Assembly: GCF_900155945.1 (NCBI RefSeq)
Contig: NZ_FTMN01000002.1
Location: 124,001-188,000, forward strand
DNA length: 64,000 nt
Source of the DNA: Marinobacterium stanieri
GTDB lineage: Bacteria > Pseudomonadota > Gammaproteobacteria > Pseudomonadales > Balneatricaceae
Direction of reading: 5' to 3'
The notes under the pieces were generated by a model. The model did not search any database and was not told the DNA's origin. It was given only the letters and a program-made list of their open reading frames with translations. A program made the translations under genes and the position numbers. Every line of letters begins with the position of its first letter. Positions within the stretch are counted from its first letter, which is position 1. Shown here in pieces: positions 1-64,000 of the stretch.

Positions 1-2
1 AT

Positions 3-140
3 GAAGACGATCTGAATCGCAGCAGGGTCAAATACAACAGCAAGCGTCGGCGCCAGATAGAAGATCTAATGGAGGACCGTCGCCTGATGCGCCAGATCGC
101 CAATGTATATGACGACCTGGAGCACTTGCGAGACCTTTAA
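3..140 (+). CDS. C-terminal end of a small basic protein (PA3496-like), cut by the window edge
   Basis: The first 138 bases form an open frame that enters from outside the window and ends at TAA (138-140). The 45 visible residues are highly charged, with a basic cluster (KYNSKRRRQIEDL) followed by an acidic/leucine tail (YDDLEHLRDL). This composition resembles the small PA3496-type proteins of gammaproteobacteria, for which no firm function is known to me. The N-terminus is not visible. The gene converges with the TPR gene on the other strand, 23 bases away. The family assignment is tentative; that it is coding is supported by the uninterrupted frame and protein-like composition. Confidence 0.55.
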   Translation, partial: EDDLNRSRVKYNSKRRRQIEDLMEDRRLMRQIANVYDDLEHLRDL

Positions 141-163
141 TCCTTCATCCAGCCGGCAGAGGC

Positions 164-1117
164 TCAAGCCTCTTTGCCGGCCTCTTCTGCGTCCTGCTGT
201 GTCAGCACAGACATGAAGTCAGGCTCCTGAGACAGCGACAGCAAGCGCTGCTCCTGACGCGCCTGTTCACGATACTCATCAGAGATGGTAACGGCCTTCT
301 TGAGGTAATCCAGCGCTATGCGGCTGGCACCCAGGTCAGCGTAGGCACAGGCCAGCTGGAAGTAGGCATGGCCACTGTCCGGATCAAGCGTGAGCGCCTG
401 GTTACACAGCGAAATTGCCCACTGGTGCTGGTTCAGCTCCAGCGCGGCATCGGCCTTGTAGGTCAGTGCCTCGGCATTATCCGGGCGCAGCTCCAGAATG
501 CGGTCATACAAGCGTATCTTCTGCTCCCAGGAGGTTTCCTGAGTCGCTTTCACCCAGAGTGACTGAACGGCATTGGTCACTTCCAGCTCATGCTGGTTTT
601 CCTGGATGATACGAGACTTGCGCAGCAGCTCTTTCTCCACGCGCTCCAGTCGCTCTTCGTATTCCTCAACCAGACGTCCAACCTTTTCATCGGCGATGGT
701 CTGTACCCGATCACGGATCTCACGAATAGAGCTCCAGCCCACGATCAAGAGGATCGAGGATGCGGCGGCAATCAGGTAGAAGAAATAGGTTACCGTATCC
801 GTCGCGTAGGAGATGGAGCTATTCGCCACCTTCAACTCTCGGTCGGTAATCTGCTGAATCATCTCAACCCGCTGGCGCTCCATATCCGTGCGCAGAGCTT
901 TCACCTCATCGACCAGATAGCGCTCGATAAACGGGTTATAGAGGGGTTCTTTCAATGTTTCGACGTGATCACGCACGTCTTGCTCAGTCACCAGCGCAGA
1001 CGGCTGATTTCCAGAGTCCATAACGGATTCGGCCCCCGAATCGGGGGCCTCCTGAGCATTCAGGGCTGCCGGCAACACCAGCAGCATCAGTATCACTACC
1101 CGTGTCAGGCAGCGCAT
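164..1117 (-). CDS. Membrane-anchored coiled-coil/TPR protein at the end of the ectoine operon
   Basis: 317 residues. A Sec signal peptide (about 1-21, ending LPAALNA) is followed by an acidic linker, a charged helical segment, a membrane helix (about 109-128, FFYLIAAASSILLIVGW), a long coiled coil (about 130-180) and a C-terminal tetratricopeptide region (about 195-290) with recognisable TPR signatures such as the ALTYKADAALELNQ and AYFQLACAYADLG segments. The topology suggests a periplasmic N-terminal part and a cytoplasmic TPR scaffold, or the reverse if the signal peptide is an uncleaved anchor. The ATG lies inside the 3' end of ask (13-base overlap), so it is probably translationally coupled and the last gene of the ectABC-ask operon. 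Function unknown; a role in osmotic stress is inferred from position only. Confidence 0.8.
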   Translation of the reverse strand: MRCLTRVVILMLLVLPAALNAQEAPDSGAESVMDSGNQPSALVTEQDVRDHVETLKEPLYNPFIERYLVDEVKALRTDMERQRVEMIQQITDRELKVANSSISYATDTVTYFFYLIAAASSILLIVGWSSIREIRDRVQTIADEKVGRLVEEYEERLERVEKELLRKSRIIQENQHELEVTNAVQSLWVKATQETSWEQKIRLYDRILELRPDNAEALTYKADAALELNQHQWAISLCNQALTLDPDSGHAYFQLACAYADLGASRIALDYLKKAVTISDEYREQARQEQRLLSLSQEPDFMSVLTQQDAEEAGKEA

Positions 1118-2535
1118 ATCACATCTCCATGGTCTTCCTGCTCGATCAAAGCGTGGTGCAAGGCTCTGACCGCTGATTCATAGTCGTCCTGGTTGACTAT
1201 ACACTGCATCTCTACCTGTCGCATAGACTGGTGCAGCGCCTGAACGCTGATACCGGCATCGGCCAGAGAAGAGACGGTGCGTGCCAGAATGCCCGGCACC
1301 TTCAGGTTGGAACCAATGGCAGACACGATCGCCACCTTGTGCAGCTCAACCTCGGCACTCTCGAACTTCTGACCGATCAGGCGAACAGCGCGGGTCACCA
1401 TCTTGCGGGTACCGGCAACAAAGTAGGTGATGCTGTTGGCATCGGAGTCACGGTTGACCACGTACAGACGCAGCTCGTTCAGCAGACGCGGCAGCTCGAT
1501 ATCGTAACGCGCTTCACCCAGCATCTCCTGGTCGAAGATTTCCAGTGCGAACAGATTCGGACGACCGGCAATGATTTCGACACAGGGCTTCTCACTGCAG
1601 TAATCAGTGCTGATCACTGTACCGGCATGATCCGGCTCGAACGCGTTCTTGATACGCAGTTCGATTTCCTGCTGACGCAGGCCCTTGGCCGCTTTGGGGT
1701 GGATCGCTTCCATACCCAGGTTGGACAGCTGGTCAGCCACGTCATAGTTGGTACGACCGATGGTGACCACGTTCTCCAGACCGACAATGCCCGGATCAGC
1801 CGTACTGAGGTGGAATTCCTTGTGGATGATCGCTTCATTGGCGCCGGTTTTGGTGGCGATCTTGCTGAAGGTCATTTCGCTGTAACCACGGTCGAAGGTT
1901 TTCATCAAACCTTCCTTACAGTGGGTATAGCCCGTCACGATGGGCATTTCCTTGCTGACATCTACATCAGCAAAGCTGCTCTCGATCATCTCTTCAAACG
2001 GCAGCGGCTCTTCCTGATCCCAACCGGACAGGTCCAGCAGGCGCGCGTTGACACCCTGCTTGCGCAGTGCAATTACGCTGTTGTTGGCACTGTGCGCTTC
2101 ACCGATACCGGCCAGCATTTCACGAACCTTCATCAGGTGGTCGTCCAGCTGGAAGTGACCATAGCTGCACAGCGCCTGGAGGTTGGACATGATCGCTTCA
2201 ACATCCGCAATGCGCTTGTTAATGAAGGCATCGGCTTCTTCACGCTCAGTAGTATCACCAAACAGCTCACGGTTGATATCCAGCATTTTGATGCGTACTT
2301 CCGTCAGCGCCTCACTCCAGGCACTTTCGTTTTCAGCATTGGCAAAACGGGCATAGACACCGGGCTCGCCGGTTTTCTTGTGTTCCAGAAGCAGATTGGT
2401 GATACCGCCGTAGGCGGATACAACGAAGATGCGGTTATACAGGTCATCTCCCTTGCGGTCGCCAATGAGAATAGTGTCCATCAGCTCGCTGAAACGACTC
2501 ATTGATGTGCCGCCGATCTTCTCTACAGTATGCAT
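1105..2535 (-). CDS. ask: Aspartate kinase, ectoine-pathway type (Ask_Ect)
   Basis: 476 residues. Phosphorylates L-aspartate to aspartyl-phosphate, the first step toward aspartate semialdehyde, the precursor of diaminobutyrate and ectoine. The N-terminal kinase motif KIGGTSM (6-12) and the downstream amino-acid kinase fold are clear; two ACT domains occupy roughly the last 150 residues (segments such as VAIVSAIGSNLKVPG and ISVQALHQSM). The N-terminus lacks the usual LVQKFGG and reads VEKIGG, as in the Ask_Ect branch that is linked to ectABC and is relatively insensitive to feedback (family knowledge). It lies 113 bases downstream of ectC, with a terminator-like hairpin between them. The downstream TPR gene overlaps its last 13 bases. 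Confidence 0.95.
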   Translation of the reverse strand: MHTVEKIGGTSMSRFSELMDTILIGDRKGDDLYNRIFVVSAYGGITNLLLEHKKTGEPGVYARFANAENESAWSEALTEVRIKMLDINRELFGDTTEREEADAFINKRIADVEAIMSNLQALCSYGHFQLDDHLMKVREMLAGIGEAHSANNSVIALRKQGVNARLLDLSGWDQEEPLPFEEMIESSFADVDVSKEMPIVTGYTHCKEGLMKTFDRGYSEMTFSKIATKTGANEAIIHKEFHLSTADPGIVGLENVVTIGRTNYDVADQLSNLGMEAIHPKAAKGLRQQEIELRIKNAFEPDHAGTVISTDYCSEKPCVEIIAGRPNLFALEIFDQEMLGEARYDIELPRLLNELRLYVVNRDSDANSITYFVAGTRKMVTRAVRLIGQKFESAEVELHKVAIVSAIGSNLKVPGILARTVSSLADAGISVQALHQSMRQVEMQCIVNQDDYESAVRALHHALIEQEDHGDVICAA

Positions 2536-2597
2536 GTTTTATCCTGTTGGCTTCTCTCTTATGTGGTGCCAAATTGGGGCAAAGGCCCGAATAAGTT

Positions 2598-2627
2598 AAA
2601 AACATGCCGGCATTGAGCCGGCATGTT
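2598..2627 (-). terminator. Hairpin plus U-run between ectC and ask (attenuator or terminator)
   Basis: On the minus strand a perfect 11-bp inverted repeat (AACATGCCGGC, 5-base loop) is followed directly by a run of T. It lies 22 bases past the ectC stop and about 60 bases before ask. It has the form of an intrinsic terminator inside the operon, so it should reduce transcription into ask and the TPR gene relative to ectABC. Confidence 0.7.
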
Positions 2628-2648
2628 GAAAGACTGCAAATGGCAGGA

Positions 2649-3047
2649 TCAGGCTTCGACAGTGTCGGCCTCAAGCGGGTACACGCCATTTTCGTCGTGT
2701 ACTTCCTTGCCATTCAGCGGCGGGTTGAAAACACACGCCAGCTTCAGTTCTTTATCGGCACGCAGCAGATGTTCATCATGTTCGTTCAGATTATACAGCG
2801 TGCCGGGCTTGATCGGGTAGATCTTGCCGTCGGCCAGCGTCTCGATTTCACCTTCACCGCTGATGCAGTAAACAGACTCGAGATGGTTCTGGTACCAGAT
2901 ATGCGTTTCAGTACCGGCATAAATGGTCGTGATATGGAAGGAGTATCCCATATTGTCATCCTTGAGCAGCATGCGCGTGCTTTCCCAGGTCTTGGAGACA
3001 ATACGACGTTCTGAATTTTCACACTCTTCCAGAGTTCTTACGATCAT
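2649..3047 (-). CDS. ectC: L-ectoine synthase
   Basis: 132 residues, the normal length for EctC. Cyclises N-gamma-acetyl-diaminobutyrate to ectoine in the cytoplasm, the last step of the pathway. The protein is a single cupin; characteristic segments are the N-terminus [35 protein letters not shown] in the metal and substrate pocket, and the C-terminal [17 protein letters not shown]. It is the third gene of ectABC, 54 bases after ectB. No ectoine hydroxylase (ectD) is visible in the window. Confidence 0.98.
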
Positions 3048-3101
3048 GACAACTTCTCTTGGTTAAATCGGTGTTGTGTTGTAGCGAACAAGGGCACCCG
3101 A

Positions 3102-4903
<1,802 letters not shown>

Positions 4904-4937
4904 AGTGTTAGATATATTTCGCTTTGCTATGGTTTTT

Positions 4938-4968
4938 AGTATAAAACATATTCATAATGACATTTCAA
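4938..4968 (-). promoter_or_regulatory. Candidate ectA promoter
   Basis: Minus-strand TTGAAA (4963-4968) and TATACT (4938-4943) lie upstream of ectA. The 19-base spacer is longer than the 17-base optimum, and such suboptimal spacing is common among osmotically induced promoters. Identified by eye only. Confidence 0.4.
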
Positions 4969-4986
4969 GCAGGGAAGCAATCGCAT

Positions 4987-5003
4987 TACTTAAGAGATAA
5001 GTA
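4987..5003. promoter_or_regulatory. Inverted repeat in the ectA-ectR intergenic region, candidate EctR operator
   Basis: TACTTA-5-TAAGTA forms perfect 6-bp arms between the divergent ectA and ectR genes, just upstream of the candidate ectA promoter. A second small palindrome, GCGCA-3-TGCGC, lies at 5014-5026. MarR-family dimers bind such short palindromes; assignment to EctR is inference. Confidence 0.35.
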
Positions 5004-5184
5004 CCCGTAACGAGCGCATTTTGCGCCAGAGCCCCCAGCAATCGGGCGATACACAAGCACAGTTTCATTGCTTCGCGTTGCAAATTAATTAACAAGAGGT
5101 GACACGGAAATTTTGCATTACGTCGGAAATCAGGCTAAAAAGCGCGCAGATATCCAACCTGCCCCGGGAAACACATATAGCGCT

Positions 5185-5712
5185 ATGGAAAAAAGTCAGG
5201 ACGCACTGGTGCTGCTGCGCCAGATCATTCGTGCCACAGATCTGCACGATAAACACCTGAGCCGCATGACCGGTCTGACCATGCCGCAGTTAATGACCAT
5301 GCAAACGCTCAGGATTAATGGTCCCCTGACGATCGGTATGCTGGCCAAGGAAATGAACCTGGCCCAGGCAACCGTCACCAGCATTCTTGATCGCCTGGAG
5401 CGCAAGAAACTGGTACGCCGTGAGCGCAGCAACACAGACAAGCGCAAGGTGCTGGCCTGCCCTACAGAAGAAGGTCTGGAGCTGTTGAAGTCAGCCCCGG
5501 CGACCCTGCAGGACACCTTTATTCGCCAGTTTGAAGACATGCCGGACTGGGAACAGTCCATGATTGTCGCGGCACTGGAGCATGTCTCCCATATCCTGGG
5601 TGCGCATCACCTGGATGCAGCCCCAATGCTGGATATCGGCGCCCTGGACCGCACCACCGAGACGCGCCCGCCCGAATATCTGCGCGATACTGGCGACCAC
5701 CACAAGAATTAA
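5185..5712 (+). CDS. ectR: MarR-family regulator of ectoine genes (EctR-like)
   Basis: 175 residues from the ATG at 5185; a TTG at 5113 would give 199. The winged helix-turn-helix is clear (about 35-105): LTMPQLMTMQTL, LAKEMNLAQATVTSILDRLERKKLVRRERS with the wing DKRKVL. Divergent orientation from ectABC-ask matches EctR, the MarR-type repressor of ectoine genes described in methylotrophs and common in marine gammaproteobacteria. The first start has AGAGGTG about 12 bases upstream; the second has only a weak GGGAA, so the start is uncertain. I prefer 5185 because the extra N-terminal 24 residues do not look like a conserved fold. Confidence 0.85.
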   Translation: MEKSQDALVLLRQIIRATDLHDKHLSRMTGLTMPQLMTMQTLRINGPLTIGMLAKEMNLAQATVTSILDRLERKKLVRRERSNTDKRKVLACPTEEGLELLKSAPATLQDTFIRQFEDMPDWEQSMIVAALEHVSHILGAHHLDAAPMLDIGALDRTTETRPPEYLRDTGDHHKN

Positions 5713-5790
5713 TGCACAGAAGCCCCAGCTTCTGTGCTACCGGGCAGTCTGCTAATATGTGCCTTTTGTTCGATCAACAGGCGACTTTTC

Positions 5791-6852
5791 ATGAGCAGAT
5801 TCTGGAGCCCTTCCATCCAGTCCCTCGTACCCTACACGCCGGGTGAACAACCCCAGGTTGAGGGACTGATCAAGCTGAATACCAACGAAAACCCCTACCC
5901 GCCTGCACCCGCCGTACGGGATGTTCTGGACCAGTTCGACACCTCGCGACTGCGCCTCTACCCGGACCCGGAATCCGCCCTGCTGAAGCAGTCACTGGCG
6001 CATACACATGGACTGAACACCAATCAGGTTTTCATTGGCAACGGCTCGGATGAAGTACTGGCACTGACGTTCATGGCCCTGCTGCGTCAGGACAAACCGC
6101 TGCTGCTGCCGGAAACGACCTACAGCTTCTACAACGTCTATATCGATCTGTACGGCATTGAAGCCCGGCACATCGAACTCACCGACGATTTCCGCATCGA
6201 TCTGAGCCAGTATCAGCAACCCAATGGCGGTATTATCTTTGCCAATCCCAATGCGCCCACCGGCATCAGCGTACCGCTGAGTGAGATTCGCGCCCTGCTG
6301 GAAAGCAATACCGATTCGGTGGTTGTGGTGGATGAGGCTTATGTGGATTTTGGTGCTGAAAGTGCGACTGCATTGATTGACCAGTATCCGAACCTGCTGG
6401 TAACCCAGACTTTTTCCAAGTCACGCTCCCTGGCCGGGTTGCGCATCGGCTGCGCCTTTGGTCATGCCGATCTGATTGAAGCACTGGAACGCGTCAAGAA
6501 CAGCTTCAATTCCTACCCGCTGGATATGCTGGCACAGGCCGTCGCTGTTGCATCGCTGGAAGATGAAAACTATTTCCGCAGCCGCCTGGATCAGGTAATT
6601 GCTACCCGGGAATGGACCAACCAACAACTGCAAACGTTGGGTTTTGAAGTACTGCCTTCACACACAAACTTTGTGTTCGCCAGCCATCCGAACGTCAGCG
6701 GTGCTGAACTGATGGCTTACCTGCGCGAAAACAAGATTCTGGTGCGACACTTCACCAAGCCCCGCATCGAGAACCACCTGCGCATCACCATCGGCACCGA
6801 TGATGAAATGCAGACACTGATCAACTACCTGCAGCAACACCCCAAGCTCTGA
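5791..6852 (+). CDS. hisC: Histidinol-phosphate aminotransferase
   Basis: 353 residues from the ATG at 5791, the usual HisC length; an upstream in-frame ATG at 5734 would add a non-conserved leader. PLP-dependent class II aminotransferase of histidine synthesis (imidazole-acetol phosphate to histidinol phosphate). Seen: the substrate loop IKLNTNENPYPP, GNGSDEVLALTFMALL, FANPNAPTGI, the conserved aspartate in VVDEAYVDFG, and the PLP lysine in FSKSRSLAGLRIGCAFG. It stands apart from other his genes, as is common in gammaproteobacteria with a second HisC. Confidence 0.93.
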   Translation: MSRFWSPSIQSLVPYTPGEQPQVEGLIKLNTNENPYPPAPAVRDVLDQFDTSRLRLYPDPESALLKQSLAHTHGLNTNQVFIGNGSDEVLALTFMALLRQDKPLLLPETTYSFYNVYIDLYGIEARHIELTDDFRIDLSQYQQPNGGIIFANPNAPTGISVPLSEIRALLESNTDSVVVVDEAYVDFGAESATALIDQYPNLLVTQTFSKSRSLAGLRIGCAFGHADLIEALERVKNSFNSYPLDMLAQAVAVASLEDENYFRSRLDQVIATREWTNQQLQTLGFEVLPSHTNFVFASHPNVSGAELMAYLRENKILVRHFTKPRIENHLRITIGTDDEMQTLINYLQQHPKL

Positions 6853-6877
6853 AGCCGCAGGACAAACAAAGAGGCGC

Positions 6878-7768
6878 TTAAAGCGCCTCTCCTTCTACCC
6901 GGTTCCGACCACTGTGAATGGCCACGAGCATATTCTCGTAAGCCCGCTTCAGTACCTGAGTGCCATCATCTTCCGGATTAAGCGCTGAGCCAACGCCGAT
7001 ACTCACCGTCCAGCGAATATCACCGGTGGCAAAGGGCAACTCCAGCTCTGCAATCGCATCACGGATACGCTCAGCTGCCAGCAGCGCCTGCTCATGGTTG
7101 GTCTCGCCCAGCACCATCGCCAACTGGCTATCACTGTAACGCACCAGAAAATCCGAGGTACGCTTGAGGCGATGCAAGGTGGCCACACTGTGCTGCAGCA
7201 CCTGATCACCGGCATCCCAGCCATGCTGCTCATTAATCGCTTTAAGCTGGTCAACCTCCAGCAGGATCACGCTGGAAGAGCCGTCATACCGTAGCGCCTG
7301 GGCCACGGACATATCCAATACAGGCATCAGAGCACGACGGTTATAGGCACCAGTGAGAGGATCACGCTGTGCCTGGGTGCTCAATTTTCGCGACAGGCGC
7401 TTGCGCTCGGTAATGTCCTGCATCAGCACCAGCGTTTCGCCTTCCTGGGTCAGCGTCACTCGTGCACTGTACCAATGCGGTTCAGTGAGTCCCAGCGGAC
7501 GCAGCTCAGGACAATGCTCCGGGCGCAACTGGAACTGAAAGGCAGCAACCTTACCGCCCTGAGTCAACTGGCGAAGCTGCGATAAGAACTGCTCGGCCAG
7601 ATCAACCGGCAATATCTCGGACAGGCGCCTCCCTTCCAGCTCCTGTCCTGCCCAACGGCTGCTGCCCGCATGAATCGTGACGACGGCCTCGCCATCCAGA
7701 ATCATGATGGTATCCTGACAGGCCTGCAGAAGTGCCGCATACCGCAGATTACTTGGCTCTTGCCCCAT
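6878..7768 (-). CDS. PAS-GGDEF protein with degenerate active site (SDSQL) and intact I-site
   Basis: 296 residues, no signal peptide or membrane helix, so cytoplasmic. An N-terminal PAS domain (about 8-120, ending LMQDITERKRL) is followed by a GGDEF domain (about 132-296, starting RDPLTGAYNRRAL). The catalytic GGDEF motif is replaced by SDSQL (212-216, bases 7121-7135), so diguanylate cyclase activity is very unlikely. The inhibitory-site motif RxxD is kept as RTSD (203-206) at the correct five-residue distance. The protein may therefore bind c-di-GMP as an effector. Its 3' end converges with hisC; a 10-bp palindrome (about 6870-6890) lies at the junction. The next gene, divergent, is an EAL/HDOD protein. 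Confidence 0.85.
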   Translation of the reverse strand: MGQEPSNLRYAALLQACQDTIMILDGEAVVTIHAGSSRWAGQELEGRRLSEILPVDLAEQFLSQLRQLTQGGKVAAFQFQLRPEHCPELRPLGLTEPHWYSARVTLTQEGETLVLMQDITERKRLSRKLSTQAQRDPLTGAYNRRALMPVLDMSVAQALRYDGSSSVILLEVDQLKAINEQHGWDAGDQVLQHSVATLHRLKRTSDFLVRYSDSQLAMVLGETNHEQALLAAERIRDAIAELELPFATGDIRWTVSIGVGSALNPEDDGTQVLKRAYENMLVAIHSGRNRVEGEAL

Positions 7769-7924
7769 ACTGACGCCCTCTCTTATTGATTCCTATTAAG
7801 GCTTTCTAAAAAGATACCTTCGATCCTACAAAATTTGTACTATTAAGCTTAGCATCATTCATAATAGCCTTTATGTTGGCAAAAAGAGCCACCTACCGGA
7901 ACTACTCCCTATCTGGAGCAAAGC

Positions 7925-9139
7925 ATGCCCGCGCAGATATTGATGGCAAGGCAGCCAATTTTTAACCAGCAACTCAAAGTAGTGGCGTATGAATTGCTGT
8001 ACAGGAATAACGAAGGGACCAACCCTTTACCACTGATCACAGGTGACCAGGCCAGCAGCCGCGTCATCCTGCATTCATATACGAGCGTCACCGAAGCCGG
8101 CAACCTGCGGGTACTACCCGCATTTGTTAACTTTACCCAGCAGATGCTTGAGCAGGATAGCCTTCCCAACGTTCCGCCAAAGGAGATTGTGGTCGAAATT
8201 CTGGAAGACTGCCTACCAACTTCCAAACTGGTAGCTACGGTGAGAAAACTGGCCGAAGCCGGCTACACTATTGCGCTAGATGACTTCATCTACAGTGATG
8301 ATGCTATTCCCTTGCTGGAAATTGCTCGCATAGTCAAGATTGATCTGCGAGCCCTGCCTGCAAATCAGCTTGCAGAGCAGGTCGAACGCCTGAAGCCTTA
8401 TAACGTTCGTCTGCTGGCAGAGAAGGTTGAGACTCACGAGGAATATGCCCAGTGCCGGGATCTGGGCTTTGATCTGTTTCAAGGCTATTTCTTCAGCAAG
8501 CCCCAGCTGCTCAAAGGCAGCCACGTGGGCAGTAGCAAGCTTATCCTATTGCAATTGATGGGCATTCTGAACCAGCCACAAGTTGAATTTAGCGAAATAG
8601 AAGCACTTATAGGACGAGATCCCGGCCTTACCTATAAACTTCTGCGACTGGTTAACTCATCTGCTTTTGGCCTTAAGAGGCAGGTCAGCAGCATTCAGGA
8701 CACACTGGTGTACCTTGGACTCCATGAGCTGAAGAAGTGGCTTACCCTAATTGCAATGGCGGATAATCCTGGCAAACCGTCTGAACTTATACGCCAGCTT
8801 TTACTACTGGCCCGCATGTCAGAATTGACCGCCCAGGCAGAACAACTGGATTCTCCAGGCGAAGCCTTCATGTGCGGACTCTTGCTGCACCTGGATGGGC
8901 TGCTCGACATGAGCACAGAAGACGCGCTGGCACAGATACAGGTCGGTGACCATATACGTGCTGCGGTGATGGATGGTGAGGGGGCTGTAGGCGAGCTGGT
9001 GCACAGGGTAGAAGCCTTTGTGCGAGGCACACTGGCCAGTGACGACCGCGCGATGATGTCACGCCTGCACACTACCTATATGGAAAGCCTGCAATGGACT
9101 CGAGAGTCCATGCAGCTGATGCAGCAAGCGAATAGCTAA
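7925..9139 (+). CDS. EAL-like/HDOD signalling protein (YuxH family)
   Basis: 404 residues. N-terminal EAL-like domain (about 1-200) in which the usual EAL is YELLYR (22-27) and the DDFGTGYSS loop is reduced to DDFIYSDDA, as in the HDOD-linked EAL branch that normally lacks phosphodiesterase activity. C-terminal HDOD domain (about 205-380) with FSEIEALIGRDPGLTYKLLRLVNSSAFGL, the hallmark of the domain. No membrane segments. Such proteins act as c-di-GMP or protein-interaction modules in motility and surface control in related bacteria; the target here is unknown. It is divergent from the degenerate GGDEF gene, with a 156-base shared intergenic region. Confidence 0.88.
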   Translation: MPAQILMARQPIFNQQLKVVAYELLYRNNEGTNPLPLITGDQASSRVILHSYTSVTEAGNLRVLPAFVNFTQQMLEQDSLPNVPPKEIVVEILEDCLPTSKLVATVRKLAEAGYTIALDDFIYSDDAIPLLEIARIVKIDLRALPANQLAEQVERLKPYNVRLLAEKVETHEEYAQCRDLGFDLFQGYFFSKPQLLKGSHVGSSKLILLQLMGILNQPQVEFSEIEALIGRDPGLTYKLLRLVNSSAFGLKRQVSSIQDTLVYLGLHELKKWLTLIAMADNPGKPSELIRQLLLLARMSELTAQAEQLDSPGEAFMCGLLLHLDGLLDMSTEDALAQIQVGDHIRAAVMDGEGAVGELVHRVEAFVRGTLASDDRAMMSRLHTTYMESLQWTRESMQLMQQANS

Positions 9140-9179
9140 GCTTTCTCAGTCTTACTCGCTTGCCGCTTCAGCCTGCCGC

Positions 9180-9485
9180 TTAATGCAACGGGCCGGTCAT
9201 GGCTTCAACCGCACCCTTGAGGTCAGCTTCGGAGCAGCTGCCACAGGTGCCTTTGGGCGGCATGGCACCCTTACCCTTGAGTACTGTTTGCGTCATGGCA
9301 TCAACGCCCTTGGCAATTCGCGGCGCCCAGGCCGCCTTGTCGGTCAGCTTGGGCGCACCACCCAAACCGGCTTCATGACAAGCGGTGCAGTGCTTGGTAA
9401 CTATTTCATCCGCGCTCATCGCCTGGCTTTGCATGGCAACGGTAGCCAACCCCATCCCCAGCAGCGCTGCAGTCAAAGCTTTCAT
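9180..9485 (-). CDS. Cytochrome c5-like periplasmic electron carrier
   Basis: 101 residues. A signal peptide (1-22, ending MQSQAMS) precedes one haem-binding motif CTACH (33-37). The distal methionine is in GAMPPKG, and the following CGSC pair can form the disulfide characteristic of cytochrome c5. Length and motif order fit the soluble c5 family, which passes electrons to terminal oxidases or denitrification enzymes. It stands alone between the HDOD gene and htpG. The exact partner cannot be read from context. Confidence 0.9.
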   Translation of the reverse strand: MKALTAALLGMGLATVAMQSQAMSADEIVTKHCTACHEAGLGGAPKLTDKAAWAPRIAKGVDAMTQTVLKGKGAMPPKGTCGSCSEADLKGAVEAMTGPLH

Positions 9486-9564
9486 GTTGGTGTTCTCTCC
9501 CTTGTTGGTTTCATGTCAGCATAGCGCGACTATTGTGAAAAATCCTTGACCCTGAGCAGCCCAC

Positions 9565-9592
9565 AAAAAAGGGTGACTCAAAGAGCCACCCT
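9565..9592 (-). terminator. Intrinsic terminator of htpG
   Basis: On the minus strand a 9-bp stem (GGGTGGCTC, one mismatch, TTT loop) is followed by six T, starting about 27 bases after the htpG stop. Confidence 0.8.
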
Positions 9593-9618
9593 TATATTCA
9601 CACGGTGTTATGCCCGGC

Positions 9619-11535
9619 TTAGCTGCTCAACTCCAGCAGCAGCTTGTTGAGGCGTGTGACATAGCTGGCAGGATCGTCCAGCGTAGCGCCCGCGGCCAAA
9701 CCGGCCTGATCAAACAGCACCAGGGCCAGCTCGCCAAAGCGGTCTTCATCCGGTTCATGGTCCAGCTTGTTGATCAACGGATGCTCCGGATTGATCTCGA
9801 AGATCGGCTTGCTCTCGGGCACAGCCTGACCTGCCGCTTCCATGATGCGACGCATCTGCAGACCCATATCGTAATCACCAATCACCAGGCAGGCCGGCGA
9901 ATCGGTCAAACGGTGCGTGATACGGATGGAATCAACACGGTCGTCAAGCACCTTGTTCAAGCGCTCAACCAGCCCTTCGTGCTCCTTGGCAACTTCTTCC
10001 AGCTTCTGCTTCTCTTCTTCGGACTCAGTCTCGCCCAGATCCAGTTCACCCTTGGTGACATCCTGGAAGTTGTGACCGTCGAAGTCGAACAGCTGGCTCA
10101 TCATCCATTCGTCAATGCGCTCGGACAGCAGCAGCACTTCAATACCCTTCTTGCGGAACACTTCCAGATGCGGACTGTTCTTCGCAGTATTGAAGTTGTC
10201 AGCAACCACGTAGTAGATCTTCTTCTGACCTTCCTGCATGCGGCTGACATAGTCTTCCAGCGAAACGGACTGCTCGGAGGTGCCGGTATGCGTGGAAGCA
10301 AAACGCAGCAGCTTGAGGATCTTGTCACGGTTACCCATGTCCTCAGCCGGGCCTTCCTTGATCACGGAACCAAAGGTCTTCCAGAAGGTGGCGTATTTTT
10401 CCGCGTCGTTCTTGGCCAGCTTGCTCAGCATATCCAGCACACGCTTGGTCAGCGCTGAACGCAGCTTGTCGACATTGGGGTCTTTCTGCAGGATTTCACG
10501 GGATACGTTCAGTGACAGGTTATTGCTGTCCACCACACCCTTGATGAAACGCAGGTAAAGCGGCAGGAACTGGTCCGCCTGATCCATAATGAATACGCGC
10601 TGCACATAGAGCTTGAGCCCACGCGGTGCTTCACGGTTCCACAGGTCGAAGGGTGCGTTTTCCGGCACGTACAACAGGCTGGTGTATTCTAGATTGCCTT
10701 CTACCTTGTTGTGGGACCAGGTCAGTGCATCGGCGAAGTCGTGCGAAATATGCTTGTAGAACTCCTGATACTCTTCATCATTGAGATCAGACTTGGGACG
10801 CGTCCACAGCGCAGTGGCAGAGTTGACACTCTCCATTTCCGGCGCCTTGGCTTCAGCATCTTCAGCTTCATCTTCACCCGGCAGCTCCTCTTTAAGCATC
10901 TGTACCGGAATGGAGATATGGTCGGAGTATTTGCGTACAAGGCTACGCAGACGGAAGCCGTCGGCAAACTCTTCTTCACCCTCTTTCAGCTTCAGCACGA
11001 TACGTGTACCGCGCTTGGGCTTGTCAAAGTTGGCGATGGTGAAGTCACCCTCACCCGTAGAAGACCAATGTACACCCTCAGACACATCAGCACCGGCACG
11101 ACGGGTATACACATCCACACGCTCGGCCACGATGAAGGCAGAGTAGAAGCCGACACCGAACTGACCGATCAGCTGGCTGTCCTTGGCTTCATCACCAGTC
11201 AGGTTGGACAGGAAGCTGGCCGTGCCGGACTTGGCAATTGTACCCAGGTGCTCAATCACATCATCACGGCTCATACCGATGCCGCGGTCTTCGATGGTGA
11301 CGGTTTTGGCATCCTTGTCATATTCGATGCGGACTGCCAGCTCCGGCTCACCTTCATAGAGCGCATCATTATTGAGCGCTTCGAAGCGCAGCTTTTCGGA
11401 TGCGTCAGAGGCGTTTGAGATCAGCTCACGCAGAAAGATCTCTTTATTGGAATACAGGGAATGAATCATCAGATTCAGAAGCTGTTTTACTTCTGTCTGA
11501 AAACCGAGGGTTTCTTTCTGAGTTTCAGTGCTCAT
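9619..11535 (-). CDS. htpG: Molecular chaperone HtpG (bacterial Hsp90)
   Basis: 638 residues, full length. ATP-dependent cytoplasmic chaperone. The N-terminal ATPase domain shows the Bergerat-fold motifs [30 protein letters not shown] and the [12 protein letters not shown] lid. The middle domain includes [11 protein letters not shown] and [11 protein letters not shown]. The C-terminal dimerisation domain is present, and there is no eukaryote-type MEEVD tail. Monocistronic between a terminator and an unrelated gene on the same strand. A heat-shock promoter was not identified by eye. Confidence 0.98.
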
Positions 11536-11612
11536 GTCAGGCGTACCTAATCTCCGAAAAACAAACTGTTAGCTTGAATGGATATGGGGTTGCCTGACAG
11601 CTTTTCAAGCAC

Positions 11613-12074
11613 TCAGGTGGCAGATTCCTGTATTGGACTCGCATCGAGCAGAAAATGTGCGCGCGCCTGGGCGATGGGACGGCTTTTGCGCTCCTGCCAG
11701 GCCAATACCGAGCAGTTGCCAATTCGACGCCCCTGACGGCTGATGGTGCAGATGGCAAAGGTATCCCGGTGAAGACCGGCCCGCATGTAATCGAGAGAAA
11801 AATCGATCACTTTGGCAAGGCCTGGCTGCGGCATCTGCAATGTCAGCTGGAATTGCGCCGTCAGCTCCATAAACGCCGCGATAACACCGCCATGGATGGC
11901 GGGAATCGTCGGGTTGCCAATGGTGTCCGGGTTGGCCGGCAGCTTGAAAATAACCTCTTCACCATAGCAGGCACACTCAACCCCCAGCATGCGTGCATAA
12001 GGGATCAAATCGACCAGCGGCTGATAGTCACCACTGGCATGCGCCGCTTTCACCATCTCAAGCAGTTGCTGCAT
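11613..12074 (-). CDS. PaaI-type hot-dog thioesterase, second of a tandem pair
   Basis: 153 residues from the ATG at 12074, which sits 5 bases after AAGGGGG; a TTG at 12089 and an ATG at 12077 are alternatives. Hot-dog fold of the PaaI/DUF4442-like acyl-CoA thioesterase group: the central AIHGGVIAAFMELTAQ helix with the HGG motif and the strand FSLDYMRAG. Overlaps the upstream paralogue by about 17 bases, implying coupled translation. Substrate unknown; both members keep HGG. Confidence 0.85.
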   Translation of the reverse strand: MQQLLEMVKAAHASGDYQPLVDLIPYARMLGVECACYGEEVIFKLPANPDTIGNPTIPAIHGGVIAAFMELTAQFQLTLQMPQPGLAKVIDFSLDYMRAGLHRDTFAICTISRQGRRIGNCSVLAWQERKSRPIAQARAHFLLDASPIQESAT

Positions 12075-12543
12075 CATCGCCCCCTTCAATCAGCTGCTGA
12101 AAATCGGATACTACAGCCCCGCCTTCGGGCCGCATGAAGGTCGCAACCGCATTGGCCACTGGTCGAGACTTGTCATCCTGATAGACCGACGCCCGGGTGA
12201 ACAACACGCTGCGGGTGATGCGGTAGCATTCTGCATCGACATACACTGGCCGGGTTTCTGAAGGAATGCGCATATGATCAATGCGCAGATCCAGAGTCGG
12301 GCAAAGCTCGAATGCTTCCAGCGCACAAAGCGTAGACACACTGCTGGCCGCATCGACCAAGGTGGTCAAAACACCGCCATGCAAATAGGTTTCCAGCCCC
12401 CCGCTTACAAGCTCCGGGTTTACGGGCAAGCGCAACGTTACCCGGCTGGCTTCAGCATCAACCAGTTCAACACCGAGCTTGCGCATATGGGGCTGGGCCT
12501 GCAGAAACCGGGTACAGCGACCGGCATACTCATCGGGTGTCAT
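12058..12543 (-). CDS. PaaI-type hot-dog thioesterase, first of a tandem pair
   Basis: 161 residues from the ATG at 12543, which overlaps the stop of the DUF599 gene in an ATGA. Longer upstream starts run into that gene and are unlikely. The fold is seen in TYLHGGVLTTLVDAASSVS (HGG plus the catalytic-helix aspartate) and LRIDHMRIP. Clearly paralogous to the next gene in its order of motifs (LGVE, LP.NPE/D, HGGV, DHMR/DYMR, RPVA/RPIA). The second copy has E in place of D in the active helix, so the two may differ in substrate. Confidence 0.85.
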   Translation of the reverse strand: MTPDEYAGRCTRFLQAQPHMRKLGVELVDAEASRVTLRLPVNPELVSGGLETYLHGGVLTTLVDAASSVSTLCALEAFELCPTLDLRIDHMRIPSETRPVYVDAECYRITRSVLFTRASVYQDDKSRPVANAVATFMRPEGGAVVSDFQQLIEGGDDAATA

Positions 12544-13259
12544 TTCGGTTCTCCGGAACTCATGGTCAGGGTCTGCAACGTAGGCGAGGTAAATTCGCGG
12601 CGATACAGTACCACGACAATCACCAAACTCAGGGCCATAAAGCACCAGGGATTGATGAACCAGCCCAGCACCGCAATGCTGAAATAGTAGGTGCGCAGAC
12701 CATAGTTGAAATTATTGGCGGCGATAGAGGCCATGGTGGCGATACGCTCAGCATGCGCCTTGACCTGATTATCGCTCGGCTCCTCCCCGGGCAAGGGAGC
12801 GCCACCGATCATCACCGAGACAAAACCGTACTGGCGCAGACTCCAGGTAAACTTGAAGAACGCATAGATAAACAGCACAACCAGTACCAGCAACTTCAGT
12901 TCCCATTCCTGCCGCGTCGCCACCACCACAAAGGGGAGATCTTCAACAAGATTGATCGCCTTCTCTGCCGAACTCATCACCGTTACCAGACCTGCCAGCA
13001 CCAGAATCGTAGTGGAGGCAAAAAAGGCCACGCTTCGCTCCAGGTTGGCAATGGCGGTGGTATCGGCGATTCGTACATCCCGTGCTAGCATGCGCAACAT
13101 CCACTCACGGCGATACAGATGCAACATGCTCGACAGGCAGGGTGTTGAATGGCTTTTGTAGGCGGCGTAATACATGTACCCGCGAAAACAGAGCATAAAC
13201 CAGACCAGAGCAACAGCATTCAGCCAGTTACTTTGTATCAGCAGAACCAGATCATCCAT
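12540..13259 (-). CDS. DUF599 family inner-membrane protein
   Basis: 239 residues with about four hydrophobic segments (near 13-28, 70-92, 115-140 and 195-220). The pattern, including the motif NNFNYGLRTYYFSIAVLGWF near the C-terminus, fits DUF599, a conserved proteobacterial membrane family without known function. It is the first gene of a three-gene unit with the two thioesterases (ATGA overlap), which hints at a link to acyl-CoA or membrane lipid metabolism; that link is inference. Confidence 0.8.
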   Translation of the reverse strand: MDDLVLLIQSNWLNAVALVWFMLCFRGYMYYAAYKSHSTPCLSSMLHLYRREWMLRMLARDVRIADTTAIANLERSVAFFASTTILVLAGLVTVMSSAEKAINLVEDLPFVVVATRQEWELKLLVLVVLFIYAFFKFTWSLRQYGFVSVMIGGAPLPGEEPSDNQVKAHAERIATMASIAANNFNYGLRTYYFSIAVLGWFINPWCFMALSLVIVVVLYRREFTSPTLQTLTMSSGEPK

Positions 13260-13318
13260 CAGGCATCTTCCATCTAGCCGGAGTGTCTAAGTTATTAATT
13301 TACAAGGATTGAAGCCGA

Positions 13319-14191
13319 GTGTCTTCCACTCATCAGAATATTACGGCGGGCGTGGCATTTGCGCTTGCCACCAGTCTGGTCATGAGCCTTGCAGCCGTGC
13401 TCATCAAATTGACCGCCAGCACCCTGTCGATCGAGATGATTGTACTCTTCCAATACGGCCTCTGTACCCTGGCCATGCTGCCCTGGGCTATCAAAAAAGG
13501 CCGGCAAGGCCTGGCAACCCAAAGGCCCTGGCTGCACTTGCTGCGGGGAAGCTGTGGCTGGGCCTGCTTCTATGCCTACTATCTGGCCCTGGAACAGATA
13601 CCGCTGGTGGATGCCGCCCTGCTGCGTAACGCTGCGCCTTTGTGCGTCCCGCTGTGGCTACTGTTATGGCATGGTGCACGCCTGCCCCTGCTGGCATGGC
13701 TCCCCTTGCTGGTTGGCTTTGCCGGTATTGCCTTGATTATTCAACCAGAAGGCAGCGGTCTTAGCAGCTGGCACCTGGTGGGACTGGTTTCGGCATTGAC
13801 GCTGGCGGGCTCTATTGTGACGACGCGGGAACTTGCGCAGACGGAACCCGTCAACCGGGTTTTGTTTTACTATTTCCTGATTTCAACGCTTTGCAGCCTG
13901 CCGCTGGCACTGAGCAACTGGCGCACGCCCGAACCCGCCAGCCTGCCGGCCGTGGGCCTGATCGCACTATCCATCTGGATCACCATGTGGCTGTACACAC
14001 GTGCATACAGCCATGCCCCGGCTTCCATTATTTCACCGCTGAGCTACTTTGGCGTAGTCATGACAGGGCTTTGGGGCTGGCTGATCTGGGACCAGGTGCC
14101 CGGCCTTAACAGCTGGGCAGGCACCTGTTTGGTTATAGCGGGTGGTATAGGCTCGGTCTGGCTGGGCGCACGCCTGAAAAGCCGTCACTGA
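13319..14191 (+). CDS. DMT-superfamily (EamA) transporter
   Basis: 290 residues, ten predicted membrane helices in two EamA repeats. Starts at a GTG preceded by AAGGA. The first repeat begins FALATSLVMSLAAVLIKLTAS; the second contains PLSYFGVVMTGLWGWLIWDQ, the typical final-repeat signature. These inner-membrane carriers export metabolites or take up amino-acid derivatives; the substrate cannot be predicted. Divergent from the DUF599 unit and convergent with selO. Confidence 0.88.
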   Translation: MSSTHQNITAGVAFALATSLVMSLAAVLIKLTASTLSIEMIVLFQYGLCTLAMLPWAIKKGRQGLATQRPWLHLLRGSCGWACFYAYYLALEQIPLVDAALLRNAAPLCVPLWLLLWHGARLPLLAWLPLLVGFAGIALIIQPEGSGLSSWHLVGLVSALTLAGSIVTTRELAQTEPVNRVLFYYFLISTLCSLPLALSNWRTPEPASLPAVGLIALSIWITMWLYTRAYSHAPASIISPLSYFGVVMTGLWGWLIWDQVPGLNSWAGTCLVIAGGIGSVWLGARLKSRH

Positions 14192-14219
14192 ACCCGCTTA
14201 TGCAACTGACACCGCTGAC

Positions 14220-15695
14220 TCAGGAAGAACATGTCAGATTAATGGCGGCCGCCCAATCCGGTGGCGATCCCGCATAGCGCTGATGCTCAGGATGTTCGTC
14301 ACCGGGGTGGCGCAGCAAGGGCAGCAGGTCATTAAAGGGTCGATAGTCGCCCTGGTGTGCCTCGCGAATCACTTCTTCTGCCATGTAGTTGCGCAGAATA
14401 TAACGCGGATTGACGCTGCGCATCTGCTGCCGACGAATGGGGGCACTGGCAGGCTCCAGATCAGCACGTGCGGCATAGTCATCAAGCCAGGTGTTAAGTT
14501 CGCCCGCATTGTCGACCAGGGCATTCAGGGCTGCACGTCCCTCAACTTCATTGACGTCCCACTCGGACAACAGGCGCAGAAAACGGTTATGGTCCATTTC
14601 ATAACGCGCCCAAAGAGCCTCCAGTCGCTCAACCAGCTCGGCATCACCCGACTCTATTCGCTGCAGACCAAGACGCGCCCGCATGAATTCAAGCTTAGCG
14701 GCCTGGTACAGCGGTATGAAACGCTCAAGTTCTGCTTCCAGTGCTTCACGCTCTATCAAAGGCAGTAGGGCTTGCGCCAATGCAGCCAGGTTCCACTGCA
14801 CAATGGCCGGCTGGTAGCGGAAAGCATAACGGCCTTCATGATCATTCTTGTTGGCAATGTGATCCGGCTCATACCAGTCCATAAAGGTATAAGGTCCATA
14901 GTCAAAGGTTTCACCCAGGATCGACATGTTATCGGTATTCAACACGCCATGAACGAAACCATAGGCCTGCCAGGATGCCACCAGGCGAGCAGTGCGTTCC
15001 AGCACCTCACGGTACATGGCCAATACCGGATTCGCTTCACCCTGCAGCTCAGGGAAAAAGCGTTCAAGGCAGTAATCGGCCAGCTGCTTCAGCTCTTCAT
15101 GACGCCCTGAATAGAAAAAGAATTCGAAATGACCAAAACGAATATGACAGGGTGTGACGCGTAGCAACTGAGCACAGGGCTCCATGCCATTGCGCATGGT
15201 GTAGTCTTCACTGCCCAGTAAACAGAGTGCACGGGTGGTTGGAATGCCCAGACCAGCCATTGCTTCACCGGCAAGATATTCGCGAATGCTGGACCTGAGC
15301 ACGGCACGCCCATCCCCAAAACGCGAAAACGCGGTTTTGCCGGCCCCCTTGAGATGCAAGTCGTAGCGAACGCCGTCTTGTCCTGCCACTTCACCAAGCA
15401 GCAGGCCACGACCATCGCCAAGGTCAGGATTGTAAGTCCCGAACTGGTGACCGGTATATTTCATCGCCAGCGGACGTGTACCCGGCCAGGGCTCGTGACC
15501 ACCACAAAAAGTGACCAGGTCAGAAGGCTTAACGCGACAGGGGTCCAGGCCGAGGGTAGATGCTACCTCAGGACAAAACGCAATCAGGTGCGCATTTTTC
15601 AGCGGCTGTATGTCCACTTCCTGAAACCAGCTGGCGGGCAAGCGTGCATAGCTGTTATCAAATGGAAGTTCGGTTAAATGGCAACCCATAGACAT
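14220..15695 (-). CDS. selO: Protein adenylyltransferase SelO (YdiU)
   Basis: 491 residues, full length. A pseudokinase fold that transfers AMP from ATP to Ser/Thr/Tyr of target proteins (established for E. coli SelO). Visible: the nucleotide-binding segment LHLKGAGKTAFSRFGDGRA, REYLAGEAM, the catalytic-loop segment HGVLNTDNMSILG, the metal motif DYGPYTFMDWY, and the C-terminal CSS whose cysteine corresponds to the selenocysteine of eukaryotic SelO. Start supported by AGGAGA five bases upstream of the ATG. Confidence 0.95.
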   Translation of the reverse strand: MSMGCHLTELPFDNSYARLPASWFQEVDIQPLKNAHLIAFCPEVASTLGLDPCRVKPSDLVTFCGGHEPWPGTRPLAMKYTGHQFGTYNPDLGDGRGLLLGEVAGQDGVRYDLHLKGAGKTAFSRFGDGRAVLRSSIREYLAGEAMAGLGIPTTRALCLLGSEDYTMRNGMEPCAQLLRVTPCHIRFGHFEFFFYSGRHEELKQLADYCLERFFPELQGEANPVLAMYREVLERTARLVASWQAYGFVHGVLNTDNMSILGETFDYGPYTFMDWYEPDHIANKNDHEGRYAFRYQPAIVQWNLAALAQALLPLIEREALEAELERFIPLYQAAKLEFMRARLGLQRIESGDAELVERLEALWARYEMDHNRFLRLLSEWDVNEVEGRAALNALVDNAGELNTWLDDYAARADLEPASAPIRRQQMRSVNPRYILRNYMAEEVIREAHQGDYRPFNDLLPLLRHPGDEHPEHQRYAGSPPDWAAAINLTCSS

Positions 15696-15827
15696 TGTAC
15701 TCTCCTGTTTTGCTGTCCCTCTTGTACATACCTTATCATTTTACTCGGGTATTTTCATCCATGCGGAGATAAGGTTATGATGCGCCTTCACTTTTGATGC
15801 TTGTATTTTGAATGGACGGTTCTGCAC

Positions 15828-16151
15828 ATGTGGCTTGAATTGGCTGACCTCTTCTGGCTCTCACTGACCGCTATGGTGTGTTATGCCTGGTGGAACAACC
15901 TGAAGCGACGGGAATTCGCCACTCGTGCTGTTCGCCAATACTGCAAGCGTGAAGGTGTACAATTGCTTGACGAAAGCATTGCACTGGAAAAAATACGACT
16001 GGCCCGAGACCCGGACCATGGCAGGGTAATACTGGTACGCCAGTATCAGTTCTATTTCACCTCTACCGGGGATGAACGCTACTCCGGCAAGGTACAAATG
16101 CACGGACGCCGGCTACAGCAGATCGACCTGGCGCCCCACCGTATCGGTTAG
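15828..16151 (+). CDS. DUF3301 family membrane protein
   Basis: 107 residues from the ATG at 15828 ([11 protein letters not shown]); a TTG at 15801 would add nine residues that do not look conserved. One N-terminal membrane helix ([18 protein letters not shown]) is followed by a small soluble domain with the family pattern [15 protein letters not shown] and [17 protein letters not shown]. Function unknown. Converges with yaiI, the two stop regions overlapping by 4 bases. Confidence 0.88.
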
Positions 16152-16600
16152 GCTTTCAGCGCGCGCGCCAGAATTCGATCCAGCTGATTGGCAAACTGCT
16201 GACGATCTGCCTGACTCAGGGCCGCCGGCCCACCGCTTTGTACACCACTGGCGCGCAGCGTTTCCATAAAATCACGGATGTTCAGCCGCGCCTTGATGTT
16301 TTCTGCCGTGAAACGTTCACCCCGCGGAGTGAGTGCCAACGCCCCCTCCTCCAGCACTTCTGATGCCAGCGGAATGTCACTGGTAATAACCAGATCACCT
16401 GTTTCGACACGGCGAACGATTTCATGGTCCGCCACATCAAAACCGGCACTTACCTGCAATGAGCGAATATTGGCATCCGGCGGCACTTTCAGCGCATGAT
16501 TGGCTACCAGCGTCAGTTCAACACCGGTGCGTTGGGCTGCCCGGAACAGGATCTCCTTGATCACCACCGGACAGGCATCCGCATCCACCCATATTTTCAT
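16148..16600 (-). CDS. yaiI: YaiI/YqxD family protein (DUF188)
   Basis: 150 residues, the normal length. The start [18 protein letters not shown] is the hallmark of the family, which has a PIN-like/NYN fold with acidic residues near the N-terminus; further conserved segments are [23 protein letters not shown] and the RGERFT motif. Physiological role unknown. It lies 9 bases downstream of dbpA, so is likely co-transcribed with it, which would suit an RNA-related role (inference). Confidence 0.93.
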
Positions 16601-16609
16601 ATCGACTCC

Positions 16610-18025
16610 TCAGCGTAGCTGACGTACACGACAGGGACGGCCTTTAACCTTGCCTTTTGACAGCGCACGCACTGCATCACGGGCGACGGGACGGCTTACA
16701 GCAACATAGGTAGAAAAATCAAAAACACGGATTTTACCTACCTGGTCACCCGCCAGCTCACCGCCACGGGTCAGTGCGCCCAGCACGTCGCCTGGTCGGA
16801 TTTTCTGCTTCTTGCCGACATCCAACTGCAGCGTTGTCATGGGCGGGCGATAATCATCGGTAATGACGCCTTTGGGCAAGGGTTCGTCAGTGATGATCAT
16901 ATCCATCTGGGCTTCAACCGCTGCCAGCTTGAAACGCTCACGCTCGTTGAACAAAGTAACGGCAATACCCGATTGTCCGGCACGCCCGGTACGGCCGATG
17001 CGGTGCACATGCACCTGTGATTCCTTGGACGGGCGATGGTTGATCACCAGATCCAGCCCTTCTACATCCAGACCACGGGCCGCCACATCCGTTGCCACCA
17101 GTACCGTTGCACTCTGATTGGCAAAACGGACCAGCGTCTGATCACGTTGACGCTGATCCAGATCGCCATGCAGTGCCACGGCGGCAATGCCATCACCCTG
17201 CAGGTGCTGTTCCAGGTCGCGGACTTCCTGCTTGGTATTACAGAACACGACGGCCGACACCGGACGATAGTGATACAGCAGACGTGTTACGGCCGCATCC
17301 CGGCTGTCATCGGTAATTTCATGGAAATGCTGCTCGATGCTTGTGTTCTGATGAACCGCTTCCACTTCAACCCGAACGGGGTCACGCAGAATACGACCGG
17401 CAATGGCCGCAATCTCTTTGGGAAAGGTTGCACTGAACAACAGGGTTTGACGCTCAGCCGGTGTCGTGGCCACGATGGCATCAACCGCTTCCTGGAAACC
17501 CATCTCCAGCATTCGGTCTGCTTCATCCAGCACCAGTGTCTGCAGACGGTTCAGGCGCAGTGTACCCTTGCGCAGATGCTCTTCGATGCGTCCGGGAGTA
17601 CCCACAACAATATGGGCACCGTGCTCAAGCGAGCCAATTTGAGGCCCCAGGGGCATACCGCCACAGAGCGTGAGCACCTTCACGTTGGGGATCTGTCGCG
17701 CCAGACGGCGCAGCTCCTGAGCCACCTGGTCAGCCAGTTCGCGCGTTGGGCAGAGCACCAGCGACTGCACCTGGAAAGAGGTGTTATCCAACTGCTGCAA
17801 CAGACCTATGCCAAAGGCAGCGGTCTTGCCGGAGCCAGTCTTGCCCTGTGCAATCAGATCACGCCCCTGCAGTATCACCGGCAGGCTATCCTGCTGGATC
17901 GGCGTCATCTGGGCATATTCAAGGCTCTCCAGATTACGCAGGAGTTCAGGTTTAAGCGCAAGCTGGGAAAAAGGGTGCTGACTCAAGATAGGTACCTGTT
18001 GGTGCTGCTGCAAAGAAGTGGGCAT
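16610..18025 (-). CDS. dbpA: DEAD-box ATP-dependent RNA helicase DbpA
   Basis: 471 residues. DEAD-box core with Q motif (MTPIQQDSLP), motif I (AQGKTGSGKTA), motif II (LDEADRMLEMGF), motif III (FSATFP) and motif VI (HRIGRTGRAGQ). The C-terminal DBP RNA-binding domain (about 395-471, KKQKIRPGDVLGAL and KGRPCRVRQL) is what makes it DbpA, which binds hairpin 92 of 23S rRNA and acts in 50S assembly. Followed closely by yaiI. Confidence 0.95.
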   Translation of the reverse strand: MPTSLQQHQQVPILSQHPFSQLALKPELLRNLESLEYAQMTPIQQDSLPVILQGRDLIAQGKTGSGKTAAFGIGLLQQLDNTSFQVQSLVLCPTRELADQVAQELRRLARQIPNVKVLTLCGGMPLGPQIGSLEHGAHIVVGTPGRIEEHLRKGTLRLNRLQTLVLDEADRMLEMGFQEAVDAIVATTPAERQTLLFSATFPKEIAAIAGRILRDPVRVEVEAVHQNTSIEQHFHEITDDSRDAAVTRLLYHYRPVSAVVFCNTKQEVRDLEQHLQGDGIAAVALHGDLDQRQRDQTLVRFANQSATVLVATDVAARGLDVEGLDLVINHRPSKESQVHVHRIGRTGRAGQSGIAVTLFNERERFKLAAVEAQMDMIITDEPLPKGVITDDYRPPMTTLQLDVGKKQKIRPGDVLGALTRGGELAGDQVGKIRVFDFSTYVAVSRPVARDAVRALSKGKVKGRPCRVRQLR

Positions 18026-18063
18026 TCTAACAGAATGCCAGTGAGCACACGGCAGACAGGCAC

Positions 18064-18091
18064 AAAAAAAGGCAGCCGAAGCTGCCTTTTT
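18064..18091 (-). terminator. Bidirectional intrinsic terminator after sucD
   Basis: Stem GGCAGC with a tetraloop (TTCG on the minus strand), flanked by seven A and five T on the plus strand, so it works in both directions. Starts about 18 bases past the sucD stop and lies upstream of dbpA. Confidence 0.85.
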
Positions 18092-18108
18092 CAGGGATCA
18101 GAAGAAAC

Positions 18109-18990
18109 TTACTTCATTTCCCAGCCAGTCAGTTCAGCCAGAGCCTTACCGATGTCAGCCAGAGAACGAACAGTCTTCACACCAGCGTCTTCCAGAGCAG
18201 CAAACTTCTCGTCTGCAGTACCCTTACCACCGGAGATGATCGCACCGGCGTGGCCCATGCGCTTGCCCGGAGGTGCAGTAACACCAGCGATGTAGGAAAC
18301 AACCGGCTTGGTTACGTTTGCCTTGATGTAGGCAGCCGCTTCTTCCTCGGCAGAACCACCGATCTCACCGATCATAACGATCGCTTCAGTCTGCGGATCG
18401 TTCTGGAACATTTCCAGAATATCGATGAAGTTAGAGCCCGGAATCGGGTCACCACCGATGCCGACACAGGTAGACTGACCGAAGCCAGCGTCAGTAGTCT
18501 GCTTAACCGCTTCGTACGTCAGAGTACCGGAACGGGAAACGATACCGACTTTACCCGGCAGGTGGATGTGGCCCGGCATGATGCCGATCTTGCATTCACC
18601 CGGAGTGATCACGCCCGGGCAGTTCGGGCCGATCAGGCGAACACCCAGCTCATCACACTTCACTTTGCACTGCAGCATGTCCATAACCGGAATGTGCTCA
18701 GTGATGCAGACGATCAGCTTGATGCCGGCATTAGCCGCTTCCAGGATGGAATCCTTACAGAAAGGAGCCGGAACGTAGATAACAGACGCTTCAGCGCCAG
18801 TCTGTTCTACAGCTTCTTTAACGGTGTTGAATACCGGCAGACCCAGGTGCTCAGTACCGCCTTTACCCGGAGTTACACCACCAACCATTTTGGTGCCGTA
18901 AGCAATCGCCTGCTCAGAGTGGAAAGTACCCTGGCCACCAGTAAAGCCCTGACAGATGACTTTGGTATCTTTGTTGATCAGAACGGCCAT
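18109..18990 (-). CDS. sucD: Succinyl-CoA synthetase alpha subunit
   Basis: 293 residues. With SucC it converts succinyl-CoA to succinate with nucleotide triphosphate formation. The CoA-binding Rossmann domain begins [19 protein letters not shown]. The phosphorylated active-site histidine is in [13 protein letters not shown]. Two bases separate it from sucC. Last gene of sucABlpdCD; followed by a strong terminator. Confidence 0.98.
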
Positions 18991-18992
18991 GA

Positions 18993-20159
18993 TTATTTAC
19001 CCTCCGCTGCTTTAACTGCCTGCTGAGCAGCATCAGTCAAGCTGGTTGCTGCAATGATGTCCAGACCGGACTCAGCCAGCTTCTGCGCACCCAGTTCAGC
19101 GTTGTTACCTTCCAGACGTACTACAACCGGTACGTTTACACCTACTTCTTTAACCGCACCGATGATGCCGTCTGCGATCAGGTCGCAGCGAACGATACCA
19201 CCGAAGATGTTAACCAGCACGGCCTTAACCTTGCTGTCTTCAAGGATGATCTTGAAGGCTTCGGTAACACGCTCTTTGGTTGCACCACCACCAACGTCCA
19301 GGAAGTTGGCCGGGAAGCCACCGTGCAGAGAAACGATGTCCATGGTGCCCATTGCCAGGCCCGCACCGTTAACCATGCAGCCGATAGTACCGGTCAGTGC
19401 AACGTAGTTCAGATCCCATTCAGCCGCGCGTGCTTCACGCTCGTCTTCCTGAGACGGATCCTGCATGGACTGCAGATCCTTGTGACGGTAAACAGCGTTA
19501 CCATCGATAACGACTTTAGCGTCCAGGCAGTGCAGGTTACCCTGGTCAGTGATGACCAGCGGGTTGATTTCCAGCAGCGCCAGATCTTTTTCTTCGAACA
19601 TCTTCGCCAGACCCAGGAAGATGTTGACGAACTGCTTGATCTGGTCACCCTGCAGACCCAGCTGGAACGCCAGCTCACGACCCTGGTAGGGCTGAGCACC
19701 GGTCAGCGGATCGATGGTTGCTTTCAGGATCTTTTCCGGAGTCTCTTCAGCAACTTTCTCGATCTCAACACCACCTTCGGTGGATGCCATGAAGACAATA
19801 CGACGGCTGGAGCGATCGACTACTGCACCCAGGTACAGCTCATTTGCGATGTCAGTGCAGGTCTCAACCAGAATCTTGGAAACAGGCTGGCCATTGGCAT
19901 CTGTCTGGTAAGTTACCAGACGCTCGCCCAGCCATTTTTCTGCGAAGGCCTGGGCTTCAGCCGGGGAATCAACCAGCTTTACACCACCTGCCTTGCCACG
20001 GCCACCGGCGTGAACCTGGGCTTTTACAACCCACTTGTCACCGCCAATCTTTTCAGCCGCTTCAGCAGCCGCTTCCGGAGTATCTACCGCGATTCCTTTG
20101 GAAACCGGCAGACCATATTCGGCAAACAGTTGTTTGCCCTGGTACTCGTGAAGGTTCAT
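18993..20159 (-). CDS. sucC: Succinyl-CoA synthetase beta subunit
   Basis: 388 residues, standard length. ATP-grasp domain at the N-terminus ([33 protein letters not shown]), with the CoA-ligase domain and the conserved [15 protein letters not shown] near the C-terminus. Sits 124 bases after lpd, the largest gap in the suc operon; no terminator is seen there, so read-through from lpd is expected, though a separate promoter is possible. Confidence 0.98.
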
Positions 20160-20283
20160 GCTCTAATCCGTTGTGTTATCGGTTATACAGGTGTTTTCGC
20201 TGAGTAGTGCAGACACGAAAACACACCTTTTGCTCTGCAATCCCCACCAATGGGTTCGCCACTGGCGGGGTTAACCCTTCAGG

Positions 20284-21726
<1,443 letters not shown>

Positions 21727-21762
21727 TTAGTCCTGTTTACACTCGTTCGAAGGTGGGTCTGA

Positions 21763-22983
21763 TTAAACATCCAGCAGCATACGGGCCGGATCTTCCAGCA
21801 GATCCTTGATGGTAACGAGGAATTGTACCGCCTCTTTACCGTCAATCATACGGTGGTCGTATGACAGCGCCAGGTACATCATCGGCAGGATTTCAACCTG
21901 ACCGTTCACCGCCATCGGACGCTCCTGGATCTTGTGCATGCCCAGGATTGCAGTCTGCGGCGGGTTCAGGATCGGAGTAGACATCAGGGAACCGAACACA
22001 CCACCGTTGGTGATGGTGAACGTGCCACCCTGCATGTCGTCCATACCCAGCTTGCCTTCACGGCCACGCTTACCGAAGTCAGCGATGGTACCTTCAACCT
22101 CAGCCAGGCTCATGGAGTCGGTGTCACGCAGAACCGGTACCATCAGACCGCGGTCGGTAGAAACGGCAACACCGATATCCTGGTAACCGTGGTAGACCAT
22201 GTCGTTACCGTCGATAGACGCGTTGACAGCCGGGAAGCGTTTCAGAGCTTCAGTTGCAGCCTTAACGAAGAAGGACATGAAGCCCAGGCGAGTGCCGCCG
22301 TGAACCTTCTCGAACAGGTCCTTGTACTGCTTGCGCAGTTCCATCACCGGCTTCATGTTGACTTCGTTGTAAGTCGTCAGCATGGCAGCATTCTGCTGTG
22401 CCTCTACCAGACGCTTGGCGATGGTGGCACGCAGACGGGTCATCGGAACACGCTTTTCGGTGCGCTCGCCAACCGGAACATTCAGAGCCGGAGCGGCAGC
22501 AGCCGGTGCCGCGGCAGCAGGTGCTGCAGCAGGCTTGTTCTTCAGGAAGTTCTGTACGTCTTCCTTGGTGATACCACCGTTCTTACCGGTACCCTTGATC
22601 TGAGACGCATCCAGACCGTTTTCATCGATCAGTTTGCGTGCAGCCGGGCCGATCTTGTCAGCATCGGTGGTCACTTCTGCAGCCGGAGCAGCTGCAGTTT
22701 CAGTTGCCGGAGCAGAAGCAGCCGGCGGCGGAGCTTCAGCAGCAGCACCCGCTTCAAAGGTTGCGATCACTTCTTCACTCAGAACAGTGTCGCCTTCGCC
22801 TTTAACGATTTCCTTGAGTACACCATCAGCCGGTGCAACAACTTCCAGCACAACCTTGTCAGTTTCGATATCAACGATCAGCTCATCAGCTGAGCAAGCC
22901 TCGCCGGGCTGTTTGTGCCAGGTGGCGACAGTTCCGTCTGCAACGGACTCAGGGAAAGTTGGCGCTTTGATTTCAGTGGACAT
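21763..22983 (-). CDS. sucB: Dihydrolipoyl succinyltransferase (E2 of 2-oxoglutarate dehydrogenase)
   Basis: 406 residues with one N-terminal lipoyl domain (about 1-78; the lipoylated lysine is K43 in ETDKVVLEV), an Ala/Pro-rich linker, a peripheral-subunit-binding domain (about 108-144), a second Ala/Pro linker, and the catalytic domain with the active-site histidine in [10 protein letters not shown]. Second gene of the suc operon, 47 bases after sucA. Confidence 0.98.
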
Positions 22984-23030
22984 GCTTTTTCCTTTAATAA
23001 TCCTGATCAGGCTATTTCATCGAGCCTGTG

Positions 23031-25868
23031 TTAACCGTTGATGGCTTCGTTGACCAGCTTCTCTTGCTGCTCAAGGTGTACAGAGATATAACCTACAGCC
23101 GGTGCAGCCGCATGAGGGCGACCAACGCCTTCGAGGTACAGCTTGGCATCATGCTGCTGCAAAACATTGCGCATGTGATGCTGGCTGCAGTACCAGGCGC
23201 CCTGGTTCATCGGCTCTTCCTGACACCAGACAACGGACTCAAGGTTAGTATATTCAGCGATCGCCTGCTTGAGCGGCTCTTCCGGGAACGGATACAGCTG
23301 CTCGATACGGATGATGGCAACATCATCTTTTTCCAGTTCTGCTCGACGGTTGTACAGGTCGTAGTAAACCTTGCCGCTACACATAACCAGACGCTTGACC
23401 TTCTTCGGATCCAGCGTATCCACTTCAGACAGTACCGGCTCGAAGGTGCCTTCAGACAGATCTTCCAGGGAACAAACGGCCTGCTTGTGGCGCAGCAGCG
23501 ACTTGGGCGACATGATAATCAGCGGCTTACGCAGCGGACGCACGACCTGGCGACGCAGCAGGTGGAAAATCTGTGCCGGTGAGGACGGTACGCATACCTG
23601 GATGTTGTGCTCTGCAGACAACTGCAGGAAACGCTCCAGACGTGCAGACGAGTGCTCCGGGCCCTGACCTTCAAAACCGTGCGGCAGCAACATGGTCAGG
23701 CCACAGAGACGGCCCCACTTGTGCTCACCGGAGGTGATGAACTGGTCGATTACAACCTGGGCACCGTTGGCGAAATCACCAAACTGCGCTTCCCAGATCA
23801 CCAGCGCATTCGGCGTGGTGGTGGCGTAGCCGTATTCGAATGCCAGAACCGCTTCTTCAGACAGGAAAGAGTCATAGATATCAAAATCCGGCTGACCTTC
23901 GGCCAGATTCTGCAGCGGCACATAGTTGGTGGCATCTTTCTGGTTATGCACCACAGCATGACGATGTGAGAAAGTACCACGACCGACATCCTGACCGGTC
24001 AGACGGATCGGGTAGCCTTCGGCCAACAGGGTTGCGTACGCCATGGTTTCGGCGAAGCCCCAGTTGATCTCCATGGCACCTGCCGCCATTTTCTTGCGAT
24101 CTTCGTAGATCTTCTGAACCTGGCGCTGGATATTGAACCCTTCCGGGAATTCGCAGGTCTTGTTCGCCAGCTCTTTCAGCAACTTCGGATCAACACTGGT
24201 GTCACATTCAAAAGACCACTTGTGGCCCAGGTAAGGACGCCAGTCAACGAACAGCTCTTCGTTGGGCTGCATGACCAGAGATTTGGCTACGTGCTCACCG
24301 TTTTCCAGTGCCTGACGGTATTCCTGGTCCAGTGACTTCGCTTCTTCAGCGGAAAGAACACCTTCTTCAACCAGACGTGCAGCGTACAGTTCCTTGGTGG
24401 TTTTCTGCACCTTGATCTGCTTGTACATCAGCGGCTGGGTACCGGACGGCTCGTCGGCTTCGTTATGGCCGCGACGACGGTAGCAGACCAGATCGATCAC
24501 AACGTCTTTGTTGAACTCGTTGCGGTAGTCCAGTGCCAGCTGAGTGACAAAGCGTACAGCTTCAGGATCGTCACCGTTAACGTGGAAGATCGGCGCCTGA
24601 ACCATCTTCGCAACATCAGTACAGTACTCGGTGGAACGCGCATCTTCCTTCTTGGAAGTGGTGAAGCCCACCTGGTTGTTGATGACGATATGGATGGTGC
24701 CACCCGTCTTGTACGCACGGGTCTGGGACATCTGGTAGGTTTCCATTACCACGCCCTGACCTGCGACCGCAGCATCACCGTGAATGGAAACCGGAATCAC
24801 GCTGTTACCGATGGCATCATCACGGCGGTCCTGACGGGCACGCACGGAGCCTTCAACTACCGGAGAAACGATCTCGAGGTGAGACGGGTTGAACGCCATT
24901 GCCAGGTGAACTTCGCCACCGGCAGTCATGACGTTGGAGGAGAAGCCCTGGTGGTATTTCACGTCACCAGAGGTTTCCAGCATCTTCTTGCCTTCGAACT
25001 CGCCGAACAGTTCCTGCGGGTTCTTGCCGAAGATGTTAACCAGTACGTTAAGACGGCCACGGTGGGCCATACCGATAACCAGCTCTTTGGCACCATCACG
25101 ACCGGCACGCTGAACCAGCTCGTCAAGGCAGGGAATGAGGCTCTCGCCACCTTCCAGACCGAAACGCTTGGCGCCGGCATAACGTGAGCCCAGGTATTTT
25201 TCCAGGCCTTCTGCAGCGCTCAGACGCTCGAGAATATGGGTACGCTCTTCGTTGGTCAGTACCGGATGGCTGCGCACAGGCTCCATGCGGGACTGAATCC
25301 AGCGTTTTTCCTGAGTGTCGACGATGTGCATGTACTCAGCGCCGACGGTAGTGCAATAGGTTTTCTTGAGGTCCGCCAGGATCTCCTTGAGCGAGCTTTC
25401 TTCTGGTCCGAAGAACAGCGAGCCCAGCTGGAAGCGGGTATCAAAGTCCGCCTCGGACAGCTCGTGGAATCGCGGGTCCAGATCAGGTACCTGCTCACGC
25501 TCCATCAGGTTCAGCGGGTCAATGTCGGCATGCTGATGACCACGCACACGGAATGCGTTGATCATGCGTAGTACGCGAACCTGCTTCTTTTCGTGTTCGG
25601 AGCTGACACTGCTGCCGGAAACCGGCGTGGCGCGCTTCTGATTCTTGGAGAGGAGGAGGAAGTGTTCCCGTACTGTGGAATGCGGGACATCCTGGGAAAT
25701 GCTGTCACCCACTTTGGGAAGTTTATCGAACTCTTCGCGCCACTCTTGTGGAACGGCGTTCGGGTCCATCAGGTAAGTTTCGTATAGTTGTTCAACATAT
25801 GAAAGATTGCCACCGTAGAGGTGGGCATTCTTCCACATCTGCTCCATTATGCCATCTTGCATTATCAT
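23031..25868 (-). CDS. sucA: 2-oxoglutarate dehydrogenase E1 component
   Basis: 945 residues, full length. Thiamin-diphosphate-dependent decarboxylase of the 2-oxoglutarate dehydrogenase complex. The N-terminal E2-binding helix (MWKNAHLYGGNLSYVEQLYETYL) is typical; catalytic-core segments include GMAHRGRLNVLVN, IHGDAAVAGQGVV, NNQVGFTTS and LPHGFEGQGPEHSSARLER. Three in-frame ATG codons lie close together (25868, 25862, 25847); AGGGTGAG directly before the first supports 25868 or 25862. Separated from the upstream sdh operon by a terminator and about 250 further bases, so it has its own promoter. Confidence 0.97.
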   Translation of the reverse strand: MIMQDGIMEQMWKNAHLYGGNLSYVEQLYETYLMDPNAVPQEWREEFDKLPKVGDSISQDVPHSTVREHFLLLSKNQKRATPVSGSSVSSEHEKKQVRVLRMINAFRVRGHQHADIDPLNLMEREQVPDLDPRFHELSEADFDTRFQLGSLFFGPEESSLKEILADLKKTYCTTVGAEYMHIVDTQEKRWIQSRMEPVRSHPVLTNEERTHILERLSAAEGLEKYLGSRYAGAKRFGLEGGESLIPCLDELVQRAGRDGAKELVIGMAHRGRLNVLVNIFGKNPQELFGEFEGKKMLETSGDVKYHQGFSSNVMTAGGEVHLAMAFNPSHLEIVSPVVEGSVRARQDRRDDAIGNSVIPVSIHGDAAVAGQGVVMETYQMSQTRAYKTGGTIHIVINNQVGFTTSKKEDARSTEYCTDVAKMVQAPIFHVNGDDPEAVRFVTQLALDYRNEFNKDVVIDLVCYRRRGHNEADEPSGTQPLMYKQIKVQKTTKELYAARLVEEGVLSAEEAKSLDQEYRQALENGEHVAKSLVMQPNEELFVDWRPYLGHKWSFECDTSVDPKLLKELANKTCEFPEGFNIQRQVQKIYEDRKKMAAGAMEINWGFAETMAYATLLAEGYPIRLTGQDVGRGTFSHRHAVVHNQKDATNYVPLQNLAEGQPDFDIYDSFLSEEAVLAFEYGYATTTPNALVIWEAQFGDFANGAQVVIDQFITSGEHKWGRLCGLTMLLPHGFEGQGPEHSSARLERFLQLSAEHNIQVCVPSSPAQIFHLLRRQVVRPLRKPLIIMSPKSLLRHKQAVCSLEDLSEGTFEPVLSEVDTLDPKKVKRLVMCSGKVYYDLYNRRAELEKDDVAIIRIEQLYPFPEEPLKQAIAEYTNLESVVWCQEEPMNQGAWYCSQHHMRNVLQQHDAKLYLEGVGRPHAAAPAVGYISVHLEQQEKLVNEAING

Positions 25869-26120
25869 CTCACCCTGGCTCTGAGAGGGCGCTGCATCGG
25901 TCAGGCTGCACTATTTCCTGAGCCGGCAGTCCTGGGCCCCTCTGCTGATTACCGTTTTGTATATTGTCGACGGTCGCGACGGATCACGTGCGACCGTGGG
26001 CACAATTCTACGCTTTTTGTGTCAGCCTTTACACTGCTAGCGGGGGTCGATTCTACAAAATATTACCATTCTGACGACATAGGCCTTTTGGCTAGTAAAA
26101 ATACTCCACCCAACCGATGG
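25869..26120 (-). other. Leader/promoter region upstream of sucA
   Basis: About 250 non-coding bases between the sdh terminator and sucA. It must hold the promoter of sucABlpdCD, but no convincing -35/-10 pair stands out by eye. The sequence is GC-rich near sucA and AT-rich toward the terminator. Confidence 0.5.
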
Positions 26121-26155
26121 ACAAAAAAAAACGGCACCCTTGCGGATGCCGTTTT
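26121..26155 (-). terminator. Intrinsic terminator of sdhCDAB
   Basis: Minus-strand stem AACGGCA ... TGCCGTT, with further C-G pairs inside, is followed by a run of nine or more T. It starts about 18 bases past the sdhB stop and separates the sdh and suc operons. Confidence 0.85.
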
Positions 26156-26172
26156 AATTGATTCAAAAACGA

Positions 26173-26877
26173 TCAGGTCGCTTGCTGAATCAGCATATTA
26201 CGGATCTTGCCGATCGCCTTGGTCGGGTTCAAACCCTTCGGACATACGTTCACGCAGTTCATGATGCCGTGGCAACGGAACACGCTGAACGGATCATCCA
26301 GCTCAGCCAGACGCTCGTTAGTCGCGGTATCGCGGCTATCCGCAAGGAAGCGGTAAGCCTGCAACAGACCGGACGGACCAACGAACTTGTCCGGATTCCA
26401 CCAGAAGGACGGACAAGCAGTGGAACAGCATGCACAGAGAATACACTCGTACAAACCATCCAGCTCGGCACGCTCTTCCGGAGACTGCAGTCGTTCGATT
26501 GCAGGCGCCGGCGTATCGTTGATCAGGAACGGCTTGATCTTTTCGTACTGCTTGTAGAACTGAGTCATATCGATGACCAGGTCACGGATAACCGGCAGAC
26601 CCGGCAGCGGACGCAGTACCAGCTTGTCGTTCTCGACCACTTCAGACAGCGGCGTGATGCACGCCAGACCGTTCTTGCCGTTCATGTTCATGCCATCAGA
26701 GCCACAAACACCTTCACGACAGGAGCGACGGTACGCCAGAGTCGAGTCTTTGTCTTTCAACAGCTGGAGCAGGTCCAGCACCATGATGTCCTTGCCACCC
26801 GGGATGTCGATATGAACATCCTGCATGTACGGCGCATCATCAATCTCAGGATTGTAACGATATACACTTACCAGCAT
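26173..26877 (-). CDS. sdhB: Succinate dehydrogenase iron-sulfur subunit
   Basis: 234 residues. Carries the three clusters of complex II: the 2Fe-2S ligands in CREGVCGSDGMNMNG, and the 4Fe-4S and 3Fe-4S ligands in CILCACCSTACPSFWW and CHGIMNCVNVCPKGL. Passes electrons from the SdhA flavin to quinone. Twelve bases after sdhA; last gene of sdhCDAB. Confidence 0.98.
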   Translation of the reverse strand: MLVSVYRYNPEIDDAPYMQDVHIDIPGGKDIMVLDLLQLLKDKDSTLAYRRSCREGVCGSDGMNMNGKNGLACITPLSEVVENDKLVLRPLPGLPVIRDLVIDMTQFYKQYEKIKPFLINDTPAPAIERLQSPEERAELDGLYECILCACCSTACPSFWWNPDKFVGPSGLLQAYRFLADSRDTATNERLAELDDPFSVFRCHGIMNCVNVCPKGLNPTKAIGKIRNMLIQQAT

Positions 26878-26889
26878 CGCACCAGCCCC

Positions 26890-28665
26890 TTAATAAGTTC
26901 GTACTTTCGGCGGGAACGCATCCATTGTCTTCGGCGCGAAGTTTACATCACGCTTGCCAATGGCCTTGGTCTGCGGGAAGAACACAGAATGGCACAGCCA
27001 GTTCTCGTCATCACGCTCGGTAAAGTCGTTACGCGCATGCGCGCCACGAGATTCCTTGCGTACTTCCGCAGCGATAGCAGTTGCTTCTGCAACTTCCATC
27101 AGGTTTTCGAGCTCCAGCGCTTCAATACGTGAAGTATTGAATGCCTGACTCTTGTCTTCCAAGTGTACGTTCTCAACACGCTGGCGGATCTCTTTCAGCA
27201 GACCCAGACCTTTCTGCATGCTTTCACCGTCACGGAACACGCCGAAGTACAGCTGCATGGTATCCTGCAGTTCTTTACGAACCTCAGCAATTTTCTCACC
27301 ACCAGTGCTGTTGTTCAGACGGTTCAGACGAGCCATGGCCGCTTCGATATCAGCGTCAGTTGCGTCAGCCACCTGGTAGCCTTCACGCATCTGCTGCTCA
27401 ATGTGCAGACCCGCAGCACGACCAAATACAACCAGGTCAAGCAGAGAATTACCACCCAGACGGTTCGCACCGTGGACGGATACACATGCCACTTCACCAC
27501 AGGCGAACAGACCATCGATGATCTTGTCTTCGCCAGTTTCCGGATCCGGAGAGATCGCCTGACCACCGATGTTAGTGGCAACACCACCCATCATGTAGTG
27601 ACAGGTCGGTACAACCGGGATCGGCTCTTTAACAGGATCGGATGCAGCGAATGTCTTGGACAGTTCACAGATACCCGGCAGGCGAGAGTGCAGAACCTCT
27701 TCACCCAGATGATCCAGCTTCAGGAATACGTGATCGCCGTTTTCACCACAGCCACGACCTTCAAGAATCTCGAGGATCATGGAACGGGCAACAACGTCAC
27801 GACCTGCAAGGTCTTTGGCGTTCGGCGCGTAACGCTCCATGAAGCGCTCGCCGTCCTTGTTGATCAGGTAGCCACCCTCACCACGACAACCTTCGGTTAC
27901 CAGTACGCCAGCACCTGCGATGCCGGTCGGGTGGAACTGCCACATTTCCATATCCTGAGCGGCAACACCTGCACGCATGGCCATACCCATACCGTCACCG
28001 GTATTGATCAGGGCGTTCGTGGTCGAAGAGTAGATACGACCCGCACCGCCGGTGGCCAGAACAGTTGCCTTGGACTTGATGTATACAGTCTCACCGGTTT
28101 CGATGCAGATAGCGATACAGCCTACAACTGCACCATCAGCATTTTTAACCAGATCAACGGCATACCATTCGTTCAGGAAGGTAGTACCGGCTTTCATATT
28201 GGCCTGGTACAGAGTGTGCAGCAGCGCGTGACCCGTACGGTCGGCAGCAGCACAGGTACGGGCAGCCTGACCACCCTCACCGAAGTTCTTGGACTGACCA
28301 CCGAACGGACGCTGGTAGATACGACCAACTTCAGTACGGGAGAACGGCAGACCCATGTGATCCAGCTCGAATACAGCCTGCGGACCTACAGAGCACATGT
28401 ACTCGATTGCGTCCTGGTCACCGATATAGTCTGACCCTTTGACGGTGTCATACATATGCCAGCGCCAGTCATCGTTCGGATCAGCACTGGCAATCGCACA
28501 GGTAATACCACCCTGAGCAGATACAGTGTGAGAACGAGTCGGGAACACTTTAGTGACACAAGCGGTATTCAGGCCGGACTGAGCCAGCTGCAGGGCGGCG
28601 CGCATACCTGCACCACCACCACCGACAACGATTGCGTCGAAAGTCAGAGTACGCAGTTTAGACAT
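26890..28665 (-). CDS. sdhA: Succinate dehydrogenase flavoprotein subunit
   Basis: 591 residues. Oxidises succinate to fumarate on the cytoplasmic face of complex II. FAD motif [16 protein letters not shown]; the covalent-FAD histidine is H46 in [11 protein letters not shown]; active-site segments [23 protein letters not shown] and [14 protein letters not shown]-terminal segment NWLCHSVFF is typical. Starts three bases past sdhD. Confidence 0.98.
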
Positions 28666-28668
28666 GTT

Positions 28669-29016
28669 TTAGATACCCCACAGAATCTGGATGCCCCACA
28701 CGACGTAGATAAACGCCAGCAGGCCGCATACGGACTGGAACACAAAGCGAGCGCCGGCCTGCTTGATGTAGTCGGTAGAAACAGACCACATGCCGATCCA
28801 GGCATGAGCGACCAGAGACAGGATCGCCAGCAGGGTGTAGATGCGCATACCAGTGCCGCTGAACAGATCCTTCCACTGCTCATAGGACAGGTCAGGATTG
28901 AACAGCAGGTAGCCGATCATGAAAATAGTATAAGTCGCCAGAACCAGCGCAGTAACGCGCTGCATCATCCAGTCATAAAGACCGCTGCGACCAAAGCTCG
29001 TAATACTGGTTACCAT
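28669..29016 (-). CDS. sdhD: Succinate dehydrogenase membrane anchor subunit
   Basis: 115 residues with three membrane helices. The haem-b ligand histidine lies in AHAWIGMWSVSTDYI, the segment conserved in gammaproteobacterial SdhD, and quinone-site residues follow. Overlaps sdhC by 7 bases. Confidence 0.95.
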   Translation of the reverse strand: MVTSITSFGRSGLYDWMMQRVTALVLATYTIFMIGYLLFNPDLSYEQWKDLFSGTGMRIYTLLAILSLVAHAWIGMWSVSTDYIKQAGARFVFQSVCGLLAFIYVVWGIQILWGI

Positions 29017-29387
29017 ACCCAGACTCCTGCCAACAAAATGGAAACACCTGCAATAATAAGAGTCACCTTGGCTGCCATACGGCCGCTTTCGATCTCTTCA
29101 CAGTGTCCCATGTCCATAACCAGGTGTTTGATACCTGCAAAGAAATGGTACAGCAGAGCTGAAACCAGTCCCCATGCGATAAGTTTTGCCAGGAATGATT
29201 CCTGGAGCATCTCAGCAGCTTCATTGAAGCCGGCCTGAGACTCCAGCGACAAACTCAATGCATACATCATGAAGATAGCGCCAAAGAATAGCACTACACC
29301 GGTTGCACGATGCAGGATTGAAGTAATCGCCGGAAGTGGCTGTTTTATGGTTCGAAGATCTAAATTTACAGGTCTTTTCTTGTTCAC
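29010..29387 (-). CDS. sdhC: Succinate dehydrogenase cytochrome b556 subunit
   Basis: 125 residues, three membrane helices. Conserved RPVNLDLRTIKQPLPAITSILHRATGV at the N-terminus and the haem-ligand region YHFFAGIKHLVMDMGH. First gene of sdhCDAB, divergent from gltA across 449 bases. Confidence 0.96.
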   Translation of the reverse strand: MNKKRPVNLDLRTIKQPLPAITSILHRATGVVLFFGAIFMMYALSLSLESQAGFNEAAEMLQESFLAKLIAWGLVSALLYHFFAGIKHLVMDMGHCEEIESGRMAAKVTLIIAGVSILLAGVWVW

Positions 29388-29522
29388 GGCTCTAGTTCAC
29401 ACTTTTTTCTGCCCAATTGCAGAACAAGAGGACAAGGTTGCTAGGAAGTGCTCAGAGAGTAGTACCTCGAGATGCCAGAACTGACACTAAACCAGTGGGC
29501 ACGGTGCCAACTCAGGTGCGAG

Positions 29523-29551
29523 AGTATAGACAGATCACCTAGGGAATACAA
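29523..29551 (-). promoter_or_regulatory. Candidate sdhC promoter
   Basis: Minus-strand TTGTAT and TATACT separated by 17 bases, about 135 bases upstream of sdhC. The -10 is strong and the -35 matches weakly. The remainder of the 449-base sdhC-gltA gap is AT-rich and presumably holds global regulator sites, none of which I could identify with confidence. Confidence 0.45.
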
Positions 29552-29723
29552 CGCAGAACCCCCTTCTTAAGGCTTAAGTCTAGTGTCTGATCCAAGCCGT
29601 TAAACTAGACGTAACTATCTATTTGTACTTATCTATTCGACCAATTAATTATTTAACTATTGTCGCTTTTCGCAACTGTCTTATTATCTTTTTGCATTGC
29701 AACATCTTATGCCTAAGGCTTAA

Positions 29724-29751
29724 TTGACAATCCCGTTTCAAACTCTATAGT
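29724..29751 (+). promoter_or_regulatory. gltA promoter
   Basis: TTGACA (29724-29729), a 16-base spacer, and TATAGT (29746-29751): a near-consensus sigma-70 promoter. The start codon is at 29837, preceded by AGGAG. Confidence 0.75.
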
Positions 29752-29836
29752 GGTCGAGTCCTATTTCGGGCCATTTTCCTATGACGCGGCGCATACGCTG
29801 GCCGCAGCAATACAAACAGAATGATAGGAGCCTCTA

Positions 29837-31114
29837 ATGGCTGACAAGAAAGCACGTTTGACAGTCGATGGTCTGGACGAAGCGATCGAACTGCCGGTTT
29901 ATTCCGGTACTGAAGGTCCCGACGTCATTGATGTACGTCCGCTGACTGGCAAAGGCCTTTTCACCTACGATCCCGGCTTCGTATCCACAGCGGCCTGTGA
30001 ATCCAAAATCACCTATATTGATGGTGCCAATGGCATTCTGCTGCATGGCGGCTACCCGATTGAACAGCTGGCTGAAAAGTCCGACTATCTTGAAGTCTGC
30101 TACCTGTTGCTGAATGGCGAACTGCCCAACGCAGAAGAAAAAGCCAAGTTCGTTAACACCATCTCCAACCATACCATGGTGCACGAGCAGCTGAGCCAGT
30201 TCTTCAAAGGCTTCCGCCGCGACGCTCACCCGATGGCCATCATGTGTGGCGTTGTTGGCGCACTGTCCGCCTTCTATCACGATTCCCTGGATATCAACGA
30301 TCCACATCATCGTGAAGTATGCGCCTACCGCCTGATCGCCAAGATGCCGACTCTGGCTGCCATGTGCTACAAGTACTCCATCGGCCAGCCGTTCATGTAC
30401 CCGCAGAACAATCTGAGCTATGGCGCAAATTTCCTGCGCATGATGTTCGGCACTCCGTGCTCTGAATATGAAGTCAATCCGGTGCTGGCCCGCGCCATGG
30501 ATCGCATCTTCATCCTGCACGCAGACCATGAGCAGAACGCCTCTACCTCTACCGTACGTCTGGCCGGCTCTTCCGGTGCCAACCCGTTCGCCTGTATCGC
30601 AGCCGGCATTGCCGCCCTGTGGGGACCGGCACACGGCGGTGCTAACGAAGCCGTACTGAACATGCTGGATGAGATCGGGGACGAAGCCAACATCCCCGAG
30701 TTCATCGAGAAGGCCAAGGATCCGAACGATCCGTTCCGCCTGATGGGCTTTGGCCACCGCGTATACCGCAACTTCGATCCGCGCGCCAAGGTCATGAAGA
30801 AGACCTGCGACGAAGTTTTGGCCCTGCTGGGTATCGAAAACGATCCGCAGCTCAAGATTGCCAAGCGCCTGGAACAGATCGCCCTGGAAGACGAATACTT
30901 CGTGGCTCGCAAACTGTACCCGAATGTCGACTTCTACTCTGGCATCATCCTGAAAGCGATCGGCATCCCGACCAACATGTTCACCGTGATCTTCGCCCTG
31001 TCTCGTACAATCGGCTGGATCTCTCACTGGAACGAGTTCCATTCCAGCCCGAACAAGATCGGTCGTCCGCGCCAGCTCTACACCGGCGCCACACAGCGAG
31101 ACTATCCGGCCTAA
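29837..31114 (+). CDS. gltA: Citrate synthase, type II
   Basis: 425 residues, the length of the hexameric NADH-regulated gammaproteobacterial enzyme. Condenses oxaloacetate and acetyl-CoA. Active-site histidines lie in [11 protein letters not shown] and [14 protein letters not shown] and the catalytic aspartate in [10 protein letters not shown]. Substrate segment [13 protein letters not shown] is also present. Good SD (AGGAG) and promoter; ended by an intrinsic terminator. Divergent from sdhCDAB, the classical gammaproteobacterial arrangement. Confidence 0.98.
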
Positions 31115-31130
31115 TAATACGCTAGACACT

Positions 31131-31158
31131 AAAAACCCCGCATTGCGGGGTTTTTTTA
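31131..31158 (+). terminator. Intrinsic terminator of gltA
   Basis: Stem CCCCGC/GCGGGG with an ATT-like loop followed by seven T, 16 bases past the gltA stop; the flanking A-run makes it potentially bidirectional. Confidence 0.9.
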
Positions 31159-31267
31159 TATCCGGAAAAATAGGAAAAAGACCTAATGCCATCTGCGTCC
31201 GGATCCGCTAAATTTCAAGGTACAGGGAACAGTAGCCAAATTTCTATGCAGTGAAAGGAATCCAGCC

Positions 31268-31492
31268 ATGTCACACGCCTGCCCATCTTGTAACAAACTG
31301 CTCAGCAGCGGACGCATCCAGCCACCCCATCACCTCATTAGCCGCATCACCAACAGCGAGCTATTCAAGTGCGATGACTGCCAGGCATACCTGCTACGTG
31401 AAAACGGCGACTGGGAGATGCTTGAGCCCACTGGAACGACATACGCTGGCGAACAACGCAATGAAAGCAGGTTACTCGCACAACTGTCATAA
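31268..31492 (+). CDS. Small zinc-ribbon protein, copy A
   Basis: 74 residues. Two CxxC knuckles (C5-C8 and C35-C38) enclose a linker containing PPHHL, and a short C-terminal extension follows (WEMLEPTGTTYAGEQ). This is the layout of a single zinc ribbon. Preceded by AAAGGA. No enzyme domain; may bind a protein or nucleic acid. It shares layout with the next gene (same spacing of knuckles, S-S, P-H-x-H-L), so the two look like ancient tandem duplicates. Function not recognised. Confidence 0.7.
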   Translation: MSHACPSCNKLLSSGRIQPPHHLISRITNSELFKCDDCQAYLLRENGDWEMLEPTGTTYAGEQRNESRLLAQLS

Positions 31493-31574
31493 TTAATTCA
31501 TCTGCGACACTCGCATTCACAGCATCACTTCTCCTATTATGTATATACAAGGTATAGCAATAATAAGAGAATAT

Positions 31575-31763
31575 ATGTCTGAATGTACGCATTGCACCCA
31601 GATCATGGGCTCATCAAAAGCGCCGCACGAACACCTCGTCAAACTGCGCGAGCACCACACCCACCCGGTTTACCGCTGCTCAAAGTGCGGCAGCGAACTG
31701 GTACTTTTGTTTGACTGTTGGGAACCCTGCTTCCAGGGCTGGCTACCGGCCGCGACAGGCTAG
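31575..31763 (+). CDS. Small zinc-ribbon protein, copy B
   Basis: 62 residues from the ATG at 31575. Knuckles C4-C7 and C35-C38, linker with APHEHL, and a hydrophobic, cysteine-containing tail (LLFDCWEPCFQGW). Preceded by AAGAGA. Paralogous in layout to copy A, 82 bases upstream. Lies directly before the terminator and tRNA-end repeat that mark the island boundary. A longer in-frame start at 31539 exists but has no ribosome site. Confidence 0.65.
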   Translation: MSECTHCTQIMGSSKAPHEHLVKLREHHTHPVYRCSKCGSELVLLFDCWEPCFQGWLPAATG

Positions 31764-31808
31764 GCAGCAACCTGTTAAGACCTCCCTACCACCACGCGCA
31801 AGACAAAC

Positions 31809-31843
31809 AAAAAAGGCGAACCACCAAGTGATTCGCCTTTTTT
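31809..31843. terminator. Terminator hairpin at the left island boundary
   Basis: AAAAAAGGCGAA/TTCGCCTTTTTT, 12-bp perfect arms with an 11-base loop, bidirectional. It lies about 10 bases outside the tRNA-end repeat. In the ancestral chromosome it would have sat just after tRNA-Val, so it is probably the tRNA's original terminator, now also serving the zinc-ribbon genes. Confidence 0.85.
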
Positions 31844-31852
31844 GCAAGAATT

Positions 31853-31881
31853 TGGTAGGACTAAGCGGATTCGAACCACTG
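31853..31881. repeat. Left att repeat (duplicated 3' end of tRNA-Val)
   Basis: Matches the tRNA-Val 3' end at 39251-39279 in 28 of 29 positions (A instead of G at 31878). It comprises CCA, the acceptor strand and the T-arm half only; the rest of a tRNA is absent, so it is a recombination scar and not a gene. Confidence 0.85.
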
Positions 31882-32084
31882 CCCTCCTCCCCCAGTATAT
31901 CAAAGTGAAAGCCAACTAATTATAACACTTTGATTTACATAGTCTTTTCATTTTATTTTTGGTATCCGAAGCACGGCAATTCTTGGTTATACAGATCAAT
32001 AAACTACGGGTGGTTTGGAAACCAGTTCTCAGCCTTCTCTTGACCTGCTTCCGATATTTAATCCAACCGGCTTCTAGTAATATT

Positions 32085-33030
32085 GTTGGTTGTTGAGTCT
32101 ATTTCCTGCTATCAGAACGCAGATCCGTACTCCAGCGGGGCCTGGTAGCCCAGCGTTGTCGTTGTCGCTGTTCGTTATAATCGACTTGCCATTCACTGAT
32201 GAGCTGGCGGGCCAGCCCCCCTCAAAAAGACCAATGCCCATTCAGGCACTCATCCCGGAAATTGCCTTTGAAACTTTCGATTTACCCGTTTTGCATCGCC
32301 TTTCCAGGCTGTATCAGCTTCAGTTCCACCTTATTCTCTTAGCTCCACTGATCCAGTGCTTTGCCAGTAAACTCCAACCCTTGGTCCGCTCTGACAGCTT
32401 TCTGGTAGCCTCTGACCGCCGCAACAGCATCGAGTGAGCGACAGACCTGCTCGCCTGATATGCCCAGTGCAACCGGTATATCCAAGTACCCTTTCGTGAA
32501 ATCATCCAGGACTGTCAAACACTTGATGCGTCGGCCATTCGAGAGTGAGTCCATAACAAAGTCCATTGACCAGGTTTGGTTGGGTCGATCGGCCAGCGCC
32601 AGTAGCTGACGTTCCAGCATGATACCTTTGCGGCGTGAACGTTTGCGAACGGCTAACCCAGCTTGCCGGTATATCCGATAGACCTTCTTATGGTTCAATT
32701 CGATGCCTTCCCGACGTAAGAGCTGATGGACGCACCGATACCCAAATCTGCGTCGCTCCAACGCGCCCCCCCCGGACCCGTTAGGCTAACGCTTCATTCT
32801 CAACGGAGTAGCGAGGCTCATAGCGCTGTGTGGCGTGGCATAACCCGACGAGTGAACAAGCCCTGCCACAATATTGCTGTTTCAGATCGCATCGTGCGCA
32901 CAGCCTCGCGCTTGTACCCGACGGTTAATACTTTCGGTTCAGCGCGCCGCCTTCAAGGCCTCGGTATCGAGCTCCGACTCCCCCAAAAGCTACTTCAGTC
33001 GAGCATTTTCTGTGATGAACATTACTAATA
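32085..33030 (-). pseudogene. IS3-family transposase remnant (orfA end plus orfB)
   Basis: On the minus strand the end of orfA is recognisable (ENARLK, then LLGESELDTEALKAAL after an in-frame stop). It is followed by orfB with the HTH_21-like FGYRCVHQLLRREGI and rve segments WSMDFVMDSL, LTVLDDFTKGYLDI and AVRADQGLEFTGKAL. The conserved aspartates of the DDE triad are present, but the third part is interrupted by several stops within one frame (near 32340, 32280 and 32215) although the residues IESFKGNFRDECLN remain readable. The N-terminal part of orfB is disrupted around 32760-32930. No terminal inverted repeats or target duplication were found. Confidence 0.85.
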
Positions 33031-33106
33031 GCTTAGTAGATTAGAAAGTGGGGAGCAGGTTACCACAGCACTCCATGTCACCTCACGGCGAGGAGTTTCA
33101 GACACA

Positions 33107-33133
33107 AAAAAGCCCCGCGATTGCGAGGCTTGC
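33107..33133 (-). terminator. Intrinsic terminator downstream of the chemoreceptor gene
   Basis: Minus-strand stem AGCCTCGC/GCGGGGCT (one G-U pair), 4-base loop, followed by six T. It lies about 150 bases past the chemoreceptor stop. Confidence 0.7.
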
Positions 33134-33281
33134 TGTCGATTGCGGTCACTGCGACCAGCATGATTAAATGCTAGCTTCTGACCCTCAATATTTCAAGGGA
33201 ATACTGTAAATAAAACCAGTTATAAGCCCTTTCGCTTGCATAAGTAAGCTGTCACGGTGAAATAGTGAGATCAACATCAGC

Positions 33282-34958
33282 TTATGACAACTTAAATCTC
33301 TGTACACTGTCCTGTAAGATGCTCGAAAGCCTGGCCAGCTCCTGACTAGCTGCTGTCACTTGAGTTGTTGCACTAGCTGTTTCATCAACGGCCTGTGAAA
33401 TTGTTGTGATATTACGATTAATTTCTTCGGCAACAGATGACTGTTCCTCAGCCGCTGCTGCAATTTGAGAGTTCATGTCGTTTATCGCCGCGACGGATGA
33501 ATCAATAACACTTAAAGCTTCGCCTGCCTGCGTTGCTTGTTCAACCGTTCTCAAACTGCTTGACCTACCGTGCTCCATCTGAGACGCAGTCGATGTTGAG
33601 CTACTCTGTACTTTGTTGATTCGGTTCTGAATATCTTCGGTTGAGGCTTGGGTGCGACTCGCTAGCGAGCGAACTTCATCTGCAACAACCGAGAAGCCAC
33701 GTCCATGATCACCGGCTCGTGCAGCCTCAATGGCAGCATTTAGTGCCAACAGATTGGTTTGCTCAGCAATATCTTGAATTACATCCAGTACAGTCCCGAT
33801 TTCTTGGCTGTCTTGTACCAAAGACATTACATTGTTGCTGGATTTCTCTATATCAGCTGCCAGGTGATGGATAGTCTCGATCACCTCATTAACAATTTTA
33901 CGTCCGCTTCCGGTTTCATTGTTGGCAACTTGGGCCGCATCGGCAGCGGAGGAGGCGTTTCTGGCCACATCCATTACAGTAGCCGCCATCTGATTCATTG
34001 CTGTCGCGACTTGAGTAATTTCAGACTGCTGGAGCTTAACCTGAGTATTAGTCTGCGTACTTGAAGCCGATAGTTCTTCAGCCGCTGCAGAGACCTGTAC
34101 GGATGCATCCGCAATTTGCTTCATCATGCTCCGCATGGTCTCTACCATACTGGCAAAATTGGCCAATAAACTATCAGAATCACCCTCACGCAATGGAATA
34201 TGAGTTGTTAGATCGCCTTCAGCAATCGCGTTTACAACCCCCTTCACATCAACCGGCTCACCACCAAGCTGGCCCAATACTGTTCGGGTGATATAAACAC
34301 CTGCAGTGATAGCCAAAATAAAACCTAGTACCACCGCAATAACGGTATTTCTAACGGACTCGGTGGCTTCCACTGTAGCATCACTCACAACATCACCGGT
34401 GAGCTGCTTGTTTCGTTCAATTAACTGAAGAAGCTGAGATTCCATTGTCTCAGAACTCACACGGATACCTTGAAATTTTGATTTGTATTCTGAGAAAAGT
34501 TGATCATAACGATCTGAAGCCTGAGCCTGACCCAAATCTTCTATGAGCTGATCAAGAGGGGCGGCTTGCTTACGCCACGTATTGATTGAATCCCTGAGTC
34601 GTTGATACATGCCTTCTCCCGTGTCAGTTCGAGGAATTGCATCGTAGCGTGCCAAAAGCTGATCGAGCCTTTGCCAGGATCCGAGACGCTCCTGGTAGGT
34701 ATTACGGTGTGAATTTGTCGCTGAGGCGGAGAGCTCAGGGTATAGGGTGATTAACAGCGATTGCGCCCGAATATTCAGCCGCTCATTGTTGATTTGGCCT
34801 AAAAGATCAATTGCATCAATCCGTTCATGTCCCAGTTCTTCAACATCACTCTTCATCTCCATTGCGGAATTGATGCTCATAAACCCAACTAGAAGCAAGG
34901 TCAAAGCGATCGCAGCAAAGCCGCCTGTTAGCATTGTTCTAAGACTGAGGTTCTGCAT
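33282..34958 (-). CDS. Methyl-accepting chemotaxis protein with 4HB-type sensor
   Basis: 558 residues. TM1 (about 11-30), a helical periplasmic domain (31-203, four-helix-bundle type), TM2 (204-222), HAMP (about 223-278) and a cytoplasmic signalling domain. The signalling tip carries [32 protein letters not shown], shown here only as a landmark: [18 protein letters not shown] starts the conserved hairpin. No C-terminal CheR-tethering pentapeptide. Ligand unknown. It is the only intact large gene of the island and is therefore a likely cargo gene. Codon use looks less GC-rich than the core genes. Confidence 0.93.
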
Positions 34959-34974
34959 ATTTGCTCTCTTTTAA

Positions 34975-35552
34975 CTTTGGTAATTGATATGCTTTTTCAT
35001 TTAGACCACGCTTAGTACTGAAGTACCGATGTGATCATGCACAGAAACGCCTCCAGAACGGATAGCACATCTGCTTACCTCTTATTCTTATAACCAAATG
35101 ATTGTGCATTATTATTGTGCGCTGCGGAATAATTTTTTTGATATATGTCTGCATATCTGCCGGTCCCAAAGACCCTCGATGCTTCAAAACAAGTTGAGGG
35201 AACAGACACAGCCAAATTGTCGAAATTTCATACAGCAGTTATTTGTTTCAATACCACTAGAAAAACAGATCAACCAAGAGCAGTGTTTCGCGCTGAGGTG
35301 TGCTCTCACCTGTGTTGAAAGAGAATGAAGCCATTACAAAACGATTCTCGAAATCGTATTTCACTCGGGCGAATTGATAACAATACCGGTAAATCAATAG
35401 GACTATTTGAAGAGCCCGGTAAGTCAGGGTAATGCCTCGGGATGATAGGCCGAGAATCCGTGCATACAGGGTGTTACGGGACACTCATGCATCCAGGATG
35501 GGTGATATAAAAATGAACTAATAATGCATAAAGGAGATGTGTAGCTGAAGGC
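34975..35552. other. AT-rich non-coding region in the island
   Basis: About 580 bases upstream of the chemoreceptor gene. Short open frames on both strands (for example 35098-35328 and 35257-35484) have no ribosome site or recognisable motif. It should contain the chemoreceptor promoter, but no flagellar sigma-28 motif was seen. Confidence 0.5.
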
Positions 35553-36940
35553 TTAACCCATCACATCAGGTTTAGAGCCAAAGAAATATAGTGAAAAGTA
35601 CTTCTCTGGCCCAAAGGAGACATTAAGACTTGCTCCAGGTGCGCCGTAGGTGTCACCTGAACCCACTTGTATGGCTTTATCATCATCAGCTACCACTTTT
35701 TCAATTCGTTCTTTTAGCCACCCCCCAAAAATCACGGGCTTCCAATCGCTACCTACCTTGGAGCTGACATCGGCCAAGTAACCAAAGTCGCTACCCGCTG
35801 CACCGCCAATCGCGGCACCGCCTGGGCCTGCGACAGCGGCCCCAACGGCAGAGCCTACAGCCCCACTACCCAAAACACCGAAAAGGCTCAAAGTCTTACG
35901 CCCAGCTGTAACTAGGCCACTCTCCTTTGCGACTTCATTGTGATAGGCAATTATTGCGTCTCTATCACGACCATTCTCTTGCTGTAGCCATTTTCGAAAC
36001 TTTTTGGCTCTATCTCTAATTTTCAATATCTCTCTGAGCGGAAGCTGATCCGAGTTTACAAGCGCCCTAATATCAGGAAACTCAACCTTACCTTTAAGCT
36101 CCTCGATAATATCCCCGGACTTAGCTATACGTTCTTTAGATTCATAAAGCTTATCACCAACGAGGATACTCATTGGTTGGGGTAAAAAAAGGTCACTACC
36201 CATAGTTGCAGCCGACCAGATAAAGCGATTTGATAATGCTGAAGCAGAAAGCGGCGTAACATTGTGGAAATTCACCTCGTCACCCGCTATTCGACTCAAT
36301 TCATTGAAATCGATATTGAAATTTAGTCGATGCTTAGTACCGTCCTCAGAGTTAGAAATAGTAGCTTTAATTTCAGGAGGTCTTCCTAAAGAATGGACAC
36401 TATAAATTTAGTCTACGAATGATTGTACGATAATGGCATTTCTTCTAGGATCTCTAAAATCGGCTCTGGCATTTTCTATTGCAGAGCCAAATTCTTCTGT
36501 TTTTACTTCGACGACATTATCCCTAAAGGCCGAGTAGAGGTGCTTTCTATGTCTTGCCTTCGGAAATAACGCCTCTATTGATTGGTGATATAGAAAACGT
36601 CTTTCAAAAGAATTTGGCTCTGCCTGCAACTTATCTTGAATATTCCATATAGAGTATTCATCGTCTTTTATAATTGCCGTGCTTATGAATGAGTACTCAT
36701 AGAATTTAAGCGTTCCTTCTTTGAGAAGCATATAGAAATCATTCAGAGTTCCATTATTTATAAACCAGCTTATAAACTCTGCCAACTGAAGTTGATTAGA
36801 AGGATTAACAATTACGGTGTCATAGTATATTAACGACTCAGCAAAAAGCCCTATATCAATACTTTTACCAGAGCCCTTCGCTCTGGTGAGGCATATGCCC
36901 ATGACTCAATCGGCACTAAAGCACTGCTATTCCCTGACAT
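35553..36940 (-). pseudogene. Broken hypothetical gene, one frameshift and one in-frame stop
   Basis: A good ribosome site (AAGGA, spacing 5) precedes an ATG at 36940 that begins MSGNSSALVPIES and continues about 29 codons to a stop. The protein-like sequence continues in another frame (KGSGKSIDIGLFAESLIYYD) from about 36870 down to a TAA at 36408-36410. Beyond it the same frame stays open for 37 codons and then the 248-codon segment to 35553, which contains an Ala/Gly-rich hydrophobic stretch (VLGSGAVGSAVGAAVAG). Read together, it was a protein of about 460 residues. Family not recognised. It starts right after the attC site, so it was probably itself a captured cassette gene; its own attC was not found. 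Confidence 0.65.
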
Positions 36941-36971
36941 TAGATTCCTTCTTCAATAATATTCACTATAG

Positions 36972-37062
36972 GCCTAACGCCGCACACAGGGGCCGGCAAA
37001 AAAGCGCAGCGTTTTGACGGTCCCAGCGACCAACGGGAGCGACTGCTGTGCCTTGTTAAAAC
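36972..37062 (-). other. attC recombination site of an integron gene cassette
   Basis: On the minus strand the site runs from GTTTTAAC (37062-37055) to GCGTTAGGC (ending 36972). Outer arms pair (GGCACAG with CTGTGTGC) and the centre folds into a near-perfect hairpin (GGG-CCG-CAAAA ... TTTTG-CGG-CCC). It directly follows the stop of the 93-codon gene. The right core GTTAGGC fits GTTRRRY. The left core matches, by exact complementarity, the bases at the far end of the cassette (GTTAAAAC, 37385-37378), which is the rule for genuine cassettes. Confidence 0.8.
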
Positions 37063-37384
37063 TTTTACGTCCAGTGCTCAAAACAGCTCCCCTGAAGAAA
37101 GTGCCGCCATAAACGCTTTTTGCTCATCGGTGATAAGCTTGCGAGGCGTATACCCATTCTCATCAGGCTCAGCCAAAAGCCTTGATTGGGCTTCTTTCGC
37201 CACTTCTGACAAAGCCCTTTTTTCTTCATCAGTCATTGAAGCGAAATACTCAGGAAGGCTCTCTTGAATTTTTACTGCATAATCAAAATCGATCACTTCC
37301 TCACCCTCGAACATGAGAAGCCATAAATAATTGAACGCCATCTCTGCTAGTACTTTCATGCTCGATATTTCCTTTGAGTTTTAA
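36978..37384 (-). mobile_element. Single integron-type gene cassette (407 bp)
   Basis: Boundaries are taken at G/TTAAAAC (37385/37384) and G/TTAGGC (36978/36977). It contains one 93-codon gene and its attC in the usual orientation. No integron integrase gene or attI is visible in the window, so it belongs to the class of integrase-less attC loci. Confidence 0.7.
37078..37359 (-). CDS. Hypothetical cassette-encoded protein, 93 residues
   Basis: 93 residues, acidic, mostly helical, no signal peptide. Segments such as EYFASMTDEEKRALSEVAKEA and PDENGYTPRKLITDEQKAF suggest a small soluble helical protein. A ribosome site AAAGGAAA precedes the ATG. The stop is followed within 16 bases by the attC site, so gene and attC form one integron cassette. 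Function not recognised; small proteins of this kind are common cassette cargo. Confidence 0.75.
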   Translation of the reverse strand: MKVLAEMAFNYLWLLMFEGEEVIDFDYAVKIQESLPEYFASMTDEEKRALSEVAKEAQSRLLAEPDENGYTPRKLITDEQKAFMAALSSGELF

Positions 37385-37385
37385 C

Positions 37386-37920
37386 ATTTTTAATACTGCG
37401 CATGCGCATTTTTGCTTTCAGCCAAGGCTGGAAAATCTTCTGTAAGCACCTGAAGATAAAGAATAAATCGAGATATCACAGTCATTCTCTTCCGGTGAAA
37501 ACGAGCATGCGCGTTTTGCAGCTTTGCCGTGCGGGTTATCCTGCAACGGCCAGTCCATAGTGTCCCGATACTGAACGATTTTCCCGCCTGTTACCAGTCA
37601 CAAATGAGCATAGTCACGTGACAAAACAAGCACCCTAGGCACGTGGCTCTCAATACACTGTATGTAACTACAGAAACTTAAAGCAGTTCGTCCACAGGTA
37701 TCGTGGTACTCGGAATGACTGGCCAATTCCCGCTAAGGTCTGCAATGTGCGCACTCCAGTCTTAAATATCAAGTGGTAGGACTGACCTCACAAAAGACCC
37801 GAAACCAGTGCGTGGGACGCCTTCACATGCCACAATGTGCGAGAGTTCCCAAGCATGGCTTAGCTGAATAAGTGTGCAAGGTACTCAGACCTTCTAGGGA
37901 CAGGACTTTAGGAAAGCTTC
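37386..37920. other. Non-coding region between the cassette and the membrane protein gene
   Basis: About 535 bases with no gene-like frame. It contains two related GC(A)TGCGC elements near 37400 and 37510 and a 10-base match to the att core (TGGTAGGACT, 37774-37783). No promoter was identified with confidence. Confidence 0.5.
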
Positions 37921-38394
37921 ATGCGCTACGATGATATCAATGTGGAATTCATCGACCATCTGATTGATACATTCAAGATGCTCGCCCTGCCCTACTACTG
38001 GAAGCTTTCCGTAATCCTGACCATACCAACCATTTTGGTCTTTCATACTAACAGCGGTTTCCTGTTTATAATCTTGATGGTTGGCAGTTGCCTGTATGCA
38101 CGTAGTGCCCGGCTGGGTGGTTTGATCGGGTGGTACCTGGTAACACTTACCTTGTTGCTCTACTATTCAGCCCCCGAAGCTGGGCACTTCATCGAGCTTT
38201 TACTCCGCGCCCCTGCTCGCAATAGTTCACCTTCAATCTCCAGTCAGGATGTACTTTCTGCAATTCCTGAAACTTGGGATTACCGTCTTTTCTGGGCTCT
38301 GGTTTTTGGTCTACGTGGTGGTTTTATAATTGGGCTCGGCCCCGGGATGTTGGGTCGCATGCTGTGGGGCTACAACCCGCGAGTGACACAATGA
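37921..38394 (+). CDS. Hypothetical membrane protein
   Basis: 157 residues. Three or four hydrophobic segments (about 27-40, 46-58, 68-82 and 122-140), the last Gly-rich (FGLRGGFIIGLGPGMLG). A good ribosome site (AGGAAAG) precedes the ATG. No recognised family. It is the last complete gene before the integrase stub inside the island. Base composition is intermediate between the AT-rich cassette region and the core genome. Confidence 0.65.
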   Translation: MRYDDINVEFIDHLIDTFKMLALPYYWKLSVILTIPTILVFHTNSGFLFIILMVGSCLYARSARLGGLIGWYLVTLTLLLYYSAPEAGHFIELLLRAPARNSSPSISSQDVLSAIPETWDYRLFWALVFGLRGGFIIGLGPGMLGRMLWGYNPRVTQ

Positions 38395-38444
38395 CTCATC
38401 TTCAATCCATCAAATACATATGACGCGATCTTAAGTAATCATAA

Positions 38445-38864
38445 TCGACTCAAACTAAAGTCCTGCAGCAGAAGACACGCAACTACAACAGGCCGGTCTA
38501 TATCGAGATAAAAGCCGGTGATGCCCTTTGGGCTGCCCTGCGTGCCGCGGTGAAAAGCGACGTGCCCTGCCCGTACCTGGTGCATTACCGGCCATTGCGA
38601 ATGAGCGCCAAAGCCCGAGCAGCCAAGCCGCACCCGTTTGCAGTGCTGCCCCAGTACCTGAGTAAACAGCTCTCCAAGTACCGGGATGCGTCAGGCGCCT
38701 ACGACCACCTCACAAAAGAGCAACGCCCCACCTTTCACGATATACGTGCCCTGGGCATTTTGATGTATTACAAAGCTGGGTACCCGGTCGAATACATCAT
38801 GGCACTGGCTGGCCACGCGAAGTCAGCAACAACTGGCACTATCTGGAAGGACATGAAGAAATGA
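38445..38864 (+). pseudogene. Tyrosine-integrase C-terminal fragment
   Basis: An open frame of 139 codons without a start, ending at TGA 38862-38864. It shows the C-terminal catalytic core of a phage-type tyrosine recombinase: QQKTRNYNRPVYIEI (core strand pair), FHDIRALGILMY (the HxxR box) and LAGHAKSATTGTIW (second histidine box). The catalytic tyrosine expected after TTGTI reads W, and the N-terminal 250 or so residues, including the first catalytic arginine, are missing. It lies next to the tRNA it would have targeted. Confidence 0.85.
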
Positions 38865-38983
38865 AGCCAATTGCGGTGGACGCCGACCTGAACATGAGCC
38901 AGGTGAACGTGACCGATATCGACTGGAAAATGGACAACCTCCCGCCGGAGATAGCCAAGTTGATTGAAGAGCCTGAGGAGTGA
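38861..38983 (+). CDS. Forty-residue ORF overlapping the integrase end (ATGA)
   Basis: Its ATG shares ATGA with the integrase stop. It encodes an acidic 40-residue peptide (MKPIAVDADLNMSQVNVTDI, then a tail rich in Pro and Glu). The overlap is the classical sign of translational coupling, so this was probably a real downstream partner of the integrase, such as a small directionality or helper protein. It contains no recognisable domain, and function is unknown. Confidence 0.45.
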   Translation: MKPIAVDADLNMSQVNVTDIDWKMDNLPPEIAKLIEEPEE

Positions 38984-39200
38984 GATTTAGCCGACCGCTA
39001 GAATTTCAATCGCACCAATCTTTTTGCCTTCATTCCTGCCTTTGTGGCAATGGTATGGGCGTCGCAGGGAGAATGCTGTTTCAGTGTTTTCGGAATTCAT
39101 AGGATCATCGATCGAAATGCAGTCAGCCGCTATCGGCTAAATATCAGAGACAAGAATAAGAGGTATGGAAACTGATTGGAAACTTTTTGGAAACCACAAA

Positions 39201-39239
39201 CAGAAACAGCGAGCCGCTTTCGCTAACTCGCTGTTTCTG
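39201..39239 (-). terminator. Hairpin downstream of tRNA-Val, probable terminator supplied by the island
   Basis: Perfect 13-bp inverted repeat (CAGAAACAGCGAG, 13-base loop), starting 11 bases after the tRNA 3' end on the minus strand and followed by a T-rich stretch. It lies inside the island boundary and replaces the ancestral terminator that was displaced to 31.8 kb. Confidence 0.7.
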
Positions 39240-39250
39240 CAGCGTAATTC

Positions 39251-39327
39251 TGGTAGGACTAAGCGGATTCGAACCGCTGACCCCCACCATGTCAAGGTGG
39301 TGCTCTAACCAGCTGAGCTATAGTCCT
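39251..39327 (-). tRNA. tRNA-Val, anticodon GAC
   Basis: 77 bases including an encoded CCA. Acceptor stem AGGACTA/TAGTCCT, D-arm GCTC-AGCTGGTTA-GAGC, anticodon arm CCACC-TTGACAT-GGTGG giving GAC, T-arm AGCGG-TTCGAAT-CCGCT. All stems pair perfectly. Its 3' half is duplicated at 31853-31881 and forms the island attachment site. Confidence 0.97.
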
Positions 39328-39394
39328 GAAACTTGGTGCGAATTATACAGCTAACCTTTTGCTCTGCAAGCCCTTTTTATCATTTTTTTGAAAT

Positions 39395-42010
39395 TTATTC
39401 GCCAACCAGCAATGGCGGAATTTCTGCCGCGGTTACGGGCCTGGAAAGCAGAAAGCCCTGTATCAAGTCACAGCCGTGCTGACGCAGGAATTGCAGCTGC
39501 TCATTGGTATCAACCCCCTCTGCTACCACCTTCATGTTAAGGCTCTTCGCCAGCGCCAGCATGGCCAGTACAATTTCTTCGTCGCTGTCCCGGTTACCGA
39601 TACCAATCACAAAAGAGCGATCGATTTTCAGGTAACTGGCATCAAGCTCGCGTAAATAGCCCAGTGACGAATAACCAGTACCAAAATCATCGATCGACAG
39701 CCTGACCCCTGAAGACTCCAGTCGCGTCAGGTTATCTTCTACCTGACGGGTAACCCCCATCAGGGTCGTTTCCGTAATTTCGACCACCACTCGGGACCGA
39801 TCCAGCGCATGTAACTCCAGCATATCCAGTAGTCTCTGTGCCACACCGTCCCGCGCCAGCTGAACAGCCGAAATATTCAGACTCAGGTAGAACTGGGTAT
39901 GCCCCTGTTGATCCCATTCAGACAGCTGCTGCAGCACCTGGCCCAGCTGCCAGGCACCGATATCCACAATCATACCGCTGTCTTCAGCCACTGGAATGAA
40001 CTCAGCCGGTGAGACCCAGTCATCACCGTCCTGCCAGCGCAGCAGCACTTCAGCCCCGACCGGCACCAGACGCTGCGCATCGAAGATGGGCTGATAGCGC
40101 ATTTCCAACCCGGCACAGCCCGACTCAACCACTTTGCGCAGCCCCTGCTCCAACGCGACACGCCGTTGAGCCCTGTTATCCATATCGGGACTGAACACCT
40201 GAAAACCGCCACGCCCGATCTGCTTGGCGCTGTACATGGCCAGGTCAGCCTGTCGCAACAGTGTTTGCGGGTCGGTCTGACTCCCGGCAACGGCAATACC
40301 GATACTGGCCGTCAGCTGGAAACGCGCATTTTTGAGCTCAAAGGAATCGGCCAGTACTGAGCAGATCCGCTCAGCCATCATTTCTACCTGAGCGCGGGCA
40401 TTTGGCTCAGCCATTACAACCGCGAACTCATCCCCGCCGAGGCGCGACAGGAAAACTGACTCGGGTAAAGCCTGCTGCAGTCGCTGTACGGCAATCTGCA
40501 ACAACTGATCGCCTTTGCCATGCCCAAGCGTATCGTTCACCGACTTGAAGTTATCGAGATCGATATAAAGCAGCACGACTTCGATCGAATCCAGTGCTTC
40601 CAGCACCACCTGCAGTTTATGCATAAGTGCACGCCGGTTGGGCAACCCCGTGAGCGGATCATGCGTTGACAGAAATTTTGACCGGTCCTCGGCCTGCTTG
40701 CGAAGGGTCACATCCTCCTGAACCGCAACAAAATGGCTTACCTGCCCCTTGTCATCCAGAATCGGGGTAATCGTCTGTTCGACGACCAGGCGCTGTCGGT
40801 TACGGTTAATGTTCACCACTTCTCCACGCCATACCTGGCCATCGAGGATGGCGTGCCAAAGCCGGTTGAAAAACAGTTTGGAATGCTCACCTGAATTCAA
40901 TAGTGACGGCTTGCGCCCCAATACTTCCTGGGGCTCATACCCCATCATCTCGGTAAAAGCACCATTCACCCATTGAATCCGCCCCTGGCGATCGGTAATC
41001 AGTACCGCATTGGCCGTCGTGCTGATGGCTGCACTCAACAGCTTCAGCTCTCCCATGAGTCGCCACTGGCGGCGATTGAGCCAGGACATGATCAAAACAG
41101 CCACCAGAATAACGGCCACCGCCAGCATCACCGCCCAGCGAAAACCACTGATGGTTTTATTCCACCGCGCCAGCGCCACATCCTGATCAATGGATACTGT
41201 CAGCAAGAGTGGATACATGGAAGTCGAGCGGTAGCCGGTTATCCAGGTTGTCTCGCCTTTGACTTCCTGCAATACGCCCCAGTCACGTTCAGCCAGCAAG
41301 GAAAGATATCGCGCCGAGCCACCACCGCCCTGCGCCTCTGACACATCCGGCTTGGGGAAGCTCACCAGCGCCTGCCCGTCATAACGGTACAACGCTGCCT
41401 CTGCCTTAAGACTATGAACCACCGGAAAGAACTGTTCACGCAGTGCATCCGGGTTAAGAATGGCAACCACCCAAAGCGGCTCTTCTCTGCCCTCTGAGTG
41501 AACAGGCATACACACTGGAAGGTGGGTCACCCCTTCAGGGGAGACAGGATGGGAGATAGAACGGCCGGGCACAGGTGTACCCACCGCCAGAAACTGCCCC
41601 GGCTGATACCACTCAAGGCAACTTTTCAGCTGAAGCACCTGACTCTGGCGAAGATCAGCATCACCAGATGTAGCCAACAGATCCCCCTGGCTATCCAGCA
41701 GCACCAACTCACGCAACTGGGGAGCCGCTTGCACCAGATTGCGCACCTGCCTGACCAGTTCAGAATCCGCCTCCAGTCCTAGGTCAGATGCCGCCAGATG
41801 CCGTGCCAGTATACGCATACGCCCGTGCACGTCCTGAATGGACCGCACCAGCGTGCTTTCCAGAGAATGAGCCAGCACCTCTGCCTGTTTGCGAATACTG
41901 TCTTGCATACGCTGCTCGCCCAAATAGGCAAACAACATAAAAAGCGCAACCAGTATCACTGACAGGAGCACACCGCCAAAAGGAATCCAAAACCAACGTC
42001 TTACTGCCAA
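39395..42010 (-). CDS. Membrane PAS-GGDEF-EAL c-di-GMP enzyme
   Basis: 871 residues. TM1 (about 11-30), a periplasmic sensor of about 255 residues (31-285), TM2 (290-310), PAS (about 322-440), GGDEF (about 441-600) with intact GGDEF at 525-529, and EAL (about 618-865) with the variant EVLLRW (654-659), metal loop IDDFGTGYSSL and IDRSFV. The glutamate of EVL is retained, so phosphodiesterase activity is plausible. The I-site position reads PESV and not RxxD, so product inhibition is not expected. Divergent from the solute-binding protein gene, 62 bases apart. Confidence 0.93.
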   Translation of the reverse strand: MAVRRWFWIPFGGVLLSVILVALFMLFAYLGEQRMQDSIRKQAEVLAHSLESTLVRSIQDVHGRMRILARHLAASDLGLEADSELVRQVRNLVQAAPQLRELVLLDSQGDLLATSGDADLRQSQVLQLKSCLEWYQPGQFLAVGTPVPGRSISHPVSPEGVTHLPVCMPVHSEGREEPLWVVAILNPDALREQFFPVVHSLKAEAALYRYDGQALVSFPKPDVSEAQGGGGSARYLSLLAERDWGVLQEVKGETTWITGYRSTSMYPLLLTVSIDQDVALARWNKTISGFRWAVMLAVAVILVAVLIMSWLNRRQWRLMGELKLLSAAISTTANAVLITDRQGRIQWVNGAFTEMMGYEPQEVLGRKPSLLNSGEHSKLFFNRLWHAILDGQVWRGEVVNINRNRQRLVVEQTITPILDDKGQVSHFVAVQEDVTLRKQAEDRSKFLSTHDPLTGLPNRRALMHKLQVVLEALDSIEVVLLYIDLDNFKSVNDTLGHGKGDQLLQIAVQRLQQALPESVFLSRLGGDEFAVVMAEPNARAQVEMMAERICSVLADSFELKNARFQLTASIGIAVAGSQTDPQTLLRQADLAMYSAKQIGRGGFQVFSPDMDNRAQRRVALEQGLRKVVESGCAGLEMRYQPIFDAQRLVPVGAEVLLRWQDGDDWVSPAEFIPVAEDSGMIVDIGAWQLGQVLQQLSEWDQQGHTQFYLSLNISAVQLARDGVAQRLLDMLELHALDRSRVVVEITETTLMGVTRQVEDNLTRLESSGVRLSIDDFGTGYSSLGYLRELDASYLKIDRSFVIGIGNRDSDEEIVLAMLALAKSLNMKVVAEGVDTNEQLQFLRQHGCDLIQGFLLSRPVTAAEIPPLLVGE

Positions 42011-42072
42011 AACCGACTGCCTATCTGGTATATTCAGGTCTTAATCAGACCCCAGTTGAACCGGGAGGTCGC

Positions 42073-42900
42073 GTGAATCCTTTCTATCGCCTTCGCTCAT
42101 TCTTTGCTCTGGCCACTCTAACCTGCGCTGCCGGCACCCTTGCCGCACAGGATCTCAATAATGACCGCCTTGAACGGATCAAGACTACAGGGGAACTGCG
42201 TGTCTGCATATGGCCGGAATATTTTTCCATCAGTGCCCGCCATCCCAAAACCGGTGAACTTGAAGGTATTGATATCGATCTGGCCCATGCCTTTGCCAGC
42301 GACCTCGACGTCTCCCTGACTTTTGTCGAAACTCACTTTGGCCGCTTTATCCAGGACCTTAAGGATGATCGTTGCGACCTGGCCATGTTCGGCGTTGCCA
42401 TCACCGACCAGCGCAAACAGCATATCGATTACAGCGAGCCCTACCTTGCCAGCCAGATCTATGCCGTCACCACCCGGACGCACGCCGCCATCAGTGAATG
42501 GCAGGACATCAACCAGCCCGGCGTTATTGTGAGCGTGCAGGAAGGCACCTATATGCAGGGATTCAAGCAACACAACCTGCCCGAAACCGACATGCTGGTC
42601 GTACGTAACCCGCGTGAGCGCGAACAGACCGTTATGTCAGGCCAGGCCGACCTGTTTTTGACTGACTACCCATACTCGCGCAAGGTTCTGCGCTTTTATG
42701 ACTGGGCCCGCGTTATCTCACCGACAGCAGACAGCACTGACCGCCCCTTCAAGTACGCCTATGCTATCGCACAAGAGCAACCTGCATGGCTGGCACGCAT
42801 CAATGAATTTGTTCGTCAGGTAAAAAATGATGGGCGACTAAACGCAGCCGCCAGGCGTTACGACCTGTTGCCGGCCGTCATGGGCGCTCAGGACAACTGA
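42073..42900 (+). CDS. Family-3 periplasmic solute-binding protein without a transporter
   Basis: 275 residues from a GTG preceded by GGGAGG. Signal peptide (about 1-24, ending AAGTLAAQ). Two-lobed family-3 fold seen in LRVCIWPEYFSIS, IDIDLAHAFASDLDV, DLAMFGVAITDQRKQHIDYSEPYLASQI and QADLFLTDYPYS. Proteins of this family bind amino acids or small organic ions for ABC uptake, or serve as sensors. No permease or ATPase gene lies nearby, but a GGDEF-EAL protein is divergent and a response regulator is convergent (13-base overlap of 3' ends), which suggests a signalling role. Ligand unknown. Confidence 0.85.
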   Translation: MNPFYRLRSFFALATLTCAAGTLAAQDLNNDRLERIKTTGELRVCIWPEYFSISARHPKTGELEGIDIDLAHAFASDLDVSLTFVETHFGRFIQDLKDDRCDLAMFGVAITDQRKQHIDYSEPYLASQIYAVTTRTHAAISEWQDINQPGVIVSVQEGTYMQGFKQHNLPETDMLVVRNPREREQTVMSGQADLFLTDYPYSRKVLRFYDWARVISPTADSTDRPFKYAYAIAQEQPAWLARINEFVRQVKNDGRLNAAARRYDLLPAVMGAQDN

Positions 42901-43541
42901 ACCAGGTCGTGCTCGATCGCATACCGCGTCAGCCCTGCCGCGGTATGTATATCCAGCTTGGATTTGATGTTTTGCCGGTGCGTTTCAACAGTTCTTACCG
43001 AAATCCCCAATACCTTGGCAATTTCCTTGTTGTTACGCCCCTCCGCCAACAGCTTTAACACCATCGACTCGCGCCGAGTCAGAGCAGAGGCTGCTGGCGA
43101 GTTGCTTTTGGGTGCCTGATCAAACTGACTGAACAGTGTCTGGGACGCACTTGAGCTGAAATAGGTGCCACCACGGTAGACGGTCTCAACCGCACTGACC
43201 ATCTCGGCTGCCGACACATCCTTGAGGATATAGCCTTTGGCGCCCGACTGAATCAGCTGCACCATATACTCGCGATTATCATGCATGCTCAGGATCAGAA
43301 CGCGTGTTTCCGGCATTTTTTCCTGCAACACCCGCGTGGCTTCGAGCCCATTCATAACCGGCATGGAAATATCCATCAAAATCACATCAGGCTGGAGCTG
43401 TTGAGCAACATCAACCGCCTCCTGGCCGTTACTGGCTCGCCCGACGACTTCGATTCCACCCTCATCTTCAAGGCGTGCCTGAATACCATCGATTACCAGC
43501 GGATGATCATCTACCAGCAATACGCGAATCAATGTGGTCAT
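42888..43541 (-). CDS. NarL/LuxR-type response regulator
   Basis: 217 residues. Receiver domain (about 5-120) with acidic pocket DD (11-12), phosphoacceptor D57 (LMDISMPVMNG) and conserved lysine in AKGYILKDV. LuxR-type HTH (about 150-210, LTRRESMVLKLLAEGRNNKEIAKVLGISVRTVETH). Its ATG overlaps the stop of the upstream kinase gene (ATGA), so that kinase is its partner. Downstream of dctPQM on the same strand; likely regulates the transporter. Also the only response regulator near the LuxP-linked kinase. Confidence 0.95.
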   Translation of the reverse strand: MTTLIRVLLVDDHPLVIDGIQARLEDEGGIEVVGRASNGQEAVDVAQQLQPDVILMDISMPVMNGLEATRVLQEKMPETRVLILSMHDNREYMVQLIQSGAKGYILKDVSAAEMVSAVETVYRGGTYFSSSASQTLFSQFDQAPKSNSPAASALTRRESMVLKLLAEGRNNKEIAKVLGISVRTVETHRQNIKSKLDIHTAAGLTRYAIEHDLVQLS

Positions 43542-44908
43542 GAATCTCTGTGTCCTTGTTGCAACGTCAAACCCACCAGCAGTATGGCACCCTGGCCCGG
43601 CTTTGACAGCAGTTTGAATTCTCCGCCCAGCAGCTCCACGCGCTCTCGCATGTTACGCAGGCCAATACCCTCAAAACGCTCGAGCACATCGGTATCGAAA
43701 CCACGCCCATTATCCTGCAAACGTAACCAAACCGCACCGCCCTGACGCCACAACCCCAAATTAAGCCAGCTGGCATCGGCATGCTTCTCAACGTTGGTCA
43801 GCCCTTCCTGCACCAGACGGTAGAGGGTAATTTCCACATCTTCAGGCAAGGGCGCATCCGGCAAGCGCATATCAACCTTGAGGCGAATCCCGGTGCGCTC
43901 GGTAAAGCGCTGCAACAAGCCATCCAAAGCCGCTTTCAGCCCCAGATCATCCAGCAGCGTTGGCCGCAGGTCATGGGAAATACGGCGCACTTCCTGAATC
44001 GCTTCATTGAGCACACCATAGCCCTGTTCCAGGTCTTCAAGGCCACTATCATCCTTGTTACGAAGCTTTCTCTGCGCCAGCTCGATACGGTACAGCACCG
44101 AAACCATCAGCTGGTTGATGCCATCGTGAAGCTCGCGGGAGAAGCGCCGGCGGTCAGCCACATTGGCCAGGATTGACCGGTGCGCCAGCAGGCGCAGACG
44201 GCTATCTGCCAGCCGGTTTTCATGCAGATTGATGGCGACACCCAAGAGCACTACCAGCAGCACTGCCACCAGCATAATCACCACGACCGTAAAGAAGGTG
44301 TTGCGAATGTTGCGATTCACCTGCTCGCGAATCTTGGCGACATCTCGGGTAATGTCATCCAGGTACAGGCCAGTACCGAGCATCCAGTTCCATCTCTCCA
44401 GCTTGACTGCATAGCTCAGCTTTTCTTCATAGTCCTGCTTCGAAGGCTTCTGCCACAAGTAACTGTGAAAGCCGCCACCCTGCTCTGCTCGGGCCAGCAG
44501 ATTGCGGATGAGGTAATCGCCACGTGCATCCTGGAGGTCATAGAGATTCCGTCCAATCAGATGAGGCAAGGTTGGATGCACCAGATTGGTACCATCCATT
44601 GTATAGACAAAGTAATAGCCGTCCTGCTCCTGACCAAAGGTCATATCCGTCAGGATACGTTTGACTTCGCGCTTGGCCTCCAGGTCATCCGGCTCTGCAT
44701 TCTCGACGATGTGCGCAATTGAGGTCATCGCCAGGCTGACATAGTTTTTCAGCTCGCGCTTTTTCGACGCCAACAGATTTTCTTCAAACAGCTGGATTTC
44801 ATCTTCGGATAACTGCCGTGCCTGACTCATGCCAATCCAGGCCACCGTTGAGGTAACCAGCAGCATGGGTATCAGCGACAACAGTAGTATTTTGACCTTG
44901 AGCGGCAT
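43538..44908 (-). CDS. Cache-domain HisKA_3 sensor histidine kinase
   Basis: 456 residues from the ATG at 44908; a TTG at 44932 would add eight. TM1 (about 6-25), a periplasmic single Cache domain (about 32-200) with YYFVYTMDGTNLVHP, LIGRNLYDLQDARGDYLI and the closing WNWMLGTGLYLDDI, the form found in carboxylate sensors. Then TM2 (about 204-228), the HisKA_3 dimerisation helix with the phosphohistidine in FSRELHDGINQ, and the ATPase with N-box GLTNVEKHA and DNGRGFD. Downstream of dctM and overlapping the regulator gene. Probably senses a carboxylic acid handled by the TRAP transporter (inference). Confidence 0.93.
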   Translation of the reverse strand: MPLKVKILLLSLIPMLLVTSTVAWIGMSQARQLSEDEIQLFEENLLASKKRELKNYVSLAMTSIAHIVENAEPDDLEAKREVKRILTDMTFGQEQDGYYFVYTMDGTNLVHPTLPHLIGRNLYDLQDARGDYLIRNLLARAEQGGGFHSYLWQKPSKQDYEEKLSYAVKLERWNWMLGTGLYLDDITRDVAKIREQVNRNIRNTFFTVVVIMLVAVLLVVLLGVAINLHENRLADSRLRLLAHRSILANVADRRRFSRELHDGINQLMVSVLYRIELAQRKLRNKDDSGLEDLEQGYGVLNEAIQEVRRISHDLRPTLLDDLGLKAALDGLLQRFTERTGIRLKVDMRLPDAPLPEDVEITLYRLVQEGLTNVEKHADASWLNLGLWRQGGAVWLRLQDNGRGFDTDVLERFEGIGLRNMRERVELLGGEFKLLSKPGQGAILLVGLTLQQGHRDS

Positions 44909-44940
44909 TGCAGACTCACGTGATGGCAGCAACAGATACG

Positions 44941-44967
44941 AACAAGCCCCGCTAAGCGGGGCCTGTT
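44941..44967 (-). terminator. Hairpin between dctM and the kinase gene
   Basis: Twelve-base arms (AACAGGCCCCGC/GCGGGGCTTGTT, one G-U pair) and a 3-base loop, 11 bases past dctM. No long T-run follows, so termination would be partial; it may lower kinase/regulator expression relative to the transporter or stabilise the dctPQM mRNA. Confidence 0.5.
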
Positions 44968-44977
44968 GTCAGACAGT

Positions 44978-46267
<1,290 letters not shown>

Positions 46268-46281
46268 CGAATCACCCCTGA

Positions 46282-46818
46282 TCAGTGCTGCGTCGGAATG
46301 TAGTCATCACTCTTGTGATGGCCATTCAGGGTATTGATGGAGCGCAGCAACAGGCCCACACCACTGATAAACGTACAGAAGAACGCAAACGGAATGACCG
46401 CCTTGATTACCCACCGATACGGCAGGCCACCCGGGTCGCCCGAGCCTTCACCCAGCTCAAAGGATTCACGTGCGAAGTCGACGCCATACCATGCAACCAG
46501 AATGCAGAACGGAAACAGCAGGGTCAGTGTGCCAAAGAGGTCGATCCAGGCCTTTTTCTTCAGGCTCAGACCTTCGTAAATCAGGTCCACGCGTACATGC
46601 CCGCCCGCGCGCAGCGTAAAGGGCACACCCAGCATGAACATGGCAGCAAACAGGTGCCACTCAAGCTCCTGCATGCCGATGGAAACATTGTTAAACAAAT
46701 AGCGTGTAATGACGTCGTAGAAAACGTTGAACAACATCAACACGAACAGGACAGCCGAGATCTTGCCCAGCCAGTCGGAAAAGGCGTTGATGGTCTGCTC
46801 AAGGCGTAACAGAAACAT
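46282..46818 (-). CDS. dctQ: TRAP transporter small permease subunit
   Basis: 178 residues from the ATG at 46818 (MFLLRLEQTINAFSDWLGK), preceded by GAGGA; an upstream ATG would add an Arg/Pro-rich leader that is not conserved. Four membrane helices; typical features are VITRYLFNNVSIGMQELEWHLF and GGHVRVDLIYEGLS. Forms the membrane unit with DctM. Confidence 0.92.
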   Translation of the reverse strand: MFLLRLEQTINAFSDWLGKISAVLFVLMLFNVFYDVITRYLFNNVSIGMQELEWHLFAAMFMLGVPFTLRAGGHVRVDLIYEGLSLKKKAWIDLFGTLTLLFPFCILVAWYGVDFARESFELGEGSGDPGGLPYRWVIKAVIPFAFFCTFISGVGLLLRSINTLNGHHKSDDYIPTQH

Positions 46819-46908
46819 GTATCGTCCTCGCAATTGCGGACCCGGTGTCGCTTGGCAGCGCAAGCCGGCAGAAAGAGGGGCTGACAGGCGCCAGCCCCGC
46901 CACATCGA

Positions 46909-47982
46909 TTACTCGAAGCTGTTCAGGTAAGCGCGGTCAGCAATGTCGGTCCACTGACGGACAGTACCCATGTAGGCATCCTGAGATTCCAGGATCTCTT
47001 TCGCCAGTTCGTCGTTGGCAGCGTGCTCGGCCAGCAGTTCATCGTTAGCCTTGCGCAGCGCAGTGATAACCTCATCCGGGAAAGACTTCACTTCCACGTT
47101 CGGGAACTCGGCCTTCATGGTCGCCCAGTTCTCACCGGATTCATGGTGTGACTGGATGGTCATGTCGTAAGCGGCAACACGCATGGCAGTGGTCAGGATT
47201 TCCTGCAGGTCAGACGGCAGCTTTTCGAAAGTGCGCTTGTTGACCAGGAACTGCAGCTCGGTACCCGGCTCATGCCAACCGGTGTAGTAGTAAGGTGCAA
47301 TTTTGTGGAAGCCCATGCGCAGATCCATGGACGGGCCTACCCATTCCAGTGCATCGATGGTGCGACGCTCCAGGGAGGTGTACAGCTCACCAGGCGGGAT
47401 GTTGGTCGGGTTGGCGCCCACTTTTGCCAGGATCTCGCCGGCAAAGCCCGGGATACGCATCTTCAGACCCTGAAGGTCTTCCATGGAGTTGATCTCTTTC
47501 TGGAACCAGCCGCCCATCTGGACGCCGGTGTTACCACCCGGGAAAGACATCAGGTTGAACGGCTCATAGACCTTCTGCATGAGCTCCATGCCGCCGCCAT
47601 AGTAGAACCAGCCATACTGTTCAGTCGCTGTCATGCCGAACGGCATGGTGGTGAAGTACAGAGTGTTCGGTACCTTGCCCTTCCAGTAGTAGGACGCAGA
47701 GTGACCCATGTCGTACTGACCGGCGCGCACCATGTCAAACACACCAAACGCAGACTTGTGCTTGTTGGCGGTGTCGATACGAATCTCCAGACGTCCGTTA
47801 GACATCTTGTTGGCCAGGTCAGCCATACGGCGAGCAGGTTCACTGAACACACCAAAGTTGGTGGGCCAGGTTTCAGCCAGCTTGAGTTTGTAGACTTTTT
47901 CGGCAGCCTGAGCGGGGCTGATCAGCACAGCCGCGCAAGCGGCAGCCGCCATCACTTTCTTTGCAAAGGTAAGTTTGAACAT
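46909..47982 (-). CDS. dctP: TRAP transporter substrate-binding protein, TakP-like
   Basis: 357 residues from the ATG at 47982; earlier in-frame starts give a leader without signal-peptide character. Signal peptide 1-26 (ending SPAQAAEKVYK). Mature part has GGNTGVQMGGWFQKEINS, LKMRIPGFAGEIL (the ligand-binding arginine region of TRAP binding proteins), ALEWVGPSMDLRMGFHK and YYTGWHEPGT. This motif set is that of the TakP branch, which binds 2-oxoacids or lactate, not C4-dicarboxylates (family knowledge). First gene of dctPQM. Confidence 0.93.
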   Translation of the reverse strand: MFKLTFAKKVMAAAACAAVLISPAQAAEKVYKLKLAETWPTNFGVFSEPARRMADLANKMSNGRLEIRIDTANKHKSAFGVFDMVRAGQYDMGHSASYYWKGKVPNTLYFTTMPFGMTATEQYGWFYYGGGMELMQKVYEPFNLMSFPGGNTGVQMGGWFQKEINSMEDLQGLKMRIPGFAGEILAKVGANPTNIPPGELYTSLERRTIDALEWVGPSMDLRMGFHKIAPYYYTGWHEPGTELQFLVNKRTFEKLPSDLQEILTTAMRVAAYDMTIQSHHESGENWATMKAEFPNVEVKSFPDEVITALRKANDELLAEHAANDELAKEILESQDAYMGTVRQWTDIADRAYLNSFE

Positions 47983-48103
47983 TGTTTTTATCGATCCTCT
48001 GTTGTTTGTCGGCCGGCGCGCGAGGCGTGTTACCGGCACTGGACAGTATCGACATGAAGAACGGATAAAAACATTCGTGAAACTGCGCACATCTGTGCAT
48101 TTA

Positions 48104-48154
48104 CTACGCAGACCCATACGTAGCAACCGCAGAAAGCTAAGTAGTACTACGTAG
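48104..48154. promoter_or_regulatory. Cluster of TACG(T/C)AG heptamers upstream of dctP
   Basis: TACG(C/T)AG occurs at 48105-48111, 48117-48123 and 48148-48154. The last overlaps the palindrome GTAGTACTAC (48141-48150). They lie 120-170 bases upstream of the dctP start, between the LuxP-linked kinase gene and the TRAP operon, where a NarL-type regulator would be expected to bind. Assignment is inference. Confidence 0.4.
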
Positions 48155-48168
48155 AAATGACATACACA

Positions 48169-49902
48169 CTAGGCAGAGCAGATCTGCTCCGGCTCATCAC
48201 CAGCACTGGCATAGGCATATTGCGCCGGGATAAACAGTTCAACTCTGACACCGCCATCCAGCTTGAGCGTCAGCTCGGCCCCCAGGTATTCCGCTCGCTC
48301 GCGTATTGCCAGCAGACCAAAGCCGCCCTGCTCCTGCCCGGGGCGGCTCGCCAGGTTTTTAGCCCCGACGCCATCATCCGCAATCACCAGTCGCAAGCCT
48401 TCGGCTTCATCACGAAGCCGAATCAACACGTAGGTGCCCTTGGCGTGCTTGATGACATTGGAAAGCGCTTCCTGAGCAACGCGGTACAGGTGCGAGGTTA
48501 CTTCCGGCAATAACTGCCGTTCCTGGCGAATATCCATTTCCACCGCGTAGTCCATCTGCTCGAGTATGGGAATGGCCGGCAAGCCACTTAAACTGACCCC
48601 AAGACCAAAATCGGATAACTCGTAGGGCCTCAGTGTTCTGATACGGTGATAGACGTTGTCATAGATGGTGTTAACCAACTGCACCGCCTGATCGAGGTTT
48701 TGGCTTTGGCCCTTGAAATCACCCATTTCGTCACGCAGCAGCTGCAGATTCATCTTTACGGCCACCAGCATCTGGGCCATATCATCATGCAGCTCATTGG
48801 ACAGGCGCCTGCGTTCATTTTCCTGCGTCTGGATAAGGTGTTGAAGGATGCTACGCTTCTCGGTAATACTGGTAGACAGCTCCGCATTTACTTCTTCCAG
48901 TTCGTGTTCTCGCAGTTTGAGGCAGCGTACAATTTCTCCCACCTCGCGGCCAATCTGGTTGAACTCGCGTATCTGCATCTCTTTCCAGCTGGCATTACGG
49001 CTGCGATTCGCCAATCGGGTAAAGCCAATCAACTGTTGCAGCTGACGATCTACCGAACTGGATAGCCAGAATGCCACCAGCAGCGATACCAGCAACGCCA
49101 GCACCACACCATAGACCAGTGTATACCCCAGACCCTGACGCAAGGCGGCTTGCCCCTTGTCGTTGATGCTCAACGACAGATACAGGTCAGGGCCCAGCGT
49201 GGTCATGCCCCTTGATTCCACCTGGACAAAGCCACGGGGGCCAGCCTCATCATCCATCACCAGCTGTGTCAGACGCTGCTCTTTCAGGTTAAGCTGCAGC
49301 GCATGCAAAGGGTCGGCAGCCGACATGATCTGGTTCAACAAATGTGCATTTCCCGCCAGGCGCACCCCCATCAACAGCTGGCCTACCACCTTGCCACTGG
49401 TCGCCAGGTCCAGGGGAATGGAATATACCGCCAGGGTTTCGCCATCCACCGCCATGACCATCCAGCCCTGGTAGCTGGCACCTTCATGTTTTTCGATCAA
49501 GTGCTCGCACTCAAGGCCACTCAGCTCAGGGACATAGCTGCGTGACAGCTGGCAACGCCCCTGACCGGGAAATGAAATCACCGAGAAGTCGTAATGAATT
49601 TGCTCGTAGCCCTCTTCCCAACGCCGCAGATGACTGCGAAAGGCTTCCAGGTCGCCTCGATAAAGCGCACTGACCTGGGATGCATCCGCACTCATGGCAT
49701 GCGCCTCCGCCTCCACCCGCTTGAGATACTCCTGCAATCGCTCCTCATAACGCAGCGCCAGGCTGTTCGCGTAGCTTATCGACTGGCGGTCAATGATTTC
49801 ACTGGCCTGCATAAAGGTGGTAACGGAAAAAATGGCAAGCAGCGTAAAGGACAGGAACAACAGCAGCGTGAACGTGAGGGTGCGAAAGCGCGGATTTCTC
49901 AT
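48169..49902 (-). CDS. LuxQ-like input / HisKA_3 output hybrid-architecture sensor kinase
   Basis: 577 residues. TM1 (about 9-30), a periplasmic domain of about 228 residues (31-258), TM2 (259-281), a HAMP-like linker (SVDRQLQQLIGFTRLA), a coiled coil (about 325-360), then the HisKA_3 helix with H372 (SNELHDDMAQM) and the ATPase with N-box EALSNVIKHA (478-487), DDGVGA (509-514) and GGFGLLAIRERA. Periplasmic size, the strand YSIPLDLATSGKVVGQLLMG and the post-TM2 segment resemble LuxQ, but LuxQ has a classical HisKA core and a receiver, both absent here. The ATG overlaps the LuxP-like gene stop (TGATG), so the two are translationally coupled. No response regulator gene adjoins it. Confidence 0.88.
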   Translation of the reverse strand: MRNPRFRTLTFTLLLFLSFTLLAIFSVTTFMQASEIIDRQSISYANSLALRYEERLQEYLKRVEAEAHAMSADASQVSALYRGDLEAFRSHLRRWEEGYEQIHYDFSVISFPGQGRCQLSRSYVPELSGLECEHLIEKHEGASYQGWMVMAVDGETLAVYSIPLDLATSGKVVGQLLMGVRLAGNAHLLNQIMSAADPLHALQLNLKEQRLTQLVMDDEAGPRGFVQVESRGMTTLGPDLYLSLSINDKGQAALRQGLGYTLVYGVVLALLVSLLVAFWLSSSVDRQLQQLIGFTRLANRSRNASWKEMQIREFNQIGREVGEIVRCLKLREHELEEVNAELSTSITEKRSILQHLIQTQENERRRLSNELHDDMAQMLVAVKMNLQLLRDEMGDFKGQSQNLDQAVQLVNTIYDNVYHRIRTLRPYELSDFGLGVSLSGLPAIPILEQMDYAVEMDIRQERQLLPEVTSHLYRVAQEALSNVIKHAKGTYVLIRLRDEAEGLRLVIADDGVGAKNLASRPGQEQGGFGLLAIRERAEYLGAELTLKLDGGVRVELFIPAQYAYASAGDEPEQICSA

Positions 49903-51014
49903 CAGTCGCCAGCCTCCTGTGAGGCGCGGCGCGCCAGACGCTCATAGCGCTGGATGTTATGCTCACCCGTTTCCTCATCCAGCACCACAAAGTTACCGGA
50001 ATAGACCAGCGGTACCGGCTGCCCTGCCTGATCCCGCTTGATTGCTTCAGCCATGGCAATAGCGCTGTCATCATTCATGCGCATTAATACGACCTGCAGC
50101 TTATGCTGGCGCAGCTGCTCCAACTCTTCAGCACCACCACCCCAGCCATTGAGCACGACTTCACCCAATTGACCCTCCAGCTCCAGCGCATCCAGTGTCC
50201 CCAATGCCACATCCGTGGAGCAGGCATAGATATAGTCCAGCTCAGGGTGCTCGGACAGCAGACGCTGTGCCACATTTTTGCCACTTTCTCGACTGGAGTC
50301 TGTGTAATAACTGGCGACCAGCTCGTGCCTGTCCGATACCGACTGGATAAAGCCTGTGCCACGCATCTGGCTGATCATGCCCTTGCCGCGAAACAGCACC
50401 GCATACCGTGCCTGCTCCGGGAAACGCTGGGACAAATACTCGGCCAGCCTTCTGGCGCCCTCAACATGATCAAAACCGGAATAGAAGAAGGGTTGCTGGT
50501 CGCCCCAGGCTTTCAAGGGCGTGGTGATATTCTGCAGAATCAGTTTGGTGTTCTGGTTCAGCATCATGCGCTCAATAATCATTTTCTGGCGGACAGAGTC
50601 GAGCGTGTAAACCAGGTAGTCCGGCTGCCATTGCAGAAGTTCATGTATCTGAGCGACCTGCTCACCGAGTTCTGTACTGGGGGTGGTGTACCTCGCCCTC
50701 AGCTCATAGCGCATACCCAGCTGCTGCAGGCGCTTGCGAAAGGCTTTTTCATTATTGGTCCAGTAGCTGGACGACTGGTGCGAGGGATATACAAGGCCGA
50801 TACGGATGGGGCGCGACTGTTCGTATTCGACAGGTACCGGATTTGCCCGCACGGCTGCGGATAGTTGATCCAGCCAGAGCAACTGTTCCGGGTTGGCTTG
50901 ATAGAACTCCGGGTGCTGCCAGTAATCATTAAGACTGGCAGCTGACGCCAGACCTCCGGATGAAAGGCTCAGCAAGCACGCAAACACTGTAGACAGCAGT
51001 CGAGACATGTCCAT
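49902..51014 (-). CDS. LuxP-like periplasmic autoinducer-2 binding protein
   Basis: 370 residues with a signal peptide (about 1-26, ending GLASAAS). Strong resemblance to Vibrio LuxP through its length: N-terminal YWQHPEFYQANPEQ, NTKLILQNITTPL, YIYACSTDVALG, LNGWGGG and MRMNDDSAIAMAEAIK. The AI-2 contacts remembered for V. harveyi LuxP are all present: Q80, S82, W85, N162, R218, T267, D268, W291 and R312 (Vibrio 77, 79, 82, 159, 215, 266, 267, 289, 310). The arginine pair that holds borate is retained. Coupled to the kinase gene below, so it likely acts as ligand-loaded partner of that kinase in the periplasm. It could instead bind a related furanose; ligand identity is inference. Confidence 0.9.
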   Translation of the reverse strand: MDMSRLLSTVFACLLSLSSGGLASAASLNDYWQHPEFYQANPEQLLWLDQLSAAVRANPVPVEYEQSRPIRIGLVYPSHQSSSYWTNNEKAFRKRLQQLGMRYELRARYTTPSTELGEQVAQIHELLQWQPDYLVYTLDSVRQKMIIERMMLNQNTKLILQNITTPLKAWGDQQPFFYSGFDHVEGARRLAEYLSQRFPEQARYAVLFRGKGMISQMRGTGFIQSVSDRHELVASYYTDSSRESGKNVAQRLLSEHPELDYIYACSTDVALGTLDALELEGQLGEVVLNGWGGGAEELEQLRQHKLQVVLMRMNDDSAIAMAEAIKRDQAGQPVPLVYSGNFVVLDEETGEHNIQRYERLARRASQEAGD

Positions 51015-51054
51015 ATTTTCCTTTTCTGCCGCTCCAGGTGTTTATCAGGCTCAC

Positions 51055-51807
51055 TCAGGAGCGCAACAAAAACACCAGCGTCATTACCAGACCCACCAGC
51101 ACCACAAAACGCTTGACCCACACAGCTGGCAGTATACGGGACAGATGCGCCCCCTGATATCCTCCCAGTGTAGCAGCCAACATCATTACCAGCGCTTCGG
51201 CCCAGAGTACTTTTCCGGCCACTGCAAAGGCCAGAACCGAGATCAGGGATATGATGAAGGATATCCAGTTCTTGAGTCCATTCATCAAAAGCATATTGGT
51301 CATGCCGGCTGCGGCGAACATGGCCAGCAACATGATGCCCAGGCCGCCATTGAAGTAGCCGCCGTACACAGCCACAACAAACAGACCCGGCAGCAAAGCC
51401 ACCGGTTGGTTACTGCGCCGAATCCGCGCCAGCAGAGTCTGGCCGAAAGCGAACATCAGTGTGGCCAGCAGCAGTAATACCGGCACCACCTGCGAGAAAA
51501 GCTCTGCCGGTGTAACCAGCAACAACGCACCGCCCAAGAGACCGCCGACCAGCCCTACCACAGACATCTGCAGGTGTTGGCGCCGGGTCAGCTGACTCAG
51601 CTCCTGTCGAAAGCCCAAAGCGCCACCCAGATAGCCCGGCAACACCGCGACCGCGCTGGTAGCATTAGCCATGATGGGCGGCACGCCGGCCCATACCAGT
51701 GCGGGAAAAGTCAGGAAGGAGCCGCCACCGGCAATCGAATTCAACACCCCTGCCAGATAGCCTGCCACAATCAGGACAATCCATTGCAGTATTTCCCAGT
51801 CCAACAT
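51055..51807 (-). CDS. TSUP family (TauE/SafE) membrane transporter
   Basis: 250 residues, about eight membrane helices in two repeats. The first contains LAGVLNSIAGGGSFLTFPAL, the hallmark of the family; the second contains YGGYFNGGLGIMLLAMFAAAG. Family members move sulfonates, sulfite or organic anions. Nine bases after uvrB and 40 before the LuxP-like gene, all on the same strand, so they may share a transcript. Substrate unknown. Confidence 0.92.
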   Translation of the reverse strand: MLDWEILQWIVLIVAGYLAGVLNSIAGGGSFLTFPALVWAGVPPIMANATSAVAVLPGYLGGALGFRQELSQLTRRQHLQMSVVGLVGGLLGGALLLVTPAELFSQVVPVLLLLATLMFAFGQTLLARIRRSNQPVALLPGLFVVAVYGGYFNGGLGIMLLAMFAAAGMTNMLLMNGLKNWISFIISLISVLAFAVAGKVLWAEALVMMLAATLGGYQGAHLSRILPAVWVKRFVVLVGLVMTLVFLLRS

Positions 51808-51816
51808 ACGGACTCC

Positions 51817-53829
51817 TTATCCGCTGTGCTTCAGGCGCTCAAGCTCATCCCTGATTGCCGCTGCTTTTTCAAACTCCAGATTACGGGCCGCCTCGTACAT
51901 TTCGTCCTCAAGGCGCACCATCATTTTCGCCTGTTCTGCCGGAGACAGTTTGGCCACATCCACATTGTATTCACCCTCAGCCTCAGCAGCCTTGCGCACG
52001 GAGCCCTTGCCTCGTTTGCCCGGAATCTGCTGTGCCCCTTCCATGATATCCGCCACCGATTTGCGAATACCCTTGGGTGTAATGCCATGCTCCTTATTGA
52101 AGGCGAGCTGTTTTTCACGACGCCGTTCGGTCTCATCCATGGCACGCTGCATGGATCCCGTAATCCGGTCAGCATACAGAATTGCGCGGCCATTCACGTT
52201 ACGCGCAGCACGTCCAATGGTCTGAATCATGGAGGTATCGGAGCGAAGGAAGCCTTCCTTATCCGCATCAAGAATGGCTACCAGCGCCACCTCAGGCATG
52301 TCGATACCTTCACGCAGCAGGTTAATCCCTACCAGGACATCAAACTCACCAATGCGCAGGTCGCGGATAATCTCAACACGCTCAACCGTATCGATATCCG
52401 AATGCAGGTATCGCACACGCACATTGTGTTCGGCCAGGTACTCGGTCAGATCTTCCGCCATACGCTTGGTCAGAACGGTAACGACAATACGCTCCTTGCG
52501 AGCGACCACCTTGTTGATCTCGCTTAGCAGATCGTCCACCTGAGTACTTGCGGGTCGGATTTCCACCACCGGGTCCACAAGGCCGGTTGGACGCACAACC
52601 TGTTCGACAATTTGCTGAGCATTGGCGGCTTCATACTTGCTTGGCGTGGCCGAGACAAAGATCATCTGCGGCGAGATACGTTCCCACTCCTCAAACTTCA
52701 TCGGCCGGTTATCCAACGCGGACGGCAGGCGGAAGCCATATTCAACCAGCGTTTCCTTGCGTGAGCGGTCACCACGGTACATGGCACCAATTTGCGGCAC
52801 GGTGACGTGAGATTCATCGATCACCAGCAAGGCATTATCCGGAAGATAGTCAAACAGTGTGGGGGGAGCCTGGCCGGGATCGCGCCCTGAGAGGTAGCGG
52901 GAGTAGTTCTCGATACCGGAGCAATACCCCAGCTCCAGAATCATTTCGATGTCGTACAGTGTTCGCTGCTCAAGGCGCTGTGCCTCAACCAGCTTGTTGT
53001 TGTCGCGCAGCTGTTTAAGCCGCTCCTGCAGTTCAACCTTTATATGTTCGGTCGCTTCCAGCAGGGTCTCACGGGGCGTGACATAGTGCGTTTTCGGGTA
53101 GATCGTTGCCCGCGGCACCTTACGCAGCACCTCGCCGGTGAGCGGGTCAAACCAGGCAATCTGATCAACCTCATCACCAAACAGCTCGATGCGAATCGCA
53201 TCCTTGTCGGATTCAGCCGGGTACACATCGATCACATCGCCACGTACACGATAGGTACCACGGTGAAACTCGATATCATTACGGGTGTACTGAAGCTCCG
53301 CCAGGCGCCGCAGCAGATCACGTTGATCAATCACATCTCCACGATCCAGGTGCAGCATCATCGACAGATAGGACTTGGGATCACCCAGGCCGTAGATGGC
53401 CGATACCGTAGCTACGATAATGGCATCGTCACGCTCGAGCAGTGCCTTGGTGGCGGATAGCCGCATCTGCTCGATGTGGTCATTGATGGACGCATCTTTT
53501 TCGATGAAGGTATCAGACGCTGGCACATAGGCTTCCGGCTGATAGTAGTCGTAGTAGGAAACAAAGTACTCGACGGCATTATCGGGGAAAAACTCCTTGA
53601 ACTCCCCGTACAACTGGGCTGCCAGGGTCTTGTTGTGGGCCATGATGATGGTTGGACGCTGGACAGCAGCAACCACGTTCGCCACCGTAAACGTCTTGCC
53701 CGACCCGGTTACACCCAACAGCGTCTGGGCCGCCAGACCGGACTCCAGTCCGTCCACCAGCCCCTCAATTGCCTTCGGCTGATCACCGGCCGGCTCGAAT
53801 GCCGATTGAACCCTGAACCTTTGCTTCAT
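51817..53829 (-). CDS. uvrB: Excinuclease ABC subunit B
   Basis: 670 residues from the ATG at 53829, preceded by GGAGG at good spacing; a start 27 bases upstream is less likely. Helicase-like DNA damage verification subunit. Walker A in [13 protein letters not shown]; the beta-hairpin region [20 protein letters not shown]; motif II in VIDESHVT; motif VI in [13 protein letters not shown]-terminal UVR domain ([20 protein letters not shown]) that binds UvrC. No convincing LexA box was seen upstream. Confidence 0.98.
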
Positions 53830-54014
53830 CTCTAACCTCCGACAACGAACCGGCAAGTATACGCGCTAACCCGCGAAGGGTTAAACACTCGCCTGAAGCC
53901 CCTAGAGTTAAGGGTTTTTTACATACAGGCGTTCAGCAATGCGTACTAATGCTGTATGCTCATCTGGCTATGCATTGAAGGATACCTTGCACCGAATTTA
54001 GAGAGGACCAAGGC

Positions 54015-55199
54015 TTGGACGTGCAACTTTCCAACCGCGTTAACAGTATCAAACCTTCCCCCACCCTGGCGGTGACCAACCGTGCGGCCGAACTGCGTGC
54101 CGCGGGTAATGACATTATTGGCCTGGGCGCCGGGGAACCGGATTTCGACACCCCAGAGCACATCAAGGCAGCTGCCACCAAGGCCATTCAGGACGGTTTC
54201 ACCAAATATACCGCCGTGGATGGTACTCCCGCGCTGAAAAAGGCGATTATTGAAAAATTCGAGCGCGAGAACGGCTTCCAGTACGAAGCCAACCAGATTC
54301 TGGTCTCCAGCGGCGGCAAACAGAGCTTTTTCAATCTTGCTCTGGCCCTGCTGAACCCGGGTGATGAAGTCGTCATTCCTGCGCCTTACTGGGTTTCCTA
54401 CCCGGATATGGTGCTGGTAGCCGAAGGCAAACCTGTCATCCTGACTACAACTCAGGAGCAGCGTTTCAAGATCACTCCGGAGCAACTGGATGAAGCGATC
54501 AACGAGAAAACTCGTCTGGTTGTACTGAACAGCCCATCCAACCCTTCTGGTGTCGCCTACTCCATGGCGGAACTGAAGGCACTGGGTGAAGTACTGAACA
54601 AGTACCCGGACGTGCTGATTGCCACTGACGACATGTACGAACACATCCTCTTCACTGAAGAGCCGTTCTGCAACATCGTCAACGCCTGCCCGGAACTCAA
54701 GGACCGCACCATCGTACTGAACGGCGTTTCCAAGGCCTATTCCATGACCGGCTGGCGTATCGGCTACGCGGCAGGTCCGGCCAAGCTGATCGGCGCGATG
54801 AAAAAGATCCAGTCTCAGAGCACATCCAACCCGAACTCCATCGCCCAGGTAGCGGCCCAGGCTGCCCTGGAAGGCCCGCAGGATTGCGTCGGCCTGATGG
54901 TTGATGCCTTCAAGCATCGCCATGATTTCGTGGTCAATGCCATGAATGATATCGACGGTGTTGAGTGTATTCGTGCAGACGGCACTTTCTATGCCTTCCC
55001 GAGCTTCCATAAGGTGATCGAATCCCGTGCGGAGTTTGACGATGACATCGCTCTGGCGGAATTCCTGCTGAAGGAAGCGGGTGTTGCACTGGTGCCGGGC
55101 TCAGCCTTTGGCGCTCCAGGTAACATGCGCCTCTCTTTTGCCACCAGCCTCTCCGTCCTGGAGAACGCCATTGAGCGTATTAAGGCTGCCCTGAGCTGA
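54015..55199 (+). CDS. aatA: Aspartate-type class I aminotransferase
   Basis: 394 residues. Class I PLP enzyme of the bacterial subgroup I-beta (aspartate or aromatic substrates). Seen: GLGAGEPDFDTPEHI, SSGGKQSFFNLALALL, NSPSNPSGVAY, TDDMYEHILF and the PLP lysine in NGVSKAYSMTGWRIGYAAG. Start: TTG at 54015 has GAGAGGA at ideal distance; a GTG at 54021 (MQLSNRVNSIKPSP) matches related proteins better and is a fair alternative. Followed by a strong terminator. Divergent from uvrB. Confidence 0.93.
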   Translation: MDVQLSNRVNSIKPSPTLAVTNRAAELRAAGNDIIGLGAGEPDFDTPEHIKAAATKAIQDGFTKYTAVDGTPALKKAIIEKFERENGFQYEANQILVSSGGKQSFFNLALALLNPGDEVVIPAPYWVSYPDMVLVAEGKPVILTTTQEQRFKITPEQLDEAINEKTRLVVLNSPSNPSGVAYSMAELKALGEVLNKYPDVLIATDDMYEHILFTEEPFCNIVNACPELKDRTIVLNGVSKAYSMTGWRIGYAAGPAKLIGAMKKIQSQSTSNPNSIAQVAAQAALEGPQDCVGLMVDAFKHRHDFVVNAMNDIDGVECIRADGTFYAFPSFHKVIESRAEFDDDIALAEFLLKEAGVALVPGSAFGAPGNMRLSFATSLSVLENAIERIKAALS

Positions 55200-55207
55200 T
55201 ACCACCC

Positions 55208-55238
55208 GCGCCCCGACACTGATCGGGGCGCTTTTTTT
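55208..55238 (+). terminator. Intrinsic terminator of the aminotransferase gene
   Basis: Nine-bp stem GCGCCCCGA/TCGGGGCGC, 6-base loop, followed by seven T, 9 bases past the stop. Confidence 0.9.
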
Positions 55239-55258
55239 CTGCAACAGGTACGTTGCCC

Positions 55259-56410
55259 ATGAAAGACGCCCTCCTCACTCAGCTATTTGCCAACAGCCCT
55301 GTTCCCGCACTGGTGTGTAAACGCGACTCGGCCAAGTGGAACAACGAAGCCTTTGATCATCTCACCAAGCCGGAAAAGCGTGCACTTGCGCACTGGGCCT
55401 GCAGTGAACAGGGACGCTGCACACTGATCGAGGGGCGTGTTTTCACACGGGTACAGGTTGAGGCCTATAGCCTGATCTCGGCTGCACCGCCTGCTGATCT
55501 TGAGCTGACACGTAAGTTGACTCAGACACTGCTGGAAAAACTCAAGCAAGGCAGTGACCCTTTCTATGCGCTGCCTGAGATTCTGTCCCGCCACCTTGGC
55601 TGGAGCGAAGCAAAGGGTGTCAAACTGAGTACCGACAACACCCTGGTGCGCGTGGGTGACTACCGTGAAGGCGAATACCAGGCGCCCAAGACCCTAAGCC
55701 TCGACAGCGACCCGGCTGCACGGCTCTATACAGGGAATATCGAGACCTGCCTGATTCACGAAGATGAAACTGATCAAGACAGCTGGTTCGCTCTGCGAGT
55801 AGACAGCAGTGCAGGCAACCCTCTCGGCCACTTCTGGCTGGGCAAGCCCAACGAAGGCTCGTCACCGCTGGTCAACAGCCTGCAACTGGTTCAGCACTGC
55901 ATCCTGCTGTCCACGGCCTGGTTAAGCCGTACAGAAACAGCCGAGCAACCCCGAACACTGCCCGGTGACACCCTTACCGGCCTGGCAACGCGGGAAGCAC
56001 TGGACCGCCTGCTGCAACAGTGCGAACACCAGTACCGTGAGCATAATCAGGATTTCCTGCTGGCCATGATCGATATAGATGGCCTGTCTGCCGTTAACCA
56101 GTCAAAGGGCCAGCGCGCTGGTGATGATGTGTTACACCAGTTCGCAGACCATTTACGACATATCTGCCGCGCCAGCGACCGACTGTTCCGCTTCGGCGGT
56201 GATGAGTTTGTCATTTTGTTCCACCATGATGATCTATCACCTCCTCTGCATGAGCGACTGGAGCGAATTAATGCGCGCATGAGCAAAACACTTGGCCAGC
56301 CATTCCACTCCAGCTATGGCACCGCGGCCTTGAGCCAGGCCCGCGGTAGCGGTGATGAGCTATTACTGCTGGCTGATAGCCAACTCAGAAAAGCCAAATC
56401 AAGCAACTGA
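55259..56410 (+). CDS. Soluble GGDEF diguanylate cyclase with unassigned N-terminal domain
   Basis: 383 residues from the ATG at 55259. No signal peptide or membrane helix. The N-terminal 230 residues may hold a GAF/PAS-like sensor (conserved-looking SWFALRVDSSAGNPLGHFWLG) that I cannot assign. GGDEF domain about 236-383, with GGDEF at 313-317 and I-site RASD at 304-307, so it is predicted to make c-di-GMP and be product-inhibited. Lies just after the aminotransferase terminator and stands alone. Confidence 0.88.
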   Translation: MKDALLTQLFANSPVPALVCKRDSAKWNNEAFDHLTKPEKRALAHWACSEQGRCTLIEGRVFTRVQVEAYSLISAAPPADLELTRKLTQTLLEKLKQGSDPFYALPEILSRHLGWSEAKGVKLSTDNTLVRVGDYREGEYQAPKTLSLDSDPAARLYTGNIETCLIHEDETDQDSWFALRVDSSAGNPLGHFWLGKPNEGSSPLVNSLQLVQHCILLSTAWLSRTETAEQPRTLPGDTLTGLATREALDRLLQQCEHQYREHNQDFLLAMIDIDGLSAVNQSKGQRAGDDVLHQFADHLRHICRASDRLFRFGGDEFVILFHHDDLSPPLHERLERINARMSKTLGQPFHSSYGTAALSQARGSGDELLLLADSQLRKAKSSN

Positions 56411-56494
56411 GTGTTGTTGATTATCAACAATAAGATATTGAACTGACCAGTCCAGAGTCTACAATAGGCTTTTTATGGAATGATCGGTTTAATT

Positions 56495-57127
56495 ATGAGT
56501 CGAGGCCGCCCGCCATCCCACAGCCGCGAAACCCTGCTGGAGCATGGGCACACCCTGTTCCAGCAATATGGCTTTCATGGCACCAGCCTCAGCATGATTC
56601 TGGAGGCCTGCCAGGTCTCTCGAGGCTCCTTTTACAACTATTTTGGTGGCAAGGAAGCCTACGCCATCGAAGTCGTTGAGCACTACCAGGCCCTGGAAAT
56701 CGATCGCTGGGACGCCGAGTTCAAGCTACTGACAGGCAGCCACGCCAGCAAGATCCAAACCATGCTTCATCGCCTGCTGGACGATTTCGACCAGGAGCAT
56801 GAACGCCTTGGATGCCTGCTTGCCAACCTGTCCGGCGAAATGAGTCTGGCTTCACCGGCGTTTCGTAAAGCGATTCGCCAGGCCATTCAACGCGTACTGA
56901 TATTGATTGAAGAAGATATGGTGACCTGCCAGGCAGAAGGAAGTGTCAGAACCGATCTCTCCCCCCGCCAGCTGGCCGCACTGATATGGGATTACTGGCA
57001 GGGTGCTCTCCTGCGCATGCGCACGGAAGACAGCCTGACTCCCTTGTACCAAGCCATTGAGATGCTGTGGCAGCACTTGCTGCCGCCAGCCCAACAGATA
57101 ACAACAGCCCCCAAGAGCAGCACATGA
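56495..57127 (+). CDS. TetR-family regulator of the adjacent efflux operon
   Basis: 210 residues from the ATG at 56495 (MSRGRPPSHSRE); an ATG at 56480 would add five residues. N-terminal HTH (about 8-55): HTLFQQYGFHGTSLSMILEACQVSRGSFYNYFGGKEA (only landmark segments are meaningful: TSLSMILEACQVS and GSFYNYF). C-terminal ligand domain resembles the NemR/AcrR group. Its stop overlaps the start of the membrane fusion gene (ATGA), so it is the first gene of the operon it probably represses. Confidence 0.88.
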   Translation: MSRGRPPSHSRETLLEHGHTLFQQYGFHGTSLSMILEACQVSRGSFYNYFGGKEAYAIEVVEHYQALEIDRWDAEFKLLTGSHASKIQTMLHRLLDDFDQEHERLGCLLANLSGEMSLASPAFRKAIRQAIQRVLILIEEDMVTCQAEGSVRTDLSPRQLAALIWDYWQGALLRMRTEDSLTPLYQAIEMLWQHLLPPAQQITTAPKSST

Positions 57128-58182
57128 AACGATTAACCCAAACACTTGTGATAAGTCTGGCACTGGCCAGCAGCCCCCTGATGGCTGAAGAAGATGCAGA
57201 TGCCGGCAAACCCTCGGGCTTGCCGGCAGAGGTCGTGCGTGTTGAAGCACAGCGCCTGGAGAGCAGCATCAGCGCTGTTGGCGTCCTCGAAGCTAATGAA
57301 GCAGTCACCCTCAGCCCTGAGCAAAGCGGCCGTATCAGTGAAATCCTGTTTAACGAAGGCGAGAAAGTCGCCGCAGGCACACCGCTTTTCAAACTCGATA
57401 GCGCTATTTACCAGGCGACTCTGCAACAGGTGAAAGCCCGCGTTCGTTTGAGCCAGCTCGAGTACGAGCGCGCTGAAAGCCTGCTGCAGAAACGCGTTGG
57501 CTCACAAACCCAACGCGACACCACACTGGCACAACTGGAAGCCGACCAGGCTGAATTGGCGCTGGCCCAGACTCGCCTGGATAAAATGACCGTGCGAGCC
57601 CCCTTCTCCGGTACTATCGGCCTGCGACAGGTGAGCCCGGGTGACTTTGTCAACGTGGGGCAGCCACTGGTTGAACTGGCCGATACTGAAAGCCTGAAGG
57701 TGCAATTCAGTGTACCCGAGCGCCACCTGAGCATGTTACGCACCGGGCAGACCATCCACCTGAGCGTGGATGCGCTCGATGGCCAGCAACTGGAAGGCGA
57801 AGTCTACGCTATCGCGCCATCAGCCAACCCGGACAGCCACAATATCAGTCTCCGCGCCCGTGTCCCCAACACTGGCGGCATACTAAAGCCCGGTCTGTTT
57901 GTGCGCATTGTGATCCCCACCGGCAGTGATGACCAGGCTCTGATGGTGCCTGAACAGGCACTCATTCTGGATGGCGACACCACCTTGGTCATGCAGATGG
58001 ACGAACAGCAGCAGGTTCAGCTGGTTCCGGTCACCACCGGTGCCCGCCGTTACGGTGATGTGCAGATCCTGACCGGTATCAAGCCGGGCGCTGTCGTGGT
58101 CACCGCCGGCCACCAGAAGTTGCACCCCGGTATGCCGATTACCCCTATTTTCCCCCAGTCTGAAACAGGCAAGGACGCATGA
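57124..58182 (+). CDS. RND efflux periplasmic adaptor (membrane fusion protein)
   Basis: 352 residues from the ATG at 57124. Sec signal peptide (1-21, ending SPLMA), no lipobox cysteine, so it is not a lipoprotein. Lipoyl/barrel-sandwich halves in LSPEQSGRISEILFNEGEKV and MTVRAPFSGTIGLRQVSPGD, a hairpin of about 60 residues between them, then beta-barrel and membrane-proximal domains. Links the RND pump to the outer-membrane channel. Overlaps both neighbours by ATGA. Confidence 0.93.
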   Translation: MKRLTQTLVISLALASSPLMAEEDADAGKPSGLPAEVVRVEAQRLESSISAVGVLEANEAVTLSPEQSGRISEILFNEGEKVAAGTPLFKLDSAIYQATLQQVKARVRLSQLEYERAESLLQKRVGSQTQRDTTLAQLEADQAELALAQTRLDKMTVRAPFSGTIGLRQVSPGDFVNVGQPLVELADTESLKVQFSVPERHLSMLRTGQTIHLSVDALDGQQLEGEVYAIAPSANPDSHNISLRARVPNTGGILKPGLFVRIVIPTGSDDQALMVPEQALILDGDTTLVMQMDEQQQVQLVPVTTGARRYGDVQILTGIKPGAVVVTAGHQKLHPGMPITPIFPQSETGKDA

Positions 58183-61100
58183 TTCTCTCCGACGTCAGCA
58201 TAAAACGCCCCGTGCTCGCCTCCGTGCTGAGCATGCTGGTATTGCTGTTAGGCCTGATCGCCTACGATCGTCTCACCGTGCGTGAGTATCCCAAGATCGA
58301 TGTTCCCATCATCTCGGTGGAAACCGTGTATCCCGGTGCCAGCGCTTCGATTATCGAAAGCCAGGTCACCAAGATCATCGAGGACTCCCTGTCCGGCATT
58401 GAAGGGATTGATTACATCACCTCGGTCAGCCGCTCGGAATCCAGCCAGATCTCGGTCACCTTTGACCTTGAGCGTGACCCGGACGACGCCGCCAGTGAAG
58501 TGCGCGACCGTGTAGGCCGTGCACGCGGGGACCTGCCCGACGATATCAACGAGCCGGTCATCGCCAAATCGGAAGCCGACGCCCAGCCAATTATCTGGCT
58601 GGCCCTGTCTTCCGAGATTCACGACACCATGGCCGTCACCGAGTACGCTGAAAACCGCGTCAAGGATCCACTGCAAACCGTCCCCGGTGTCGCCAGCGTC
58701 ATGGTGGCCGGCGAGCGCCGCTATGCCATGCGGATCTGGCTGGACCCGCAGAAAATGGCGGCCTACAAGATCGTACCCCAGGATATTGAATCAGCCCTCA
58801 GCTCACAGAACGTGGAAATTCCGGCCGGCCGCATCGAAAGCCGCGACCGTGAATTTACCGTACTGGCACAAACCGATTTGAACACGGTTGAAGAGTTCGA
58901 GCGCATCATCATCCGCAATGACAACGGTTATCCGGTGCGTGTACGTGATATTGCCAACGTGGAGATCGCCCCGGCATCCGAACGCAATATCGCGCGCTTC
59001 AATGGCGATACTGCCGTTGCGCTGGGCGTCATCAAGCAGTCAACCGCCAACCCTCTGGACGTCTCCTCGGAAGTACGGGAAATGCTCGTTGAAATTGAGC
59101 AAAGCCTGCCTGAAGGGATGCACGTGAAGGTTGCCTATGACTCTTCCCTGTTTATCGAGGAGTCAATCAAATCCGTATTCACCACGCTCTGGCAGGCCGG
59201 GGTACTGGTGGTACTGGTTATTTTCTTCTTCCTGCGCAACCTCAAGGCGACACTGATCCCGGTGGTTACCATTCCGCTTTCACTGATTGGTGCCTTTGCC
59301 ATGATGGCGCTGATGGGCTTCTCCATTAACACCCTCACCCTGCTGGCACTGGTATTGGCCATCGGCCTGGTGGTGGATGATGCCATCGTGATGCTGGAGA
59401 ACATCTACCGCCACGTGGAAGAAGGCCTGAGCCCGATACAGGCCGCGTTCAAGGGCGCCAAGGAGATCGGCTTTGCCGTTATTGCCACGACCGCAACGCT
59501 GGTGGCTGTATTCGTTCCTGTTGCCTTCAGCACCGGGCGTACCGGCAAGCTGTTTACCGAGTTCTCACTGACGCTGGCGGGTTCAGTGGTGGTATCAACG
59601 TTTATCGCCCTGTCGCTGTCCCCCATGCTGTGCTCGCGATTGCTGCGCCATGAAACGCGCCACAGCGCCGCGTTCAATCTGATTGAAGGTTGGCTGAACG
59701 GGCTGAGCAATGCCTACCACGCCCTGCTGAAGCGGGTACTGCGCTCTCGCCTGCTTGCCATCATTCTGCTGGCAGCAAGCGCTGGCACCGGTTACTACTT
59801 CTACCAGCAACTGCCACAGGAGCTGGCTCCGGTAGAAGACCGCGGCACCATCATGACCTTCTCCATCTCGCCGGAAGGCTCTTCCGTTGACTATGTTGAC
59901 CGCTATGCACAGCAGGTGGAAGAAATTGTCAGCCAGGTACCTGAAGCGACCCATTACTTCGGCGTAACCGGCTTCCCCAGCGAAACCAACTCGCTGACCT
60001 TCATCCGCTTGCAGGACTGGGATGAGCGCACTCGCAAGCAGCAAGCGATCACCGAAAGCCTGACACCCCAGCTGTACGGTGGCGTTACCGGTAACATGAG
60101 CTTCGGCATGAACCCGCCCTCTCTGGGTCAGAGCATCATTTCACGCCCGGTTGAATTCATTATCAAGACCACCCGTGACTATGAAGAGCTGAACGCCATC
60201 GCTGGCCAGATGCTGGCGAAAATGGCGGAAAACCCCGGGCTGGCTCAGCCGGATACGGACTTGAAACTGAACAAGCCCGAGCTCAGCGTTAACCTGAACC
60301 GTGACAAGGTGTCCGATGTTGGCATCAACGTGAACGAAATGGGCCGCGCGCTGGAAACCTTCATGGCAGGTCGAGAACTGACACGCTACAAGCAGGATGG
60401 CGAGCAGTATGACGTCATTTTGCAGGTAGAAGACAGTGATCGACGCGTCCCTGGCGATCTGACCGACCTCTACGTACGCGGTGATCAGGGCGAAATGATC
60501 CAGCTGGCCAACCTGGTGACCGTAGACGAGACCATCACGGCCAAGGAATTGAACCACTTCGACAAACTCAAGGCGGTGAAGATTCAGGCTATGCTGGCTC
60601 CCGGCTATAGCCTGGGTGAAGCGCTGACGTTCATGGAACAGAGCCTCAAGGAGATCGCCCCTGATGCCATGTTCGACTACGCCGGCCAGTCCCGTGAGTT
60701 CAAGGAGTCCAGCAACACCCTGCAGGTCACCTTTGGTCTGGCACTGATCTTTATCTTCCTGGTGCTTGCGGCTCAGTTCGAGAGCTTCAAAAACCCGCTC
60801 ATCATCATGCTGGCTGTTCCGCCCGCGCTGGCAGGCGCACTGGTTGCCCTGCATTTTTCCGGCGGTTCACTCAGCATTTACAGCCAGATCGGCCTGATTA
60901 CGCTGATTGGTCTGGTTACCAAACACGGCATTCTGATCATTGAGTTTGCCAACCAGTTGCAGGACCGCGGCATGGCTGTGCAAGAAGCGGTGGTTGAAGC
61001 GGCTTCATTGCGACTACGCCCGATCCTGATGACAACTGGCGCGACCGTACTGGGCGCAATGCCACTGGCCATGGCACTGGGAGCCGGTGCCGAATCACGC

Positions 61101-61235
61101 CAGCAGATCGGCTGGGTTATCGTAGGCGGCATGATGTTCGGCACCCTGCTGACGCTTTTCGTCATCCCAACCGTCTATAGTTATTTCGGTAAACGTAATT
61201 TTGTTCAGGTCGAGCCTGACCCTGCACATCGATAA
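58179..61235 (+). CDS. RND efflux permease, HAE1 family
   Basis: 1018 residues, twelve membrane helices with two large periplasmic loops. N-terminus ILSDVSIKRPVLASVLSMLV; proton-relay aspartates in LVVDDAIVMLENIYRH; TM10-11 region GLVTKHGILIIEFANQLQ. The second loop contains FGVTGFPSETNSLTF. Sequence character is that of hydrophobe/multidrug (HAE1) pumps, of the VexF/AcrF breadth; substrate cannot be told. ATGA overlap with the adaptor gene. Confidence 0.95.
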   Translation: MILSDVSIKRPVLASVLSMLVLLLGLIAYDRLTVREYPKIDVPIISVETVYPGASASIIESQVTKIIEDSLSGIEGIDYITSVSRSESSQISVTFDLERDPDDAASEVRDRVGRARGDLPDDINEPVIAKSEADAQPIIWLALSSEIHDTMAVTEYAENRVKDPLQTVPGVASVMVAGERRYAMRIWLDPQKMAAYKIVPQDIESALSSQNVEIPAGRIESRDREFTVLAQTDLNTVEEFERIIIRNDNGYPVRVRDIANVEIAPASERNIARFNGDTAVALGVIKQSTANPLDVSSEVREMLVEIEQSLPEGMHVKVAYDSSLFIEESIKSVFTTLWQAGVLVVLVIFFFLRNLKATLIPVVTIPLSLIGAFAMMALMGFSINTLTLLALVLAIGLVVDDAIVMLENIYRHVEEGLSPIQAAFKGAKEIGFAVIATTATLVAVFVPVAFSTGRTGKLFTEFSLTLAGSVVVSTFIALSLSPMLCSRLLRHETRHSAAFNLIEGWLNGLSNAYHALLKRVLRSRLLAIILLAASAGTGYYFYQQLPQELAPVEDRGTIMTFSISPEGSSVDYVDRYAQQVEEIVSQVPEATHYFGVTGFPSETNSLTFIRLQDWDERTRKQQAITESLTPQLYGGVTGNMSFGMNPPSLGQSIISRPVEFIIKTTRDYEELNAIAGQMLAKMAENPGLAQPDTDLKLNKPELSVNLNRDKVSDVGINVNEMGRALETFMAGRELTRYKQDGEQYDVILQVEDSDRRVPGDLTDLYVRGDQGEMIQLANLVTVDETITAKELNHFDKLKAVKIQAMLAPGYSLGEALTFMEQSLKEIAPDAMFDYAGQSREFKESSNTLQVTFGLALIFIFLVLAAQFESFKNPLIIMLAVPPALAGALVALHFSGGSLSIYSQIGLITLIGLVTKHGILIIEFANQLQDRGMAVQEAVVEAASLRLRPILMTTGATVLGAMPLAMALGAGAESRQQIGWVIVGGMMFGTLLTLFVIPTVYSYFGKRNFVQVEPDPAHR

Positions 61236-61251
61236 TGGGAAATATTGCAAC

Positions 61252-62553
61252 GTGAAAAATCTCAAGAAACAACTTATACCCGTTCTGATTGCGGGCGCCC
61301 TGGCCGCGCCTCAGGCGCAGGCCGCTGCACTGGCAGACCTGTACCGACAGGCCCTGGAAAATGACCCGCAATTGAAATCTGCCGAAGCATCCTACCTTGC
61401 GGGTCAGGAAGCGCTGCCTCAGGGCCGTGCCGCCTTGTTGCCCCAGGTAAATGCTGGCGGCAGCCTGACCCAGTCAGACAGCGGCCTGCTTGACCAGGAA
61501 GCCGGCGACCGCGCCTGGCAGGTATCTCTGGTTCAACCGGTGTTTGATACCACCGCCTGGCAGGGTTATCAGCGCAGTAAAATCGTCACCGAGCAGGCCC
61601 AGCTCAGCTTTGACCTGGCTCAGCAGCAGCTCATTTTGCGTACGGTGAACGCCTACCTGAGCGTACTCAATGCCAATAGCGCACTGGATACCGCACAGGC
61701 CCAGGAACGCGCCCTGCAGCGCCGCCTGGATCAGGTGAATGCCCAGTTCGAAGTTGGCCTGATTGCCATCACCGATGTGCAGGAAGCTCAGGCGTCCTTC
61801 GATAATGCCGTCGTCCTGCGCATTGATGCTGAAGGCGCCTTGGCCAACAGCTATGAAGCACTGGAGCGCTTGACCGGCAACACTATCACCGCCGTGGACC
61901 CTCTGCGTGAAGATTATCCGATCACACCGATCACACCGCGTGAGCCTGCACCCTGGCTGGAAAAAGCACGTGATGGCAACCTGGAACTGAAACTGAGTGA
62001 ACTGGGCGTCGACATCAGCCGTCGTGATGCCAAGATTGCCAGCTCGGGACACCACCCGAAGCTGCAGTTTGAAGCCCGTTATGGCTACACAGAGTCCGAA
62101 TTCCAGCAGCAGGATTGGGATGATGCCAGTGCCGTAGCCCTGACCTTCAGCATGCCGATCTATTCCGGCGGCGCGACCAGCTCTCAGGTACGTCAGGCAG
62201 AGCAGGGCCTGAATGCAGCCCGTTACGACCGTGAAGACCAGTATCGCGCCGTGACTGAGAACACACGCTCACTGCTGCGCGACCTGCAGACCAGCGCGCA
62301 AAGCGTGAAGGCACGCCTTCAGAGCATCAAATCCCGGGAAACCGCTCTGCGTGCGACTGAAGAAGGCTTCAATGTTGGTACCCGTAACGTGGTCGATGTG
62401 TTGCAGGCCGAACAGGCACTGTACCAGGCACGTTTTGACTATGCGTCCGCGCGTATCAACCACGTATCCACCCTGTTCGGTTTCAAACTGCAGCTGGGCA
62501 CCCTGAGCCCGGATGACCTCTACGCTCTGGATGAGTGGCTGAAAACCAACTGA
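61252..62553 (+). CDS. TolC-family outer membrane channel of the efflux pump
   Basis: 433 residues from a GTG at 61252 preceded by GGGAAA; an upstream ATG overlaps the pump gene. Signal peptide (1-24, ending PQAQAA). Two TolC repeats, each with coiled-coil hairpin: LADLYRQALENDPQLKSAEA and VNAQFEVGLIAITDVQEAQA in the first; the second has LSMPIYSGG-type MPIYSGGATSSQVRQAE and VGTRNVVDVLQAEQAL. Last gene of the tetR-MFP-RND-OMF operon, ended by a terminator. Confidence 0.95.
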   Translation: MKNLKKQLIPVLIAGALAAPQAQAAALADLYRQALENDPQLKSAEASYLAGQEALPQGRAALLPQVNAGGSLTQSDSGLLDQEAGDRAWQVSLVQPVFDTTAWQGYQRSKIVTEQAQLSFDLAQQQLILRTVNAYLSVLNANSALDTAQAQERALQRRLDQVNAQFEVGLIAITDVQEAQASFDNAVVLRIDAEGALANSYEALERLTGNTITAVDPLREDYPITPITPREPAPWLEKARDGNLELKLSELGVDISRRDAKIASSGHHPKLQFEARYGYTESEFQQQDWDDASAVALTFSMPIYSGGATSSQVRQAEQGLNAARYDREDQYRAVTENTRSLLRDLQTSAQSVKARLQSIKSRETALRATEEGFNVGTRNVVDVLQAEQALYQARFDYASARINHVSTLFGFKLQLGTLSPDDLYALDEWLKTN

Positions 62554-62575
62554 CTGGATGACAAACAACGGACAC

Positions 62576-62606
62576 AAAAAAGGGCTGATTAATCAGCCCT
62601 TTTTTA
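62576..62606. terminator. Bidirectional terminator between the efflux operon and the convergent gene
   Basis: Ten-base palindromic arms AGGGCTGATT/AATCAGCCCT with flanking runs of A and T, 25 bases past each neighbour's stop. Confidence 0.9.
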
Positions 62607-62631
62607 TACTCGAAATGTTCTGGCAACTGTC

Positions 62632-63423
62632 TTAATGCAGTGTGGGGTTGTCGTCTTCCGTCTCGGGAATAATCACCTGACCTGAGCTATCCAGTGCCAG
62701 TGCACCTTCATCCTGTGCCCGCTCCAGCAACTGCTGCAACAGCATTTCGGTTAGATGCGCACTGATGATCAGCCCGGCAGGCGGGTCACCTTCAAACAGC
62801 TCTTCATCAACCAGCCCATCACCACGCAGCCCCAGCAGGAGCGGGTTTTCGGCAATCAAGGGTGCCAGGTCTTCAGGGGCGAACACGACGTAATCGGACG
62901 ATACCTGCAACGCCAACTGATAAGCATCGTGGGCCGCTTCAGCCAGACGCTTGAGATATTCGCTTTCAGCCGCGTTGAACATGATGCTCAACTGGCTGTT
63001 GCCCGGCTTGTCCAGATTCGGGCCATCCACCTGACTGTAATCGACACTGCGCACTTCGGGCACATTATCCAGCTCCCAGGCATCTACCAGAATACGGTCT
63101 TCTTCATCTACACCGAGCCATTCCCGATTGACGGCAACGGCCAGCAGGCCTTCAATGGCCGCAGCACAAATATTACTGCAGATAATCACCCCGACACTGG
63201 GGTTTTCAATCTCGGCAGGGTCTTCCACCAGCTCACTGGCGCGCGCCGAGAGAAGCTTGGGATCTTCAGCCACCAGCTCTGACAGCTCTGCTGGCGACAA
63301 TTGCAGCATCGACTGACAGACACGGTGAGCGGTCAGGTAAGGCTCATGTTGACCATTATCCTGCATGGCACGCACGTAGCGCTGACGCACTCGATCCATC
63401 AGGTCTGCAAGCAACTGGCTCAT
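62632..63423 (-). CDS. Hypothetical protein with an internal duplication
   Basis: 263 residues, acidic, soluble, no signal peptide. Two related halves: about 43-113 (SPAELSELVAEDPKLLSARA, then VGVIICSNICAAAIEGLL) and 182-252 (APEDLAPLIAENPLLLGLRG, then AGLIISAHLTEMLLQQLL). No recognised family. Twenty-seven bases after the stop of the next gene on the same strand, so they may form an operon. Function unknown. Confidence 0.75.
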   Translation of the reverse strand: MSQLLADLMDRVRQRYVRAMQDNGQHEPYLTAHRVCQSMLQLSPAELSELVAEDPKLLSARASELVEDPAEIENPSVGVIICSNICAAAIEGLLAVAVNREWLGVDEEDRILVDAWELDNVPEVRSVDYSQVDGPNLDKPGNSQLSIMFNAAESEYLKRLAEAAHDAYQLALQVSSDYVVFAPEDLAPLIAENPLLLGLRGDGLVDEELFEGDPPAGLIISAHLTEMLLQQLLERAQDEGALALDSSGQVIIPETEDDNPTLH

Positions 63424-63450
63424 CGATACCTCGGGCAGTCGAATAGATAA

Positions 63451-64000
63451 TCAGTGAAGCGTAATACCCACAGGTTTTACGTCATCTTTGAGTTTGTCAA
63501 ACGCCGAACGCAACTGACTCAGCGGAATCAGGCCGAAATCAACCGGATCCTTGGGTAGATCGCACCAGTCCAGCGCCCAGATACGGGTCATCAGCTCATA
63601 TTCGCCGATCAACGCGTCCATGAAAATCATCACGGCTTCAACGCGGGGATCCATTTCCAGAATCTTGGGCGCATCCTGCAAATAGATGGTCAACTGCATC
63701 TTGCCGTTGACGACCTTGACCGCACACCAGAAATCTTCGATGTCGCAGTACTCATCGCCCATATTGACGCAGGACGGGACCGGGTCATGACGGTGGTTGA
63801 AGGCGCGTACGCTGATACCACTCAGCTCAGGTGCCGCTCCGACCAGACTGAGAACAGAATGGATCGATTCCGGGTAACCATCACAGCCGAAAATCATTTC
63901 GACCGGGCCTTCCTCGTGCTCTTGCTCGAAGTGGAAGGTCAGGTTGCGATCGATCTTCATCAAGCTGTCACGGTAAGTGTTCAGCAGGTTTTCGGCGTCG
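63451..64000 (-). CDS. Hypothetical protein, 5' end outside the window
   Basis: At least 182 residues are visible; the frame stays open to the right edge and reads protein-like there (DAENLLNTYRDSLMKIDRNL), so the true start lies outside. Conserved-looking layout: LTFHFEQE, an IFGCDGYPESIHSVLSLVGAAPEL segment (landmarks FGCDGYPES and LVGAAPEL), FNHRHDPVP, and EAVMIFMDALIGEYEL near the C-terminus. This resembles a widespread uncharacterised family with the pattern LTFEF...DG...AAP...FR.R...LDALLGEYD; I do not know its function. Precedes the duplicated hypothetical gene on the same strand. Confidence 0.75.
   Translation of the reverse strand, partial: DAENLLNTYRDSLMKIDRNLTFHFEQEHEEGPVEMIFGCDGYPESIHSVLSLVGAAPELSGISVRAFNHRHDPVPSCVNMGDEYCDIEDFWCAVKVVNGKMQLTIYLQDAPKILEMDPRVEAVMIFMDALIGEYELMTRIWALDWCDLPKDPVDFGLIPLSQLRSAFDKLKDDVKPVGITLH

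Follow-up and report, generated by a model that had tools for sequence, protein, structure and literature searches.

The window, a stretch of 64,000 nucleotides of Marinobacterium stanieri, quite probably encodes a periplasmic AI-2 receptor of the LuxP/LuxQ type, the transmembrane partner of which terminates in a HisKA_3 kinase. Read from the sequence, the parts are a LuxP with an intact pocket, a LuxQ-type sensor, a HisKA_3/DxxxQ output without receiver, and luxS in the genome. AI-2 as ligand, complex formation, the direction of the switch and the target regulator are what we infer. The interpretation given in the first-pass annotation, in which AI-2 sensing is wired to a simple two-component output, is largely supported.

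In the proposed mechanism, LuxP would bind AI-2 from the cell's own LuxS and from neighbours, probably in its borated form because both pocket arginines are kept, and would be seated on the kinase's periplasmic domain, which is of the LuxQ type. The bound ligand would alter this domain and shift the kinase between autophosphorylation of His372 and phosphatase action via the DxxxQ motif. Phosphate would then pass in a single step to a DNA-binding regulator of the NarL family, bypassing the Vibrio relay of receiver, LuxU and LuxO. The most likely role of LuxP-AI-2 is to set the balance between kinase and phosphatase activity towards such a regulator. A one-step AI-2 two-component system, if true, would be easy to reconstruct.

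Gene layout

All features described here lie on the minus strand. The luxP gene (49902..51014) encodes a predicted periplasmic AI-2-binding protein of 370 aa with an apparent signal peptide, assigned by phmmer (E ~1e-96) and by its pocket residues. The gene of its partner, a HisKA_3 sensor kinase of 577 aa (48169..49902), was assigned from the open reading frame and its Pfam domains. Both reading frames are as originally claimed, and the junction (..GACTGATGAG..) reads TGATG in the window sequence, a one-base overlap. Directly upstream of luxP, after a gap of 40 bp, lies a TauE/SafE family transporter gene (51055..51807), which perhaps forms one transcription unit with luxP; such a gene is also found upstream of luxP in the comparison within the genus (seven loci). 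The downstream neighbouring unit consists of the dctPQM TRAP transporter genes (44978..47982), and beyond it are an MctS-like HisKA_3 kinase and an MctR-like NarL-family regulator (42888..44908), the regulator nearest to the luxP pair.

LuxP pairs across the family

A single-protein scan of genome contigs gave two relatives only. Across the family, 58 LuxP-type genes were found in 48 of 116 genomes, and the gene that follows encodes a HisKA_3 kinase in 27 cases, a PAS-GGDEF-EAL protein in 23, a hybrid kinase in 2, and a receiverless HisKA kinase in 2, with 4 other cases. Pfam scans covered 10 of the 27 HisKA_3 partners, the remainder being assigned by phmmer/BLAST clustering, and 6 of the 23 GGDEF-EAL partners. 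Outside the family, the three partners that carry the HisKA label have HATPase_c and a PAS match, with HisKA below cut-off (L089, L090) or unmatched (L092). L106, a repeat of G024, was dropped from all sets. Gene order was taken from one neighbour comparison; a second map, which misplaced the anchor in several loci (among them L003, L036, L038, L041 and L044), served for gene content alone. The HisKA_3 wiring first described for the window is present there as claimed, and the claim is corrected in that this wiring is shared across the family and one of several outputs (27/58 LuxP places).

A HisKA_3 pair is accompanied by a second LuxP pair with another output in nine genomes, seven of which combine a transcription-type with a c-di-GMP-type output. 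G018 and G103 each carry one LuxP before a hybrid LuxQ and a paralogue before a HisKA_3 kinase, and these paralogue pairs offer a natural comparison of one input domain driving different outputs. Since relatives join the same detector to several outputs, the detector looks like an exchangeable input module. On balance, we favour the view that the LuxP/LuxQ-periplasm pair is such an AI-2 input module in this family of marine bacteria, which evolution has coupled with at least four kinds of output (a HisKA_3 kinase, a PAS-GGDEF-EAL c-di-GMP protein, a HisKA kinase without receiver and a hybrid kinase), and that the nine genomes with two outputs would therefore read AI-2 through two branches in the same cell.

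Candidate target regulators

It is conceivable, though unlikely, that MctR, as regulator of the downstream TRAP transporter, receives phosphate from the LuxP kinase as well as from MctS, which would place organic acid uptake under the control of AI-2. MctR is the NarL-type regulator closest to the luxP pair and is encoded on the same strand. Of the eight genomes of the genus, seven show the pair in synteny with dctPQM-mctSR (the window, L002, L003, L034, L035, L036 and L038), 20 of the 27 pair-bearing genomes gave an MctR match, and TACGTAG/CTGCGTA-like elements before dctP are a possible regulator site. However, the window shows no enrichment of this motif (4 matches versus 3.95 expected), MctS already adjoins MctR, and MctR lies away from luxP in other genera; dctPQM is not beside the luxP-kinase pair in G024. 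MctR was found in 65 of 116 genomes in all, many of them without a luxP pair. No MctR match at a threshold of 1e-45 (at most 26 candidates scored per genome) was obtained in seven pair genomes, five of which are 97-100% complete (G024, G036, G037, G056 and G103; the others are G035, 71%, and G055, 89%), and MctR was for this reason rejected as an obligate target.

Outside the window's genus, no conserved NarL-type regulator adjoins the HisKA_3 pair in the stretches searched (mostly 7-9 kb on each side), and the sole phmmer match to MctR there was weak (31 bits, 9.7 kb away, L044). The window's genome holds five HisKA_3 kinases, three of them beside a GerE regulator, and 21 GerE matches, ten with a receiver by a phmmer test. 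Of the receiver-GerE regulators, L111 and L112 (ErdR-like), L117 (GacA-like; 81% and 51%) and L110 (FixJ-like, beside its own kinase) are the ones that have close relatives in G024 as well as in G037. The two ErdR-like regulators score 181 and 290.6 against the NCBIfam ErdR cut-off of 390. The conserved candidate targets of the LuxP kinase are thus two ErdR-like regulators and one GacA-like regulator, a list that is narrowed rather than settled.

Identity and binding pocket of LuxP

The best phmmer matches of the window protein among PDB sequences are V. harveyi LuxP entries (4yp9, 1zhh and 1jx6; 2.7e-96 to 4.7e-96), the first non-LuxP matches being sugar-binding proteins from 4.4e-12. The AI-2/borate contacts of Vibrio LuxP, which we take to be Q77, S79, W82, N159, R215, T266, D267, W289 and R310, agree in their letters with the V. 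campbellii LuxP sequence. When aligned to that sequence, they fall on Q80, S82, W85, N162, R218, T267, D268, W291 and R312 of the window protein, so that all nine are kept at the positions given in the first reading. Over 55 LuxPs, the nine pocket columns are all at least 95% conserved, versus 48 of 340 columns overall (hypergeometric 1.1e-8, a guide only, because the 55 rows are related).

A LuxP phylogeny, set beforehand as the test that could overturn the assignment, assigned the window protein to a starred HisKA_3 clade that has the Vibrio LuxPs as neighbours (support 80). The tree was a quick one, built without bootstraps, and the f27 proteins L096-L098 and the near-duplicate L035 were left out of it. 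The four LuxPs of G018 and G103 form one starred group. By sequence, the 370-aa protein is a LuxP, orthologous to that of Vibrio.

That this LuxP is a nutrient sensor which retains the fold but binds another small sugar-like ligand, as its relatives in ABC transporter operons probably do, appears improbable. LuxP is a member of the ribose-binding fold family, an ABC transporter operon contains a relative of ~31% identity (L109), and one pocket residue varies in each of three LuxPs (L045, L050 and L078). Against this stand the nine kept contacts of the window protein, in columns that are among the most conserved, whereas the eight more distant LuxP-like proteins lose two to seven (L109 keeps 7 of 9; L088, L094, L095 and L099 keep 6; L096-L098 keep 2-3). 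luxS is also commoner with LuxP, in 39 of 48 genomes versus 30 of 68 without (raw counts, related genomes). Of the 27 genomes that have a HisKA_3 pair, 25 contain luxS, the misses being G107 (86% complete) and G055 (89% complete), and a check for luxS in the window's own genome, suggested at first pass, was positive.

Sensor and output domains of the kinase

The kinase has two predicted TM helices (residues 9-27 and 262-280), which flank a periplasmic sensor domain (residues 28-262; 49117..49821). Profile-profile comparison with hhalign against 34 LuxQ-type domains gave a probability of 98.3 (E 2.4e-14), whereas the negative controls gave 0.3 (MctS sensor) and 0.2 (reversed sequences). When the comparison was restricted to the two Vibrio LuxQ domains, the genus sensor profile reached only 51.4 (E 1.5e-4) and two sister-clade profiles 14.3 and 7.5. 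The Pfam LuxQ-periplasm model (PF09308) has no match in the window kinase or in any of the eight genomes of its genus, and misses 5 of the 10 HisKA_3 partners scanned; mean sensor identity to four hybrid LuxQ proteins is ~14%. An AlphaFold2 model of the domain, built on a three-row alignment, was poor (pLDDT 42) and was not used. The LuxQ-like character claimed for the periplasmic half is thus borne out by profile-profile comparison but not by the Pfam model, and assignment of the domain to the LuxQ type is supported at the level of sequence profiles.

In the output half, HisKA_3 and HATPase_c (residues 469-560; 48223..48498) were found over the Pfam cut-off, and Response_reg had no match in the Pfam scan, in agreement with the predicted receiverless HisKA_3 output. 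The H-box ERRRLSNELHDDMAQ (residues 363-377; 48772..48816) holds the phospho-acceptor His372 and a DxxxQ phosphatase-type motif, and all 27 HisKA_3 partners of LuxP (26 aligned rows, and L035 separately) retain ELHD or DLHD with [DE]xxQ after it. By these domains and this H-box the kinase is of the HisKA_3 (NarX/UhpB) type, and by Pfam and NCBIfam it is not a HisKA hybrid with receiver as LuxQ is. The catalytic part scores 118.9 bits for MctS, 116.5 for UhpB, 70.4 for NarQ and 69.8 for NarX (NCBIfam); the label 'NarX-type' therefore holds for the domain type but not for the closest family. A match to NCBIfam LuxQ_Vibrio (39.5 bits, 1.6e-10), far below the cut-off of 1200, was taken as a lead only.

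A profile of 40 sensor rows found the adjacent kinase at 1.1e-64, as expected because it is one of those rows, and no second LuxQ-type sensor in the window's genome (completeness 98.67%), the next match having an E value of 0.155; a hidden second LuxQ, one of the outcomes that the first-pass annotation had listed as refuting if shown to be the real partner, was accordingly rejected. Distances of LuxP and sensor over 55 pairs are strongly correlated (Mantel r 0.92, to which shared descent of the genomes contributes; 0 of 2000 permutations as high). Although LuxP and a LuxQ-type protein are far apart on one contig in G042, it is very improbable, given this search, the co-divergence and the one-base gene overlap, that the adjacent kinase is unrelated and LuxP has its real partner in a receiver-bearing LuxQ encoded elsewhere. 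On the LuxP tree the HisKA_3 label needs three changes, two of them forced by starred branches, and a single origin of the HisKA_3 partners is compatible with the kinase-domain tree (support 79, long branches).

Comparison with known systems

So far, LuxPQ has been regarded as in essence specific to Vibrio. The window system resembles Vibrio LuxP-LuxQ-LuxU-LuxO in its LuxP orthologue with the same contacts, the LuxQ-type periplasmic domain, the order of luxP and kinase, and luxS. Vibrio LuxQ is a HisKA hybrid with receiver, whereas the window kinase is of the HisKA_3 type and lacks one, and there is therefore no LuxQ receiver to feed LuxU/LuxO. Kinases of the NarX/UhpB/MctS type share with it a HisKA_3 DHp with HD[DE]xxQ and HATPase_c, but have a nitrate or Cache sensor where the window kinase has a LuxQ-type domain and a separate binding protein.

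In the portions of Rezzonico and Duffy 2008 (PMC2561040) available to us, LuxPQ is restricted to Vibrionales and no luxS is reported in Oceanospirillales; LuxP homologues of the latter share an operon, as in the window, with a protein that does not resemble LuxQ. Those genes, of Neptuniibacter and Marinomonas, are beside PAS-domain 'transcriptional regulators', unlike the HisKA_3 kinase of the window. The same text, as far as available, names no HisKA_3 or c-di-GMP output of LuxP pairs ('GGDEF' occurs 0 times). In extracts of a 2016 domain census (PMC4822843), LuxQ-periplasm is listed in 112 kinases and one c-di-GMP protein out of 115.

According to excerpts of PMC12268683 and PMC11796354, CahR-type (dCache_1) AI-2 receptors and AsrK link AI-2 sensing to outputs of the kinase or c-di-GMP kind, as proposed here, but bind AI-2 by the membrane protein's own dCache_1, without a LuxP-type protein; AsrK prefers borate-depleted conditions. 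The first of these, a 2025 survey, names HisKA_3 in its excerpted part as one of the outputs predicted for CahR-type receptors, and counts 267 LuxP proteins, of which three were tested and all three bind AI-2 (PMC12268683). No description of a LuxP-HisKA_3 wiring was found in the open-access library searched. As the excerpts of the 2008 and 2025 surveys indicate, LuxP outside Vibrio is already known (PMC2561040, PMC12268683); what appears to be new is the set of outputs joined to the LuxP/LuxQ-type pair, without the LuxU-LuxO relay.

LuxP and its binding pocket

The luxP gene (49902-51014, minus strand, 370 aa) lies in an assembly of 4.68 Mb in 24 contigs and is the only match there at 1e-15. 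Its product scored about 1e-96 against the V. harveyi LuxP sequences from crystal structures; sugar-binding proteins came no closer than 4.4e-12. The nine contact residues of the V. harveyi structure were all present (9/9) by alignment with Vibrio campbellii LuxP, at the positions named in the first-pass annotation. In an alignment of 55 sensor-partnered LuxPs, each of the nine pocket columns was at least 95% conserved, compared with 48 of 340 columns overall (hypergeometric 1.1e-8, the rows being related). Eight more distant LuxP-like proteins kept 2 to 7 of the nine.

The adjoining kinase

luxP shares one base, in TGATG, with the kinase gene (48169-49902, minus strand, 577 aa), as had been noted. 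Transmembrane helices were placed by hydropathy at residues 9-27 and 262-280. Pfam placed HisKA_3 at 363-428 and HATPase_c at 469-560 and found no receiver, which bears out the receiverless HisKA_3 output proposed earlier. The H-box is ERRRLSNELHDDMAQ, and LHD[DE]xxQ was kept in all 27 HisKA_3 partners of LuxP; DxxxQ in HisKA_3 kinases is associated with phosphatase activity.

The periplasmic half had been called LuxQ-like, which failed with the Pfam LuxQ-periplasm model (no match to the window kinase, and none in eight genomes of its genus) and held in profile-profile comparison. A genus profile built on seven sensor domains matched 34 LuxQ-type domains with probability 98.3 (E 2.4e-14, 208 columns), against 0.3 for the sensor of MctS, the neighbouring kinase, and 0.2 for reversed sequences as controls. 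Smaller target sets lowered the probability, to 97.0 with five HisKA_3 partners that Pfam recognises, 95.5 with GGDEF-EAL proteins, 59.0 with two receiverless HisKA kinases, 51.4 (E 1.5e-4) with two Vibrio LuxQ and 27.0 with two non-Vibrio hybrids. Two sister HisKA_3 clades taken singly reached 14.3 and 7.5 against Vibrio and, with the full set as target, 98.8 and 97.9; the three HisKA_3 clades pooled reached 93.9 against Vibrio. AlphaFold2, run on an alignment of three sequences, returned no usable model of the sensor domain. With a 40-row profile of LuxQ-type sensors, the window kinase scored 1.1e-64, as it must by construction, and no other match in its genome was better than 0.155. The kinase is not a LuxQ, because the hybrid output that defines LuxQ was looked for and is not there.

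Partners of LuxP across the family

Of 116 family genomes, 48 carried LuxP-type genes, at 58 places in all, and every one of the 58 neighbourhoods was inspected (55 fetched loci, plus L002, L003 and the window for G023, G025 and the window's genome). Directly 3' of luxP stood a HisKA_3 kinase at 27 places, a PAS-GGDEF-EAL protein of about 900-1050 aa at 23, a hybrid HisKA kinase with two receivers at two (L045, L051), a receiverless HisKA kinase at two (L047, L050) and a 315-aa protein with a LuxQ-periplasm domain only at one (L087). Of the three further places, one had luxP at a contig edge (L064), another had LuxP and a LuxQ-type protein at separate sites of a single contig (G042), and the third had a distant type of LuxP with 6/9 pocket residues (L088). 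Pfam LuxQ-periplasm was matched in scanned members of every partner class, including 5 of 10 scanned HisKA_3 partners (L046, L048, L070, L080, L086). The LuxP-HisKA_3 pairing reported at first is real, but it is neither a single chimera nor the sole output: the arrangement is common in the family, where LuxP is joined to several outputs including HisKA_3. Nine genomes carried two pairs, one of them HisKA_3, the other being GGDEF-EAL in G035, G036, G037, G073, G104, G106 and G107 and hybrid-kinase in G018 and G103.

The loci with LuxP followed by a LuxQ-periplasm-PAS-GGDEF-EAL protein (L049, L055, L065, L072, L074, L081 and 17 further; 6/23 Pfam-scanned) suggest that c-di-GMP is under AI-2 control by way of a LuxP-type receptor. 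At L047:8536-13750, LuxP, the receiverless LuxQ-type HisKA kinase, a stand-alone receiver and a receiver-GGDEF-EAL protein stand in a row, a gene order that would give c-di-GMP output via a separate regulator. In genus g12 the LuxQ-periplasm protein adjoins a TctC-type binding protein, not LuxP, at three of five loci inspected (L100:5621-9260, L103:6641-10436, L105:517-4168), with GGDEF-EAL in both scanned (L100, L103); at L101 and L104 a PfkB kinase gene takes the place of the TctC-type one.

LuxP outside the family

LuxP was matched at 1e-30 in 32 of 390 genomes of the order sample. Of these, 11 belong to the family and 17 to another one, f27 (25-31% identity), and the remaining four have matches above 270 bits; the class sample gave 4 of 369, the window's own included. 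Five non-family LuxPs scored above 230 bits, and a HisKA_3 kinase followed none of them. In three cases the next gene encoded a receiverless PAS-HATPase_c kinase, in which HisKA scored under its cut-off or was unmatched, and LuxQ-periplasm scored under cut-off once and went unmatched twice. The other two preceded a LuxQ-periplasm-PAS protein and a GGDEF-EAL protein that LuxQ-periplasm failed to match. Weaker matches, the Roseicitreum one described below among them, served as outgroup.

At three f27 loci (L096, L097:8594-11176, L098) a LuxP-like protein of 25-29% identity is followed by an overlapping 853-860-aa ORF; Pfam gave no match to that of L097, the one scanned. On a Roseicitreum plasmid (L109:1454-8116), a LuxP relative of about 31% identity sits within an ABC transporter operon, beside RbsD-like, monooxygenase and class II aldolase genes and a sugar-type regulator, a gene content somewhat like that of the Lsr operon.

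Phylogenetic analysis

In a LuxP tree of 68 rows built by a quick method, the window LuxP fell within a well-supported clade of 21 HisKA_3-linked LuxPs, and another such clade, with 27 rows, took in 23 GGDEF-EAL-linked LuxPs. Sister to the HisKA_3 clade (support 80) were the two LuxPs of Vibrio, a placement that together with the V. harveyi match upholds the assignment as LuxP. Seven output labels required 11 changes on the tree, against a shuffled mean of 34.4. The hybrid-linked and HisKA_3-linked LuxPs of G018 and G103 formed one well-supported group of four. LuxP and sensor distances were correlated over 55 pairs (r 0.92; 0 of 2000 permutations as high), to which genome co-descent contributes. 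Apart from the family-wide spread and multiple outputs, the earlier interpretation, predicted AI-2 sensing joined to a simple two-component output, stands.

luxS and candidate target regulators

The check for luxS proposed earlier was positive for the window's genome (contig C16, E 1.9e-56). The gene was found in 69 of 116 family genomes, in 39/48 with LuxP against 30/68 without (kinship ignored), and in 25 of 27 with a HisKA_3 pair, the misses being G055 (89% complete) and G107 (86% complete). It was absent from all seven LuxP-bearing genomes of genus g10, which therefore may listen for AI-2 without producing it; six of their LuxPs precede GGDEF-EAL proteins and one is cut by a contig end.

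A TRAP transporter and two-component operon, dctPQM-mctS-mctR, follows the pair in 7 of 8 genomes of the window's genus; G024 (99% complete) keeps the pair without the operon beside it. With at most 26 candidates scored per genome, an MctR match at 1e-45 was found in 20 of 27 pair-bearing genomes and in neither G024, G036, G037, G056 and G103 (97-100% complete) nor the less complete G035 and G055. On this count MctR is not an obligate target, although most pair-bearing genomes have it. The window's genome has five HisKA_3 kinases, three adjoining a GerE regulator. Two ErdR-like proteins, one GacA-like and one FixJ-like are the receiver-bearing GerE candidates for which G024 and G037 each have a close relative.

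Elements resembling TACGTAG/CTGCGTAG occur in the kinase-dctP gap (47982-48169), and all six relatives compared have a CTGCGTA element; a regulator of the TRAP operon may bind there, though the motif was not enriched within the window. On the other side, uvrB, a TauE/SafE transporter gene and luxP lie on one strand (51055-53856; gaps 9 and 40 bp), an order repeated in seven genus loci.

Comparison with known systems

Among the matches listed in the PubMed Central open-access literature, no LuxP-HisKA_3 or LuxP-GGDEF-EAL pair was described. PMC2561040 places LuxP homologues beside PAS-domain proteins in Neptuniibacter and Marinomonas, with no luxS in the order; these neighbours may belong to the GGDEF-EAL class described above. 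In other papers, a census of LuxQ-periplasm proteins counts 112 kinases and one c-di-GMP protein among 115 (PMC4822843), the Lux family is treated as hybrid kinases (PMC8895600), and 267 LuxP proteins are counted, with AI-2 binding in three tested (PMC12268683). HisKA_3 appears there among predicted outputs of the unrelated CahR-type receptors (PMC12268683), and AsrK is given as a dCache_1 AI-2 kinase (PMC11796354). Differing from LuxPQ in the missing hybrid LuxQ output of its kinase, the LuxP-HisKA_3 pair is a variant of that kind.
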